Shown here: positions 1 through 53,359 of the stretch, one piece after another
How positions within the stretch are numbered: the first letter of the stretch is position 1
Layout: every line of letters begins with the position of its first letter
Program-made: the position numbers and the translations under genes
Source: Planctomycetota bacterium
Lineage (GTDB): Bacteria; Planctomycetota; Phycisphaerae; SM23-33
Length of the DNA: 53,359 bases
Assembly: GCA_012729725.1 (NCBI GenBank)
Contig: JAAYCO010000246.1
Coordinates: 1-53,359 of the forward strand
Direction: 5' to 3'
Notes under the pieces: generated by a model
The model's database searches: none
Told to the model about the DNA's origin: nothing
The model's input: only the letters and a program-made list of their open reading frames with translations

Positions 1-1057
1 AGCCGAAGGCGTTAAAAGCATTGTCGGTTGTTCCCGCGCGGTTTCCGCCGACGGTCGCCCCGGAGCTTGTCAGCCTGTCGGAATCGCCGCTGCCCCAGAT
101 GTACTCGCCCATAATCCTGGGCCGCATCGGAGCCTGAAAGAAGTATTCGACCATCAGGTCGTAGGCCATGGCGCAGATGTCGTCACGCGTGGCGGTGTTC
201 ACGCCGTTTCCGTAAGTCTCGCCCCATTCATAAACCAGCTCGGTGTTGTATCGCAGGTTGCGAATACCCATGCTGCCTTCGCTGCCGACGCCCAGGTAGC
301 GGCTGTCGTAACCGTAGCTCTGGGTGGCGTCGGTGGGCCTTGGCGAGGAATGATCATCGTTGACCAGAATATAGGCGAACGGCCTGTCGTGGCTGAGTCC
401 GCGATAGGCTACCTCGCCGCCGAAGAAACATCTGTCCTGCTCGTCATATATCCGCGGCGAGCGGTCGATGTTCTTCGTGTAGTCGATCGATTTGCCCATC
501 AGGGCCGAGGCTTCCCACTGGGCGCCGAGGTACTGAAGCTGAATCATGTCCAGCGGCATCGACAGCGTCAGTCCCGAGCCGATCGTCGCATATTCCCTTC
601 CCACCTTCACGTTGAGATGATAGGGAGGGGCAACGCCGCCGAGCTGTCGAACAAGCTGGCTGATGCTCAATTGATACCACGCGCGTTCAAGGCGGCAGTA
701 GTCGCTATCCCCCTTGTTGTGCTGGCCGCTGTTCCAGTCGTCCCAGTCGAGCAGATAGCGCACGTATGCGCGGTGCACGCCCGAAAGGTTGGCGCCCGCC
801 CAGAGGCGAAGCTGGTACTGCCTGAGCGTTTTGTTCTGATTGTTCTCGTCGTCGAAGTTGAAGTACCCGAAGGTTCCCCAGCCGCCGGCGTCGAATTCCC
901 GCTGGCGCAGGTCGAGAGCCTGCTGGTCCATTTGCACGCGGAGTTCCTCTTCGTATATGCGCAGGCCGTCCTGAGCCATCGCCGGCGCGGCGAAGGCCAG
1001 TGCAAGCAGAGCCAGGGCAATTCCGCGGCTTGTCCTGAAAAAAGACGTGTAAGCCAT
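1..1057 (-). CDS. Outer-membrane beta-barrel (alginate-export-like) protein, 3' end off the window
   Basis: This gene is absent from the ORF track because it runs off the left edge; I translated it from the minus strand. About 352 codons are visible. It begins MAYTSFFRTSRGIALALLAL and has a clear signal peptide ending near APAMAQ. The mature part is rich in aromatic and polar alternating segments (for example YVRYLLDWDDWNSG), typical of outer-membrane beta-barrels, and the overall look is that of the alginate-export/porin-like proteins common in Planctomycetota. I chose the ATG at 1057 because AGGAAGG lies about 6 bases upstream; the in-frame ATG at 1063 would sit directly on that site. The role is inferred to be substrate passage across the outer membrane; substrate unknown. 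Confidence 0.6.
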   Translation of the reverse strand, partial: MAYTSFFRTSRGIALALLALAFAAPAMAQDGLRIYEEELRVQMDQQALDLRQREFDAGGWGTFGYFNFDDENNQNKTLRQYQLRLWAGANLSGVHRAYVRYLLDWDDWNSGQHNKGDSDYCRLERAWYQLSISQLVRQLGGVAPPYHLNVKVGREYATIGSGLTLSMPLDMIQLQYLGAQWEASALMGKSIDYTKNIDRSPRIYDEQDRCFFGGEVAYRGLSHDRPFAYILVNDDHSSPRPTDATQSYGYDSRYLGVGSEGSMGIRNLRYNTELVYEWGETYGNGVNTATRDDICAMAYDLMVEYFFQAPMRPRIMGEYIWGSGDSDRLTSSGATVGGNRAGTTDNAFNAFG

Positions 1058-1189
1058 GATCATCCTTCCTGAAGCGGATATTGAATATCAGTTAAGCGTC
1101 ACATGCAAGCCAAAAGATTGCCCGCCCATGGGCCCGCAAGCGACGCCGGGCGGTTGTAAAAAGTCCGGCGGCGCGTATGCTTCTTGTGT

Positions 1190-2080
1190 ATGCAGACATT
1201 AGCCCAGATTCGCGCTTTGCTTGAAGAGGCGGGCCTTTCCCCGCGCCGGATGTTCGGCCAGAACTTCCTGATAGACCTTAATCTAATGAACAAGGTGCTG
1301 GAATTGGCCGACGTTGATCCGTCGCAACCCGTGCTGGAAGTCGGTCCCGGCACCGGTTCGCTGACGGAGGCGCTGCTTGAGACCGGCGCAAAAGTGGTGG
1401 CGGTCGAAATAGACCGCGGCCTGCATGCATTGCTTGCCAATCGATTCGCCGACAGGCCCAACATCAGGCTGATTCACGCGGACATCCTTGCCGGAAAGCA
1501 TGCCGTCAACCCAGCCGTGCTTGGCGAGCTTGGCTCGGCTGCACAGCTTGTTTCGAATCTTCCATACAACATAGCGACACCGCTGGTCGCGCAGTGCCTG
1601 CTGGACACGTGGTCGGCAATGCACGGCGAGAGCGGCTTGTGCCGATTCTCGCGCCTGACGTTCACCGTGCAACTGGAAGTCGCCCAACGGATGTCCGCCG
1701 GCCCGGGTGATGAGGAATACGGGCCAATCAGCGTGCTGGCGGGGCTTCTGGGCAGGATGACGGTTGGGCCTGTAATCCCCGCCACTGCGTTCTGGCCCCA
1801 GCCGAAGGTTAACAGCAGGATACTGAGGATCGACTTCGACGAGCAGGCGGCGGATCGGATAAAAAACGCCGCCGATCTTGCCCAGATCATCTTCCTGGCG
1901 TTCAACCAGCGTCGAAAGCAAATCGGCCCCATTCTTCAACGTCGGCTCGAAGGCGCTACTGGGGCCGATGTGGAAGCAGCGCTCAAGCTTGCCGGCGTCG
2001 AACCCCAACAGCGAGCCCAGAGCATCAAGCCCGAGCAGTTCATGCTGATTGCAAACAGCCTTCCTCAAACGCCTCGATAA
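1190..2080 (+). CDS. rsmA: 16S rRNA (adenine1518/1519-N6)-dimethyltransferase
   Basis: KsgA/RsmA dimethylates the two adjacent adenines in the 3' terminal hairpin of 16S rRNA late in small-subunit assembly. The protein is about 296 aa, normal for the family. It shows the N-terminal GQNFLID motif, the SAM-binding motif LEVGPGTGSLTEAL near residue 50, and the catalytic NLPYNI motif (motif IV) near residue 124. The track starts at a TTG (1184); the ATG two codons later at 1190 is the better start. Its 3' end overlaps the convergent GH20-like gene by about 41 bases. Confidence 0.93.
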   Translation: MQTLAQIRALLEEAGLSPRRMFGQNFLIDLNLMNKVLELADVDPSQPVLEVGPGTGSLTEALLETGAKVVAVEIDRGLHALLANRFADRPNIRLIHADILAGKHAVNPAVLGELGSAAQLVSNLPYNIATPLVAQCLLDTWSAMHGESGLCRFSRLTFTVQLEVAQRMSAGPGDEEYGPISVLAGLLGRMTVGPVIPATAFWPQPKVNSRILRIDFDEQAADRIKNAADLAQIIFLAFNQRRKQIGPILQRRLEGATGADVEAALKLAGVEPQQRAQSIKPEQFMLIANSLPQTPR

Positions 2081-3653
2081 GATGATCGAAGATCAGCGAT
2101 GCGTTGTGCTGCGCGCACTCGGGCGTCATCCATGTCAGAGCCCAGTCGGTGAATTGCCTTCTGAGGCTCTTGCTTAGCGAGATCATCTCGTCGGCGCCGC
2201 GGGTGGCTCGATTCTCGAAGATGGCGAAGAGTTCCTGCCCCAGATCGTTCATCTTCAATTGCATGTCCCCGGCGAGCAGCCACTGGGCCACAACTTCCCG
2301 GCCCCGCTGGGTTGTCACCTTCAACGAGAACTGCTTCATCAGCTCGATCCCCTCGGTAATCGGCCCGCGGGCGTCGAGCAGTTGCTGCTTGAGATGCGGG
2401 TAAGACAGATTCTCATCATCCGTTTCGCGCCAGAATCGCATGCATTTGAACGCATAGTCCTTGGGCGGCAGGGTTGAGTCTTTCAATCGGTTCCATTGAA
2501 TGCCCGAACCGACCTGCGAGCCGCTGACTCCGAAGACGAAGTACTGGCTGATCATGTCGGCCGCCTTGATGAAATCCGATGGATCGACGCCGAAGAGGTC
2601 TTTGCCCGCGATGGCGGCAGCCTCATCCGCGCTTGTGTCGGGGTTATTCCTGGCCGCCGGCTCCAGGGCCAGCAGAAGCTCTTGCAGATCAAGGCTGTTT
2701 ATGCGAACCGCCCAGCTTGTTACGCAATGGCCAAGGATTCCGGTATTGGCGGCCTTTTTCGCTGCGCCGGCGATGTTTCCCACGTGCAGTCCGTGGCGGG
2801 GGCAGAAGAGGCTTTCGAGGCCGCAGCGCGATGAACTGCACAGCACCACCTCGTAGCCGAGCCGCTTGAGCATGTCCACGGCGTAGAAGCTCCTGATCCT
2901 GCCGTTTTCGTCAAGCAGTTCGGGAATTTTCTTGAGTAGCGCTGAGTCTATCTTCTCCAGGTCGCGCCAGCCTTCTCCCCAGATCCGGGCCTGTTTGGGC
3001 GATTGGTCGTTGTCCCAGTAGTTCCAGTCCCAGATGACGAAGTTCTTGTCGATGGCCTCGACCTGGTCCGGGTGGTGCATCACCATGTCGCACCAGATTC
3101 CGGGCCTCGCTCCGGCGGCGATGGCGGGGGCGGCCACTTCCTTGATATGGTTGGCGTAAAGCTTGTTGGGTCCGATGCTCTGGGCCGCCGACCTGCACTT
3201 GGGGCACGTGGCGAAGACGTACGCCTCGTCGCCGCCGAAATGAAAGTACCTCACCTTTCCGAACAGGTCCATGTACTCGGCTGTCAGCGTCCGCAGGAAA
3301 TCCTTCGCCTGTTGGCTGCTTGTGCAGTAGCAGTCGATCCTGTCCGGCTGTTCTCGCAGGTGGGCGTACGACGGGTGCTTCATGATGTACTCGCCGTGCC
3401 CGACGGTCTGGAGCAGTGGTATTGGCTCAAGCCCCAGCTCTTGAGAGTAATTCAGAATCGAGGCGAACTGCTTCTTGCTCATTGCCTCGCTCCAGCAGGC
3501 GTCGGGGCATGTATCCAACTGAACCTTGTCTTCCAACTCCCACAGGACGGCGTTGTAGCCCATTTTTGCGATGCGGGCCAGAAGCGACCGCAGGTAGTCC
3601 TGGCGGTAACAGACGAAGTTCATGTCCACGTGAAAGATGGTCAGCGGCGGCAC
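2040..3653 (-). CDS. GH20-like beta-N-acetylhexosaminidase
   Basis: Predicted about 537 aa. The N-terminal half is a TIM barrel with the hallmark GH20 motif HFGGDEAY near residue 137, whose Asp-Glu pair is the catalytic dyad for substrate-assisted cleavage of terminal GlcNAc or GalNAc. The C-terminal 200 residues are helical and I do not recognise them. The track begins at 3818, but the upstream 55 codons look non-coding; I choose GTG at 3653, which has AGGAG eight bases upstream. No signal peptide follows this start, so it is probably cytoplasmic and acts on imported amino-sugar oligosaccharides (inference). It is transcribed divergently from the TPR gene and converges on rsmA with a short overlap. 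Confidence 0.75.
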   Translation of the reverse strand: MPPLTIFHVDMNFVCYRQDYLRSLLARIAKMGYNAVLWELEDKVQLDTCPDACWSEAMSKKQFASILNYSQELGLEPIPLLQTVGHGEYIMKHPSYAHLREQPDRIDCYCTSSQQAKDFLRTLTAEYMDLFGKVRYFHFGGDEAYVFATCPKCRSAAQSIGPNKLYANHIKEVAAPAIAAGARPGIWCDMVMHHPDQVEAIDKNFVIWDWNYWDNDQSPKQARIWGEGWRDLEKIDSALLKKIPELLDENGRIRSFYAVDMLKRLGYEVVLCSSSRCGLESLFCPRHGLHVGNIAGAAKKAANTGILGHCVTSWAVRINSLDLQELLLALEPAARNNPDTSADEAAAIAGKDLFGVDPSDFIKAADMISQYFVFGVSGSQVGSGIQWNRLKDSTLPPKDYAFKCMRFWRETDDENLSYPHLKQQLLDARGPITEGIELMKQFSLKVTTQRGREVVAQWLLAGDMQLKMNDLGQELFAIFENRATRGADEMISLSKSLRRQFTDWALTWMTPECAQHNASLIFDHLIEAFEEGCLQSA

Positions 3654-3839
3654 GTTGTTGTCTCCTGAAGTATCATGACAGTCCAATGAGCCGCCGAATA
3701 TACACGACGGTGCGGGATTTTGCAGGATAAACTCACAGACGCCGCCGGCGATGGCGGCGAAGTTCATCTTTCCTTGCTTGATGATGAAGCGTAAAGTAGA
3801 TTGTAGTTGTACTTGCATTGTTTAGAGGAAGGCGCAGTA

Positions 3840-5258
3840 ATGGCGGACCAGACCACAACAGGCAGCGGATCAAAGTTCTTTGCACGAGCCGAACAGGTTG
3901 CTGAAACTGGTAATTGGGATTTCGCGATAGAGATGTATCTGGAGGGGATTCAGCGCGAGCCTTCCAATCTCGAGCGCGGACACAAGCCCCTTCGCGAGGT
4001 CGCACTCAAGCGAACCGCAATGGGCCAGAAACCCGCCGGACTGCTGGAGCAGCTCAAGCGGCGGGGAACCAAGGATCCAATCGAAACCCTCATCAACGCC
4101 GAGTATCTGCTTTCGAAGGAACCGGGGTCGATCGGGCAGATGATTGCGGTTCTTAAGGCAGCCCAGAACGCCAAGTTGAACGACGTCGTCAACTGGATAT
4201 GCGACATACTGTTCGACGCCCAGCAACTCGCCAAGCGCAAGGACAAGCGAGTGCTGCTTCAGATTACGCAGGCCTGGCACGACATTGAAAGATACGAATC
4301 GGCCGCCAAGGCCTGCAATCTTGCGCACCAGACCGACCCCAACGACCAGCAGGTGATCGACATCCTTAAGGATCTGGTCACAAAGGCGACCATCCAGAAG
4401 GGCAAGTACGACGGCAAGAGCGACTTCACGCAGAATGTCCGCGACGCCGAGAAGCAAAAAGAACTCGCCGAAGGCGATCGCATGGTGCAGACCGCCGACT
4501 TCGTCAAGTCGCAGATAGACAAGGCGCGGCAGGAGTACCTTCTCAACCAGAAGGTCGAGGGCAAGATAAACTCGTTTGTCGATTATCTTCTTAAGACCGA
4601 GGATGAGACTTTCGAGAACGAAGCGATCGACGTTCTCGCCAAGGCGCATCAGGATAGCGGGTCATATCGTTACAAGAGCCGCATAGGCGACGTTCGCATC
4701 CGCCAGATGAACCGCCGTTACCGCAAGCTGCTTGAATCAGGCGACAAGGCAGCGGCCGCCGAACAGGCGCGAAGCCTTCTTGCCTTCGAGCTTGAGGAAT
4801 TCACCGAGCGGTCGGTCAACTATCCCACCGACCTGGGCATCAAGTTCGAACTGGGCAGGCGGCAACTGCTGGCGGGCAAGCTGGACGAGGCGATAGGATC
4901 GTTCCAGCAGGCCCAGCGCGATCCGCGACGCCACCTGCGGGCGATGAACTACCTTGGCCAGTCATTCGCCGCCAAAGGCTGGTACACCGAGGCTGCCGAG
5001 ACTTTTGAGAAGGCCCTCGAAGAGGAAATGGGCGAAGATCGCGCCAAGGAAATACGCTACAACTTCGGCGACGTCGTCGAGAAGATCGGCGATGGCAGGC
5101 ACTCGGCTGCGGAGAAGATGGCGCAGTATGAAAAGGCCCGCGACCAGTTCTCGGCGGTTGCCCAGATAGACTACGGCTACAAGGACGTCAGAACCCGCGT
5201 CGAGAATCTTCGCAAGAAGATCGAACAGGCCCGCAACGATTCCGCCTCGCAGCAGTAG
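3840..5258 (+). CDS. Tetratricopeptide-repeat protein
   Basis: About 472 aa, soluble, rich in charged helices. TPR-like helical pairs are visible near the N-terminus (NWDFAIEMYLEGIQREPSN) and again at residues 330-400 (KLDEAIGSFQQAQRDPR, WYTEAAETFEKALEE). The middle third looks like long coiled helices (DAEKQKELAEGDRMVQ). The ATG at 3840 is preceded by GAGGAAGG; the track's upstream start (3807) is not supported. TPR proteins are scaffolds for protein-protein contacts; no partner is evident. Highly similar TPR proteins of unknown function are common in Planctomycetota, so the call stays generic. Confidence 0.75.
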   Translation: MADQTTTGSGSKFFARAEQVAETGNWDFAIEMYLEGIQREPSNLERGHKPLREVALKRTAMGQKPAGLLEQLKRRGTKDPIETLINAEYLLSKEPGSIGQMIAVLKAAQNAKLNDVVNWICDILFDAQQLAKRKDKRVLLQITQAWHDIERYESAAKACNLAHQTDPNDQQVIDILKDLVTKATIQKGKYDGKSDFTQNVRDAEKQKELAEGDRMVQTADFVKSQIDKARQEYLLNQKVEGKINSFVDYLLKTEDETFENEAIDVLAKAHQDSGSYRYKSRIGDVRIRQMNRRYRKLLESGDKAAAAEQARSLLAFELEEFTERSVNYPTDLGIKFELGRRQLLAGKLDEAIGSFQQAQRDPRRHLRAMNYLGQSFAAKGWYTEAAETFEKALEEEMGEDRAKEIRYNFGDVVEKIGDGRHSAAEKMAQYEKARDQFSAVAQIDYGYKDVRTRVENLRKKIEQARNDSASQQ

Positions 5259-5268
5259 ACTGCGTGAA

Positions 5269-5862
5269 TCACTTCAGCCAGAGGCTCGCAACGGCTGCGA
5301 TCAGGACCGCCAGAAGCGCGATCATCGCCCACAGCAGCCTTTCGAGTCTTCGGGCGCTGCGCGTCCAGCCTTCAATGGCCTCGTCTCTGCTGCCGGCAAG
5401 GCGATCGCGAATCTGCTCCATCAGCTCAACGTGAGCGTAGTTCCCTCGGTTGGAATTCTCGATCGCCTCTGAAAGCTTATTCATGCAAGACGCGGCCCGA
5501 GTATCGTCTTCCTGCCCGGAGCTCAACGCAGCCTGGATCTCGACAAGCAGGTCGAGCTGCTTTTCACCCTTGGAGTTCATCTCCTCCAGCAGCGGCACGA
5601 GCCGGTCTTCATCCTGTCGCATGGACGCCTGAAGGCGTTCGGTTTGTGAAACGCCCTTCAGCACCGCCTCGCGAAGGGAAGCAATGGAATCGGGCAACTG
5701 CTGCATTCTCACAAGCGCCGACTGAAGCAGGACCGGAAGCTCGACTACTACCGGCGGATTGGGCGAAGACGCTGCCTTGCTTGACGACGCCTCGCCGGGC
5801 AAACTTCCTGAACACCGTTTGAAATAACTTGCGAGCCGGGCGAAGAAGCTGTTGTTCGGCAT
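5269..5862 (-). CDS. Tail-anchored coiled-coil membrane protein, unknown function
   Basis: About 197 aa starting MPNNSFFARLASYFKRC; the ATG at 5862 has AGGAG six bases upstream, whereas the track start at 5928 does not. Residues about 50-165 are a long heptad-like helical region, and the last 22 residues (LLWAMIALLAVLIAAVASL) form a single membrane helix with a two-residue tail. That gives a cytoplasmic coiled coil anchored by its C-terminus. I recognise no domain family. It ends ten bases from the TPR gene (convergent) and is divergent from ribF. Confidence 0.6.
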   Translation of the reverse strand: MPNNSFFARLASYFKRCSGSLPGEASSSKAASSPNPPVVVELPVLLQSALVRMQQLPDSIASLREAVLKGVSQTERLQASMRQDEDRLVPLLEEMNSKGEKQLDLLVEIQAALSSGQEDDTRAASCMNKLSEAIENSNRGNYAHVELMEQIRDRLAGSRDEAIEGWTRSARRLERLLWAMIALLAVLIAAVASLWLK

Positions 5863-5921
5863 GCAATTCTCCTGACTGACGTGTGCAACCGGCCAACGCG
5901 GCACACAGGCTGTGCCCCGGC

Positions 5922-5950
5922 TTGACACCGTTACAGGGGAACTCTACCAT
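5922..5950 (+). promoter_or_regulatory. Sigma-70-type promoter for the ribF operon
   Basis: A perfect -35 TTGACA (5922-5927) is followed after exactly 17 bases by TACCAT (5945-5950), matching four of six -10 bases. It lies about 37 bases upstream of the ribF ATG and points into the ribF-nrnA-MazG run. Position and spacing are seen; activity is inferred. Confidence 0.55.
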
Positions 5951-5986
5951 CACTCACCTGGCGCTTCAAGGATAGCCTTAATCTAC

Positions 5987-6934
5987 ATGAGCTTTCAAAA
6001 ACCATGCATCACAGGCCTGGACAACCTTCCGCCCTCCGTTTGCGGGTGCGTGCTTACCATAGGCAACTTCGACGGAGTGCATCTGGGCCATCAAAGCATA
6101 TTGGCTCGCGCTAAGGTGTTGGCTGCGCAAAGCAATGCGCCGCTTGTTGTTATGACGTTCGAGCCGCACCCTGATCTGGTGCTTCGGCCCAAAGATGCGC
6201 CCAAACGGCTGACCCATCTGGACACCCGCTGCTGCCTCCTGCACGACGCCGGCGCGGACATAATCGTCGTCGCGCAAGCCACCTGCGAATTGCTGAGCCT
6301 TGAGGCCAGGGCGTTCATCGATCGCATACTGGTTCGCAGTTTTTCGCCGAGCCATATCGTCGAGGGCAAGAATTTTCGTTTCGGCAAGGGACGCGCGGGG
6401 AATATTCAAACGCTTCGGGACGCCGCAGGCGTGCTTGGCTTCGGCGTACACGACGTCGATCCGCTGATGATGGACATCGAGGGACATGGAACGGTTCGAG
6501 TGTCCAGCACGCTGATTCGCAACCTGGTGGCCGCGGGGGATGTGAAATCCGCCCACCGCTGCCTGGGCCGGCCGTACGCGCTTGTCGGACCCGTCGTGGC
6601 GGGCGCGGGCAGGGGCAGGATTCTGGAGTTTCCAACCGCCAACCTTTCGCCCGGCGAGCAGGTGCTGCCGGCCGACGGCGTTTATGCGGCAAAGGCCCAG
6701 ATCAACGGCCAGTCGTTCATGTCGGCAGTGAGCATCGGCACAAAGCCCACGTTCGGACCTTCGGACCGAACAATCGAAGCCTTCCTGATTGACGCCTCCG
6801 GCGACTTCTACAATCAGGAGATGACGCTGCACTTTATGGATCGGCTGAGGGAACAGCGAAAATTCGCCAACGCCGAGGAACTCAAACACCAGATTGCCCA
6901 GGATGTGCAACGGGTCAGAGAGCATAATGACTGA
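5987..6934 (+). CDS. ribF: Bifunctional riboflavin kinase / FAD synthetase
   Basis: Makes FMN from riboflavin and ATP, then adenylates FMN to FAD. About 315 aa, normal family size. The N-terminal adenylyltransferase domain has the nucleotide-binding motif TIGNFDGVHLGHQ near residue 24 and a later VSSTLIR motif. The C-terminal flavokinase domain has GRGRILEFPTANL near residue 210 and ends in the expected LREQRKFANAEEL helix. The ATG at 5987 gives the right N-terminus; the track's upstream 25 codons overlap the promoter. It overlaps nrnA by eight bases (ATGACTGA), so the two are probably translationally coupled. Confidence 0.93.
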   Translation: MSFQKPCITGLDNLPPSVCGCVLTIGNFDGVHLGHQSILARAKVLAAQSNAPLVVMTFEPHPDLVLRPKDAPKRLTHLDTRCCLLHDAGADIIVVAQATCELLSLEARAFIDRILVRSFSPSHIVEGKNFRFGKGRAGNIQTLRDAAGVLGFGVHDVDPLMMDIEGHGTVRVSSTLIRNLVAAGDVKSAHRCLGRPYALVGPVVAGAGRGRILEFPTANLSPGEQVLPADGVYAAKAQINGQSFMSAVSIGTKPTFGPSDRTIEAFLIDASGDFYNQEMTLHFMDRLREQRKFANAEELKHQIAQDVQRVREHND

Positions 6935-7907
6935 GTTCGACACGATAGTTGACCGTCTTCGAACGGCGGGCAAAATACTGTTCGTCACCCACGCCCGGCC
7001 GGACGGCGACGGAATCGGCAGCGGCAGCGCCATGACGATTTCCGCGCTTCTTGCGGGCAAGGAAGCAATGTTTCTTATTCCCGACGCACTGCCCGAGACA
7101 TACGCGTTTCTGCCGCCCGCGCCGCCGGCCAGCGCTGAAGACTTCAACCGCCTCGCGCAGTGGGCGGACCTGATAGTCATTGTCGATACCTCCGTCCCGG
7201 CCCAATTGACAGGGCTGGATTTCTCGGCGGAGTGGATAAAGGCCAAGACAGTCGCCGTCGATCATCACGTCACCAGCGGCGATATAGCCTCGGTGCTGTG
7301 GACCGATCCGACGGCGTCGGCTGCGGGGATCATGGCCGGCGAGCTGATCAAGGCGTTGAATTGGCCGATGGACGAACGATGCGCGGAATCGCTCTCGGCA
7401 GCGGTGTTGAGCGACACGGGCTGGCTGCGGTTTTCGAACACTGACGCGCGTTCGCTGCGCGCGCTGGCCGACTGGACGTTGCTTGGCTTCCAGCCCGACC
7501 GCCTGTACCGTAAGCTGTACCAGAATGATCGCCCGACGCGAATTCGGCTGGCTGCCAGGGCGCTGTCCAGCCTCGAACTGCTTGAAGGCGACCGCATAGC
7601 CGTGATGACTCTTCGCAGGCAGGACTTCCAGCAGATCGGCGCTAGCGCCGACGAAACCGAGAACCTCGTCAATGAAGCATTGCGTATATCCAGCGTGGTC
7701 ATCGCCATGCTTCTGGTCGAGCAGGACGGCCAGACCCGGGTCAGTCTTCGCAGCAGGGAAGAGGCGAACGTTGCCCAGATCGCCGCGCAATTCGGCGGCG
7801 GCGGGCACGCCAGGGCAGCGGGGTTGAGATCGAGCGACGACCCGGACAGCCTCAAGACGAAGCTGCTGGGTGCCTGCGCGGCGCAATTGAGCGGAGCAAC
7901 CGGATAA
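6927..7907 (+). CDS. nrnA: DHH-family nanoRNase / pAp phosphatase (NrnA-like)
   Basis: Bifunctional oligoribonuclease and 3'-phosphoadenosine 5'-phosphate phosphatase that finishes RNA decay to mononucleotides. About 326 aa. The DHH domain shows the metal-binding HARPDGDGIGS near residue 21, VDHHVTSGD near 111 and SDTGWLRFSNT near 158. The DHHA1 domain has the signature FGGGGHARAAG near residue 289. The start at 6927 overlaps the ribF stop. The MazG-like gene follows after two bases, so this is a small nucleotide-housekeeping operon. The main alternative is another DhhP-type phosphodiesterase, for example acting on c-di-AMP. Confidence 0.87.
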   Translation: MTEFDTIVDRLRTAGKILFVTHARPDGDGIGSGSAMTISALLAGKEAMFLIPDALPETYAFLPPAPPASAEDFNRLAQWADLIVIVDTSVPAQLTGLDFSAEWIKAKTVAVDHHVTSGDIASVLWTDPTASAAGIMAGELIKALNWPMDERCAESLSAAVLSDTGWLRFSNTDARSLRALADWTLLGFQPDRLYRKLYQNDRPTRIRLAARALSSLELLEGDRIAVMTLRRQDFQQIGASADETENLVNEALRISSVVIAMLLVEQDGQTRVSLRSREEANVAQIAAQFGGGGHARAAGLRSSDDPDSLKTKLLGACAAQLSGATG

Positions 7908-7909
7908 AC

Positions 7910-8173
7910 ATGACGATAAAAGAATTTCAGGACTTCATACTCAATCAGTACGGCAAGCGAGACAAAGAGCGAGGCACGCCCGCGACTTTCCTGTGGTTTA
8001 TGGAAGAGGTTGGCGAACTTGCCTCCGCACTTGCGGGCGACGACGAACATAATAAGGAAGAGGAATTCGCCGACGTGTTCGCCTGGTTGTGCACGCTGGC
8101 CAACATAAACGGCGTTGATATTCAGAAAGCCATAGAGAAGTACACAGTCAAGGGCGTCGAGGGGTTCAAGTAA
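7910..8173 (+). CDS. MazG-like nucleotide pyrophosphohydrolase
   Basis: Small all-helical protein of 87 aa with the conserved metal-binding pattern of the MazG superfamily: EEVGELASAL near residue 32 and EEFADVFAWL near residue 51. Family members hydrolyse NTPs or dNTPs to the monophosphate and PPi and are used for house-cleaning of the nucleotide pool. It is a single-domain version, much shorter than E. coli MazG (about 260 aa). It starts two bases after nrnA. The physiological substrate cannot be read from sequence. Confidence 0.83.
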   Translation: MTIKEFQDFILNQYGKRDKERGTPATFLWFMEEVGELASALAGDDEHNKEEEFADVFAWLCTLANINGVDIQKAIEKYTVKGVEGFK

Positions 8174-8226
8174 TCGTTGGGCGATATCGGCCCCTCTGGT
8201 GCGATTGACCCCGACAGCGGAGCATT

Positions 8227-9573
8227 ATGACCGGATTGATGCTGAATTTTGCGTATGCGGCGGGCCTGGGCGTTACCAGCCCGCTTTGGCTTTACCGCCT
8301 TGTTCGCCACGGGCGCTACCGCAGCGGGTGGCGGCAACGGCTGGGCAATGCGCCCATCAGATACGGTCTTCAGCCGGCAATATGGATCCACGGCGTAAGC
8401 CTCGGAGAGATCAACGCCGCAAAAACGCTGGTGAACGAGTTGCACAGCCAACTGCCCGATTATCGGGTGGTCGTGTCGTCCACGACGGACACGGGCATGG
8501 CCGCCGCCACAAGGCTTTTCGCCGCGGACCACAAGGTTTTTCACTGGCCTCTGGATTTCACGTTCGCCGTGAAGCGAGCGCTCGATCACGTCCGGCCCGA
8601 GTTGGTCATCCTGATGGAAGGCGAGCTTTGGCCCAACTTCCTGGAAACCTGCCGGCGCCGGGGCATTCATGTTGCCGTGGTGAATGCGCGTCTGAGTCCC
8701 ACCAAGGGCTACCCTCGTTATCGCAGGGTGGCGCCGCTGGTCAGAAGGCTGTTGTTCAGCAAGCTCTCGGCAGTGGGCGTGCAGGATGAAACGTATGCTC
8801 AGCGGTTCGCCGAACTTGGCGTGCCGTCCGAGAGGCTGCACGTCACGGGCATGCTGAAGTACGATTCAGCCCACATCGGCGATGATGTGCCGCACAAGGA
8901 TGCGCTCGCATCCGCGATGGGAATCAGGCAGGATTGCCAGTTGCTTGTGGCGGGTGGAACCGGCGAGGGCGAAGAGAGCATCGTTCTGAACGCGTGGGCC
9001 GACGCCGCCAGGCGGCATCCGTCGCTTCGCCTGTGCATAGTGCCCCGCAAACCCGAGCGATTTGAAGAAGTCGCCAGGCTGATCAAGTCGGCGGGCCATG
9101 AGTTGGTGCGTCGGTCGGATCATCCCGATGGCGCAGCGCCGGCGTCGTCGCAATCGGCAGTGCTGCTTGGCGACACGATGGGCGAGCTGCGCAAGTTTTA
9201 CGCGTTGGCGTCGAGCATTTTCGTTGGCAGGTCTCTGGTGAACGAAGGCGGATCGGATATGATAGAGGCCGCCGCCGTGGGCAAGCCGACGTGCTTTGGC
9301 CCGCACACGTTCAATTTTCCGCAGGCCGACGAGCTTGCAGCCAACGGATGCCGCCGGTTGGTTGACGGGGCGGATCTGGCCAAATGCATCTGCGAGTGGT
9401 TAAATGATCCCGCCGCCGCCCAGGCGGAGGGCCAAAAGGCCCGGCGGTTCATCGAGAACAAACAGGGCGCGACGCGGCGGAACGTCGAGATGATCTGCCG
9501 CCTGCTGGGCAGAACGCCCGCTGCAGCGCCCGGGGCGATTGCCACCGAGGCAATCAAACAGCAAGTGGTGTAG
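8227..9573 (+). CDS. waaA: 3-deoxy-D-manno-octulosonic-acid (Kdo) transferase
   Basis: Transfers Kdo from CMP-Kdo to the lipid A precursor in the inner membrane, the first inner-core step of LPS. It is 448 aa, family-typical. The N-terminal membrane-associating helix is followed by the conserved WIHGVSLGEINAAKTLV, SSTTDTGMAAA and LMEGELWPNFL motifs of the glycosyltransferase-N domain (residues 55-145). The GT-B C-terminal domain has the donor-binding region GRSLVNEGGSDMIEAAAVGKP near residue 335. GGAG lies four bases before the ATG. Its presence implies an LPS-bearing outer membrane. Confidence 0.92.
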   Translation: MTGLMLNFAYAAGLGVTSPLWLYRLVRHGRYRSGWRQRLGNAPIRYGLQPAIWIHGVSLGEINAAKTLVNELHSQLPDYRVVVSSTTDTGMAAATRLFAADHKVFHWPLDFTFAVKRALDHVRPELVILMEGELWPNFLETCRRRGIHVAVVNARLSPTKGYPRYRRVAPLVRRLLFSKLSAVGVQDETYAQRFAELGVPSERLHVTGMLKYDSAHIGDDVPHKDALASAMGIRQDCQLLVAGGTGEGEESIVLNAWADAARRHPSLRLCIVPRKPERFEEVARLIKSAGHELVRRSDHPDGAAPASSQSAVLLGDTMGELRKFYALASSIFVGRSLVNEGGSDMIEAAAVGKPTCFGPHTFNFPQADELAANGCRRLVDGADLAKCICEWLNDPAAAQAEGQKARRFIENKQGATRRNVEMICRLLGRTPAAAPGAIATEAIKQQVV

Positions 9574-9577
9574 CAAT

Positions 9578-10690
9578 ATGCCTGCTTTGGTGCGACAAAA
9601 CATAATTGCCAAGGCCCGCCGCATCGTTGTCAAGGTGGGCACCAACGCCCTTTGCGACGCCAACGGCAGGCTTGATCCCGCCATTGTTTCGCAACTGGCC
9701 CAACAGATCGCCGACGCGCGCAAGAGGGGCGTCCGCGTGATTCTTGTCGCCAGCGGAGCGGTCGGGGCTGGCATTGCGGAGCTGGATCTCGAAGGCAGGC
9801 CCAGGCTGATGTCGATGGTCCAGGCCACAGCCGCGGTCGGCCAGGGCAGGCTCATGCAGGTTTTTCACGACGCATTCAAGCCGCTGGGCGCGAAGGTGGC
9901 GCAGGTGCTGCTGCTGCGGGACGATTTCGAGCACCGCCGCCGATACCTTAACATCCGCAACACGCTGGGGGCGCTCGAATCGCTGGGCGTCACCCCGATC
10001 ATCAACGAGAACGACGCCGTCGGCGGTAGGGAAATCACCATCGGCGACAACGACGTGGTCGCCGCGCTTCTGACCAACATGATGCGGGCCGACCTGCTGG
10101 TGCTGCTGAGCAACGTCGAAGGCGTCATCAAGGACAGCAAGGTTGTCGAGGTGGTCGAGCAGCTTGACGAGAATACGCGTTCGCTCGCCGTCCAGAAACG
10201 AAGTTCGCTTGGCACGGGCGGCATGGGCAGCAAGATGTCCGCAGCCAACATGGTGGCGATGGCCGGCGAGCCGGCGGTCATTGCCTCGGCGAGAATGCCG
10301 GGCGCATTGACCAGAATTCTTGCGGGCGAGACTGTGGGCACGCTGTTTCTGCCCGCCAAGCGCCGCATGTCCAGCAGGGCCAGGTGGATCGCCCACGCGT
10401 CGAAGCCGCTGGGCAAGATCATGGTTGACGAAGGCGCCGCCAAGGCGCTTGTTCAGGACGGCCGAAGCCTGCTGCCTTCGGGCGTGACGGCGGTTTTCGG
10501 CGAATTCGGCAGAGGCGACACCGTCAGCATCATCGACATCAACGGCAGGCAGATTGCCCGCGGGCTGACGAACTATTCCTCCGCCGACGTGGACCGCATC
10601 AAGAGGCTCAAGACGACGCAGATAGCGAAAATTCTTGGCGCTAAACGGGCCGACGAGGTAGTGCATCGTAATAACCTCACACTCGCATGA
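9578..10690 (+). CDS. proB: Glutamate 5-kinase with C-terminal PUA domain
   Basis: First step of proline biosynthesis: ATP-dependent phosphorylation of the gamma-carboxyl of glutamate. About 370 aa. The amino-acid-kinase domain shows VVKVGTNAL near residue 14, LVASGAVGAG near 52 and the glutamate-site INENDAV near 145; the C-terminal PUA domain (about 275-350) contains LPSGVTAVFGEFGRGD. The track start at 9539 overlaps waaA; ATG 9578 lies just after the waaA stop. The stop overlaps the next gene by four bases (ATGA). proC lies about 19 kb away at 29.8 kb; proA is not in the window. Confidence 0.93.
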   Translation: MPALVRQNIIAKARRIVVKVGTNALCDANGRLDPAIVSQLAQQIADARKRGVRVILVASGAVGAGIAELDLEGRPRLMSMVQATAAVGQGRLMQVFHDAFKPLGAKVAQVLLLRDDFEHRRRYLNIRNTLGALESLGVTPIINENDAVGGREITIGDNDVVAALLTNMMRADLLVLLSNVEGVIKDSKVVEVVEQLDENTRSLAVQKRSSLGTGGMGSKMSAANMVAMAGEPAVIASARMPGALTRILAGETVGTLFLPAKRRMSSRARWIAHASKPLGKIMVDEGAAKALVQDGRSLLPSGVTAVFGEFGRGDTVSIIDINGRQIARGLTNYSSADVDRIKRLKTTQIAKILGAKRADEVVHRNNLTLA

Positions 10691-11568
10691 TAAGCGACAT
10701 GCCAATCTCGATCATCGGTGGCGGCAGGGTGGGAATCGCCCTGGGGATTCTTGCCGCGCGGGCGGGGCTTGAAGTAGTCGCGGTCGGCGGGCGCAGCAAG
10801 ATGCGCACAAAGGCCGCCGCCAAGCTCATCGGCAAGGGCGTCAAAGCCCTGGACATCAAAGAGGCGGCTGCACTGGGCAAGCTGGTGTTCATCACGGTCA
10901 GCGACGATGCGATCCTGCCCGTCTGCAGCGTCATCTCCATGGCCGATAAATGGGCGCCCGGCGCGGTGGTCGCTCATTGCAGCGGCGCACTGTCAAGCGA
11001 AACGCTGCAACTCGCCCGCCAGCGGGGCGCGCAGGTCGGGTCGATGCACCCGCTCCAGACGTTCGCCACTATAGATTCGGCGGTGGACGTTCTGCCGGGA
11101 TCGTATCTTTTCATCGAAGGCGATCCGCAGGCCGTGCAATCGCTTACCGAGTTTGGATGGGCGATTGGCGGCAAGTGCGTGCCGATAGAGCCCAAGTCAA
11201 AGGTTATGTATCACGTCGCGGCCGTCATGGCCTGCAACTACGTAGCTTCCCTGCTGGATGCCGCGCTGACCGCCGGAGAGCAGGCGGGCATCGAACGGCG
11301 GACATTCATGGCCGCCCTTGAGCCGCTGGTTCAGGCGACGGTTCACAATGTCCTGACGATGGATGTCGCCGAGTCGCTGACAGGCCCGATTGTGCGAAGA
11401 GATATCGGCACCATCACGACGCACCTGGAGACGATAAAAGACGATCTGCTTGCCAACTTCTATCGCTCGATGGGCGCGCAGACAATCCGGGTCGCGATAA
11501 AGCACTACCTTATCACTGCTCAAGAGGGAGTGGAAATGCTGTACAAAATGCTCCCTGCATCAGAATAG
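10687..11568 (+). CDS. Rossmann-fold dehydrogenase-like protein (DUF2520 family)
   Basis: 293 aa. The N-terminal dinucleotide-binding fold has IIGGGRVGIALG near residue 8, related to 6-phosphogluconate dehydrogenase and ProC-type reductases. Motifs AHCSGALSS and GSMHPLQTF (residues 97-125) and the helical C-terminal domain with CNYVASLLDAA are characteristic of the Rossmann-like/DUF2520 family. The reaction is not known for most members. The four-base overlap with proB suggests translational coupling and perhaps a link to proline or glutamate-semialdehyde metabolism (inference only). Confidence 0.8.
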   Translation: MISDMPISIIGGGRVGIALGILAARAGLEVVAVGGRSKMRTKAAAKLIGKGVKALDIKEAAALGKLVFITVSDDAILPVCSVISMADKWAPGAVVAHCSGALSSETLQLARQRGAQVGSMHPLQTFATIDSAVDVLPGSYLFIEGDPQAVQSLTEFGWAIGGKCVPIEPKSKVMYHVAAVMACNYVASLLDAALTAGEQAGIERRTFMAALEPLVQATVHNVLTMDVAESLTGPIVRRDIGTITTHLETIKDDLLANFYRSMGAQTIRVAIKHYLITAQEGVEMLYKMLPASE

Positions 11569-11577
11569 CCGGCCGAG

Positions 11578-11898
11578 TCAGGATTCCGTTGCGGGCGGCT
11601 GCTGGGCGTCGGCTATCTCCTGAAGGCGATCCTTCATCAACCTGCCGACCTTGAACTTCACGGTCCGCTTTGAAGGAACCTGCACCCTTTGCAAGGTCTT
11701 GGGGTTCTGGGCGACTCTGGCGGAACGTGACTTTGTTTCAAAGACACCGAAGTCGCGAAGCTCAAGACGGTTGCCCCTGCCGAGTTCGTTTATCGTCTCG
11801 TCCAGGAAGCACTGAACCACTTTCTTGACCACGATGCGCTTAATCTTGGTCAGTTCGGCGATCTTGTCAACCAAGTCTTTCTTCGTCACGTTAGGCAT
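11578..11898 (-). CDS. HU/IHF-family DNA-binding protein
   Basis: About 106 aa beginning MPNVTKKDLVDKIAELT. HU-type features: an N-terminal helical dimerisation segment, the conserved LELRDFGVFETK strand region and the DNA-intercalating beta arm (ARVAQNPKTLQRVQVPSKRTVKFKVG), where HU normally has a P in an arm such as RNPQTG. The N-terminus and a short C-terminal tail (about ten residues) extend beyond the usual 90 aa. Start chosen at 11898, where AAGGA lies upstream; the track start at 11964 is too early. It bends and compacts DNA in the nucleoid. It converges with the DUF2520 gene, with nine bases between the stops. Confidence 0.9.
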   Translation of the reverse strand: MPNVTKKDLVDKIAELTKIKRIVVKKVVQCFLDETINELGRGNRLELRDFGVFETKSRSARVAQNPKTLQRVQVPSKRTVKFKVGRLMKDRLQEIADAQQPPATES

Positions 11899-12065
11899 GA
11901 GTCTTCCTTTGCACTGGACCTGCAAATTAGCGCCAGGAGCATAAGGTGAAAACGCCAAATCCATTATAGAACCATGACTTATACTACTCTTGCCAAGCCG
12001 ATCCTACAAGAGAAAATTGGCCTTTCACCAGCCGGCGTCACCGAACAACGAATGCTGTCGCCGGC

Positions 12066-12872
12066 TCATGGCGATTTCGCCGCCGCCTTCACCAAAGCCT
12101 CGAAATCCTGAAGCGACTTCTTCAACGACTCGCCCGCCACGCTGGTTAGGTTGTTGTGACCGGCCTTCTCAACCCACAGCGTGCTGACCGGTCCGCCGGC
12201 TGCCTCTGCAAGCTTTCTACCGTGGCTCGGCGAGATGATGCAGTCACGCTGGCCGTGGATGACCAGCACGGGACACTTGATCCCGGGCATCTTCTTGAGG
12301 TTCTCGAATCTGTCGCCTGGGAAAAGTGCGATCCTGGTTACCGCTTTGTACGCGGAGGTAAATGCCCCTTCGAGCACCAGGCCCGCCACGGGTCTTCTCG
12401 TCGCCAGATCAACGCTTGGGCCGCTGCCGACCGAACGTCCATAGAGAATGATCCTTTCGGGCGGAATCGCCAGCGTGCCCGTGAGGTAATCGTAGGCTGC
12501 GTCTATGGATGCATAAACAGACGATTCCGATGCGCTGCCCGTGCTGGCGCCGTAACCGGGATAATCGTATGCCAGCACGTTGAATCCCGCCGAGCGGATC
12601 GTGTCATACGCAACTTTGCACCGTCCGATGTCTTCGCCGTTGCCATGGCTGTGCAGAATCGTGTACGTGGCTGCCGGGTTTTCAAAGTACCGCGCGGCGA
12701 TGGTATTGCCGTCGGCGGCCTTGAGTTTGATGATGCCGGGCGAGTCGTCGTAACTCGAGGCCGGGGCGGGGAAGATGAGCCTGTCCGAGCAGCAGGCGCC
12801 CAGAACCAGCACCAGCGCATAGCAAAGCGTCATCAAGACGCCCAGACGGGCAAGTCGCCGCCGCCAGGTCAT
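12066..12872 (-). CDS. Lipoprotein alpha/beta hydrolase
   Basis: 268 aa. The N-terminus has a hydrophobic signal ending in LVLGAC, a lipobox, so the mature protein is probably lipid-anchored. The alpha/beta-hydrolase core shows the oxyanion segment HSHGNGED (about residue 74), the nucleophile elbow YGRSVGSG (Ser near 147), the acid in HGQRDC (about 208) and the histidine in AGHNNL (about 239). This resembles the BEM46/serine-aminopeptidase-like group. The substrate is unknown. It starts inside the last four bases of the GH35 gene (ATGA overlap), so both are expressed together. Confidence 0.8.
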   Translation of the reverse strand: MTWRRRLARLGVLMTLCYALVLVLGACCSDRLIFPAPASSYDDSPGIIKLKAADGNTIAARYFENPAATYTILHSHGNGEDIGRCKVAYDTIRSAGFNVLAYDYPGYGASTGSASESSVYASIDAAYDYLTGTLAIPPERIILYGRSVGSGPSVDLATRRPVAGLVLEGAFTSAYKAVTRIALFPGDRFENLKKMPGIKCPVLVIHGQRDCIISPSHGRKLAEAAGGPVSTLWVEKAGHNNLTSVAGESLKKSLQDFEALVKAAAKSP

Positions 12873-15535
12873 TCTGTTGGGGTGACGGGCGCGAATAGCA
12901 ATTTTCCTCCCTGCGGCTGCTTGCCTGATTCTTCGAAGAGGACGATCTCGTTGTCGCTCTTAAGCCAGCAGGACGGCAGGTAATAACGGGTCTGGGGTCC
13001 GACCGACCAGAACCGGCCGCAGTTGTGCCCGTTCACGAACACCTGGCCCTTGCCTGATGTCAGTTCCAGGAACAGCGGCTGGCGATTCTCCGTCAGACGG
13101 AACGACGACGTAAACCAGCAGGGCGCGTGGTTTGCCTTCACAAGAGACGACGGCCTGGGCAGCGCCCACTGGCGCCAGCTCCACCGGGCCGATTCGGTAA
13201 GGTTTTCAGCCAGCAGGTGCATGACGACGTCCTTGAGCGAATCGGCTTTGACGTCGCCCCAGAGCACAAACTGCAACTCGTTCTTGCCCGCCCTGAGTTC
13301 GCTGCCGAGGGTCAGTTGGGCCCAGCTCTTTCCTGCTTCGGTGATTGGTGCGAACAGCACCGGCCGGTCGTTGCAAAGCAGGGCCATGGTATGAGGCGCC
13401 GTGATCGAAACATGCACAGGCGCAACCTTTGTCAGCGTCAGCGTCGCCTTCGCCGACCAGACTGCCAGGCGGTCGAGTTCCCCCAGCACGTGTCCCTGGC
13501 TTCGGGGGACTATTTTCCGGGCGAAGTCCTTCTCCATGGTCAGCTTGAACTTCAGCCGGGGCATGGGCTTGGCGCTGTACACGTGGCCGTAAATGCCTTT
13601 GAGTTCGCCAAGGTTTGGGCCGTCGCAGAACCGGCCAAGGTTGTCCACAAGCATCGTCAGCACGTTGACGCCCTTGCGAAGCTGCACGGAGATTGGCTTT
13701 CTGGCGGCGCCATCGCCGACGCCCCACGTCGCTATCCGCTTGCCGTTAAGAAAAATCGTTGCCCTGTCGCCGCATTCGGGCATGAAAATGGTTTTGGCGG
13801 CCGCCTTGGGCTGAGTTATCTGCACCTGATACCACACGTATCCCTGATACGCGCCAAGGTGGTCAACGTCGCGAGGCCCCGCAATTTGCTGCCATTCAAG
13901 CTTCTCGTCCGCGGGCTCTGCACACTGCGCCAAATGCTTCCAGGCGGTGAGCCTCGGAGCCGCAGCCGCCTTGGCCGAATGCCCAGCAGCGCACTTGGGA
14001 CGGGAAATCTTGCCCTCGAACGATATCTGCACGTAATTGGTCGATCCCTTCGCCGGTTCGATCTCTTCCAAACCCTGGCCTGCATACTTGGGTCCGACCA
14101 CCAGGCCCTCGGGAGTGTCCCACACGCGCATCGCAAGATCGCTGTTCATCAGGATGATGAGCATGCCTTCGTGTTCGACAGTCGCCAGATCGTCGTTTCG
14201 CGGGACGGGCCTCTGAATCAGATTGCCGTTGATGCATATTCTGGCTGCCCATCCGGCGGGCCCATGGAACACCAGCAGCTTCTTCGCCCAGAAACCAAGG
14301 GGCATGACGTTGGCGTAATTGAGCACGATGTCCTGCGTCAGTTCCACGTTGACCGGAATGGCCACCGCTCCAAGCGGATCAAGCGGAACCTCAAGCTCCG
14401 GCGAGTCGGTCGACCACACTCGTGCCTTCTGCACGGCTGGGTTTCCGTTGTTGGTGACGACAATCCACGAACCCATGTAGCCTTTGGTGGTCAGAACCGC
14501 AGGCGCATCGCCGAACCCCGCCCAGACTTCCTGCATTCGGCACGAGGCAAGCTGCGGGCCCATGCATGTGCTGAACATGTTGACGAGCTTGGTGAGGTAA
14601 TACCGCCTCGTCAGGCACCCGCCTTCGTCCAGCACGCTGCCGCGGGAGCAGGAGGTTGTGATGAACGAAGAATCATCTCTCGAAAGCCTGCCGGCGTTGA
14701 AGCCGAAGTTCGTTCCGCCGTGCCACATGTGATAGTCGTACTGCGCGCCACAGCCGATAATCTCCAGCAACCTGCGCGCGATGTCCTCCGCGCCTGCCCG
14801 CGCGGCCGGTTTGCCCCAGCAGTCTGCGCCTTGCGGCCCGAAACTGCACGCCACCATCGGCTTGCGCTCCTGCCGGCGACGAAGACGCGACAACTCACGC
14901 ACCGGCAGATGAGACACGCCGACGGTTTCAATGCTGTCGCCCACTTCCGGCTCGGTAAGCATGTTGGAGCTGATGATGGGAATGTCGAATCCGCTGCGCC
15001 GGAACAACTGGCTCACGAACTCCAGGTAGTTTCGGCGGTCCGGCATGGTGGTCATTACATACTCGTTCTCGTTTTGAATGAGTATGATGGTTCCGTTGTG
15101 CGTAACCTGAAGATCGGCCAGGCGGGGCAGCACCTGCCTGAAGTAACGGTCGAAGTAGTGCGTGTAGGCGGCGTTCGAGTTGCGATAGCCAATGCCCGTC
15201 TTCGTGGTGAGCCACGGAGGCAGGCCTCCGAAGTCCCAGTCGGCGCCGATGAACGGTCCGGGCTTGAGAATGACGTACAAGCCCATTTCGCCGGCGAGCT
15301 TGACGAAAGATACAACATCGTGATCGCCCGTCAGATCCCACTGAGATTCCGACGGCTGATGAAAGTTCCACGGAATGAACGTGCTGATGCAATTAAGTCC
15401 GCAGCGCTTGGCCTTTAACAGCCTGTCTCGCCACAACGCGGCGGGAACACGGAAGTAATGCAGGGACCCGCTGGTTAACCACACGCGGCTGGCGTCGATC
15501 ATCAAACTCCGGTCATCATACGTGACGACTGCCAT
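12869..15535 (-). CDS. GH35 beta-galactosidase-like protein
   Basis: About 888 aa; GTG/ATG choices were resolved to ATG 15535, with AAGGAGAG seven bases upstream. The TIM barrel shows GSLHYFRVP near residue 22, the acid/base motif LIQNENEY near 150 and the HGGTNFGFNAG motif near 274, all characteristic of GH35. Two galactose-binding-like beta domains follow. In GH35 the nucleophile Glu usually sits in a P-x4-E-F pattern; here the aligned stretch is PMVACSFG, with Ser where Glu is expected, so activity may be lost or changed (inference). No signal peptide is visible, so it is probably cytoplasmic. It is in one operon with the downstream alpha/beta hydrolase. Confidence 0.83.
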   Translation of the reverse strand: MAVVTYDDRSLMIDASRVWLTSGSLHYFRVPAALWRDRLLKAKRCGLNCISTFIPWNFHQPSESQWDLTGDHDVVSFVKLAGEMGLYVILKPGPFIGADWDFGGLPPWLTTKTGIGYRNSNAAYTHYFDRYFRQVLPRLADLQVTHNGTIILIQNENEYVMTTMPDRRNYLEFVSQLFRRSGFDIPIISSNMLTEPEVGDSIETVGVSHLPVRELSRLRRRQERKPMVACSFGPQGADCWGKPAARAGAEDIARRLLEIIGCGAQYDYHMWHGGTNFGFNAGRLSRDDSSFITTSCSRGSVLDEGGCLTRRYYLTKLVNMFSTCMGPQLASCRMQEVWAGFGDAPAVLTTKGYMGSWIVVTNNGNPAVQKARVWSTDSPELEVPLDPLGAVAIPVNVELTQDIVLNYANVMPLGFWAKKLLVFHGPAGWAARICINGNLIQRPVPRNDDLATVEHEGMLIILMNSDLAMRVWDTPEGLVVGPKYAGQGLEEIEPAKGSTNYVQISFEGKISRPKCAAGHSAKAAAAPRLTAWKHLAQCAEPADEKLEWQQIAGPRDVDHLGAYQGYVWYQVQITQPKAAAKTIFMPECGDRATIFLNGKRIATWGVGDGAARKPISVQLRKGVNVLTMLVDNLGRFCDGPNLGELKGIYGHVYSAKPMPRLKFKLTMEKDFARKIVPRSQGHVLGELDRLAVWSAKATLTLTKVAPVHVSITAPHTMALLCNDRPVLFAPITEAGKSWAQLTLGSELRAGKNELQFVLWGDVKADSLKDVVMHLLAENLTESARWSWRQWALPRPSSLVKANHAPCWFTSSFRLTENRQPLFLELTSGKGQVFVNGHNCGRFWSVGPQTRYYLPSCWLKSDNEIVLFEESGKQPQGGKLLFAPVTPTE

Positions 15536-15701
15536 CTGCAATCTCTCCTTAACCGGGTGCAACGTTCGAAATGCAATGTATGACAATAGTTTACGTCATC
15601 CGCCGGTCCATGCAACCAAAAGCCGCCCCGGGCATCTTTTTTTCCCCCCGGCCACGCAACACTCAATGGAAACCCCACCTGCCCAAAGGTATAGTACAGC
15701 C

Positions 15702-17246
15702 ATGCTGAGCAAACTTTGCTGCCTGCTGATAGCTTGTTCCGCAGCCATGGCTGACATGCCCGGTGTACAAGAGCCGCGGGTAACGCTTGAGCAAGCCACC
15801 GAACTTGTAACACACGCCAGAGCCGCCATGCGCCTCTTTCTGACCGATAGGGTAACTGCCTCCAACTACTTGCTGCCACAAGAGTTAAGGGATATCCAGA
15901 CCAACTCATCGGCCGTCGCGCTGACCATTCGACACCAGGGCAGGCACGAACGGTTTGTCGAAACCGGCAGGGATCTGGCGCAAAATGTTGTTAATGCAGC
16001 ACTTAAGGCAATGCGCAGCGGCGTTCTGCCCGATGTGGTCACACCAGAGCTTCTTGAAAGCTGTCTGCTGGAAGTGGAGATTCTGGGGCCTGGCGTCGTT
16101 GTTGCAAAGGAAGATATAGCAAAGACTTACATTCAGGGAATTGTCGGCGTGAGGGTCTCCAGGGGCCTGGACGACTCATACGTTTTGCCCTCAACGGCTT
16201 GTGCAAGGGGGCTAAGCGCCGAGGCTGCGGTTAAGGAGGCCTTGCGGGATCTGCCTTCAACCCCCTCTGCCGAGGGGCTGCCCCTGCGATGGATGGTTTA
16301 TTCGACATCGCACTATGCCGCCTTCGCCGATGGCCAGGTTGTTTGTCTTTATCGCGGTAAGTTGTTGATGCCTCAAGACTTAATTACGCAGCAGGACATG
16401 AATGCCGCCGCCCGCCAGGTGGGCGACTATCTTTTGCGCTGCCTTGACGGCTCCGGGGTGTTTTTTCTTCGCGGCGGCGACTTCAGTGTGAGGGATCAGG
16501 TTTACGCAGCCTATGCTCTGTCGAGGCTGGCGGAATCGACGGGCGACAAACGGTACGCCGTCGGGTCGAATCTGGCGCTGTCGCACGTTGCGGGCCTGAT
16601 TCGGCAGGATGAGACAAAGGCGTGGATCGAGTCTGACGGCGGTAGTGAACTGGCCGCCACGGCCATGCTTCTTTCCCAGATGCCCGAGTCGGACGACAAA
16701 GGCTCGCCGCGGGCAAAACTGCTGCGTTTTGTGCTGGAGCATCCCACTCCGCCGCCGGCGGAGGCTTCGCGGGCGATAGTGGCGCTAAGGCGGGCGGGTG
16801 TGGAGCCGCCCAATTGGCCGATTTCTTATTCGGGATCGGACGACGTGGAGGCCGCCTGGATGCTTCGAGCAGGCATCGCCCCTGCCGCATCGGCGCCTCC
16901 GCTGCCCGTCGGGCCTGAGGCGCTTCTGGACGAGCAAGGCGCCATCGCGGCCGAGGGAAGAGCCCCCGGCACAGTGGCAACCGCCATTGCCGCCGCGGCC
17001 CTGGCGGAGGGAAAATCGTGGGCGGGTGTGGATGCCCTCTCCCCGGACAAGCGGGAGCAGATCATCCTCTCGGCCCGGAAGTTCTGTTATCAAATGGTGT
17101 ACAAGCCCAGAGAGACTTATTACGCTCAGTCGCCCGAAGGCCTGATTGGCGGCGTCAGGGCAGGCCCTGACGACGGCAGGATCACCCTGGGGGCCTGTGC
17201 GGCGGCTATCGAGGCATTTCTTGCCGACCCACATATGGAGAAATGA
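15702..17246 (+). CDS. AMMECR1-like protein with helical C-terminal domain, probably exported
   Basis: About 514 aa from the ATG at 15702; the track's extra 60 codons are not supported. A short signal-like segment (MLSKLCCLLIACSAAMA) suggests export. Residues about 30-210 resemble a divergent AMMECR1 domain: the TPELLESCLLEVEILGP stretch corresponds to the TPEEL...EISVL region, followed by a GV-x-VSRG turn and a LPSTACARGL segment. The remainder is alanine-rich helices, like an alpha/alpha-toroid. The AMMECR1 assignment is my pattern match and is tentative; function is unknown. It overlaps the L,D-transpeptidase start by four bases, hinting at an envelope role. Confidence 0.5.
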   Translation: MLSKLCCLLIACSAAMADMPGVQEPRVTLEQATELVTHARAAMRLFLTDRVTASNYLLPQELRDIQTNSSAVALTIRHQGRHERFVETGRDLAQNVVNAALKAMRSGVLPDVVTPELLESCLLEVEILGPGVVVAKEDIAKTYIQGIVGVRVSRGLDDSYVLPSTACARGLSAEAAVKEALRDLPSTPSAEGLPLRWMVYSTSHYAAFADGQVVCLYRGKLLMPQDLITQQDMNAAARQVGDYLLRCLDGSGVFFLRGGDFSVRDQVYAAYALSRLAESTGDKRYAVGSNLALSHVAGLIRQDETKAWIESDGGSELAATAMLLSQMPESDDKGSPRAKLLRFVLEHPTPPPAEASRAIVALRRAGVEPPNWPISYSGSDDVEAAWMLRAGIAPAASAPPLPVGPEALLDEQGAIAAEGRAPGTVATAIAAAALAEGKSWAGVDALSPDKREQIILSARKFCYQMVYKPRETYYAQSPEGLIGGVRAGPDDGRITLGACAAAIEAFLADPHMEK

Positions 17247-18310
17247 TGAAACGTAATACCAGCAGGATGCTGATTATTCTGTGCGCTATTCTTGTCAGCG
17301 CCGCGGTGGTGGTCTTGATGGTCAAGCCATGGCGGCCCGAAGCTCTTGCCCTTCCCCCGGTCAATTCGCTTGAGGATCCCGGACCGGTTGTGGCCATGCC
17401 CGAATCGCCGCTGCCGGTGATAACTGCGCCAACGGCGACCCCGCCGGCGGTTGAACCGGCGGCCGAGCCTGTGCAGCCGCACTCGGCCCAGGCTAATGTC
17501 GAGACCAACGAGCTTGTCGCCAGGGGTCTTGCCGCGTCCGCCGGCGGCAGACACATTCAGGCAAGAACGCTTCTGTCGGAAGCCTTTTTCGCCGGCGGGC
17601 TCTCGCCCGAGCAGGAAGCGAAGATCGTCCCGGAGATGGAGCGCCTTTTCAACGAAACGATATTGTCGCCGAGGATCTTCGACGGCGACGAGTACGTCGA
17701 GCAGTGCATCCCCATGCCCGGCCAGACGCTGGCGGGTTCGCGGGGAATAGTTGAGAGCAAGTGCCTGTACGTGCCGGCCAATTTCATAGTCATGGTGAAC
17801 CGCATGGGCTCGGGCCAGAACATGCAGGCAGGCAAAAGCATCAAGCTTGTGAAGGGGCCTTTTGTGGCCAGGGTGTACAAGAGCCGCCTGGCGATGGATC
17901 TTTACCTTCAGCCTGAAGGCAGGCCGCCGCTCTTTGCGCGCCGCCTTCCTGTCGGATTAGGCAAGGACGGCGCCACGCCGTCCGGTCGATGGCGGCTGAT
18001 CGCGGGCGGAAAGACCGAGCGCAAGCCGTGGACGCCCACTGCCGGCAGCAACCTGCCGCCCGCGCCCATCCCATGGGGGCATCCGGACTACGCCCTGGGC
18101 TTCAAGGGAATGTGGATCGGGCTTGCCGGCCTCGACGCGGACAATCAGCACATCACCGATTTCGGCATACACAGCACCAGCGACCAGGACAGCATCGGCG
18201 GCGAGACGTCGCTTGGATGCGTGCGAATGAAGGACGCGGACATAGAACTTGTCTTCAACATGCTGTATGACGGCAGGGGCGTGTTCAGCGTTGTCGAGGT
18301 GGTCGACTAG
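17243..18310 (+). CDS. L,D-transpeptidase (YkuD) with LysM-like segment
   Basis: 355 aa. One N-terminal membrane helix (residues about 9-27) and a Pro/Ala-rich linker place the catalytic part outside the cytoplasmic membrane. A LysM-like region at about 155-205 (VPANFIVMVNRMG) is followed by the YkuD domain, whose active-site motif is GIHSTSDQDSIGGETSLGCV near residue 305, with the catalytic Cys in SLGCVRM. Such enzymes form 3-3 peptidoglycan cross-links or attach proteins to peptidoglycan. It is coupled to the upstream AMMECR1-like gene (ATGA overlap) and directly abuts the next hydrolase gene. Confidence 0.9.
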   Translation: MMKRNTSRMLIILCAILVSAAVVVLMVKPWRPEALALPPVNSLEDPGPVVAMPESPLPVITAPTATPPAVEPAAEPVQPHSAQANVETNELVARGLAASAGGRHIQARTLLSEAFFAGGLSPEQEAKIVPEMERLFNETILSPRIFDGDEYVEQCIPMPGQTLAGSRGIVESKCLYVPANFIVMVNRMGSGQNMQAGKSIKLVKGPFVARVYKSRLAMDLYLQPEGRPPLFARRLPVGLGKDGATPSGRWRLIAGGKTERKPWTPTAGSNLPPAPIPWGHPDYALGFKGMWIGLAGLDADNQHITDFGIHSTSDQDSIGGETSLGCVRMKDADIELVFNMLYDGRGVFSVVEVVD

Positions 18311-19414
18311 ATGCCCCTTGACTCCGCCATCCTGGGCGATGTTTCACTATGGCTCATGCGCAACTGGGCGGTGCTGGCCATCGCGTTGACGTGCGCGTCG
18401 CTGGGGGTCTTTCTGGTCCTGCTGATGGCGAAGTACGTCAGGATATGTCTCAATATTTTTGTTGACACTCCGCCGCCGCTGTCGATGAACCCGCTGGACT
18501 TCGTGCCGCTTCACGGCGAAATCGTCCGGTTTCGCAGTTTCGACGGCACCAGCCTTCGCGGCATGCACCTTCGCACTGCCAAGGACGGCGGTTACAAGGG
18601 CAGCATCGTTTTCTGCCATGAGTACGGCTCGGACATGTACAGCTGCGCCCGTTACGCACGCCCGCTGATCGACGCCGGCTTTGACGTGTTCACGTTCGAC
18701 TACCGCGGCCACGGCGAAAGCTCGATCGGCGGAAGGTACAAGCCGCTGCAATGGCCGTCCGACAAGGAACTTGGCGACACGCTGGGCGCGTGCCTGCACG
18801 TCGAAAGCCTTCTGGCCGCGGAGGGCAAACCCGCACAGGTGGGGCTTTTTGGCATATCACGCGGGGCGGGCGCTGGACTGCTGACGGCTGCGAGCGACCC
18901 GAACATCAAGTGCATTGTCTGCGACGGCGCCTTCAGCACCGATACAACGCTGATGGCCCTGATGAAACGGTGGGCGTATATCTTCGCCCGCGTCAAACTC
19001 GTGTACGAGAACAACACCGACCAGTTCTGGAAGTTCCTGCTGTGGCTGCTGCTTCGCTTCGCCCAGCCGAAGATGGGATGCCGATACCTCTCCGTCCGGC
19101 GAGCACTGAAGGAAATGCAGCCCCGGCCGATCTTTTTCATCCACGGTCAGAAGGACAGCTACATCCGCGAGGACCAGACCAGGCTGCTGTACGCCGACGC
19201 GCCGTCGCCCAAATACCTGTGGATTGTGGACGATGCGAAGCACAACCAGTCGGTGGTGGTCAAACCCGCGGAATATGCGGATCGAACAGTTTCGTTCTTC
19301 CTGAAGTACCTCGCGAACGAGCCGGTTGCCGAAGCAACAATCACTGCCGACGGCCCGGCAGGGGCCGCCAAAGACGGCATGTCCGCGGGCAAAACCCCTT
19401 CACTTGCCAAATAA
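18311..19414 (+). CDS. Membrane-anchored alpha/beta hydrolase
   Basis: 367 aa with an N-terminal transmembrane helix (residues about 18-38, NWAVLAIALTCASLGVFLVL). The alpha/beta-hydrolase fold shows the oxyanion region CHEYGSD, the nucleophile elbow FGISRGAG (Ser near 182), an acid in IHGQKDS (about 279) and His in DDAKHNQS (about 311). The C-terminal 30 residues are Ala/Thr-rich. The ATG follows the L,D-transpeptidase stop without a gap, so it belongs to the same operon. The substrate is unknown; an esterase role at the envelope is a guess. Confidence 0.78.
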   Translation: MPLDSAILGDVSLWLMRNWAVLAIALTCASLGVFLVLLMAKYVRICLNIFVDTPPPLSMNPLDFVPLHGEIVRFRSFDGTSLRGMHLRTAKDGGYKGSIVFCHEYGSDMYSCARYARPLIDAGFDVFTFDYRGHGESSIGGRYKPLQWPSDKELGDTLGACLHVESLLAAEGKPAQVGLFGISRGAGAGLLTAASDPNIKCIVCDGAFSTDTTLMALMKRWAYIFARVKLVYENNTDQFWKFLLWLLLRFAQPKMGCRYLSVRRALKEMQPRPIFFIHGQKDSYIREDQTRLLYADAPSPKYLWIVDDAKHNQSVVVKPAEYADRTVSFFLKYLANEPVAEATITADGPAGAAKDGMSAGKTPSLAK

Positions 19415-19478
19415 GAGGATTGTCATTCCCTCTCGTCCGGATGTATTCTCCCCAGCTGTCTAAAAAGGAGACAACACA

Positions 19479-20300
19479 ATGAGCGATCAGGATAGGCGCA
19501 AGTTCTGGTCCATGCGCATGGACGAGGCGTTCGAGTATATGCAACGCTCATCCGGCGTCGAGGTGCGCGACTGCATGGAGAGACTGGTTCACGTGCCCCA
19601 GGCGGCCAAGGAAGCCGGTGTGCCGATGACGTTCTCCAGCAAGCCGCACATTCTCGGTCTGCCCCGGCTTTACCATCTCAGGGAGGGCGTTATCAAGCCG
19701 CTGCTGGCGGTCGCCAATGATATGGCCTCGCGTGGATGGGTGCTGCACATCGAAGATGCGCTTCGAACGCGGCAGATGCAGAAGGAAGTCGCTTTCATGC
19801 CGTTGCTGTTCGAGAAGGTGGTGCAGATGTGCGAGTGGGAAACCGGCGGGGAGAAACCCAGCGCGGACCTGCTGTTTCGGCGCATGGCTGCCCTGATTGC
19901 ATCCTGGCCGAAGGTGGCGGTGCACATGGGCGGCTCGGCAGTCGATATTTCCGTCTTCGACAAGGCGAGCGGCGCTGAGATCGATCGCGGCGCCTCGTAC
20001 CTTGAGCTGTCGGAGCTTACTCCGATGGACTCGCCGTTTGTTTCGGTTGAGGCGCAGCGGAATCGCCAACAGATAACAGAGGTATTCGCCAGGCACGGCT
20101 TCACCACGTATCCATTCGAGTTCTGGCATTATGATCTGGGCGACGTTCATCATGCCGCGATGACCAATTCCGCACCCGCGCGATACGGTCCCATCGACTG
20201 GAACCAGTCCACCGGCGCGATCACGCCGGCTGCCGATATGCTCGAACCGTTCAACAGCCCCCAGGACATGATCAATAAGGCGGCGCAAGTCGCCGGTTGA
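19479..20300 (+). CDS. M15-family D,D-dipeptidase (VanX/DdpX-like)
   Basis: 273 aa, soluble, with no signal peptide visible. Zinc-site motifs of the M15D family are present: VHMGGSAVDISVFD (His and Asp ligands, about residues 147-160) and EFWHYDLGD (Glu and His, about 213-221), the equivalent of EWWHF in VanX. An SMRMDEAF segment lies at the N-terminus. Family members cleave D-Ala-D-Ala, here probably for peptidoglycan turnover or salvage rather than vancomycin resistance, since no vanH/vanA neighbours exist. A very strong AAAAAGGAG site precedes the ATG. Confidence 0.75.
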   Translation: MSDQDRRKFWSMRMDEAFEYMQRSSGVEVRDCMERLVHVPQAAKEAGVPMTFSSKPHILGLPRLYHLREGVIKPLLAVANDMASRGWVLHIEDALRTRQMQKEVAFMPLLFEKVVQMCEWETGGEKPSADLLFRRMAALIASWPKVAVHMGGSAVDISVFDKASGAEIDRGASYLELSELTPMDSPFVSVEAQRNRQQITEVFARHGFTTYPFEFWHYDLGDVHHAAMTNSAPARYGPIDWNQSTGAITPAADMLEPFNSPQDMINKAAQVAG

Positions 20301-20316
20301 ATATAGGACAACGCAA

Positions 20317-23184
20317 ATGCGCCGTAATGTAATTCAGTATTTTCTGAATCATCGGCTCGAACTGCCCGAGTTGGAGCGGCAGGTCAACATGCTTGCCGAT
20401 TCAGGAATCGGCGGCCTGTGCGGCCACGCGCGCCAGGGACTGTTAACGCCGTACATGTCCGACGACTGGTGGCGGGCAATCGAATGCATAATGAACACCT
20501 GCCGCAAGCGAGGCATGGAATTCTGGATCTGGGATGAAGACTACTTCCCCAGCGGGCTCGCCGGCGGACGCGTGGTGTGGAACCACCCGCACCTGCGGGC
20601 CAGGGGACTAGAGTTCACAACCGCCGCCTTCAGCGGCGCAGGCCCGTTCGAGATGGATTTTGGCCCAGGCGTTCTGCTTCGCGCCTATGCGATTGAAAAG
20701 ACCGCCGACGGCCTGTGCAAAGGCATTGCCGACATCACGCAATTCTGCGGCACGCGACGGCAAACATGGACGAACAGATATATCCAGCATGCCGCCTACT
20801 CGGGCATGATTGCGACGGTGGGGCACCCGCACTGGCGATGCGGGATTCGGGACAACCAGTTCGCCGTCGCCTGGCAGCCGCGACTCCAGGGCGAATATGA
20901 GATTGTGGGGGTGACGGTTGTTCCCCACGGCGGCGTTCACCCGGACATGCTTAACCCGCAAAGCGTCCGCGAGTTCATCCGGATGAGCTACGAGCCGTAT
21001 TTCCAGCGGTACGGCGGCGAATTCGGCAAGGCGATCACCGCAGCCTTCACCGATGAACCAAGCCCCGGCGGCTTTCTCTTTCCGTGGACTGACGACTTCC
21101 CGAGCCAGTTCCGCGCCGATCATGGTTACGACCTGCTGGACCATCTGCCGCACCTGGCAATCGAAATAGACGACACGACGCCTGTCGTGCGGCATCATTA
21201 TCGCCTGACGCAACACCGCCTCCAGAAGGCCAACTACGTTGACCAGATAGCCCACTGGTGCCGCGAGCACGGCATAGCGATGTCCGGCCACCTGACGCGA
21301 ACGGAATGGCTGACTATCACCAGTTTCTACTGGCCCAACGAGCTGAGGTGTTACCAGTCGATGGACATTCCCGCAGCCGATCCGCTCACCGCCAGTTGCG
21401 CGTGGAAGGATGTGGCGTATCACGCGGGCCTGAAAGTGGCGTCTTCGGCTGCTCACTTGTTCGGCAAACCACAGGCTTCCAGCGACGCCCTGGCGGTGAT
21501 AGGCGACGAGGCAGCCATCCGCGACATGAAATACATGCTCGACTACCAGATGGTGCTGGGCATAAACCATTTCGTGCTGCACGGGGCGAGCTACTCGCTT
21601 GAAGGACCGAGAAAGGATGAAGTGCCGCCGTCGCTGTTCTATCAGCACACCGAGTGGCTGCACATGGGCCGCCTGTGGGATTACCTGCAAACAACATGCG
21701 ATGAGCTTGCCAGGGGCGCTCACGCATGCCAAATCGCGATGCTGTATCCGTCAACTTCGCTGGCTTGCCAGCTCAAGCCGCCGTTCAATCATTACAGGCT
21801 CGATGACGAGGCGAAGGTGCACGAGCTTATCGAGCAGATGCTCAGCAGGCATTGCGACTTCGACTTCATCGACGAGGTGACGCTTCAGGAGGGCGTTCTG
21901 TCGGATGGTCGGCTTGGCACGCCGGAGAAGTACAAGGTCGTCATCCTGCCGCACCTGCGATATGTGGATGAGAAGACCTGCCAGGCCCTGGCGCGTTTCG
22001 CACGCGCGGGCGGGCAGGTGCTTGCCGTCGAGACGATTCCCGCAGCCATCGGCGCAAACCTTGCCGCACCAAGCGGCGACTGGGCGAAAACTTGCGCGAC
22101 GCTTCACGCAAAGGCGAATGATGATTTCTTCCGTCATCTGCCTTCAATAGATGTCTCGGGCGACGGCGCCGACGACGTGCTTGTGCTTGTCAGGCAGACG
22201 GATGAAGGCGAGGTCATCTTCGCGTTCAACCGTCGCGAGAAGGATTTCCGCGGTAAGATCGCCGGCAACGATGTGTTCATCGTCGCCCGCGGCAGCAGGC
22301 TCATTAAGAACGGCCGGAAAGATCAGGCAGTTGAGCCGCCGCGACAGCCGAAGGTGGTTGCCGATCTATCCGGCGATTGGCGCGTGACGTTCGATGACAA
22401 TCACGCGCCGCTGAATTTCTGGCACGTTGTGCCCCAGGATGATGCGATTCATCAGAATCTGCCGATCAACATGCCCGGCATCGATCTGATGATGAGGCAG
22501 GAACACCAGGCCGACAAGCCTTTTGACATGATCTGCCGATTCATGCAGACCGGCGACGTGAGCGACATGCGGATAGTGATGGATTCGTGCGCCCTTGACG
22601 CAGGGGCCGTGATGTTCGTCAACGGCAAGGCGATAGACAACTGGCGAAGCGCCCGGGTGTTCGACTGCCGCAACGTGCAGGCCGACATTCGGCACGCGCT
22701 TCGCACGTCGAGCACGCCGTCCCTGAACATCATCAAGGTTCGGTCGAAGACGAACCGCGCGGGCCTCACTGAAACGCCGTATCTTTACGGTTCATTCGAA
22801 TGCGAGTATCGCTACGCGCACCTGTCGCTGCCGTTTGTTCGCTCAGCCGGCAAGCAGATTCATCTGCAAACACTGTCGCAGTGGGGCGCGATCGGCTATC
22901 CGACGTATTCAGGCTCGGCGACCTATGTGAAGGATTTCGAGATCGGCGAGAGCTGCGACGTGTTGCTCGATCTTGGCAGGGTTGAGGATGCTGCCTCGGT
23001 GAAGCTTGACGGCAGGGAAGTCGCCGTTCTGGCCTGGCCGCCTTATCTTTGCAGGCTTGGCAGACTATCCGCAGGAAGGCACAAACTGGAAATCGTCATT
23101 ACGAACTGCCCGGGCAACAGGAATCGCGCGGCGAACCTTCCTTCAGGATTGCTTGGGCCGGTGGTGCTGCTGGCGCGGGATTAA
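20317..23184 (+). CDS. GH106-like glycoside hydrolase
   Basis: 955 aa. The N-terminal barrel contains EFWIWDEDYFPSGLAGG near residue 70 and FTDEPSPGG near 245, patterns seen in the GH106 (alpha-L-rhamnosidase) and related uncharacterised glycosidase families. Residues about 690-955 form beta-sandwich, sugar-binding-like domains, ending in a typical NRAANLPSGLLGPVVL strand. There is no signal peptide, so intracellular action is likely. It lies 16 bases after the dipeptidase gene and leads the sugar-cluster genes. Rhamnosidase activity is a family-level guess; other deoxy-sugar or uronate substrates are possible. Confidence 0.65.
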   Translation: MRRNVIQYFLNHRLELPELERQVNMLADSGIGGLCGHARQGLLTPYMSDDWWRAIECIMNTCRKRGMEFWIWDEDYFPSGLAGGRVVWNHPHLRARGLEFTTAAFSGAGPFEMDFGPGVLLRAYAIEKTADGLCKGIADITQFCGTRRQTWTNRYIQHAAYSGMIATVGHPHWRCGIRDNQFAVAWQPRLQGEYEIVGVTVVPHGGVHPDMLNPQSVREFIRMSYEPYFQRYGGEFGKAITAAFTDEPSPGGFLFPWTDDFPSQFRADHGYDLLDHLPHLAIEIDDTTPVVRHHYRLTQHRLQKANYVDQIAHWCREHGIAMSGHLTRTEWLTITSFYWPNELRCYQSMDIPAADPLTASCAWKDVAYHAGLKVASSAAHLFGKPQASSDALAVIGDEAAIRDMKYMLDYQMVLGINHFVLHGASYSLEGPRKDEVPPSLFYQHTEWLHMGRLWDYLQTTCDELARGAHACQIAMLYPSTSLACQLKPPFNHYRLDDEAKVHELIEQMLSRHCDFDFIDEVTLQEGVLSDGRLGTPEKYKVVILPHLRYVDEKTCQALARFARAGGQVLAVETIPAAIGANLAAPSGDWAKTCATLHAKANDDFFRHLPSIDVSGDGADDVLVLVRQTDEGEVIFAFNRREKDFRGKIAGNDVFIVARGSRLIKNGRKDQAVEPPRQPKVVADLSGDWRVTFDDNHAPLNFWHVVPQDDAIHQNLPINMPGIDLMMRQEHQADKPFDMICRFMQTGDVSDMRIVMDSCALDAGAVMFVNGKAIDNWRSARVFDCRNVQADIRHALRTSSTPSLNIIKVRSKTNRAGLTETPYLYGSFECEYRYAHLSLPFVRSAGKQIHLQTLSQWGAIGYPTYSGSATYVKDFEIGESCDVLLDLGRVEDAASVKLDGREVAVLAWPPYLCRLGRLSAGRHKLEIVITNCPGNRNRAANLPSGLLGPVVLLARD

Positions 23185-23726
23185 GGCTCGTTGGCAGCTT
23201 CAGTTGCTTCGCACCGCGGCGGCGCTATGGTTCCACGATCGATTCTGATGGACGGAACCGCGATGAGCGATCCGCGCCTTTGGTCGAGCCAGTTATTGAG
23301 AATGTCCTGAATCAAGGCGGCAGTGGCGTCGAAATCGATGCGCTCCACTGACAGCGCCTTGCCGATTGCGGGGTAGGGCGCATCACCAGGATCGTCCAGC
23401 GAAAGCACCGAAACATCCTGGGGAATCGCGAGTCCGGCAGCGCGGCATTTCTCGCCGACCACGTTAACCGCCTCAAGGTAGGTGCAGATCCAGGCGGATA
23501 CTTCCGTGACATCCGGCGAGATCGACCGCGGCAGGTTGTGGTCGAGCTGCACCAGGGCTCGCGGATGAATCGGCTTGTTCAGTTCCCGGTGGGCGTCGAG
23601 ATATCCCAGGTACGAGTTCTCAAAGTCGATGTGCGGGATCATGCCGTTGATCAGGCCAACCGCCTTGTGGCCCATCTGGTAGAATCTTTGGCGGAGGCGA
23701 TGCGCAGATGCTGGATCGTCCCGAGA
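23181..23726 (-). pseudogene. 5'-truncated LacI/GalR-type regulator (effector domain only)
   Basis: The frame reads through a LacI/GalR sensor domain: ARRLR-like segment AHRLRQRFYQMGHKAVGLI, then PQDVSVLSLDDPGD (the usual DVSVVGFDD motif) and SVERIDFDATAALIQDIL, ending near IAVPSIRIDRGTIAPP. The upstream frame closes with TGA at 23727-23729, and no helix-turn-helix or first sensor half is found in any frame before the next gene. The track's ATG at 23675 is internal. I therefore call it a remnant about 180 aa long, half the normal 340. Its 3' end overlaps the GH106-like stop by four bases. Confidence 0.6.
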
Positions 23727-23824
23727 TCATCGACCTGCCCACCTTTGACGGAAACAGCAACGTTAACCACCAGATCAGGGCGTGGGACGAGTTTGACATT
23801 CTTGGCAGGGGCGATTGGCAGTAG
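23708..23824 (+). other. Short open frame with coding-like composition, 38 codons
   Basis: Between the truncated LacI fragment and the DegT gene, the plus strand holds MLDRPEIIDLPTFDGNS... ending GRGDWQ and a stop. About three quarters of its third codon positions are G or C, more than the codon-aligned opposite frame, and it reads like ordinary protein. The frame is open upstream only to a TGA shortly before. It could be the 3' remnant of a deleted gene or chance. No function proposed. Confidence 0.25.
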
Positions 23825-23867
23825 TTCATCGCGAGGGTACACCTCCGATTAAAGAAGGGAAGTAGTC

Positions 23868-25157
23868 GTGAGCAAGCCGTCTGACAAACTCGCCGCTCTT
23901 GGCGGCCCGAGGGCAGTGCCGCGGGAACTCAAATTCCACGTCTGGCCGAAGATCAACGCGACGGACGAGAAGTTCGTCCTGGCGTCGATCAGGCAGAACA
24001 GTCACGCCTGGGGACCGAACTGCGTGGCTCTTCAGGACGAATTCGCCAGGTGGAACGGCAACAGATTCTGCGCCGCCACGAACAGCGGCACCGCGGCCCT
24101 CCACATGGGCCTGGCGGCGTGCGACGTAGGCGCTGGCGACGAGGTCATCACAACCACGCTGTCGTGGACGTCCACGGCCACGTGCATCGTCCACCACAAC
24201 GCGATTCCGGTCTTTGTGGATATCGACCACGACACAATGCTGATAGACCCCGCCAAGATCGAGGCAGCCATCACGCCGCGGACGAAGGCGATAATCCCGG
24301 TTCACTACTGGGGCCTCGCCTGCGACATGGACGCGATCATGAAGATCGCCGCGAAGCACAACATAAAGGTCATCGAAGACGCCTGCCAGGGCCACGGGTC
24401 GCTCTACAGGGGAAGGAAGGCCGGCACGTTCGGCCACTGCGCCGCGTTCAGCCTGAACCAGAACAAGAACTTCTCCGCCGGTGAAGGCGGCTTGTTCGTG
24501 AGCAATGACGAGCAGATCTACATCAAGGCCCGCGCCGTCATGAGCTTCGGCGAGCTGCGGGCGCCGGAATCGAATCGCGACTTCCATGCGTATGCACTAG
24601 GCTGGATGTATCGCACGAGCGACGTCGCTGCTGCATACGCCCGCGGCAGGCTGGCCCGGCTGGACAAGGACAACGCCGCGGCAATCGCCAACTGGCGGCT
24701 GCTCAACGACGGCCTTGGCGGAATCGACGGCCTGATTCGACCCGTGGAAACCGCCAAGCAGAAGACCAACGGTTACGCATACGTCTTCCGCGTCGCGCCC
24801 GACAAGTTCCCAAAGGGCGTCGATCCGAACCTCTGGCGAGATTCCGTCGCCCACGCGATATGGCTCGAAGGCGTGCCCGTGGCGTCGGCCCGCATGTCGC
24901 TGCCGGAGCACACGGTAATTCAGGCCAGGCAGGGTTACGGCGGCGGCTGCCCGTGGTCATGCCCGATGGCCAGGAAAGATATCGACTACTCAATGAGTCA
25001 GTACCCCGTGACGGTGCAGACGGTCAACAGCTCGATACAGGTCGGCATAAACGGCCATCGCCCGCCCAACGGAAAGTCGCAGATAAACGCGATAATAAAG
25101 GGAATACGAAAGGTCTTCTCGCAGCTGGACAACGTGCCGTTGAAGGATCAAGCCTGA
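23868..25157 (+). CDS. DegT/DnrJ/EryC1-family PLP aminotransferase
   Basis: 429 aa, starting at GTG 23868 behind AAGAAGGGAAG. Fold-type I features: NSGTAALHMGLAA near residue 66, IPVHYWGLACDMDAI near 143, the PLP-binding Asp in VIEDACQGHGS (about 168), and the SLNQNKNFSAGEGG stretch near 196 with the Schiff-base lysine. Members transaminate keto-sugars, usually NDP-linked, though several act in inositol or amino-sugar catabolism. It heads a tightly packed run with the sugar isomerase, ceramidase-like and glycosidase genes, so a role in processing an unusual sugar is likely; the direction (biosynthetic or catabolic) is unclear. Confidence 0.88.
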   Translation: MSKPSDKLAALGGPRAVPRELKFHVWPKINATDEKFVLASIRQNSHAWGPNCVALQDEFARWNGNRFCAATNSGTAALHMGLAACDVGAGDEVITTTLSWTSTATCIVHHNAIPVFVDIDHDTMLIDPAKIEAAITPRTKAIIPVHYWGLACDMDAIMKIAAKHNIKVIEDACQGHGSLYRGRKAGTFGHCAAFSLNQNKNFSAGEGGLFVSNDEQIYIKARAVMSFGELRAPESNRDFHAYALGWMYRTSDVAAAYARGRLARLDKDNAAAIANWRLLNDGLGGIDGLIRPVETAKQKTNGYAYVFRVAPDKFPKGVDPNLWRDSVAHAIWLEGVPVASARMSLPEHTVIQARQGYGGGCPWSCPMARKDIDYSMSQYPVTVQTVNSSIQVGINGHRPPNGKSQINAIIKGIRKVFSQLDNVPLKDQA

Positions 25158-25993
25158 TGAAGTACTGCATGATGACATACACCTGCGCTCGACAGGGCAT
25201 GAAGATGCCCGAAATATGCCAACTTGCCCAGGACCTTGGACTTGACGCGATGGACCAGGTCGGCCTGCAGGAGTGGACCGCGGCCCAGACGCGAAAAATG
25301 GCGGCCGACCACGGCCTGCAAATCATCTGCTACACGTTCATGACCCAGGTAAATCACGAAGACGACAAGCTTCGACTTGCCGGCCTCGATGCCTACAAAC
25401 GCGAGCTGGATGTCGCACTTGAGCTTGGCGCCCCGATGATCATGCTGCCGTTGCCGGGCAAGGCCCAGTACACACGGTCTCAAAGCAGACGCAACATCAT
25501 GAAGTCCATGCCCGCAATGGCCCAGCTTGCCAGGGCAGCGGGGCTTGTTCTGACTATCGAGAACTTCCCCGGCGAAACAAGCCCGTTCACCATCTCCGAT
25601 GATATGGAAGAGGTGATCAGGTACATTCCAAGCGTGCGGATCACATTCGACAATGGCAACGTGCTTACCGGCGGCGAGGATCCATGCGACGGTTTCGCAA
25701 GGACCCGGCAGTGGATAGTGCATTCGCATTTCAAGGATTACTCGCTTGCCCGTGAAGGCGAGAAGTGCCTCATCGGCCTTGACGGCAGGAAGTACAAGCC
25801 CGCGCTGATAGGCGAGGGGCTGGTCGATTACACCGCCCTGCTTAAGGCCATGATCGACGCCGGCTACGCCGGATACGTGAACATCGAATACGAGGGCAAC
25901 GAGTACACCGCATCGGACGCCATGAAGCGGGCGCTGGCCCACCTGGTCAGTCTTGAGGAATCACTGAGCGCCGCGGCGGGGGAGTGCAAGTAG
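25157..25993 (+). CDS. Sugar phosphate isomerase/epimerase (xylose-isomerase-like TIM barrel)
   Basis: About 278 aa; the track starts at 24860 but ATG 25157 overlaps the DegT stop by one base (TGATG), giving a sensible N-terminus MKYCMMTYTCARQGMKMPE. AP-endonuclease-2-type TIM barrel with metal-binding acids: TIENFPGE near residue 129, TFDNGNVLT near 164, HSHFKDY near 191 and VNIEYEGNEY near 240. Relatives include IolE/IolI, hydroxypyruvate isomerase and various epimerases. The substrate is probably a keto-sugar related to the DegT reaction. Confidence 0.85.
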   Translation: MKYCMMTYTCARQGMKMPEICQLAQDLGLDAMDQVGLQEWTAAQTRKMAADHGLQIICYTFMTQVNHEDDKLRLAGLDAYKRELDVALELGAPMIMLPLPGKAQYTRSQSRRNIMKSMPAMAQLARAAGLVLTIENFPGETSPFTISDDMEEVIRYIPSVRITFDNGNVLTGGEDPCDGFARTRQWIVHSHFKDYSLAREGEKCLIGLDGRKYKPALIGEGLVDYTALLKAMIDAGYAGYVNIEYEGNEYTASDAMKRALAHLVSLEESLSAAAGECK

Positions 25994-25994
25994 C

Positions 25995-27302
25995 ATGAAG
26001 GTTGGAACCGCATGGGTTGATATCACTCCGGGTGAACCCATACCGATTATGGGTCAGCTTGGGCCGCGGCTGGGCGAGTACACTCACGACCCGATAACGG
26101 TCAACGCCGTCGTGTTTGATGATGCGGGCGTGAAGGCGGCGCTGGTGTCGTGCGATCTTGCGATGCTGCCGGATCATCTAACCCGCAGGGCGCAGGAAGG
26201 GTGCTCGCGGAAGATAGGCATGAAGGCAGGGAATGTCATCATAGCCTGCACTCACACTCATCTTGCCCCGTACACCGTCGAGTCGGCGATAGGCAAGCCG
26301 GAAGCCGCTTACATAGACCGGCTGATCGAGGCGATTGTCGAGTCGGTTGTCCGTGCGCATGATGACGCGGAGGAAGTCGATCTCTTCGCGGCAAAAGGCT
26401 GGCTCGATCAGATGGGCTTCAACCGCCGCGGCCGGCATGCGGACGGCAGGGTGGACATGTATCACGGCAGCTGGAATAGCGACTTCGCCGGCATCGAAGG
26501 GCCGCGTGACGGCGAAGTGGCGGTGGTGTGCGCCAAGCGCGGCGACGGTTCCGTCAAGGTGGTGATATCATCATTCTCGACTCACCCAAATGCCGTCGAG
26601 CGTGAACGTTATTACAGTGCGGATGTCGCCGGCGCGGTCAGATCCACATTGCGGCGGAATCTCGGCGACGATCTGGGCGTGATCTATCTCACAGGGGCCG
26701 CAGGCAACACCGCGCCGAGCATACTCGAGAACAACAAGCAGAACATCCAGCCCTGGCGAGGAGAAGAGGGGCTCAAGCGTTCAGGCCTCTATCTGGGCGG
26801 CGAGATACTGAAGATCGTGGCGGGGGCGACAGAACCCATGGCCGATGCGAAACTGCGACTACTGAAAGCAGTTGTTCCCATACCTATACGCCAGTGGCCG
26901 CGGGATCTGGATCTTTCGAAATTCCCCGCCGGGGCGTTCAGGGATTACTACGAATACTCCAAGCGCATCTGGCCGGAGTTGCTCAAAAACGAGAACCCTC
27001 GCAACGTTCATCTGAACGTGCTTCGGCTTGGCGAGGCCGCAATCTGCACGAATCCGGCGGAGTTGTTCGTCGAATTCGGGTTGGCGATCAAGGAAGATTC
27101 CCCTGCCAGGGTCACGCTGATCTGCGAACTGGCCGACGGGTATGTGGGCTATGTGCCAACACCGCAGGCGATCAAAAACGGCGGTTACTGCACGATGCCC
27201 GCAACCACGAGCATGCTGGCGGCCGAGGCGGGCGATATCATGGTCGCCAACACCCAAGAACTGCTTCGGCAGGCTTTCAAGGAAGAAGGAGCACATTCAT
27301 GA
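25995..27302 (+). CDS. Neutral/alkaline ceramidase-like metal-dependent hydrolase
   Basis: 435 aa, no signal peptide, matching the N-terminal catalytic domain of neutral ceramidases: GTAWVDITPG at the start, IIACTHTHLAP near residue 83 and SSFSTHPNAV near 193, which carry the zinc histidines, and TGAAGNTAPS near 235 corresponding to the GDVSPN-like nucleophile loop. Many bacterial members sit in sugar clusters and probably are not ceramidases, so the substrate is open. It follows the isomerase gene by one base and overlaps the next gene by four bases (ATGA). Confidence 0.8.
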   Translation: MKVGTAWVDITPGEPIPIMGQLGPRLGEYTHDPITVNAVVFDDAGVKAALVSCDLAMLPDHLTRRAQEGCSRKIGMKAGNVIIACTHTHLAPYTVESAIGKPEAAYIDRLIEAIVESVVRAHDDAEEVDLFAAKGWLDQMGFNRRGRHADGRVDMYHGSWNSDFAGIEGPRDGEVAVVCAKRGDGSVKVVISSFSTHPNAVERERYYSADVAGAVRSTLRRNLGDDLGVIYLTGAAGNTAPSILENNKQNIQPWRGEEGLKRSGLYLGGEILKIVAGATEPMADAKLRLLKAVVPIPIRQWPRDLDLSKFPAGAFRDYYEYSKRIWPELLKNENPRNVHLNVLRLGEAAICTNPAELFVEFGLAIKEDSPARVTLICELADGYVGYVPTPQAIKNGGYCTMPATTSMLAAEAGDIMVANTQELLRQAFKEEGAHS

Positions 27303-29788
27303 CTTGCCGACGCACCTGCCTGATCGCGGTTCTGGCGCTGCTGTGGCCCTCGGTTGCCGGGGCGCAGGCGATCAAAAACGCCAACTTCTCGAATGGGCTT
27401 CAGGGGTGGGAAGCGGACAAGCAAAGCGCCGCTGTCGAGCGGACCGAAGGCCAGGCGGGCTTTCACCTGCGCATCTTCAGCGACAAGTCGGGCCATGATC
27501 CTGCCGTTGTTCAGAAGGGCATCAGGATCCAGCCCGGAGCGAAGTATCGGCTGAGCTATAGCGTGCGTGCCGGCGGCGGTTCGAGCGAAGTGACGGGCTA
27601 CCAGTTCTTCCGCGTTTACGCCACCTACATGCCGCAGGTCGTTGACGGCAAGCAGTACGGCGGCATGCAGCAGGAGGACGGCGCGGAATGGCAGGATGTG
27701 CTCGACCAGTGGCAGGTGAAGACGCTGGAGTTCCGCGCCCCTCAGAAGGCAGTGCCAGGCATGAACATCAACTGCCAGGTTCGCGGCCCGGGCAGTATCC
27801 AACTTGCCAATTTCAAGCTGGAACTGATTCCCGAGGACGAGAATGCATCTGGCATCAGCATAGACATTCGCTCGCCATGGTATAGGGACTGCATTTTTGC
27901 ATCCGTCCCCGTTGAGAAGATAGAGGGTTCGGCAGCCGTCAGCACAAAGGGGTACGCCCAGTGCGTCGTTCAGTTGAAGCGGGGCGATGATGTGCTGGCC
28001 GAGCGGAAGTTCAGCAAAGATCAGCAAGTTGAATTCGCATTTCCCGCCGCCCAGTTGGCCCATGGGGCGCACCAGGTGCGGGTGACGGTCCTGGACGATT
28101 CCGGCAAGCTGCTTGAAGAATCCTCCAGGCAGATTCGCAAGCTCGAGCCCAGGGAGAACGAAGTGGCATTCGGGCGTGACCACGTAACGCTGGTTGACGG
28201 CAAGCCGTGGTTTCCGATCGGCGTTTTTCGTTTCGTTCCCGAGGATGCATATGTGTACGAGATGGCCCGCGCCGGAATAAATGCGTTCATCGGCCCGTTG
28301 GAGCCCAAGTATCTCGACCAGGTGGACAAGTACAACGTCAAGCTGATGGCGCACATCAATCCGAAACTTCCGCATCTGCACAACGCCGAGGGGCGGCGAA
28401 GGTGGACCGGCATATTCCTTGACCGTTACAACCCGCTGTTCAATCACAAGGGTCTGCTGGGCTTCTTCCTGTCCGATGAGCCGCTATGGCGCGGCATTCC
28501 GCTGGACGAGCTGCTTGATTCCTACGAGTTCCACCGCCGGCTCAACCCGTATCGCCCGGTGTGGATCAACGAAGCCCCGCGAAACACCATTGCCGAGCTT
28601 GCCGAATACGCCCGCGCCTGCGACGTCGTTGGCGTTGACATCTACCCCGTGCCGCTGAATTCGCATTCGGGCCTGAGCGACAAGAAGCTGACGTGCGTCG
28701 GCGGGCATACTCGCAAGTCGCGGCAGGTTGTGCAGGACCGCAAGCCAGTCTGGATGACGCTTCAGGCCTTTGCGTGGATACACCTCAGCAAGCCCGACCA
28801 CCCGGCCGCCGTTTACCCGACGTATGAGGAACTGCGGTTCATGGCCTACGACGCCGTCATGAACGGCGCGACAGGCGTGTGGTTCTGGGGAACAGACCAC
28901 ATAGTGAAGGATGAGTTCTGGGACGTTCTGCTCAAGACGACGGCGGAACTGCGGGACATATCAGCGGTGCTGGTTTGCCCCACGGTTGCCGATTCGCCCG
29001 CGTCGTCGCCCAACCCTGCCGTGCGCATCATGCATAAGAAGTGCGGCGGTTACGACTACTTCTTCGCCGCCAACGTAACGGATGCGCCAACAAACGCAAA
29101 GATAAGCACCGCGCTTGGGGTCGATTCACTGGATGTCGCCTTTGAGGGCAGGCGGGCGGAATTGAAGAACGGCGCACTGACCGACAGGTTCGAGCCGTTC
29201 GGGGTTCACATATACACCAATGCCCCTTCCCTGCCGAAGCCGCTGGTTGAGCCGCCGCCCAAAGATGAACGTCTGGAGGGCGGGAGCTTCCTCAAGCGGA
29301 TGCGATCCAGATCGGCCAATCTGCCGCCGTACAAGGGCAATGCAAAGTGGATATGGGCGAAATCTCCGGCGAATGACCAGGTGCGCGAAGTGTCGCTGGC
29401 CAGAAAGGTGAACCTGCCCGACCAGATCAAGTCGGCAACGCTGCTTGTCACCGCCGACGACGCCTGCCGCGTGTTCGTCAACGGCAAGCCGATTGGCGAC
29501 GCGGAGTACAAGCCCGGCTGGACTCAGATGAAGAAATACGACATCGCCGCCCGCTTGGGGCCGGGCGACAACGTCATCACCGTCGAAGCCAAGGATATGG
29601 GCAACGAGTTCTGCGCCGGCGTGCTTTGCGATGTTGTCATTCAAACGGCAGAGGGCGGGCAGATTCAAATCGTCTCGGATGAGGAATGGACCGCTGCCGA
29701 CGACAAGGCGAATGACGGCATGCAGGTCTACGTAGTCGGTCCCTACGGCGCGGCCCCCTGGCTGGAGCGGGTGCGGATTCTGCAATAA
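27299..29788 (+). CDS. Secreted multidomain glycoside-hydrolase-like protein
   Basis: About 829 aa; ATG 27299 overlaps the ceramidase-like stop, and the track's earlier start is a shadow. Signal peptide LIAVLALLWPSVAGA. Domains: a carbohydrate-binding beta-sandwich at about 25-170 (NANFSNGLQGWE), an Ig-like segment, a TIM barrel at about 295-560 with LGFFLSDEPLWRG (candidate catalytic acid) and DVVGVDIYPVPL, and a C-terminal beta-domain at about 675-825 (DDACRVFVNGKPIGD) like the N-terminal domain of bacterial rhamnosidases. No GH family is certain. It is the only clearly exported enzyme of the cluster, so it probably makes the first cut. Confidence 0.7.
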   Translation: MTCRRTCLIAVLALLWPSVAGAQAIKNANFSNGLQGWEADKQSAAVERTEGQAGFHLRIFSDKSGHDPAVVQKGIRIQPGAKYRLSYSVRAGGGSSEVTGYQFFRVYATYMPQVVDGKQYGGMQQEDGAEWQDVLDQWQVKTLEFRAPQKAVPGMNINCQVRGPGSIQLANFKLELIPEDENASGISIDIRSPWYRDCIFASVPVEKIEGSAAVSTKGYAQCVVQLKRGDDVLAERKFSKDQQVEFAFPAAQLAHGAHQVRVTVLDDSGKLLEESSRQIRKLEPRENEVAFGRDHVTLVDGKPWFPIGVFRFVPEDAYVYEMARAGINAFIGPLEPKYLDQVDKYNVKLMAHINPKLPHLHNAEGRRRWTGIFLDRYNPLFNHKGLLGFFLSDEPLWRGIPLDELLDSYEFHRRLNPYRPVWINEAPRNTIAELAEYARACDVVGVDIYPVPLNSHSGLSDKKLTCVGGHTRKSRQVVQDRKPVWMTLQAFAWIHLSKPDHPAAVYPTYEELRFMAYDAVMNGATGVWFWGTDHIVKDEFWDVLLKTTAELRDISAVLVCPTVADSPASSPNPAVRIMHKKCGGYDYFFAANVTDAPTNAKISTALGVDSLDVAFEGRRAELKNGALTDRFEPFGVHIYTNAPSLPKPLVEPPPKDERLEGGSFLKRMRSRSANLPPYKGNAKWIWAKSPANDQVREVSLARKVNLPDQIKSATLLVTADDACRVFVNGKPIGDAEYKPGWTQMKKYDIAARLGPGDNVITVEAKDMGNEFCAGVLCDVVIQTAEGGQIQIVSDEEWTAADDKANDGMQVYVVGPYGAAPWLERVRILQ

Positions 29789-29799
29789 CCCGCCTAGCC

Positions 29800-30609
29800 T
29801 CACCCGCCCGCAAGTTCTCTGCTTCTTTGTGCGGCAGCGCGTATGGCCGTCACCATCGACTGCTTCACCTTCGCCGCGTCCATCGTTTCTATCGCGCGCT
29901 GCGTCGTTCCGTTGGGGCTGGTGACGCGGGCGCGAAGGACCGACGGGTCTTCGCCGCATTCGCTGAGCATTTTTCCGGCGCCCAGGCACGTTTCAATGGC
30001 AAGAAGCCTGGCGGTATCGCTATCGAGACCCTCGGCAATGCCTGCCTCTATCATGGCTTCGGTCATGTAGAAGAAGTAGGCGGGGCCGGAGCCCGAGACG
30101 GCGGTGACGGCGTCTATCTGTGATTCTTCAACCTGTGTAACCCTGCCGCATACGCCGAAGAGCCGCTGGACGAACGCCATGTCTTCGGCAGTGGCTCGCG
30201 GCCCGGCGGCCATCGCGGACATGCCCGCGCCGACCAGCATTGGCGTGTTGGGCATTACGCGAACGATCCTGCCCCTGTGGCCAAGCGCCTTGTCGATGAA
30301 CGCGGCCGAGATGCCCGCGGCGATGGAAATAACCGTCGCGTCGGCGCCGACCGCGGAGGATATGCCCGCCAGCACCTCGCCCATTTTCTGCGGCTTTATG
30401 GCAAGCAGAATTCGCGGGCAGCGCGCGGCCACGGCGTTGTCATCCACTGCCGAGATGTTCAACGTCATGCCGATGTGCCTGCGACGATCCATTACGGGTT
30501 CCGACACTACAATCGAGTTGTGCTCGAGAAAGTTACCGCGTATAACCCCCCTGAGTATGGCCTCGGCCATGTTGCCGCCGCCTATAACGCCAAACTGATA
30601 CTGGGACAT
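29800..30609 (-). CDS. proC: Pyrroline-5-carboxylate reductase
   Basis: Last step of proline synthesis, NAD(P)H-dependent reduction of pyrroline-5-carboxylate. About 269 aa. Rossmann motif VIGGGNMAEAIL near residue 8, IKPQK near 71, VMPNTPMLVGAGMSA near 116 and the active-site VSGSGPAYFF near 160 are all conserved, as is VTSPNGTT near 224. Start at 30609 (MSQYQFG) because AAGGA lies seven bases upstream; the track start adds 14 unsupported codons. It converges on the sugar-cluster end and diverges from the nucleotidyltransferase gene. Confidence 0.94.
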   Translation of the reverse strand: MSQYQFGVIGGGNMAEAILRGVIRGNFLEHNSIVVSEPVMDRRRHIGMTLNISAVDDNAVAARCPRILLAIKPQKMGEVLAGISSAVGADATVISIAAGISAAFIDKALGHRGRIVRVMPNTPMLVGAGMSAMAAGPRATAEDMAFVQRLFGVCGRVTQVEESQIDAVTAVSGSGPAYFFYMTEAMIEAGIAEGLDSDTARLLAIETCLGAGKMLSECGEDPSVLRARVTSPNGTTQRAIETMDAAKVKQSMVTAIRAAAQRSRELAGG

Positions 30610-30743
30610 GTTGAAGTCCTTTCCGGTCCAGAGACTAAACCATCCGGCCACCGTAGGGAAGGGACAATCTTTGCGAAGATATTTATGTTGCGCACGCTGT
30701 CGTTTGAATTGTATATTGCCTCAAACCAGATGGAGAAAAGCAC

Positions 30744-31556
30744 ATGGCATGTGACGGAAAGGTGGTAGTGTTGGCGCGGGGGCTTGGCACCCGCATGCGC
30801 AAGCAGGGCGCATCTTCTCTTTCGCAGCAGCAGTCGGCGATGGCCGACAGCGGCGTAAAGGCCCTTGTGCCAATCGACCGCCCGTTCCTGGACTACGTGC
30901 TCTCGGCAGCTGCCGACGCCGGATGGACCGACGCGTGCCTTGTCATCGGACCTGAACACCAGGCAATTCGCGATTACTACGACTCGCTTACCTATAAGCG
31001 AATCAAGGTGTCATACGCCATCCAGGAAAAGCCGCTGGGAACCGCAAACGCAGTGGCGGCAGCGGAGGAATTCGCCGGCGACGACGACTTCCTTTGCATA
31101 AACTCGGACAACTACTATCCCACCAGCGTTCTTGCCGAGCTTTACAAGGTGAAGGGCATGGGCCTGGCGGCCTTCGAGGGGCAGGCCATGATCGACGGCA
31201 GCAATATCCCCGCCGACCGCATCAGCAAGTTCGCCATCATTCGCATCAACCCCGACGGCACGATGGCCGAGATCATTGAAAAGCCGACCGACGAGCAACT
31301 GGCCGGCGTGCCCAAGCCCCATTACGTCAGCATGAACTGCTGGCGATTCGGCCCGGCCATATTCAAGGCCTGCCGAGCGATCAAGCCCTCCGTCCGCAAC
31401 GAGTTCGAGGTGACCGATGCGGTGGCGTACGCCATCAACCAGCTTGGGCAGACCTTCACCGCGGCTCGAACGCAGTCGCCGGTGCTGGACATGTCCTGCC
31501 GCGACGACATCGGACCCGTCGCGCAGAAGCTTCGCGGCACAAAGGTTGAGCTGTAG
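30744..31556 (+). CDS. Sugar-1-phosphate nucleotidyltransferase
   Basis: 270 aa. GT-A-type nucleotidyltransferase with a variant of the G-x-G-T-R-M loop (LARGLGTRMRKQ, residues 10-21), QEKPLGTANAV near 92, the metal-binding INSDNYYP near 116 and IIEKPTDEQ near 173. It activates a sugar-1-phosphate with NTP to an NDP-sugar. The usual GG before GTRM is altered and an insertion (ASSLSQQQSAMADSG) follows. GGAG is eight bases before the ATG. The next gene encodes a NahK-like kinase that would supply the sugar-1-phosphate. Confidence 0.85.
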   Translation: MACDGKVVVLARGLGTRMRKQGASSLSQQQSAMADSGVKALVPIDRPFLDYVLSAAADAGWTDACLVIGPEHQAIRDYYDSLTYKRIKVSYAIQEKPLGTANAVAAAEEFAGDDDFLCINSDNYYPTSVLAELYKVKGMGLAAFEGQAMIDGSNIPADRISKFAIIRINPDGTMAEIIEKPTDEQLAGVPKPHYVSMNCWRFGPAIFKACRAIKPSVRNEFEVTDAVAYAINQLGQTFTAARTQSPVLDMSCRDDIGPVAQKLRGTKVEL

Positions 31557-31583
31557 CAATCTGACGACGGATCATATATGACC

Positions 31584-31611
31584 AGCGGCGGCCGGGCGCC
31601 GCCGCTTGTTT
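31584..31611 (+). terminator. Rho-independent-type hairpin after the nucleotidyltransferase gene
   Basis: A perfect nine-base GC stem, AGCGGCGGC / GCCGCCGCT, with a five-base loop is followed by the short T-rich tail TTGTTT. It lies 28 bases after the nucleotidyltransferase stop. The tail is weak, so read-through into the kinase gene is possible. A TATAAT at 31653-31658 further on, with a poor -35, may start a separate kinase transcript. Confidence 0.6.
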
Positions 31612-31708
31612 ATCCGCCTGTTTTCCCTCTTCTCGGCATTCAAGATCCGTCATATAATCGACCCTTTACGACCCCGGGCCGGGGCGATTGACAAAGGATC
31701 AGATCGGC

Positions 31709-32818
31709 ATGAGCGCAGACAAGAACTTGGACATCGCTTCCATCGTGCGGAATTTCCGGATTGACGGCGATTTCATCAGCGGAATGCCGTACGGTTCGGG
31801 CCACATAAACGACACGTACCTGGGACGCTTCAAGACGCCCGCCGGCGAGACCAGGTACATCCACCAGCGGATCAACCACAACATATTCAAGCAGCCGGAG
31901 TTGCTTATCGAGAACATCGCAAGGGTGACGACCCACCTGCGGTCGAAGATCCAGAAGGCCGGCGGCGATCCGAACCGAGAAAGCCTTACGCTGGTTCCCG
32001 CCAACGACGGCAAGTTCTTCCACAAGACTCCCGCCGGCGACTACTGGCGGACATACCTGTTCATCGACCGCGCAAAGACGTACGACCTGGTCGAAACGCC
32101 CGAGCACCTGCGCAGCGGCGGCCAGGCCTTCGGCAGGTTCGGCGGAATGCTGGGCGACATGAAGGGCGAGCCGCTGCACGAGACGATTCCGATGTTCCAC
32201 CACACGCCCAACAGGCTTGCTCTGCTGCGCGAGGCAATCGACGCCGACTGCCGCAACCGGGCAGCCGGGGTGAAGAAGGAAATCCAGTTCGCCCTCGAAC
32301 GAAGCGACGAAATGGGCACGCTCGTCCGCTTGCAGCAGGAGGGCAAGCTGCCCGTGCGAATCACGCACAACGACACCAAATTCAACAACGTCATGATCGA
32401 CGACGACACGCAGAAGGCCATCTGCGTGATCGATCTGGACACCGTCATGCCCGGCCTGGTGCTGTACGATTTCGGCGACATGGTTCGCACCGGAACCATC
32501 ACCGCGATGGAAGATGAGCCTGATGTCTCGAAGGTGGGCGCCAACCTGACCATGTTCGAGGCTCTCGTCCGCGGCTACCTTGAAGGCGCCGCCGGTTCAC
32601 TCACCTCAGCCGAGGTGGACCAGTTCGTCCTTGCCGGAAGGGTGATCACCTTTACGATCGGCGTGCGATTCCTCACCGACTATCTCAAGGGCGACGTGTA
32701 TTTCAAGATTCGCCGAGAGGGGCACAATCTCGACCGCTGCCATACGCAGTTCAAGCTGGTCAGCGAGCTTGAGAAGCACGCCGGCGAGATGGACAAGATC
32801 GTTGCCAGATACCGGTAA
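31709..32818 (+). CDS. APH-fold sugar kinase, NahK-like (N-acetylhexosamine 1-kinase)
   Basis: About 369 aa from ATG 31709, with AAAGGA ten bases upstream (the track uses a TTG at 31688). Aminoglycoside-phosphotransferase fold: an N-lobe with GSGHINDTYL near residue 30, the catalytic loop THNDTKFNNVMID near 217 and the metal-binding CVIDLDTVMPG near 240. This full-length pattern, including QRINHNIF and DVYFKI, resembles N-acetylhexosamine 1-kinases and related anomeric kinases. With the preceding nucleotidyltransferase it would convert free (amino)sugar to sugar-1-P and then to NDP-sugar. Choline or homoserine kinase-like roles are less likely. Confidence 0.78.
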   Translation: MSADKNLDIASIVRNFRIDGDFISGMPYGSGHINDTYLGRFKTPAGETRYIHQRINHNIFKQPELLIENIARVTTHLRSKIQKAGGDPNRESLTLVPANDGKFFHKTPAGDYWRTYLFIDRAKTYDLVETPEHLRSGGQAFGRFGGMLGDMKGEPLHETIPMFHHTPNRLALLREAIDADCRNRAAGVKKEIQFALERSDEMGTLVRLQQEGKLPVRITHNDTKFNNVMIDDDTQKAICVIDLDTVMPGLVLYDFGDMVRTGTITAMEDEPDVSKVGANLTMFEALVRGYLEGAAGSLTSAEVDQFVLAGRVITFTIGVRFLTDYLKGDVYFKIRREGHNLDRCHTQFKLVSELEKHAGEMDKIVARYR

Positions 32819-33625
32819 TCAGTTTTCGATAATCACGTGCGGCGCGGTGTCCTGCGCCGGCGGCGCTGCGGCAACCCGGCCGCGAGAGGCGTCGGGCTTG
32901 GCCGGGATGGCGAAATCAACCGCCTGGGATGATCCGTCGGCGTTGATGCGCACCGAAAGCTGGGGGTAATACTCGTGGTTTATCGCGCTCCACTGGCCGA
33001 TGCTGGTCCGCAGGCGCTGCAAAACCCGCTGGGCGTTGGGCACACGGGTCCACACACCGTTGTGCCGCCGGAATCGCCACAGCTCGATTCGCCAGATAAT
33101 CTCGCCGGCGTCGCTTGCGTGAAAATCCCGCTCCCGCAGAAGCTCCACAAGCGTCACTGCCTTGTCGCCGGCGCCGCGAATGTACAGCACTCGCCGGATG
33201 TCCATGAAGTCCTTCATGTCCTTGACGATCTGGACTATGGCGGCGGCGTCCGCCTCGGTGAAGGTCTGGGCGGGCGGCTGGGGCATTTGAAGCTGCCGGC
33301 GCCGAAGCTCGGCCAGCCGCTCCAGGCGATCGTCAACGAATTCCAGGTCGATCCCCTCGACGATCCTGCCGCCCTGAAGCTCAACCACCAGGTCATAAAC
33401 GGCGTCGCCGCTCAGGGGGGCGAATCGAAACGAGCCGTCCGCGTCCAGCGACTCGGGCTTGTGAGGCTCTCCGCCGGCGCGTGAGACGGCAAGCACTGAC
33501 TTTATCGGCTCGGCGCTGTGAATTCGCCCGTGGATGCGTCCTGCAAGGGGAGGCTGACAAAGCGGCGCATCTTCCTTCAACTCCACCGCAGAGATCAACG
33601 CCAGGACCAGCACAAGTGCTTTCAT
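32819..33625 (-). CDS. Secreted protein of unknown function
   Basis: 268 aa with a signal-like N-terminus (MKALVLVLALISAVEL). Residues about 28-90 resemble a beta-sandwich of the carboxypeptidase-regulatory or transthyretin-like type (GRIHGRIHSAEPIKSVLAVS, DADGSFRFAPL). The middle is helical (FTEADAAAIVQIVKDMKDFMD), followed by a basic region and a Pro/Ala-rich tail. I do not recognise a family. Its stop abuts the kinase stop exactly (convergent). Its start lies next to the long hairpin at 33.65 kb, which could affect its expression. Confidence 0.65.
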   Translation of the reverse strand: MKALVLVLALISAVELKEDAPLCQPPLAGRIHGRIHSAEPIKSVLAVSRAGGEPHKPESLDADGSFRFAPLSGDAVYDLVVELQGGRIVEGIDLEFVDDRLERLAELRRRQLQMPQPPAQTFTEADAAAIVQIVKDMKDFMDIRRVLYIRGAGDKAVTLVELLRERDFHASDAGEIIWRIELWRFRRHNGVWTRVPNAQRVLQRLRTSIGQWSAINHEYYPQLSVRINADGSSQAVDFAIPAKPDASRGRVAAAPPAQDTAPHVIIEN

Positions 33626-33645
33626 TCGCCGTTCCTCACTACAGG

Positions 33646-33684
33646 CTCTAAGCGCTGTGCAATAAAGATTGCACAGTGCTAGAG
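33646..33684. promoter_or_regulatory. Long imperfect inverted repeat (hairpin or operator)
   Basis: The arms CTGTGCAAT and ATTGCACAG are perfect complements around a four-base AAAG loop; the stem extends outward through a G-T pair and one bulge to CTCT / AGAG, about 17 pairs. It begins 21 bases upstream of the 33625 minus-strand start. There is no T-run, so a terminator is unlikely; an operator or RNA structure in the leader is more plausible. Confidence 0.5.
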
Positions 33685-33922
33685 CAGGCGATCAGTAGAA
33701 CAGGTGACTCGTGCTTCGTAGCGTACTTCGCGGAGTAGCAGCAGTAGAAAACACAATGAACACTGTATACACGCCGCTATGGGTTTGCGCTTAGCCTGCG
33801 GTCTCCTGTTCGCCTGCTCAACTGTTCAAACTTTTCCACATTGCACTTAGACCGGTGCGATTCTATCTGATGCCGCCGGCAGCCACAACACCAGCCAAAC
33901 CTGCGCGGAGTTTCGTAAAGCC

Positions 33923-33952
33923 TTGTCAAGCGCGGGGCGATGGCCCTATACT
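33923..33952 (+). promoter_or_regulatory. Sigma-70-type promoter for the ABC operon
   Basis: TTGTCA (33923-33928, five of six) and TATACT (33947-33952, five of six) are separated by 18 bases, about 40 bases before the first codon of the large membrane protein. Confidence 0.55.
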
Positions 33953-33993
33953 CATCTCTTCCCGGTGCATACTTGACGATCTGAAGGAAGAGC

Positions 33994-36684
33994 GTGTTCA
34001 TGAGCAGACGTATAGCGCCCCTGGCAGTTCTCTTTGCGTTCACTGTTGCCCTTCCCTGCTTGGCGGATGAGCAGGCGGTGGAATTTAGACCCGGTGGCGC
34101 CGCATTCGGCGCGCACTTCATGCCCGGCGCCTGGATGCAACGAACAGTTACGGTGAGCAACCCGACCGATTCGTTCAAACACGTCAAGATCTCCGGCGTG
34201 GCCAATCTGCCCTCAAGAGGCGAGACGCACTTCTCGCGGGCGATACGCGTTCCACCCCGCTCGGTCAGGACGACGGATATCGCGATGATCGGCGGCATTC
34301 CCGGCCAGACCTTGGGCAACACCGCCGGCGCGAGAGTTCAGCACCAGGAAGACTACATCCTGTACAACGCCGACAACGGCGCGAGGCTCGCCAGGGGTTT
34401 CGGCATGGCCCTGAAGATCGAGCCAGACAGCTTCGTGGTTGGCACGGTTCGCGGCCGGGATTTGAAAGAGGATGATTCCAGCTTCCTAGCCCCTGACGTC
34501 CGCAAGACCAGACCCACTCCTTTCGGAGGTGAAGTTGCATTCGTGACCAGCTCTCAGCAGTCGCTGCCGGGCAGGTGGTACGGGTATTCGATGGTTCGCA
34601 TGCTGCTTTGCATGGAAGCCGACTTCGGGACCCTTCGCCCGTCGCAGAGGCAGGCGATCATCGACTGGGTGAGACGCGGCGGGGTTCTGCTGATCAGCAG
34701 CCCAACGACAATGCGCAGCCTGCCTGCGGAAATCAGCACGCTGGCCGGGGTGGAGGCCGGCGAAACGTTCTACATCGAAGCCCTGGCCGTGGACGGCGTG
34801 AACGGCAAATCGGTGAAGGCCGATCTTGGCAAGCCCATGCCGATGGTCGCGCTTATGCCGCTGACGGCCCAGGTGGTGCTTGAACACGACAATCTGCCGC
34901 TCCTCACTCGCCAGTCGCAGGGGCTTGGAGCGGTATACACCCTCGCGACCCCGGTGGCGGCGATGCAGGACCCCGGCCTGGCGCCGGTTTGGGCGTTTAT
35001 CCGCGAATCGTGCAATCGCAAGCCGGCAATCAGCACCGAGGATTTCGTTCACGACGATCCGGCGATGGAATCGTCCTCGCTGATTACGACGGTTTCGCAG
35101 CGTGCGTCTGGCCTCAAGGGCGCGCCTCGCCAGGAGGCCCTGGATCTTCTCGACGACATGAAGGCGTACATGGCGCCGGGCAAGTCGGCCCTTAGCAGCA
35201 TTGCCGGCAGGCGGGGGCCGGGCAGGATTGTGCCGGTTTCAATACTGCTGGCGCTGGCAGCGCTAGTTGGCCTGGCGGGTTTGCTGTTGCGCCTCAAGCG
35301 AAGGGGCGAACTGCTGTGGTTGTTTCTCGTGCCGATTTCAATAGCCGGCGGGTTCGCCTTTCATTTCGCAGCCGGGCTAAGCAGCGACCGGGCTAGATTG
35401 AGCTACGTCGGGGTCATCACCGGCCTGGGCGACGATAGCGTTCGCGTGCAGGAGCTATACCAGTTCTACAGCGGCCCCGATGGAAGGTCCGTCACGTTTC
35501 AGTCGCCGTCGGGCGTAATCAGTCCCATTGGCGGCGTGAGTTCCTCGGTGCTTTCGCTTTCGGAAATACACACCGGCGCCGGCGTTTCGCTTAACAACCT
35601 TCAGTTGCATCCGAACGACACGACGGGCGTTTATGTTGACGACGTGCAGGGCGGCAGAAGATTCTCGCCCAGGCTCTCGTTCGGCGGCGCGGGGCTTGCG
35701 GGCGTAATCGACAACGAGCTTGGCTTTTCGATCAGCAACGCAGTCATCATGACGAATCGCCGCACGTATAAAGTTGGCGACATATCTTCCGGAAGAAGCA
35801 ATCTTCTTGTTCGCCGGCAGGACATGCTCTCGCCGGTGGAAGTGGTCAATCTCAACGAGCGGGCTTCGATGCTGCAATCGGCCGGCGGCAGGGTGGCGGC
35901 AAGAGCGCCGCGGGAGCCTCGCGGCGAACCCGCCGCCAGGCGCAACCTGAGCATGATTTACACCTCCGGCGACTTCACCGGCTCGCTTGTGCATGACAGG
36001 CTCGATGCCATAAGAAGCCGCCTGATCGGCGGGATGATTCCGTTCTCCCGTCGCACGCCGAGGAATTCGTCGCCCACGTTGGGCGGCATCGAGGGCGACT
36101 GCGGCGCCGACCCGCGGCCGGTGCTTATCGGCTACGCCCAGGCCAATCTTGCCGATCCGCTGGCGGATGATTCCGTCGAGCGGCAGGGCTGGTGCGCCGT
36201 GATCTGGCCGCTGGACTTAATTTCCCCCGCGCCGGGCGAGAAGGTTTCGATTCCGTCGGGCTTCTCGCGCGTGTCGTTCGAGGCGTCGCCGCTCTACAAC
36301 TCCATCAGCGAGAAGTTCAGCGTGGTCACGAACGACGGCGGAATGCGGATGACGGTGTCGCCTCCGCCCGGGATCAGTCTTGAAAACCCGACGATCGGGC
36401 TGGAAGTCAACGTGCAGGCTCGCACGTGCAGGGTGACGATCGTCGGTCTGCCCCCGGCGTCGCAGAAGCAGGCGCACAATCTGCGCCGGCTTGACGGCGT
36501 TGTGCTTCAGACGTTTGATCGCCCCGACGGGCTGGTGAGGTTGGAAATCGAAAATGCCGAGCGATTCGCAACCCCCGAGGGCGGCTATGCGATCGGGATA
36601 TGCATGGAACGGCTCAACGACAGCAATGCGCTGGACAACATGATCAGATCTATCGAAGTGGATCTTGAAGGAACCGTGCGGTGA
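33994..36684 (+). CDS. Large membrane-anchored extracytoplasmic protein, partner of an ABC exporter
   Basis: About 896 aa. Starts GTG 33994 (MFMSRR) or ATG 34000; GAAGGAAG sits upstream of both. Signal peptide to about LPCLA. Residues 160-330 look like a flavodoxin/GATase-like fold of the DUF4350 or GldG kind (MLLCMEADFGTLRPSQ, WVRRGGVLLISSP). Two membrane helices lie near residues 412-455 (VSILLALAALVGLAGLLL and LLWLFLVPISIAGGFAF), followed by a large beta-rich domain. The stop overlaps the ABC ATPase start (GTGA), and the gene order recalls gliding-type GldA/F/G exporters, but I cannot name the function. Confidence 0.65.
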   Translation: MFMSRRIAPLAVLFAFTVALPCLADEQAVEFRPGGAAFGAHFMPGAWMQRTVTVSNPTDSFKHVKISGVANLPSRGETHFSRAIRVPPRSVRTTDIAMIGGIPGQTLGNTAGARVQHQEDYILYNADNGARLARGFGMALKIEPDSFVVGTVRGRDLKEDDSSFLAPDVRKTRPTPFGGEVAFVTSSQQSLPGRWYGYSMVRMLLCMEADFGTLRPSQRQAIIDWVRRGGVLLISSPTTMRSLPAEISTLAGVEAGETFYIEALAVDGVNGKSVKADLGKPMPMVALMPLTAQVVLEHDNLPLLTRQSQGLGAVYTLATPVAAMQDPGLAPVWAFIRESCNRKPAISTEDFVHDDPAMESSSLITTVSQRASGLKGAPRQEALDLLDDMKAYMAPGKSALSSIAGRRGPGRIVPVSILLALAALVGLAGLLLRLKRRGELLWLFLVPISIAGGFAFHFAAGLSSDRARLSYVGVITGLGDDSVRVQELYQFYSGPDGRSVTFQSPSGVISPIGGVSSSVLSLSEIHTGAGVSLNNLQLHPNDTTGVYVDDVQGGRRFSPRLSFGGAGLAGVIDNELGFSISNAVIMTNRRTYKVGDISSGRSNLLVRRQDMLSPVEVVNLNERASMLQSAGGRVAARAPREPRGEPAARRNLSMIYTSGDFTGSLVHDRLDAIRSRLIGGMIPFSRRTPRNSSPTLGGIEGDCGADPRPVLIGYAQANLADPLADDSVERQGWCAVIWPLDLISPAPGEKVSIPSGFSRVSFEASPLYNSISEKFSVVTNDGGMRMTVSPPPGISLENPTIGLEVNVQARTCRVTIVGLPPASQKQAHNLRRLDGVVLQTFDRPDGLVRLEIENAERFATPEGGYAIGICMERLNDSNALDNMIRSIEVDLEGTVR

Positions 36685-37691
36685 CATCAGAATCTCAAAA
36701 TGTCGTAGTCTGCGAAGGGCTGACCAAGCAATATGAAGAGCTGGTGGCCTTGCAGGATTTCAATCTTAACCTGCCCAGGGCTCACGTGTTCGGCTACATC
36801 GGGCACAACGGTGCGGGCAAGACCACAACAATCAGGATTCTCGCGGGCCTGATGACCGCCAGCAAGGGAAGGGCCTCCATCTGCGGCGTCGACGTCGGCA
36901 GCGGGCGCGATCGCATCAAGAGGCTGGTGGGGTACATGCCCGACAGCTTCGGCGTTTACGACCAGATGCGGGTGTGGGAATATCTCGACTTCTTCGGCGC
37001 CGCCTTCAAGCTGCCCAAAAAGCTGCGGGCCAGCCGCATCGAGTACGTCCTGGACGTAACCGAAGGCCACTACATGCGTGACCGTTTTGTCGATACGCTC
37101 AGCCACGGCATGAAGCAGCGCGTCGGCATCGCCCGCACGCTGATGCACGACCCGCAGGTGATGCTGCTTGACGAGCCCGCCAACGGCCTGGACCCCCAGT
37201 CCCGCGTGCAGATGAGAAAGCTTATTCGCCGGCTCGCCGACAACGGCAAGACCGTCATCGTCAGCTCGCACATCCTGCCCGAACTTGCGGCGATATGCGA
37301 CTCGGTCGGCATTATCCACAAGGGAGTTCTCAAGGCGTCGGGAACCGTGCAGCACGTGCTGGGCATCATTCAGCGGGACCGGCTTATGGAGCTTAAGGTC
37401 GCCGGCGACACGGCAGGGGCGCAGCAGGTTCTCTCTGCCGATTCCGCGGTGAGCGACATCGATACCGCCGACGAATGCGAAGGACTGCTGCGATTTCGGT
37501 ATTGCGCCGACGATTCGCACCTTAGCTGCCTGCTGAAACACCTGATGGAAAAGTCGCCGGTCGCCACGCTTCGTGAAGTGCCCATGAGCCTGGAAGACGC
37601 CTACATGGCCATCAGCGGCATCAACCTTGACGACGCATCGTCGCCGGCGCCGTCGGGCGACCAGGCCCCTGCCGCCGGGAAGGCCAACTGA
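36681..37691 (+). CDS. ABC transporter ATP-binding protein (ABC-2 export type)
   Basis: 336 aa, GTG start overlapping the previous stop by four bases. Walker A GHNGAGKTT near residue 39, signature LSHGMKQRVG near 137, Walker B VMLLDEPANGLDP near 158 and the H-loop VSSHILPELA near 195. The C-terminal 100 residues are the extension typical of CcmA/NatA/GldA-type export ATPases. It energises the permease encoded next, with which it overlaps by one base. The substrate is unknown. Confidence 0.92.
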   Translation: MTSESQNVVVCEGLTKQYEELVALQDFNLNLPRAHVFGYIGHNGAGKTTTIRILAGLMTASKGRASICGVDVGSGRDRIKRLVGYMPDSFGVYDQMRVWEYLDFFGAAFKLPKKLRASRIEYVLDVTEGHYMRDRFVDTLSHGMKQRVGIARTLMHDPQVMLLDEPANGLDPQSRVQMRKLIRRLADNGKTVIVSSHILPELAAICDSVGIIHKGVLKASGTVQHVLGIIQRDRLMELKVAGDTAGAQQVLSADSAVSDIDTADECEGLLRFRYCADDSHLSCLLKHLMEKSPVATLREVPMSLEDAYMAISGINLDDASSPAPSGDQAPAAGKAN

Positions 37692-39376
37692 TGATCGCCA
37701 ACCCGATATTGCGCAAAGAAGTGCTCAGCGCTCTGCGAACGCGCAAGGCGTTCCTGATGCAGGCGCTGTTCCTGCTGATGACGGCGGTGCTGCTGTGGCG
37801 ATATTGGCCCGCCGACGGGCTTCAGGACATCGGCAGCCAGCAGTCCCGGCGGATATTCAGCATCCTGGCCATGGGGCAACTGGCGCTTGTGGCGATGTTC
37901 GCCCCCGCGTTCACGGCTGCGGCGATAACGTCCGAACGCGAGAAGCGAACGATGGAAAGCCTCTTCGCCACGCTGCTTCGGCCCTGGGAAATCGTTATCG
38001 GAAAGATGGCGGGCAGCCTGATTTTCATCGTCATGCTGGTTCTCACCGGCGTGCCGGCGCTGGCGGCGCCGTTTCTGCTCGGCGGCGTCAGCGGCGCGAC
38101 GCTCCTGTCCGCCGTCGGCGTGCTTCTGCTGACGGCAGTGTATCTTGGAACCATCGGCCTGCTTGTCAGCACGCACATGCACCGCAGCTACCGGGCCATC
38201 ATCGTAACCTACGTCGTGCTGATATTCGTCTGCTTCGTGTTCGCCCTGCCGGCCTGGCCGGTGACGAAAAACCTCATTCTGCAAGGCGGCCCCATCTGGC
38301 AGGCTGTGCTGCACACGGTAGTGTCGCTAAGCCCGCTTGAGGCCATGCTGTCGGTCGTGATGGGCAACAGCTCCTACGCGATAGGGGCAGCCAACATGCC
38401 GCCGTTCCACGTAACGTTCGTGCCGGTGGCCCTGGTCGTCATAACCGTGTGCGTTTCGATATGCCTGGCCAAGCTGCACCGCCCGATCGCGCCGCCCCGG
38501 CCCAGGGAGGGCATGAAGGTTGTCGAACGCGACGGGAAGATCACGGTGCGAAGCTTCGTGTTTCTTATCGATCCGCGCAAACGAAAGCGCATGATCGCCT
38601 GGTGGCAAAACCCGGTGCTTATGAAGGAATTCCGCACCAGGCCGATGCTTCAGACCCAATGGCTGCTGCGGGCATGCGGCATATGCCTTATCAGCTCGAT
38701 CGTGCTGATGCTGATCGTTGCGATAAGCATTCAGACGTGGATCGCCGAGAGCACGGGCATGTTCAACCAGATGCTCACCGCCGTCGCCGCCCTGATACTT
38801 ACGCTGATCATGCTTGTCGGCCCGGCGATGACCAGCGGAGCAATCTGTTCCGATCGCGAGAGCGGCGTGTGGGATCTGATCCGCGCGACGCGAATCAGCA
38901 GCCTGCGCCTGGCCAGCGGCAAGTTCCAGGCGTCCATCATCCCGCTGTTGATGCTGGCCGCCTCGATGGCGCCGGCGATGATCGTGCTGCTGTATTTCGA
39001 CATGAACCTTCTGAGCGGCATTCTGCGCGTGCTGTCGGTGGTGGGCCTGACCGTGCTGTTTGTCGCCACTGCCGGCACGCTGTTTTCGAGCATCTTCGCA
39101 AAAAGCTCAACCGCCACCGCGTGGACCTACGCGCTGATGATAGCAATGGGCCTGGCGAGCCTTCTTGTGGTGCTCGACCCCGAAGGCTTCTCGCAGCGGT
39201 TTGTGCGGGGCGCGTTCCTGATCAACCCAGTCGCAGCCGGCATGGCGGCGGCCGGGGCGCAGGGGCTGGCGAGGTTCAACCTGATCGACCCGCACATGAA
39301 GATCGTCGGCGCCGTCACGGCGGGCATGTTCATCATCACCGTGATGCGAATCATCCATTTGAGGCGCCCCAGGTAA
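37691..39376 (+). CDS. ABC-2-type permease, duplicated core
   Basis: 561 aa with about 11-12 hydrophobic segments. It looks like two ABC-2 membrane modules in tandem. The first starts NPILRKEVLSALRTRKAF, with FTAAAITSEREKRTMESLFA near residue 75. The second starts QNPVLMKEFRTRPMLQTQ near residue 306, with MTSGAICSDRESGVWDLIRAT near 376. The repeated (A/S)xAIxS-(E/D)RE and KE motifs are hallmark membrane-edge signatures of this family. It forms the channel for the upstream ATPase (start overlaps by one base, TGATG). Confidence 0.88.
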   Translation: MIANPILRKEVLSALRTRKAFLMQALFLLMTAVLLWRYWPADGLQDIGSQQSRRIFSILAMGQLALVAMFAPAFTAAAITSEREKRTMESLFATLLRPWEIVIGKMAGSLIFIVMLVLTGVPALAAPFLLGGVSGATLLSAVGVLLLTAVYLGTIGLLVSTHMHRSYRAIIVTYVVLIFVCFVFALPAWPVTKNLILQGGPIWQAVLHTVVSLSPLEAMLSVVMGNSSYAIGAANMPPFHVTFVPVALVVITVCVSICLAKLHRPIAPPRPREGMKVVERDGKITVRSFVFLIDPRKRKRMIAWWQNPVLMKEFRTRPMLQTQWLLRACGICLISSIVLMLIVAISIQTWIAESTGMFNQMLTAVAALILTLIMLVGPAMTSGAICSDRESGVWDLIRATRISSLRLASGKFQASIIPLLMLAASMAPAMIVLLYFDMNLLSGILRVLSVVGLTVLFVATAGTLFSSIFAKSSTATAWTYALMIAMGLASLLVVLDPEGFSQRFVRGAFLINPVAAGMAAAGAQGLARFNLIDPHMKIVGAVTAGMFIITVMRIIHLRRPR

Positions 39377-39402
39377 CGCTGCCTTGTTTCGGAGCTAAGT
39401 TG

Positions 39403-41166
39403 ATGAATTCCAGATTGTTCATACTCGCCACGCTTGTTCTGGCCGCAACGGCGCACGGGGCCTTGCCCCTTCCACAAAGGTTGGAAGACGGCAAGCTTGA
39501 GGCACGCTGGTTCGGTGACGATGCGAACGTTCTTCTGCTGGCGGATCTGCTCAAGGACGAGGATCCGCTGGTCCGCGAGCGAGCCCTGGCGGATTTGTCC
39601 CAGACTGACAATCCCCTGGCCGTTGCACACATCAGGCGAATGACGCAGGATCCGTCACCTCACGTCAGGTCGGCGGCGGTGCAGGCGGCGGGGAATCTTG
39701 GCGTGGGCGGCTGCGATGAGATTGTCATCGAGGCGCTGGAATCGCCCGACGCGCCGCAACTGCATGCGGCAATCGCCGCAGCAGGGCGGTTGAATCTCAA
39801 GTCGGCGGCGGGCCGACTGGAGAAGCTCGTCGCACATGCCGACGCTTCGGTTTCGGCGGGGGCGCTGGCGGCGATGACCCAACTGGAATTGCCCTGCCCC
39901 GACGAGGCGCTTCTCGACGCGCTTAACAATGCATCCGCTCTTGTGCAACTTGCAGCCGCCCAAAACGCGGCCATCGCGCCGCGCCAGGACAAGGTGCGCG
40001 AGGCGCTTGCCCGCCTCGGGGCAGATGGCGAACCGATGGTTCGTGGCACGGCACTCGTCGCGCTGGCCGGCGCTGCCGGGCCGGCCCAGATCGAGGATCT
40101 TGTCAGACAGGCCCTGATCGCCGAGCAGCCCGTGCTTCGCGCTGCCGGCGTGCATGCCCTGCGGAAGACCGCCCAGGCTCACAGGGCGGCTGGGTTTCTG
40201 GACGACGCATCCGCGCCGGTTCGTCTTGCCGCAATCGAGGCCGTCGGCGAACTGAAATACGAGCCCGCCGCCGACAAGGTGGCTGCGATCATGCTCGACT
40301 CGCCCGATATGCAGACTCATCTTGCCGCCAGAGAGGCCCTTGGCGAGCTTGGCGCCGACTGGGCGGTGCCGCACGCCGTGCGGATTCTGACTGAACTTGG
40401 CGATTCGCTTCACGCCGCCCATGGCGCTGTCGCCCGGTGGGACAAATCGGCCCCACAGGAATACACCGCAGAGCAACGAGACATGCTTGCCCGAAATGTT
40501 TCCGCAGCCGCGTGGCTGCTGGCCCGGTGCAACAGTGACGCCGGCATGGATCAGATGGTCAAGCTTATCGGCAAGCTGCACGTTGACAACTCCGCAATGG
40601 TCGAACTGGCCCGCTCGGCTGGCGCATTGGGCGACGCCAGGGCAGCCCAGCCGCTGGTGGGGGCGCTGGAAAGAAGCACCAAAGGCGCTCAGGAGCACCT
40701 TATCGTGAGCTTCTTCGACCGGCCGCCGTCGCTGCCGTTCAGTCCGGAGGTTGCTGTGGCGCTGACCCGCGCCCTTGCCGATCTGAAGGCCACGCAGGCG
40801 CTGCCGTCCATCGATGCCGCCATCAAGACGTCAGCCCGTGGAATGAGGCTTGTCGAGCCCGTCGCAGCCGGCGCCGACGCCCTGTTCGACCTTGCCGACG
40901 CCGCCACGGCCGAGCCTCTGTTGAAGATCATCCTTGAGGATTCATCGTTCTCCGTGGGCGCGAAGTACGAAGCCGCCAGGACCGCCGGCAGGATGAAGCT
41001 TGCCGCCTTGCTGCCCCAGTTGCAACAGCAGCTTGCCGAACGCCAATGCCGCTCCCTGATCAACGCCACCGCCTGGGCCATCGAGCAGATCACCGGCCAG
41101 TCCCCCGACCTTCCCCAACCCCTCGCCCGCCAGGGCGACTGGATCATCAGGACGATCGGCGAATAA
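39403..41166 (+). CDS. Secreted HEAT-repeat protein
   Basis: About 587 aa; ATG 39403 has GGAG eight bases upstream, whereas the track ORF starts 318 codons too early in another gene's shadow. Signal peptide LFILATLVLAATAHG. Then at least ten HEAT/PBS-type helical repeats, for example DPLVRERALADLSQ, SPHVRSAAVQAAGNLG, EPMVRGTALVALAGA, APVRLAAIEAVGELK and MQTHLAAREALGELG. It is probably a periplasmic scaffold; it follows the ABC operon by 26 bases and may be co-transcribed. No enzymatic motif seen. Confidence 0.8.
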   Translation: MNSRLFILATLVLAATAHGALPLPQRLEDGKLEARWFGDDANVLLLADLLKDEDPLVRERALADLSQTDNPLAVAHIRRMTQDPSPHVRSAAVQAAGNLGVGGCDEIVIEALESPDAPQLHAAIAAAGRLNLKSAAGRLEKLVAHADASVSAGALAAMTQLELPCPDEALLDALNNASALVQLAAAQNAAIAPRQDKVREALARLGADGEPMVRGTALVALAGAAGPAQIEDLVRQALIAEQPVLRAAGVHALRKTAQAHRAAGFLDDASAPVRLAAIEAVGELKYEPAADKVAAIMLDSPDMQTHLAAREALGELGADWAVPHAVRILTELGDSLHAAHGAVARWDKSAPQEYTAEQRDMLARNVSAAAWLLARCNSDAGMDQMVKLIGKLHVDNSAMVELARSAGALGDARAAQPLVGALERSTKGAQEHLIVSFFDRPPSLPFSPEVAVALTRALADLKATQALPSIDAAIKTSARGMRLVEPVAAGADALFDLADAATAEPLLKIILEDSSFSVGAKYEAARTAGRMKLAALLPQLQQQLAERQCRSLINATAWAIEQITGQSPDLPQPLARQGDWIIRTIGE

Positions 41167-41470
41167 ACGAATAAACATACCCGCACGCAACCAGCACGAC
41201 GCAAGAAGCCCCGCATTGCCATGCGGGGACCTTACTTCACGTCGCGTAGCGACACCTCGCCGTTGTATTTGTTTTTCGTGCGATGATCACGATGCGAACC
41301 AACAGCAAACGGCGAGGATTCGCTGCGCGATAGCTATCAGGTCCCCGCATTGCCATGCGGGGCTTCTTACGCTGGGCCCGTTGCGATGCCTGGATGCGGT
41401 GCGAAATAAAACGGCCCCGCCGGGCATCGTGTGGATGCCGGCGGGGCCGGGATTCTGCGGGGATGAAGAA
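41167..41470. other. Intergenic stretch filled by a palindromic element
   Basis: The 304 bases between the HEAT protein and the PEP-CTERM protein (convergent 3' ends) contain no supported gene. Most of it is the dispersed palindromic element at 41201-41372, followed by a GC-rich stretch with GCCGGGCATCG...GATGCCGGCG (about 41418-41446), a further inverted repeat that may terminate the PEP-CTERM gene or the HEAT gene. Confidence 0.6.
41201..41372. repeat. Dispersed imperfect palindromic element, copy 1 (complete)
   Basis: About 172 bases. Each end is a small hairpin, CCCCGCATTGCCATGCGGGG, and the inner parts are also inverted copies of each other: left GCGTAGCGACACCTCGCCGTT, right AACGGCGAGGATTCGCTGCGC (shown as separate arms). 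The centre is around TGATCA. So it is a long nested inverted repeat. It lies between convergent genes and may act as a two-way terminator. Related copies lie at 49.6, 51.6 and 52.6 kb. Confidence 0.75.
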
Positions 41471-42019
41471 TTATGCCAGTCTGCGACGCTTGAGCAACAG
41501 CCCGCCGCCCATGCACATCATGGCGATGGTCACGGGTTCAGGCGTGCCGGTGACGGTCATGTTTCCGGTCACCCTGGCGGCGGATGGGGTGATTCCCATC
41601 ACCGAGCCGAATTCTACATTCGTTAGATCAACATGTGCGTAGCCAACGGAGTCTACATAAATGTTGATCGTCGCGCTGCCATAATCATTTCCCATGGCCT
41701 CGTTCATGATTGTAATGGGCGGGGTGCCATACTTGACGCCGCTGCCACTTTTTTTGTCAGCAGGAACCTCATCTATTGCCGATACCCAGTCCCCCATACC
41801 CAAAAAGGTGACGTAGATTTCAAGATCCGTGATGTTATAAGAGTAGTCGTACTGACTGAAGTGAGTATCCACGGCTGTTGGCGATGTCCAAGACAAGGTA
41901 CCATGGTTCTGAACTGTGAGGCGTGTAAAGTTCCACGTTGCAGGATTCTCCGCCAGCGCCGTTGACGACGCCAATACAAGAGCACAGACGAGTACGGCAA
42001 AATTCCGAGCATTGGGCAT
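41471..42019 (-). CDS. PEP-CTERM sorting-domain protein
   Basis: About 182 aa from ATG 42019 (MPNARNFAVL), with AGGAGAGAG upstream; the track start at 42073 is unsupported. Signal peptide VLVCALVLASSTALA. The C-terminus has the classic PEP-CTERM tripartite signal: TPEPVTIAMM (PEP motif), a hydrophobic helix MCMGGGLLL, and the basic tail KRRRLA. The mature region is beta-rich with Tyr/Asp/Ser residues. Exosortase is expected to cleave or anchor it at the cell surface; the exosortase gene is not in the window. The function of the mature part is unknown. Confidence 0.85.
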   Translation of the reverse strand: MPNARNFAVLVCALVLASSTALAENPATWNFTRLTVQNHGTLSWTSPTAVDTHFSQYDYSYNITDLEIYVTFLGMGDWVSAIDEVPADKKSGSGVKYGTPPITIMNEAMGNDYGSATINIYVDSVGYAHVDLTNVEFGSVMGITPSAARVTGNMTVTGTPEPVTIAMMCMGGGLLLKRRRLA

Positions 42020-42202
42020 GATCTCTCTCCTTTGTGAGCCATTGCCTTCGTTTGAGCGCCTCCAACGAGCCATCAGAGACGTTAACTTAGTATATTAAAC
42101 GATTCATTGGTCGAATCAAGCTTGAGAAGTCAAATATCCGCATCTCCACTAAAAAAATCTTCTCTCACCTAAGGTGAAGACCTTATGGAAGGGGGGAATA
42201 AC

Positions 42203-42229
42203 ATGTGATGCGCGTCATGTTAATCACAT
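42203..42229. promoter_or_regulatory. Inverted repeat ATGTGAT...ATCACAT upstream of clpB
   Basis: Seven-base perfect arms separated by 13 bases, about 130-155 bases upstream of the sigma-54 promoter core, a normal place for an enhancer-binding activator. Only the symmetry is seen; binding is inferred. Confidence 0.4.
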
Positions 42230-42260
42230 CCCCTGCCAGACTTGCACCGGCGTCCGGCCC

Positions 42261-42330
42261 GGCCGATTCGCCTGCCGTAATGGCAACCAATCGGCCCGAC
42301 AGACAGCACATGGCAGGGTGTGGCGAATCG
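42261..42330. promoter_or_regulatory. Overlapping inverted repeats upstream of the sigma-54 promoter
   Basis: GGCCGATT (42261-42268) pairs with AATCGGCC (42289-42296), and CGATTCGCC (42264-42272) pairs alternatively with GGCGAATCG (42322-42330). The two pairings share the same left arm, so they are mutually exclusive as hairpins. They may be activator sites or, if transcribed, alternative structures. Confidence 0.4.
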
Positions 42331-42358
42331 CAAGTATTGTCAAGATAATGACTTACGG

Positions 42359-42374
42359 TGGCACGAGATTTGCA
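42359..42374 (+). promoter_or_regulatory. Sigma-54 (RpoN) -24/-12 promoter of clpB
   Basis: TGGCACGAGATTTGCA matches the consensus TGGCACG-N4-TTGCW without a mismatch; GG (42360-42361) and GC (42372-42373) are separated by exactly ten bases. It points to clpB, with the expected start of transcription about 55-60 bases before the ATG. Sigma-54 promoters need an AAA+ activator bound upstream. Confidence 0.75.
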
Positions 42375-42393
42375 TTACTAATATTGTCTGTCT

Positions 42394-42432
42394 ATGGCCG
42401 GCGGTTTTGGCCCTGGCGGCGACTGGAAATGA
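42394..42432 (+). other. Possible 12-codon leader ORF before clpB
   Basis: MAGGFGPGGDWK followed by TGA, sitting between the predicted sigma-54 start site and clpB; its TGA overlaps the TGAGG that could serve as the clpB ribosome site. No Shine-Dalgarno of its own is visible. It may be chance. Confidence 0.2.
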
Positions 42433-42441
42433 GGCCCCGAC

Positions 42442-45067
<2,626 letters not shown>

Positions 45068-45093
<26 letters not shown>

Positions 45094-46255
45094 GCCTGCG
45101 CGTCGAGGCCCCGCCGGTTATCGCCTCTTGCACGATGGCGGCGAACGATCGCGCCAGCACCGGCCACGAAAACTCGCTGTGGTGCCGCCGGTAGGATCGC
45201 CGGCAAAGGTCTTCGTACTTGCCGCGGTCGGACATGATTTCGGCTACGGCGTCGGCGTAGTCGCCCCCGCTGGATCGACTCGGCAGCAGCACGCCGTTGT
45301 CGCCGTCGCGTATGAGCGTTGATATTCCGCCGACGTTGCTCACGACGCAGGGCAGGCCAAAGCCGCCCGCCTCGCTCAGCGCCACGGGCAGGCAGTCAAC
45401 GCGTGTGGGCAGAATCATCAGGTGCGACGACGCCAGCAGCCCTCTTAGCCTTCGCCTGCCGTCGGGCGTCTTCTTGTCGATCCTTCCGACGCTGCGAACA
45501 CATGGCGGGGGCGGCGTTGACGCCGGCGGACGAGCCCCGACAATCACAAGCTCGGTCTCCAGCCCCCGGCGATTGAGCAGATCCGCTGCCTCGCATGCGA
45601 TGTCCATGCCCTTTCGCCACCAGGATGAAACCACGGCTATGAGCGTGCAGCGGTCCTTCGGGCGGTGTTGCAGCATGGTCTCTATGGCGTCGGGATGAGA
45701 AGGAGTGTCTATGGCGGGGCCGTAGGGCAGCACGCTGATGCCCGATGAGTCCAGGCCGTAGATTTCAGCCGCCGCCTTCGCCGCCCATGACGACGTGTAG
45801 ACCAGCCTGTCGCATCGCGACAGCGCCGTGCGTTCGTTGCTGAGGCCGTCACGAAGCGACCGTCCCCACAGGCGTTGAAGCTCCGGGTAGGATTGCACGG
45901 CGTGCGCGAGGCATGAATCGGTCCATATCACTATCGGCAGGCGGGTTTCCAGGTATGTCACCGGATGGCTGCCGACGCTTTGCGGGCTGATGATCACCTC
46001 GACATCCTTATCCAGTTCCGCAGCCACCCTTCGCGAAACCTCCCTGATGGCTGCCGAGTCGCGGTGCAGCGAGTATTCACGTTTGAGCAGGGTGTTGCAC
46101 AGCCATCCTGTCGCCTTTCTGCGAACGGTCAACTCCGGCGGGGCCATGATCCGCTGTAGTTCCACGCCCTGAGCCTCAAGTGCCGATGCGAGGTAGCTCA
46201 CCGATCCGCCGAAACTCCTGGTGATGTCGTACATCGTCACGAATGCTGCCTTCAT
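45068..46255 (-). CDS. GT4-type glycosyltransferase
   Basis: About 395 aa; ATG 46255 has GGAGG nine bases upstream, while the track start lies 51 codons further upstream, past the cupredoxin start. GT-B fold: the N-terminal acceptor domain begins KAAFVTMYDITRSFGGSVSYL; the donor-binding domain has VVSSWWRKGMD near residue 218 and the signature LSEAGGFGLPCVVSNVGG near 308 (E-x7-E-type motif partly conserved). It probably adds sugar to a surface glycan or glycolipid. Its 3' end overlaps the convergent clpB by 26 bases; it diverges from the cupredoxin gene. Confidence 0.85.
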
Positions 46256-46339
46256 GTGCAGTCGCCTCCAGAAAATTGTAGTCACGGTATTTAGTGCCCG
46301 TGGCGACATAGAATTACGCCAAGGCTGCGCGGAGGAATC

Positions 46340-46714
46340 ATGATGTTGAAACCAACGGCGGTGCTGCTGCTGTTGATCGTCGCCCTCGGCTGCGATAGGC
46401 AAACGCACAATCCCTACACAATCGAGATGACCCAGGGGCGGCGATACAAGCCGCAGCGCATAACCATTACGCAGGGCGAGCGGGTGATATGGGAAAACTC
46501 GTCAGAAGCGCTCCATACGGTGACGTGCGATCCCAACGCGTCGATGCGGTGGGGCGTGGCCCTGCTGCCGGCGGGGGCGGACCCGTTCCACTCGGGCGAC
46601 ATCCAGCCCGGCAGAAGCTGGTCGTACAGCTTCTGGGCACCCGGAACCTACAGATACTTCTGCATTTACCACGAAGACGAGATGATCGGCGAGGTTCACG
46701 TCCGTCCGCGGTAG
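46340..46714 (+). CDS. Cupredoxin-domain lipoprotein
   Basis: 124 aa. Lipobox ending in VALGC after a hydrophobic signal, so it is lipid-anchored outside the cytoplasmic membrane. A plastocyanin/azurin-like fold is supported by the type 1 copper ligands: His in ALHTVTC near residue 58, and the C-terminal loop YFCIYHEDEM (Cys, His, Met) near 109-117. Such proteins carry electrons or bind copper in the periplasm. A GGAGG site precedes a double ATG. A redox partner is not obvious, although an oxidoreductase gene follows. Confidence 0.85.
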   Translation: MMLKPTAVLLLLIVALGCDRQTHNPYTIEMTQGRRYKPQRITITQGERVIWENSSEALHTVTCDPNASMRWGVALLPAGADPFHSGDIQPGRSWSYSFWAPGTYRYFCIYHEDEMIGEVHVRPR

Positions 46715-46886
46715 ATACCCCATGGCGTGAAGGGGGCAGGGTGGCTTATAATGGCGTGCGTCGCGGGCGTATGTGCTCCCGCGGCGCTGCATCGGCTTGG
46801 CCCGGTCGACGCGGCGGCAGGCCGGCCGGCCCGGTCCTGCTTACAAGGGTACCACGCCGCCCGTTGAGGCGCGGCGCGAAGGAAGA

Positions 46887-49517
46887 ATGAACACAGCATG
46901 GCGCTTCTCGTATCGTAGTCTGGACCAGCTTCTTGAAGATGTAAAACGCCTGGGGCTGGACCTTCCCGTTTCCCGCGATTTCTCAATTCTCGCCAAGCCC
47001 GTCTCGTTCGGGCGAAAGACCGCGCCCAATCGCCTGGCGGTTCACCCGATGGAAGGCTGCGACGGGCTCGACGACGGCTCGCCCAGCGACCTGACCATCC
47101 GCAAGTACCGCCGATTCGCAGCGGGCGGCGCGGGCCTGATTTGGTGGGAGGCGTGCGCCGTCACCCCCGAGGGCAAGGCCAACCCGCGCCAGATAAGCCT
47201 TACCGACGACAGCGCCCCGGCCTTCAAGCGCATGCTGGACGAGTCGCGATCCGCAGCCGTCGAAGCCAACGGCCCCGCCCCGGTTTGCATCCTTCAGCTC
47301 ACCCACAGCGGCAGGTACAGCAGGCCCGGCCTAAAGCCCGCGCCTATCATCGCCCATCATTCCAGCGTGCTCGACGGGCGACACAACCTGCCCCCCGATT
47401 ACCCGCTGATAACCGACGAGCAACTCGACGAACTGCAACTCGCCTTCGTCAAGGCAGCGCTGCTGGCCAGGCAGGTGGGTTTTGACGGCGTGGACATCAA
47501 GAGCTGCCACCGTTATCTGCTTAGCGAACTGCTTGCATCGTTCACCCGGCAAAACAGCAGGTACGGCGGTAGCTTCGAGAACCGCATCCGCATGCTGATC
47601 GAAACGGCAGGCAAGATCAGGCAGGCTGTTGGCGAGGATATGGAAGTATCCAGCCGGCTTAACGTGTACGACGCCATCGAGCACCCCTTCGGCTGGGGCG
47701 TTTGCAGAGACGACGTTTCGAAGCCCGACCTGGCCGAGCCGTTGGCCCTGATCGCCCAGCTTCGCCGCGTTGGATATCGCTGCCTGAACGTCTCCATCGC
47801 CAACCCGTACTTCAATCCGCACGTTAATCGCCCCGCCGATTGGATGATCGCCAACTGGCCCGAAGCGCCCGAGCACCCGCTCAAGGGCGTCGCCAGGTTC
47901 GTTCACATTGTCCGGCAGGTTCAGCAGGCCAACAAGGATCTGGCGGTAATCGCCGGCGGATACTCGTGGTTGCGGCAGTACATGCCGTTTGTCGCCGCCG
48001 CTGCCGTCGAGGCAGGGTGGACGACGATGGTCGGCCTGGGCAGGGGGGCGCTGGCGTACCCCGAATTCGCACGCGACATCATCACCGGCAAGGGCATGGA
48101 CGCTCACAAGGTGTGCATCGCGTGCAGTTCATGCACGCAGATAATGCGCGACGGCGGGCGCAGCGGCTGCGTCGTGAGAGATTCCGAGATCTACGGCCCG
48201 ATCTTCCGCGAGGGCAGGCGATCGGACCCCCTGGTGATCCGCGAAATGGCTTCGCGCTGCCGGCGCTGCGCCGACGCCATGTGCAAAACCGCGTGCCCCG
48301 CGGGTGTTGATATCCCCGGCTTCGTGGGCGCTGTCGCCGACGGTGACGAAAAGGGCGCTTACGAAATTCTGCGGCAAAGCAACGCGCTGCCGGGCATATG
48401 CGGCGCGGTGTGCCCCGTCGAGGTGCAGTGCCAGTCGGCGTGCGTGCAGCGGCTGCTGGGTGAGGGTCCGGTGCAGATCGCTGAAATCCAGCGCCGCCTG
48501 TCGCTCAAGGCAATTGCAGAAGGATGGGCGGGACTGAAGGTTCCGCTGGAGGCAACCGGAGTGAAGGTCGCCGTTATCGGCGCGGGCCCGGGCGGCCTGG
48601 CTGCTACGGCCGAGCTGCTTCGGCTGGGGCACTCGGTAACGGTCTTCGAGCGGACTGCCGCACCCGGCGGAAAGCTCGGCAGCGTGATACCAACCTCGCG
48701 GCTGAGAGCCGAAGACGCCCGCGCGGAAATCGAGGCGGTATTCGCGATGCTTCCGCCGCACAGGCTGACGTGGCGATACGAAACGCCCCTTGGGGCGAAG
48801 TTCACGCTGGACGACCTGCTGAGCGAGGGCTTTGACGCCGCCGTGCTGGCGATAGGGCTGGGCAACGGACCTTCGCTGACGGCAGCGGGCAGGCCCGAAG
48901 GCGCGATGGACGCCGATGCGTTCCTGCGGCATATGAACCACAATCCCGACCATCGCTGCCCGGCCCGCGTTGCGGTGATCGGCGGTGGAAACACGGCAGT
49001 GGACTCGGCGGTCATGGCCCGCCGCCATGGAGCGACCGACGTTTACCTCGTCTACAGGCGAAGCTATGAACAGATGCCCGCCTGGCCAAAGGAACGCGAC
49101 GAGGCCCTGCACGCCGGCGTTCACCTGATGCTGTTGTGCCAGCCGACCGGATACAAGACCGACAGCGGCGGCAGGGTCGCGTCGCTCAAGGTGATGCGGA
49201 CGAGGCTCATTGCCACCGACACCGGCAGGCGGGCTCCCCAGCCGATCCCCGGCAGCGAGTTCCTGCTCGATGTGGACCTGGTTGTCGAGGCCATCGGCGA
49301 GAGCATAGATCCCATCCTTGCCAACGTGCTGGGCGGCGTTGAGCTGACCGACGACGGATTGATAAAGGTTGATTCGAAAACCCTCGCCACCACCCGCCCA
49401 GGCGTCTGGGCGGCCGGCGACGTTGTCAACGGCGGCGCCACAGTTGTTCAGGCAATCGCCGAAGGCAAACGCGCCGCCGACGAAATAGACGCCTTCGTTT
49501 CCGCCGCCAAACGTTGA
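46887..49517 (+). CDS. Fused Old Yellow Enzyme / GltD-like iron-sulfur flavoprotein
   Basis: About 876 aa from ATG 46887 (GGAAG upstream); the track adds 38 unsupported codons. Residues 1-370 form an FMN-binding OYE barrel like 2,4-dienoyl-CoA reductase (NRLAVHPMEGCDG, LTHSGRYSRPG, DIKSCHRYLLSELL, SRYGGSFENRIRML). Residues 405-430 hold cysteines CIACSSC...C for a 4Fe-4S cluster. Residues 455-520 are a GltD/DPYD-type helical domain with CRRCADAMCKTAC and CGAVCPVEVQC. Then FAD (VAVIGAGPGGLAA, 561) and NAD(P) (VAVIGGGNTAVDSA, 694) domains. FadH-type enzymes lack the GltD segment. The substrate is unknown. Confidence 0.82.
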   Translation: MNTAWRFSYRSLDQLLEDVKRLGLDLPVSRDFSILAKPVSFGRKTAPNRLAVHPMEGCDGLDDGSPSDLTIRKYRRFAAGGAGLIWWEACAVTPEGKANPRQISLTDDSAPAFKRMLDESRSAAVEANGPAPVCILQLTHSGRYSRPGLKPAPIIAHHSSVLDGRHNLPPDYPLITDEQLDELQLAFVKAALLARQVGFDGVDIKSCHRYLLSELLASFTRQNSRYGGSFENRIRMLIETAGKIRQAVGEDMEVSSRLNVYDAIEHPFGWGVCRDDVSKPDLAEPLALIAQLRRVGYRCLNVSIANPYFNPHVNRPADWMIANWPEAPEHPLKGVARFVHIVRQVQQANKDLAVIAGGYSWLRQYMPFVAAAAVEAGWTTMVGLGRGALAYPEFARDIITGKGMDAHKVCIACSSCTQIMRDGGRSGCVVRDSEIYGPIFREGRRSDPLVIREMASRCRRCADAMCKTACPAGVDIPGFVGAVADGDEKGAYEILRQSNALPGICGAVCPVEVQCQSACVQRLLGEGPVQIAEIQRRLSLKAIAEGWAGLKVPLEATGVKVAVIGAGPGGLAATAELLRLGHSVTVFERTAAPGGKLGSVIPTSRLRAEDARAEIEAVFAMLPPHRLTWRYETPLGAKFTLDDLLSEGFDAAVLAIGLGNGPSLTAAGRPEGAMDADAFLRHMNHNPDHRCPARVAVIGGGNTAVDSAVMARRHGATDVYLVYRRSYEQMPAWPKERDEALHAGVHLMLLCQPTGYKTDSGGRVASLKVMRTRLIATDTGRRAPQPIPGSEFLLDVDLVVEAIGESIDPILANVLGGVELTDDGLIKVDSKTLATTRPGVWAAGDVVNGGATVVQAIAEGKRAADEIDAFVSAAKR

Positions 49518-49570
49518 GGCATTAATAAAAACTATTTACTAAACTACATCTATCGTAATAATGGGCACAA

Positions 49571-49729
49571 CGCGAGAGCCCCGCATGGCAATGCGGGGAC
49601 CTGGCTTCCCGTCGCGTAGCGACACCTCGCCGTTAATGCCGGCACGAAGATGCTCTTCGTCTCGTTTGCGCGTGATCACGACGCAAACGAACGAGAACCG
49701 GAATGAGGTTGCGCTGCGCAAAGCGCGCG
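49571..49729. repeat. Palindromic element, copy 2 (right terminal hairpin missing)
   Basis: The left half CCCCGCATGGCAATGCGGGG...GTCGCGTAGCGACACCTCG matches copy 1 closely, and the inner right part (CGTGATCACGACGCAAACGA, then GCGCTGCGCAAAGCGCGC) follows, but the outer right hairpin is absent. It lies after the OYE-GltD fusion gene, and the 3' end of the minus-strand winged-helix gene runs into it, so its last about 18 codons are element-derived. Confidence 0.65.
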
Positions 49730-50437
49730 TTTAAGGGCGACTTTGTAGTCTCGACCGGGTCTTGTCCGGTCGATCATGCCGCACAACTCAAGATGATCCG
49801 CAGCCTCATGCACGGCCTTGCGGGTAGCGCCGCACAGGCGGGCCAACTGGGCTTCAGAAGCCCCGGATGTCGCGTCATATTGAAGACACGCCAGAATGGA
49901 CGCTCGCAAACCGCCGCTCAAAATCGCTCGAACCTGCATTGACGGGTTCTTCTCCATGATCCAGTCGAGCGGGCGGAGGGCATCGGTCTTCAACTCGATG
50001 TCTTCGGTCCACAGGTTCCACCGCTTCGAAACCTTTGAAGCCCGCGACCGGGCGAATTCAGCAAGCCCGTTGCTGGCTCTGTCGGCGGTGAATAACGGCA
50101 TTTGCGTTGATGCGGGGCCGCAAGCGGACTTGGCCGCAGCAAAGACGTCGGTGTGGCACATCGTGTCAACGGTATCAAGAAGTAGGCCCAGAACTGCTAC
50201 GGCGGCGGGGTCCTCAGCCTCGCCAACCATTCGCCTCAGGCGATGCCTGGCAACCAGACGCCCGTAGTGCGACAGCCAAGTCGCGGCCATGATGAACAAC
50301 CGAGGACTGCCTGGAATCGCTGTGGCCGTGTCCAGAAGCAAACGCTCCAAATCGGGTGTCTGCCGAGACGGCGGCACGTTAAACAGCACGCCCAGACGAC
50401 ACCATCGCCTGACGAGTATCTGGTTGGAGCCGTTCAT
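49676..50437 (-). CDS. Winged-helix protein paired with a nucleotidyltransferase
   Basis: 253 aa. The N-terminal two thirds are helical (LFIMAATWLSHYGRLVARH) and I do not recognise them. Residues about 175-235 form a winged helix-turn-helix: ASILACLQYDATSG, EAQLARLCGATRKAVHEAAD (recognition helix) and LELCGMIDRTRPGRDYKV. The start overlaps the nucleotidyltransferase stop by four bases, so translation is coupled. The last residues (about AAQPHSGSRSFAS) fall within the palindromic element, suggesting the native C-terminus was replaced. Best guess: antitoxin or regulator for the partner. Confidence 0.6.
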   Translation of the reverse strand: MNGSNQILVRRWCRLGVLFNVPPSRQTPDLERLLLDTATAIPGSPRLFIMAATWLSHYGRLVARHRLRRMVGEAEDPAAVAVLGLLLDTVDTMCHTDVFAAAKSACGPASTQMPLFTADRASNGLAEFARSRASKVSKRWNLWTEDIELKTDALRPLDWIMEKNPSMQVRAILSGGLRASILACLQYDATSGASEAQLARLCGATRKAVHEAADHLELCGMIDRTRPGRDYKVALKRALCAAQPHSGSRSFAS

Positions 50438-50991
50438 GGCAGTTGGCCCTCAAGGAGACGAAGATACTCCTGAGCCGAAGCCACCTGATCCAGATCTGCT
50501 TTGCGGCAGGGTGTCCTCAGCATGTTCAGGTACTTTCGCACGAATGCGACCTCGTCGGGGGTGATCCGCATCTCCGCGATATCTTCGCGATCTGGGGCGC
50601 GGTGGGCGAAGACCTTCATGGCCAAGAGGTCCAGCCGGCAGGCAGCGTAGATCTTCAGCTTGCCATAGGTGGCGATGTGTTGGCGGCGGCTGCGCCAGCC
50701 GTCAGGAAGAACGTTTAACTGTCGAATCTGATCGTTGAACCATGTCGGAGGCAGCTTCATCTTCGTCGCGGCCATTTGCGCCGCCTGTTCGACCGCCGCT
50801 GCCGCGGCGGAAGGAGCGAAGTCCGCCACATCGCAATCGCCCGTGGTCCGGTCAGGCCTCAAGACTCCGATGAGCATGCCCGCGGCGCCGCCGATGAGCA
50901 GAATCTCCACCTCAAGAGGCCAATCGAGCAGATTGCCCACCATTTTCAAGGCTTCGAGCATGTCCGCAGCCGTAAGGTGTGTCTGTGTCAC
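50434..50991 (-). CDS. Nucleotidyltransferase-fold protein (DUF6036/AbiEii-like), possible toxin
   Basis: 185 aa, GTG start at 50991 with GGAG seven bases upstream. The minimal nucleotidyltransferase motif is visible: LLIGGAAGMLIGVLRPDRTT followed by GDCDVADF, a G-G...D-x-D metal site near residues 32-55. The C-terminal part, RLDLLAMKVFAHRAPDREDI, is also typical of the DUF6036 and AbiEii/MNT groups, which transfer nucleotides to tRNA or protein in toxin-antitoxin or phage-defence modules. It is the first gene of the pair, behind a 25-base palindrome. A housekeeping role cannot be excluded. Confidence 0.65.
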   Translation of the reverse strand: MTQTHLTAADMLEALKMVGNLLDWPLEVEILLIGGAAGMLIGVLRPDRTTGDCDVADFAPSAAAAAVEQAAQMAATKMKLPPTWFNDQIRQLNVLPDGWRSRRQHIATYGKLKIYAACRLDLLAMKVFAHRAPDREDIAEMRITPDEVAFVRKYLNMLRTPCRKADLDQVASAQEYLRLLEGQLP

Positions 50992-51008
50992 GGTTCATCT
51001 CCAACCAT

Positions 51009-51033
51009 ATTAGTATAGTATTACTATACCAAT
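51009..51033. promoter_or_regulatory. Palindromic operator upstream of the nucleotidyltransferase pair
   Basis: Twelve-base arms around a central T, ATTAGTATAGTA-T-TACTATACCAAT, differ in only one pair. The core TATAGTATTACTATA is a perfect palindrome and contains TATACT-like -10 boxes for the minus strand. The site is 18 bases upstream of the GTG start, as expected for an autorepressor site of a toxin-antitoxin-like operon. Confidence 0.6.
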
Positions 51034-51272
51034 ACCGCCGCGGGCAAACAAGGGTTGTCTTTGCGTTTGCGAATGATGCCGACCCTTTGAACGAACGCGC
51101 TCAGATACATGATCAGGCTATATGGGGACGGGGGCTTGACTTCCTTCGCGAGGGGAAACCTTGTCAAAACCGACAGGCCGGAAAGCGCTTTTGCTCAAGT
51201 CATGATCCATACCGTCCGATGACAACCATTAGCGGCCACAGAGGCCGTCAAACACCCGACACCGAGGCAGAC

Positions 51273-51602
51273 ATGGTAACGATCGAAGGCGAATGGATTG
51301 AGTTTAAGTTCTTCCGTCCACAGGCCAGGCAGGTCCATCTGGCCGGCGACTTCAACAACTGGCGTCACGGCGAATTGCCGATGTCCCAGTTGGACGCCGG
51401 TTATTGGGTCGCGCGCCTTCGCCTTCCGGCAGGGGAGTTCCGATTCCGCTACTGCGCAGACGGCGAATGGTTCACAGACTACGCCGCCTTCGGCGTGGAA
51501 CCGGGCCGGTTCGGCCTCGACAGCATCCTTCGCATCCCGCACAAGAGCCTGCAAATGCCCGTCAAGCCCGCCGCCGAAAAGCGACAGGTGGCTGCTGCCT
51601 AA
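51273..51602 (+). CDS. Stand-alone CBM48/AMPK-type glycogen-binding protein
   Basis: About 109 aa from ATG 51273 (an in-frame ATG at 51219 is possible; the track start at 50979 is not likely). Nearly the whole protein is a CBM48-like beta-sandwich: VHLAGDFNNWRHGELPM near residue 21, then GYWVARLRLPAGEFRFRY and DGEWFTDYAAF. This pattern is that of glycogen-branching-enzyme N-domains and AMPK beta subunits, which bind alpha-glucans. No catalytic domain follows. The tail PVKPAAEKRQ is basic. The role could be regulatory; no glycogen genes are nearby. Confidence 0.75.
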   Translation: MVTIEGEWIEFKFFRPQARQVHLAGDFNNWRHGELPMSQLDAGYWVARLRLPAGEFRFRYCADGEWFTDYAAFGVEPGRFGLDSILRIPHKSLQMPVKPAAEKRQVAAA

Positions 51603-51625
51603 ATACCGCATTCGGAAAACGCGCT

Positions 51626-51708
51626 GATCACATTCGAACGAAAACGGCGTGGTTTCGCCGCGCGATGACAATTGGCTTTCCCCCATTTGCCGTGCGGGGC
51701 TTTCCGCC
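51626..51708. repeat. Palindromic element, copy 3 (right half, degenerate)
   Basis: GATCACATTCGAACGAAAAC, then GGCGTGGTTTCGCCGCGCGATG and a decayed terminal hairpin (CCCCATTTGCCGTGCGGGG). It resembles the right half of copies 1 and 4 with many changes. It lies between the convergent CBM48 and scpB genes. Confidence 0.5.
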
Positions 51709-51723
51709 CTCTCGTATCAGCGT

Positions 51724-52491
<768 letters not shown>

Positions 52492-52561
52492 ATCGAAAAA
52501 ATCCCTCCAGGCAAGGGCAGGCGACAAATCCGAATCACCCCCATGCGCCAATATCAGCGCC

Positions 52562-52714
52562 GCGCAGGAAGCCCCGCATGGCCATACGGGGTTTCCTGCG
52601 TCGCGCTGATTGTGGTTCATGGGTGTTATTCGAACAACAAACAACGGCGAGGATTCGCTGCGCGATAACAGTCAGGTCCCCGCATTTCCATGCGGGGTTT
52701 CTTGCGTCGCGCTG
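52562..52714. repeat. Palindromic element, copy 4
   Basis: The right half, from CGAACAACAAACAACGGCGA to CCCCGCATTTCCATGCGGGG, is nearly identical to that of copy 1. At the left is a second strong hairpin, CGCAGGAAGCCCCGCATGG paired with CCATACGGGGTTTCCTGCG. Both hairpins end in a shared TTTC(C/T)TGCGTCGCGCTG, giving a direct repeat of about 26 bases. This copy is between divergent genes, unlike the others. Confidence 0.7.
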
Positions 52715-52772
52715 TTCTGCTCATGGCGTGTTGTGCGAAGCATCTGGGCTGATTTAGAGCAAACTAGGTATA

Positions 52773-52801
52773 TTGACAGGTCGTGATAAACGTGGTATAA
52801 T
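52773..52801 (+). promoter_or_regulatory. Perfect-consensus sigma-70 promoter
   Basis: TTGACA (52773-52778) and TATAAT (52796-52801) match the full consensus with an exact 17-base spacer. Expected transcription start about 52808, 33 bases before the ATG of the partial gene at 52841. Confidence 0.8.
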
Positions 52802-52840
52802 GCAACCCGCAAATCAGATCTCAGAAGCGGGAGTAATAAC

Positions 52841-53359
52841 ATGCGTATCGGAGATCGCCGCGGGTTGTCATGGGAGACCAAAAAGGCTCTATCATGCCTC
52901 AGATACATCGCATTGACAATCCCCATCAAACCGCCGTCGGGCTACAAGGGAACCGTCAGCAGGTATAAACAAAAAAGAAAGCATGAACTCGCTCGCGAAC
53001 GCAAATTGGTTCTCAACAGGCTCAAGGCAAAACTCGCAAGCGCACGACGACGCTCCGCCAGGATCTGCGCCGAACGGATTAATGACGAAACATGGCCGGC
53101 CGAGATCCCGCCAATCGCCCTCAAGAAGGCCGAAGATGGCGGACCAGGGTTCCCTATTTTACCAGACCCGCGATACGCCAACCTCATGTCGATGGAGGAT
53201 ATGGATGAGCCCGAAACGACACCAAATCTGCAAGTCGAGATCCTGCAAGAAGATACAAACCACTCCAAACGACTCCAAATGGAGCAGGACGCCGTAGTCG
53301 ATAATTCCGACGACGATGTCAATAATATCGCCGCCACTTTCAAGAAGTCCGGCGGGCGG
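52841..53359 (+). CDS. Hypothetical protein, 3' end off the window
   Basis: Open for 173 codons to the window edge and therefore absent from the ORF track. It begins MRIGDRRGLSWETKKALSCL, with GGGAG seven bases before the ATG and a consensus promoter upstream. Residues about 45-85 are strongly basic helix (RYKQKRKHELARERKLVLNR), followed by a Pro-rich linker and a long acidic part (SMEDMDEPETTPNL, DNSDDDVNN). I recognise no family. The basic then acidic layout might suit nucleic-acid binding. Codon use is less GC-rich at third positions than in the housekeeping genes, which hints at acquisition. Confidence 0.6.
   Translation, partial: MRIGDRRGLSWETKKALSCLRYIALTIPIKPPSGYKGTVSRYKQKRKHELARERKLVLNRLKAKLASARRRSARICAERINDETWPAEIPPIALKKAEDGGPGFPILPDPRYANLMSMEDMDEPETTPNLQVEILQEDTNHSKRLQMEQDAVVDNSDDDVNNIAATFKKSGGR

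Follow-up and report, generated by a model that had tools for sequence, protein, structure and literature searches.

A conserved sigma-54 promoter and upstream palindrome at clpB, and a candidate NtrC-type activator of chaperone genes in Planctomycetota

Sigma-54 promoters have been predicted at the chaperone genes of Planctomycetota and Bacteroidota in a survey (PMC12316311, PLoS One 2025) whose accessible portion describes enrichment at the genes for GroEL, GroES, GrpE, DnaJ, DnaK and IbpA in Planctomycetota and, in Planctomycetia, at COG0542, the group of the Clp ATPases. The absence of HrcA from Planctomycetes has likewise been noted already (PMC4989314), and NtrC-type control of one heat-shock gene is known from Myxococcus (PMC9109919). 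In Rhodopirellula baltica, heating raises ClpB, DnaK, GroEL, GrpE and Hsp20 on arrays; the known heat-shock sigma-factor genes were unregulated, rpoN mRNA was unchanged, and the authors proposed that the response cascade of this organism differs significantly (PMC2754498).

How does a single clpB locus compare with these systems? The gene described here comes from a MAG whose ClpB relatives put the host in or near Phycisphaerae, Planctomycetota. It lies behind a sigma-54 promoter and an enhancer-like palindrome, both of which recur at the clpB genes of relatives and at other chaperone genes of the phylum.

Promoter and enhancer upstream of clpB

In the window (the whole stretch of 53,359 nucleotides that was analysed), the features around clpB are as follows.

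41471–42022, minus strand: PEP-CTERM-like open reading frame, divergent neighbour of clpB, ending in PEP...LLLKRRRLA
42273–42285, plus strand: UAS, the enhancer palindrome TGCCGTAATGGCA, conserved at the clpB of relatives and paired with sigma-54 sites at dnaK, groEL, hsp20 and other genes
42308–42318, plus strand: possible second enhancer half-site ACATGGCAGGG, with TGGCA at 42311–42315, 30 bp past the TGGCA of the first
42331–42355, plus strand: a further dyad, CAAG-N17-CTTA, in the linker from enhancer to promoter, resembling the TAAS-N17-STTA of other chaperone promoters
42359–42374, plus strand: sigma-54 promoter TGGCACGAGATTTGCA, mismatch-free and conserved at the clpB of relatives
42442–45093, plus strand: clpB, ATP-dependent disaggregase of 883 aa (TIGR03346; Pfam Clp_N, AAA_2, ClpB_D2-small)

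The ClpB identity is secure at 1339.9 bits to TIGR03346 (cut-off 1232.1). A reading made from the sequence alone had proposed a perfect RpoN site in front of the gene, and the proposal holds: TGGCACGAGATTTGCA has no mismatch to the TGGCAC-N5-TTGCW consensus, its -24 GG (42360–42361) and -12 GC (42372–42373) are exactly 10 bp apart, and the clpB ATG lies 83 bp downstream of the site. A transcript start is predicted near 42385. The site is the sole match within the window even when one mismatch is allowed. Since 2.25 matches with at most one mismatch are expected there by chance, the motif alone is not proof of a clpB promoter; it goes beyond chance because it is conserved upstream of the clpB genes of relatives. 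Over the whole source genome, the exact motif is found eight times, against three for the reversed control. The genome encodes RpoN (Sigma54_DBD, PF04552, E 7.9e-57) and six strong enhancer-binding proteins.

Conservation was assessed on 97 sequence-distinct upstream regions of clpB, for which 49 of 60 relatives and 80 named Planctomycetota contigs supplied the loci; a site had to lie within 250 bp of the gene, with GG and GC obligatory and no more than two other mismatches. On this basis, 67 of the 97 regions have a site in the sense direction and none in the antisense, against 119 of 4799 random windows of the same loci (2.5%), and at the dnaK genes of relatives the figure is 29 of 30 (16 of them perfect) against two antisense, all of these clpB and dnaK counts being drawn from related sequences and so not independent. 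The sequence-only reading had made its case depend on whether orthologous clpB genes keep the motif, and most of them do. The distance from site to start codon varies at clpB, mostly within a range of about 27–172 bp, and since the motif is kept while the distance varies, it behaves as a functional element rather than as a product of general sequence similarity. The remaining 30 regions, those of Ca. Brocadia among them, have no site at this criterion. (At the thresholds applied, the Brocadia-type clpB genes, from Ca. Brocadia and relatives (L100, L101, L109, L115), lack both the sigma-54 site and the palindrome.) Within the source genome, dnaK has the site TGGCATGCCAATTGCA, and an Hsp20-like gene, named by translation, has the perfect site TGGCACGTCTGTTGCA 86 bp before its ATG. 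One contig of that genome, C49 (L001–L005), holds five of the eight perfect motifs together with two enhancer-binding proteins; one of its sites precedes an Hsp20-like gene.

The palindrome at 42273–42285 would supply the upstream enhancer that a sigma-54 promoter calls for. Across the phylum its consensus is CTGCCA-NNN-TGGCAG, and the positions that the search pattern left free are also conserved (A 81%, T 90%, outer C 78%). In a set of 114 sequence-distinct chaperone promoters (52 clpB, 33 dnaK, 18 groEL, 7 hsp20 and 4 others), the UAS lies 72–103 bp from the -24 GG (at clpB and elsewhere it is mostly 70–103 bp upstream of the -24 box), most commonly 77–82 or 86–91 bp, with peaks near 79 and 88; no clear 10.5-bp periodicity, as helical phasing would produce, was found in these spacings. 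In many relatives the sigma-54 site of dnaK has no UAS that passes the strict criterion (9 of 30 pairs). The possible half-site has similarly placed counterparts, TGGCAG or TGACAG, at the clpB of same-family relatives (read by eye), and two relatives (L333 and L334) have two full UASs 33 bp apart. The dyad between enhancer and promoter also recurs: TAAS-N12..18-STTA is present in 16 of the 114 UAS-promoter linkers, where 2.9 would be expected, and a spacing of 17 is the commonest.

The usual heat-shock control elements were sought at the same locus. Upstream of the window's clpB, shuffled sequence matches CIRCE, HAIR, CtsR and sigma-32 sites just as well as the real sequence does, the best CIRCE match having 8 of 18 positions mismatched, in agreement with the sequence-only reading, which had seen no CIRCE, CtsR or sigma-32 site there. 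Nor did any sigma-70 match there stand out from shuffled sequence. An hrcA gene is found in none of 100 genomes of the class, and a search of 156 genomes of the phylum gave one weak match, the same search detecting HrcA in 7 of 14 control genomes.

Shared targets and a candidate activator

The UAS and sigma-54 site were combined into one search pattern, which found 92 matches in 198 Phycisphaerae genomes, compared with 30 for the reversed control; the genes downstream of these matches include clpB, dnaK, hsp20, htpX, groEL and htpG. In other families of Planctomycetota, the pattern precedes dnaK, groEL, groES, clpB, hsp20 and lon. These names were read from translations by eye or from short signature motifs and checked on representatives with NCBIfam, which supports them, the Hsp20 and HtpX representatives falling below the model cut-offs. 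When tuned to the family, the pattern has only two matches in the source genome, at clpB and dnaK.

The unchanged rpoN mRNA of heated R. baltica (PMC2754498) tells against sigma-54 control of such genes, though the activity of sigma-54 is normally set by its activator. Which protein would act at this enhancer? Nearly all of nine Phycisphaerae have activators of GAF type, of a short PspF-like type and of the NtrC-type response regulator class, and the last of these provides the candidate in the source genome:

G000:C2:18937-20280: candidate activator, NtrC-type response regulator (L191)

Its domains are Response_reg, Sigma54_activat and HTH_8, that is, a receiver, an AAA+ sigma-54 interaction domain and a Fis-type HTH. 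Among the best-scoring named subfamilies listed, NtrC, AtoC, ZraR and PrsR included, there is none whose cut-off it reaches. The recognition helix of this response regulator is nearly invariant, close to GIGERTLYRK, as the UAS is.

Gene order points the same way. In three genomes (G297, G247 and G335) the best match to the regulator lies directly upstream of a UAS, a sigma-54 site and dnaK, and a histidine kinase gene directly precedes the regulator; in two more (G287 and G305) dnaK is the next gene after the regulator, and the stretch between the genes contains two UASs together with a sigma-54 site that has two mismatches. Together the five genomes represent four families, all different from that of the source. 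In a tree of the AAA-HTH part, the dnaK-linked L338 and L340 fall in a clade beside the Phycisphaerae regulators with moderate support, and L339 is unplaced. Several Phycisphaerae relatives, too, have a kinase gene in front of the regulator gene; the kinase of one relative (L213:342-1058) has only HisKA and HATPase_c in Pfam and is not a hybrid histidine kinase of the HsfBA phosphorelay type. In the source genome, the regulator does not adjoin dnaK, and no kinase gene lies within about 10 kb of it. A UAS that could serve autoregulation was sought upstream of the activator genes, with no convincing match in three activator groups.

The other activator types have neighbourhoods of their own. The GAF-type activator (L190, L200, L201, L204–L206), present in all sampled Phycisphaerae, adjoins a gene for a secreted porin-like protein in several of them, sometimes with a sigma-54 site between the two, and may have a separate regulon of its own. 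The PspF-like short activator (L231–L240), also found in all sampled Phycisphaerae, adjoins rnf-like electron-transport genes (by translation) in several.

The proposed circuit and its rivals

The explanation that we consider probable is that clpB belongs to a sigma-54-dependent heat-shock, or protein-quality, regulon, in which an NtrC-type regulator would act at the UAS. RpoN polymerase would wait as a closed complex at 42359–42374. The response regulator would bind the palindrome at 42273–42285, probably aided by the half-site at 42311–42315, and would then loop over and open the clpB promoter with ATP. The likely trigger is phosphorylation of the regulator, because relatives encode it beside a small histidine kinase; this kinase, which has no recognised sensor domain, would relay protein-folding stress. 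That heat or misfolding is the signal is suggested by the list of targets and by the R. baltica arrays (PMC2754498). In Planctomycetota, the circuit would drive clpB, dnaK, groES/EL, hsp20, lon, htpG and htpX. The sequence-only reading had put forward that RpoN controls clpB by way of an AAA+ activator, and the conserved promoter and palindrome, the shared regulon and the rpoN gene give this good comparative support.

A sigma-54 promoter might instead answer to a different activator, PspF-like (the L194 group) or GAF-type (the L190 group). In each of the nine Phycisphaerae sampled, both groups are represented by a best match, and a chaperone could restrain a PspF-like protein that has no receiver domain. 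However, the recognition helices of both groups differ between genomes in which the UAS is identical, and neither group was observed next to a chaperone gene, unlike the response regulator, which adjoins dnaK in four families; both types were set aside as activators at the chaperone UAS, and we regard this explanation as unlikely. It is somewhat less likely still that clpB is transcribed mainly from a sigma-70-type or sigma-32-like promoter, with the sigma-54 site in a minor or auxiliary role. Planctomycetes do seem to encode RpoH (PMC4989314; PMC2754498), and Chlamydia has tandem sigma-66/sigma-54 promoters at hrcA-grpE-dnaK (PMC8762339), but the failure to find a sigma-32 site, or a sigma-70 site that stands out from shuffled sequence, in front of the window's clpB speaks against such an arrangement, and the strong conservation of the UAS and the -24/-12 elements argues for a main role of sigma-54.

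The sequence-only reading had also linked RpoN control of clpB to the PEP-CTERM/exosortase programme through PrsK/PrsR. The divergent neighbour of clpB does indeed resemble a PEP-CTERM protein, as that reading had said, albeit with no matching Pfam or NCBIfam model, and contig C49 has two response-regulator-like activators and five further sigma-54 sites. The link itself is not borne out: a PEP-CTERM reading frame lies near clpB at one of 90 loci, solely that of this window, it is chaperone and protease genes that recur as targets, and none of four source-genome activators tested reaches the PrsR cut-off of TIGR02915 (502.6 bits). L191 scores 389.7, L195 316.4 and L193 290.9, and the identification of the candidate activator as PrsR was rejected on this score. 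We consider a PEP-CTERM role highly improbable. Nearby, at 41186–41385, is a MITE- or REP-like inverted repeat of 47 nt, 83% complementary, with arms 106 nt apart, a separate hairpin in each arm (CCCCGCATTGCCATGCGGGG) and a second, nested repeat. That the motif at clpB is a chance one without function is equally hard to credit: about two one-mismatch matches would be expected in a window of this size, but strand-specific conservation over 97 clpB and 30 dnaK regions has already refuted that reading.

The preferred explanation, a sigma-54 regulon under an NtrC-type regulator, can be extended to the phylum, where the sigma-54/UAS arrangement is apparently the replacement for the usual heat-shock regulators. 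A single two-component system dedicated to the task might, with sigma-54, carry the core heat-shock response of Planctomycetota: a small kinase, which free DnaK perhaps keeps inactive, would phosphorylate the NtrC-type activator, which would switch on clpB, dnaK, groESL, hsp20, lon, htpG and htpX through CTGCCA-N3-TGGCAG enhancers. We would give this broader proposal about an even chance. If it is true, the core chaperone genes depend as a group on an ATP-requiring activator and sigma-54, in a circuit driven by activator and ATP, unlike HrcA repression or sigma-32 titration. For a phylum without HrcA, the enhancer, promoter and candidate activator together offer a directly testable answer.

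Comparison with known systems

In the openly readable literature that was searched, no earlier description was found of this enhancer, of the candidate activator or of the promoter architecture at clpB. The survey of sigma-54 promoters (PMC12316311) proceeded by COG and, in its accessible portion, names no enhancer sequence, activator or clpB promoter and gives a smaller presence in Phycisphaerae. HrcA/CIRCE and sigma-32 control have the same targets elsewhere (clpB, dnaK, groESL, hsp20 and lon), but HrcA is missing here, and CIRCE and sigma-32 sites were not seen. PrsK/PrsR (TIGR02915/TIGR02916) is alike in pairing a sigma-54 response regulator with a kinase; the regulator here falls below the PrsR cut-off, and the locus has no conserved association with PEP-CTERM genes.

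In Chlamydia trachomatis (PMC8762339), a member of a related phylum, the dnaK operon has a sigma-54 promoter as it does here, with AtoC as the activator. Unlike here, however, HrcA is kept, the sigma-54 promoter stands in tandem with one for sigma-66, and rpoN goes down on heat shock. In Myxococcus xanthus, HsfB/HsfA controls lonD (Ueki and Inouye 2002, in PMC9109919), again an NtrC-like regulator of a heat-shock gene, and there the control is direct. As described in the accessible text of PMC9109919, and compared with our system by description, HsfB/HsfA serves one heat-shock gene and secondary-metabolite genes through a hybrid kinase, whereas the putative planctomycete system would serve the core chaperone set through small kinases.
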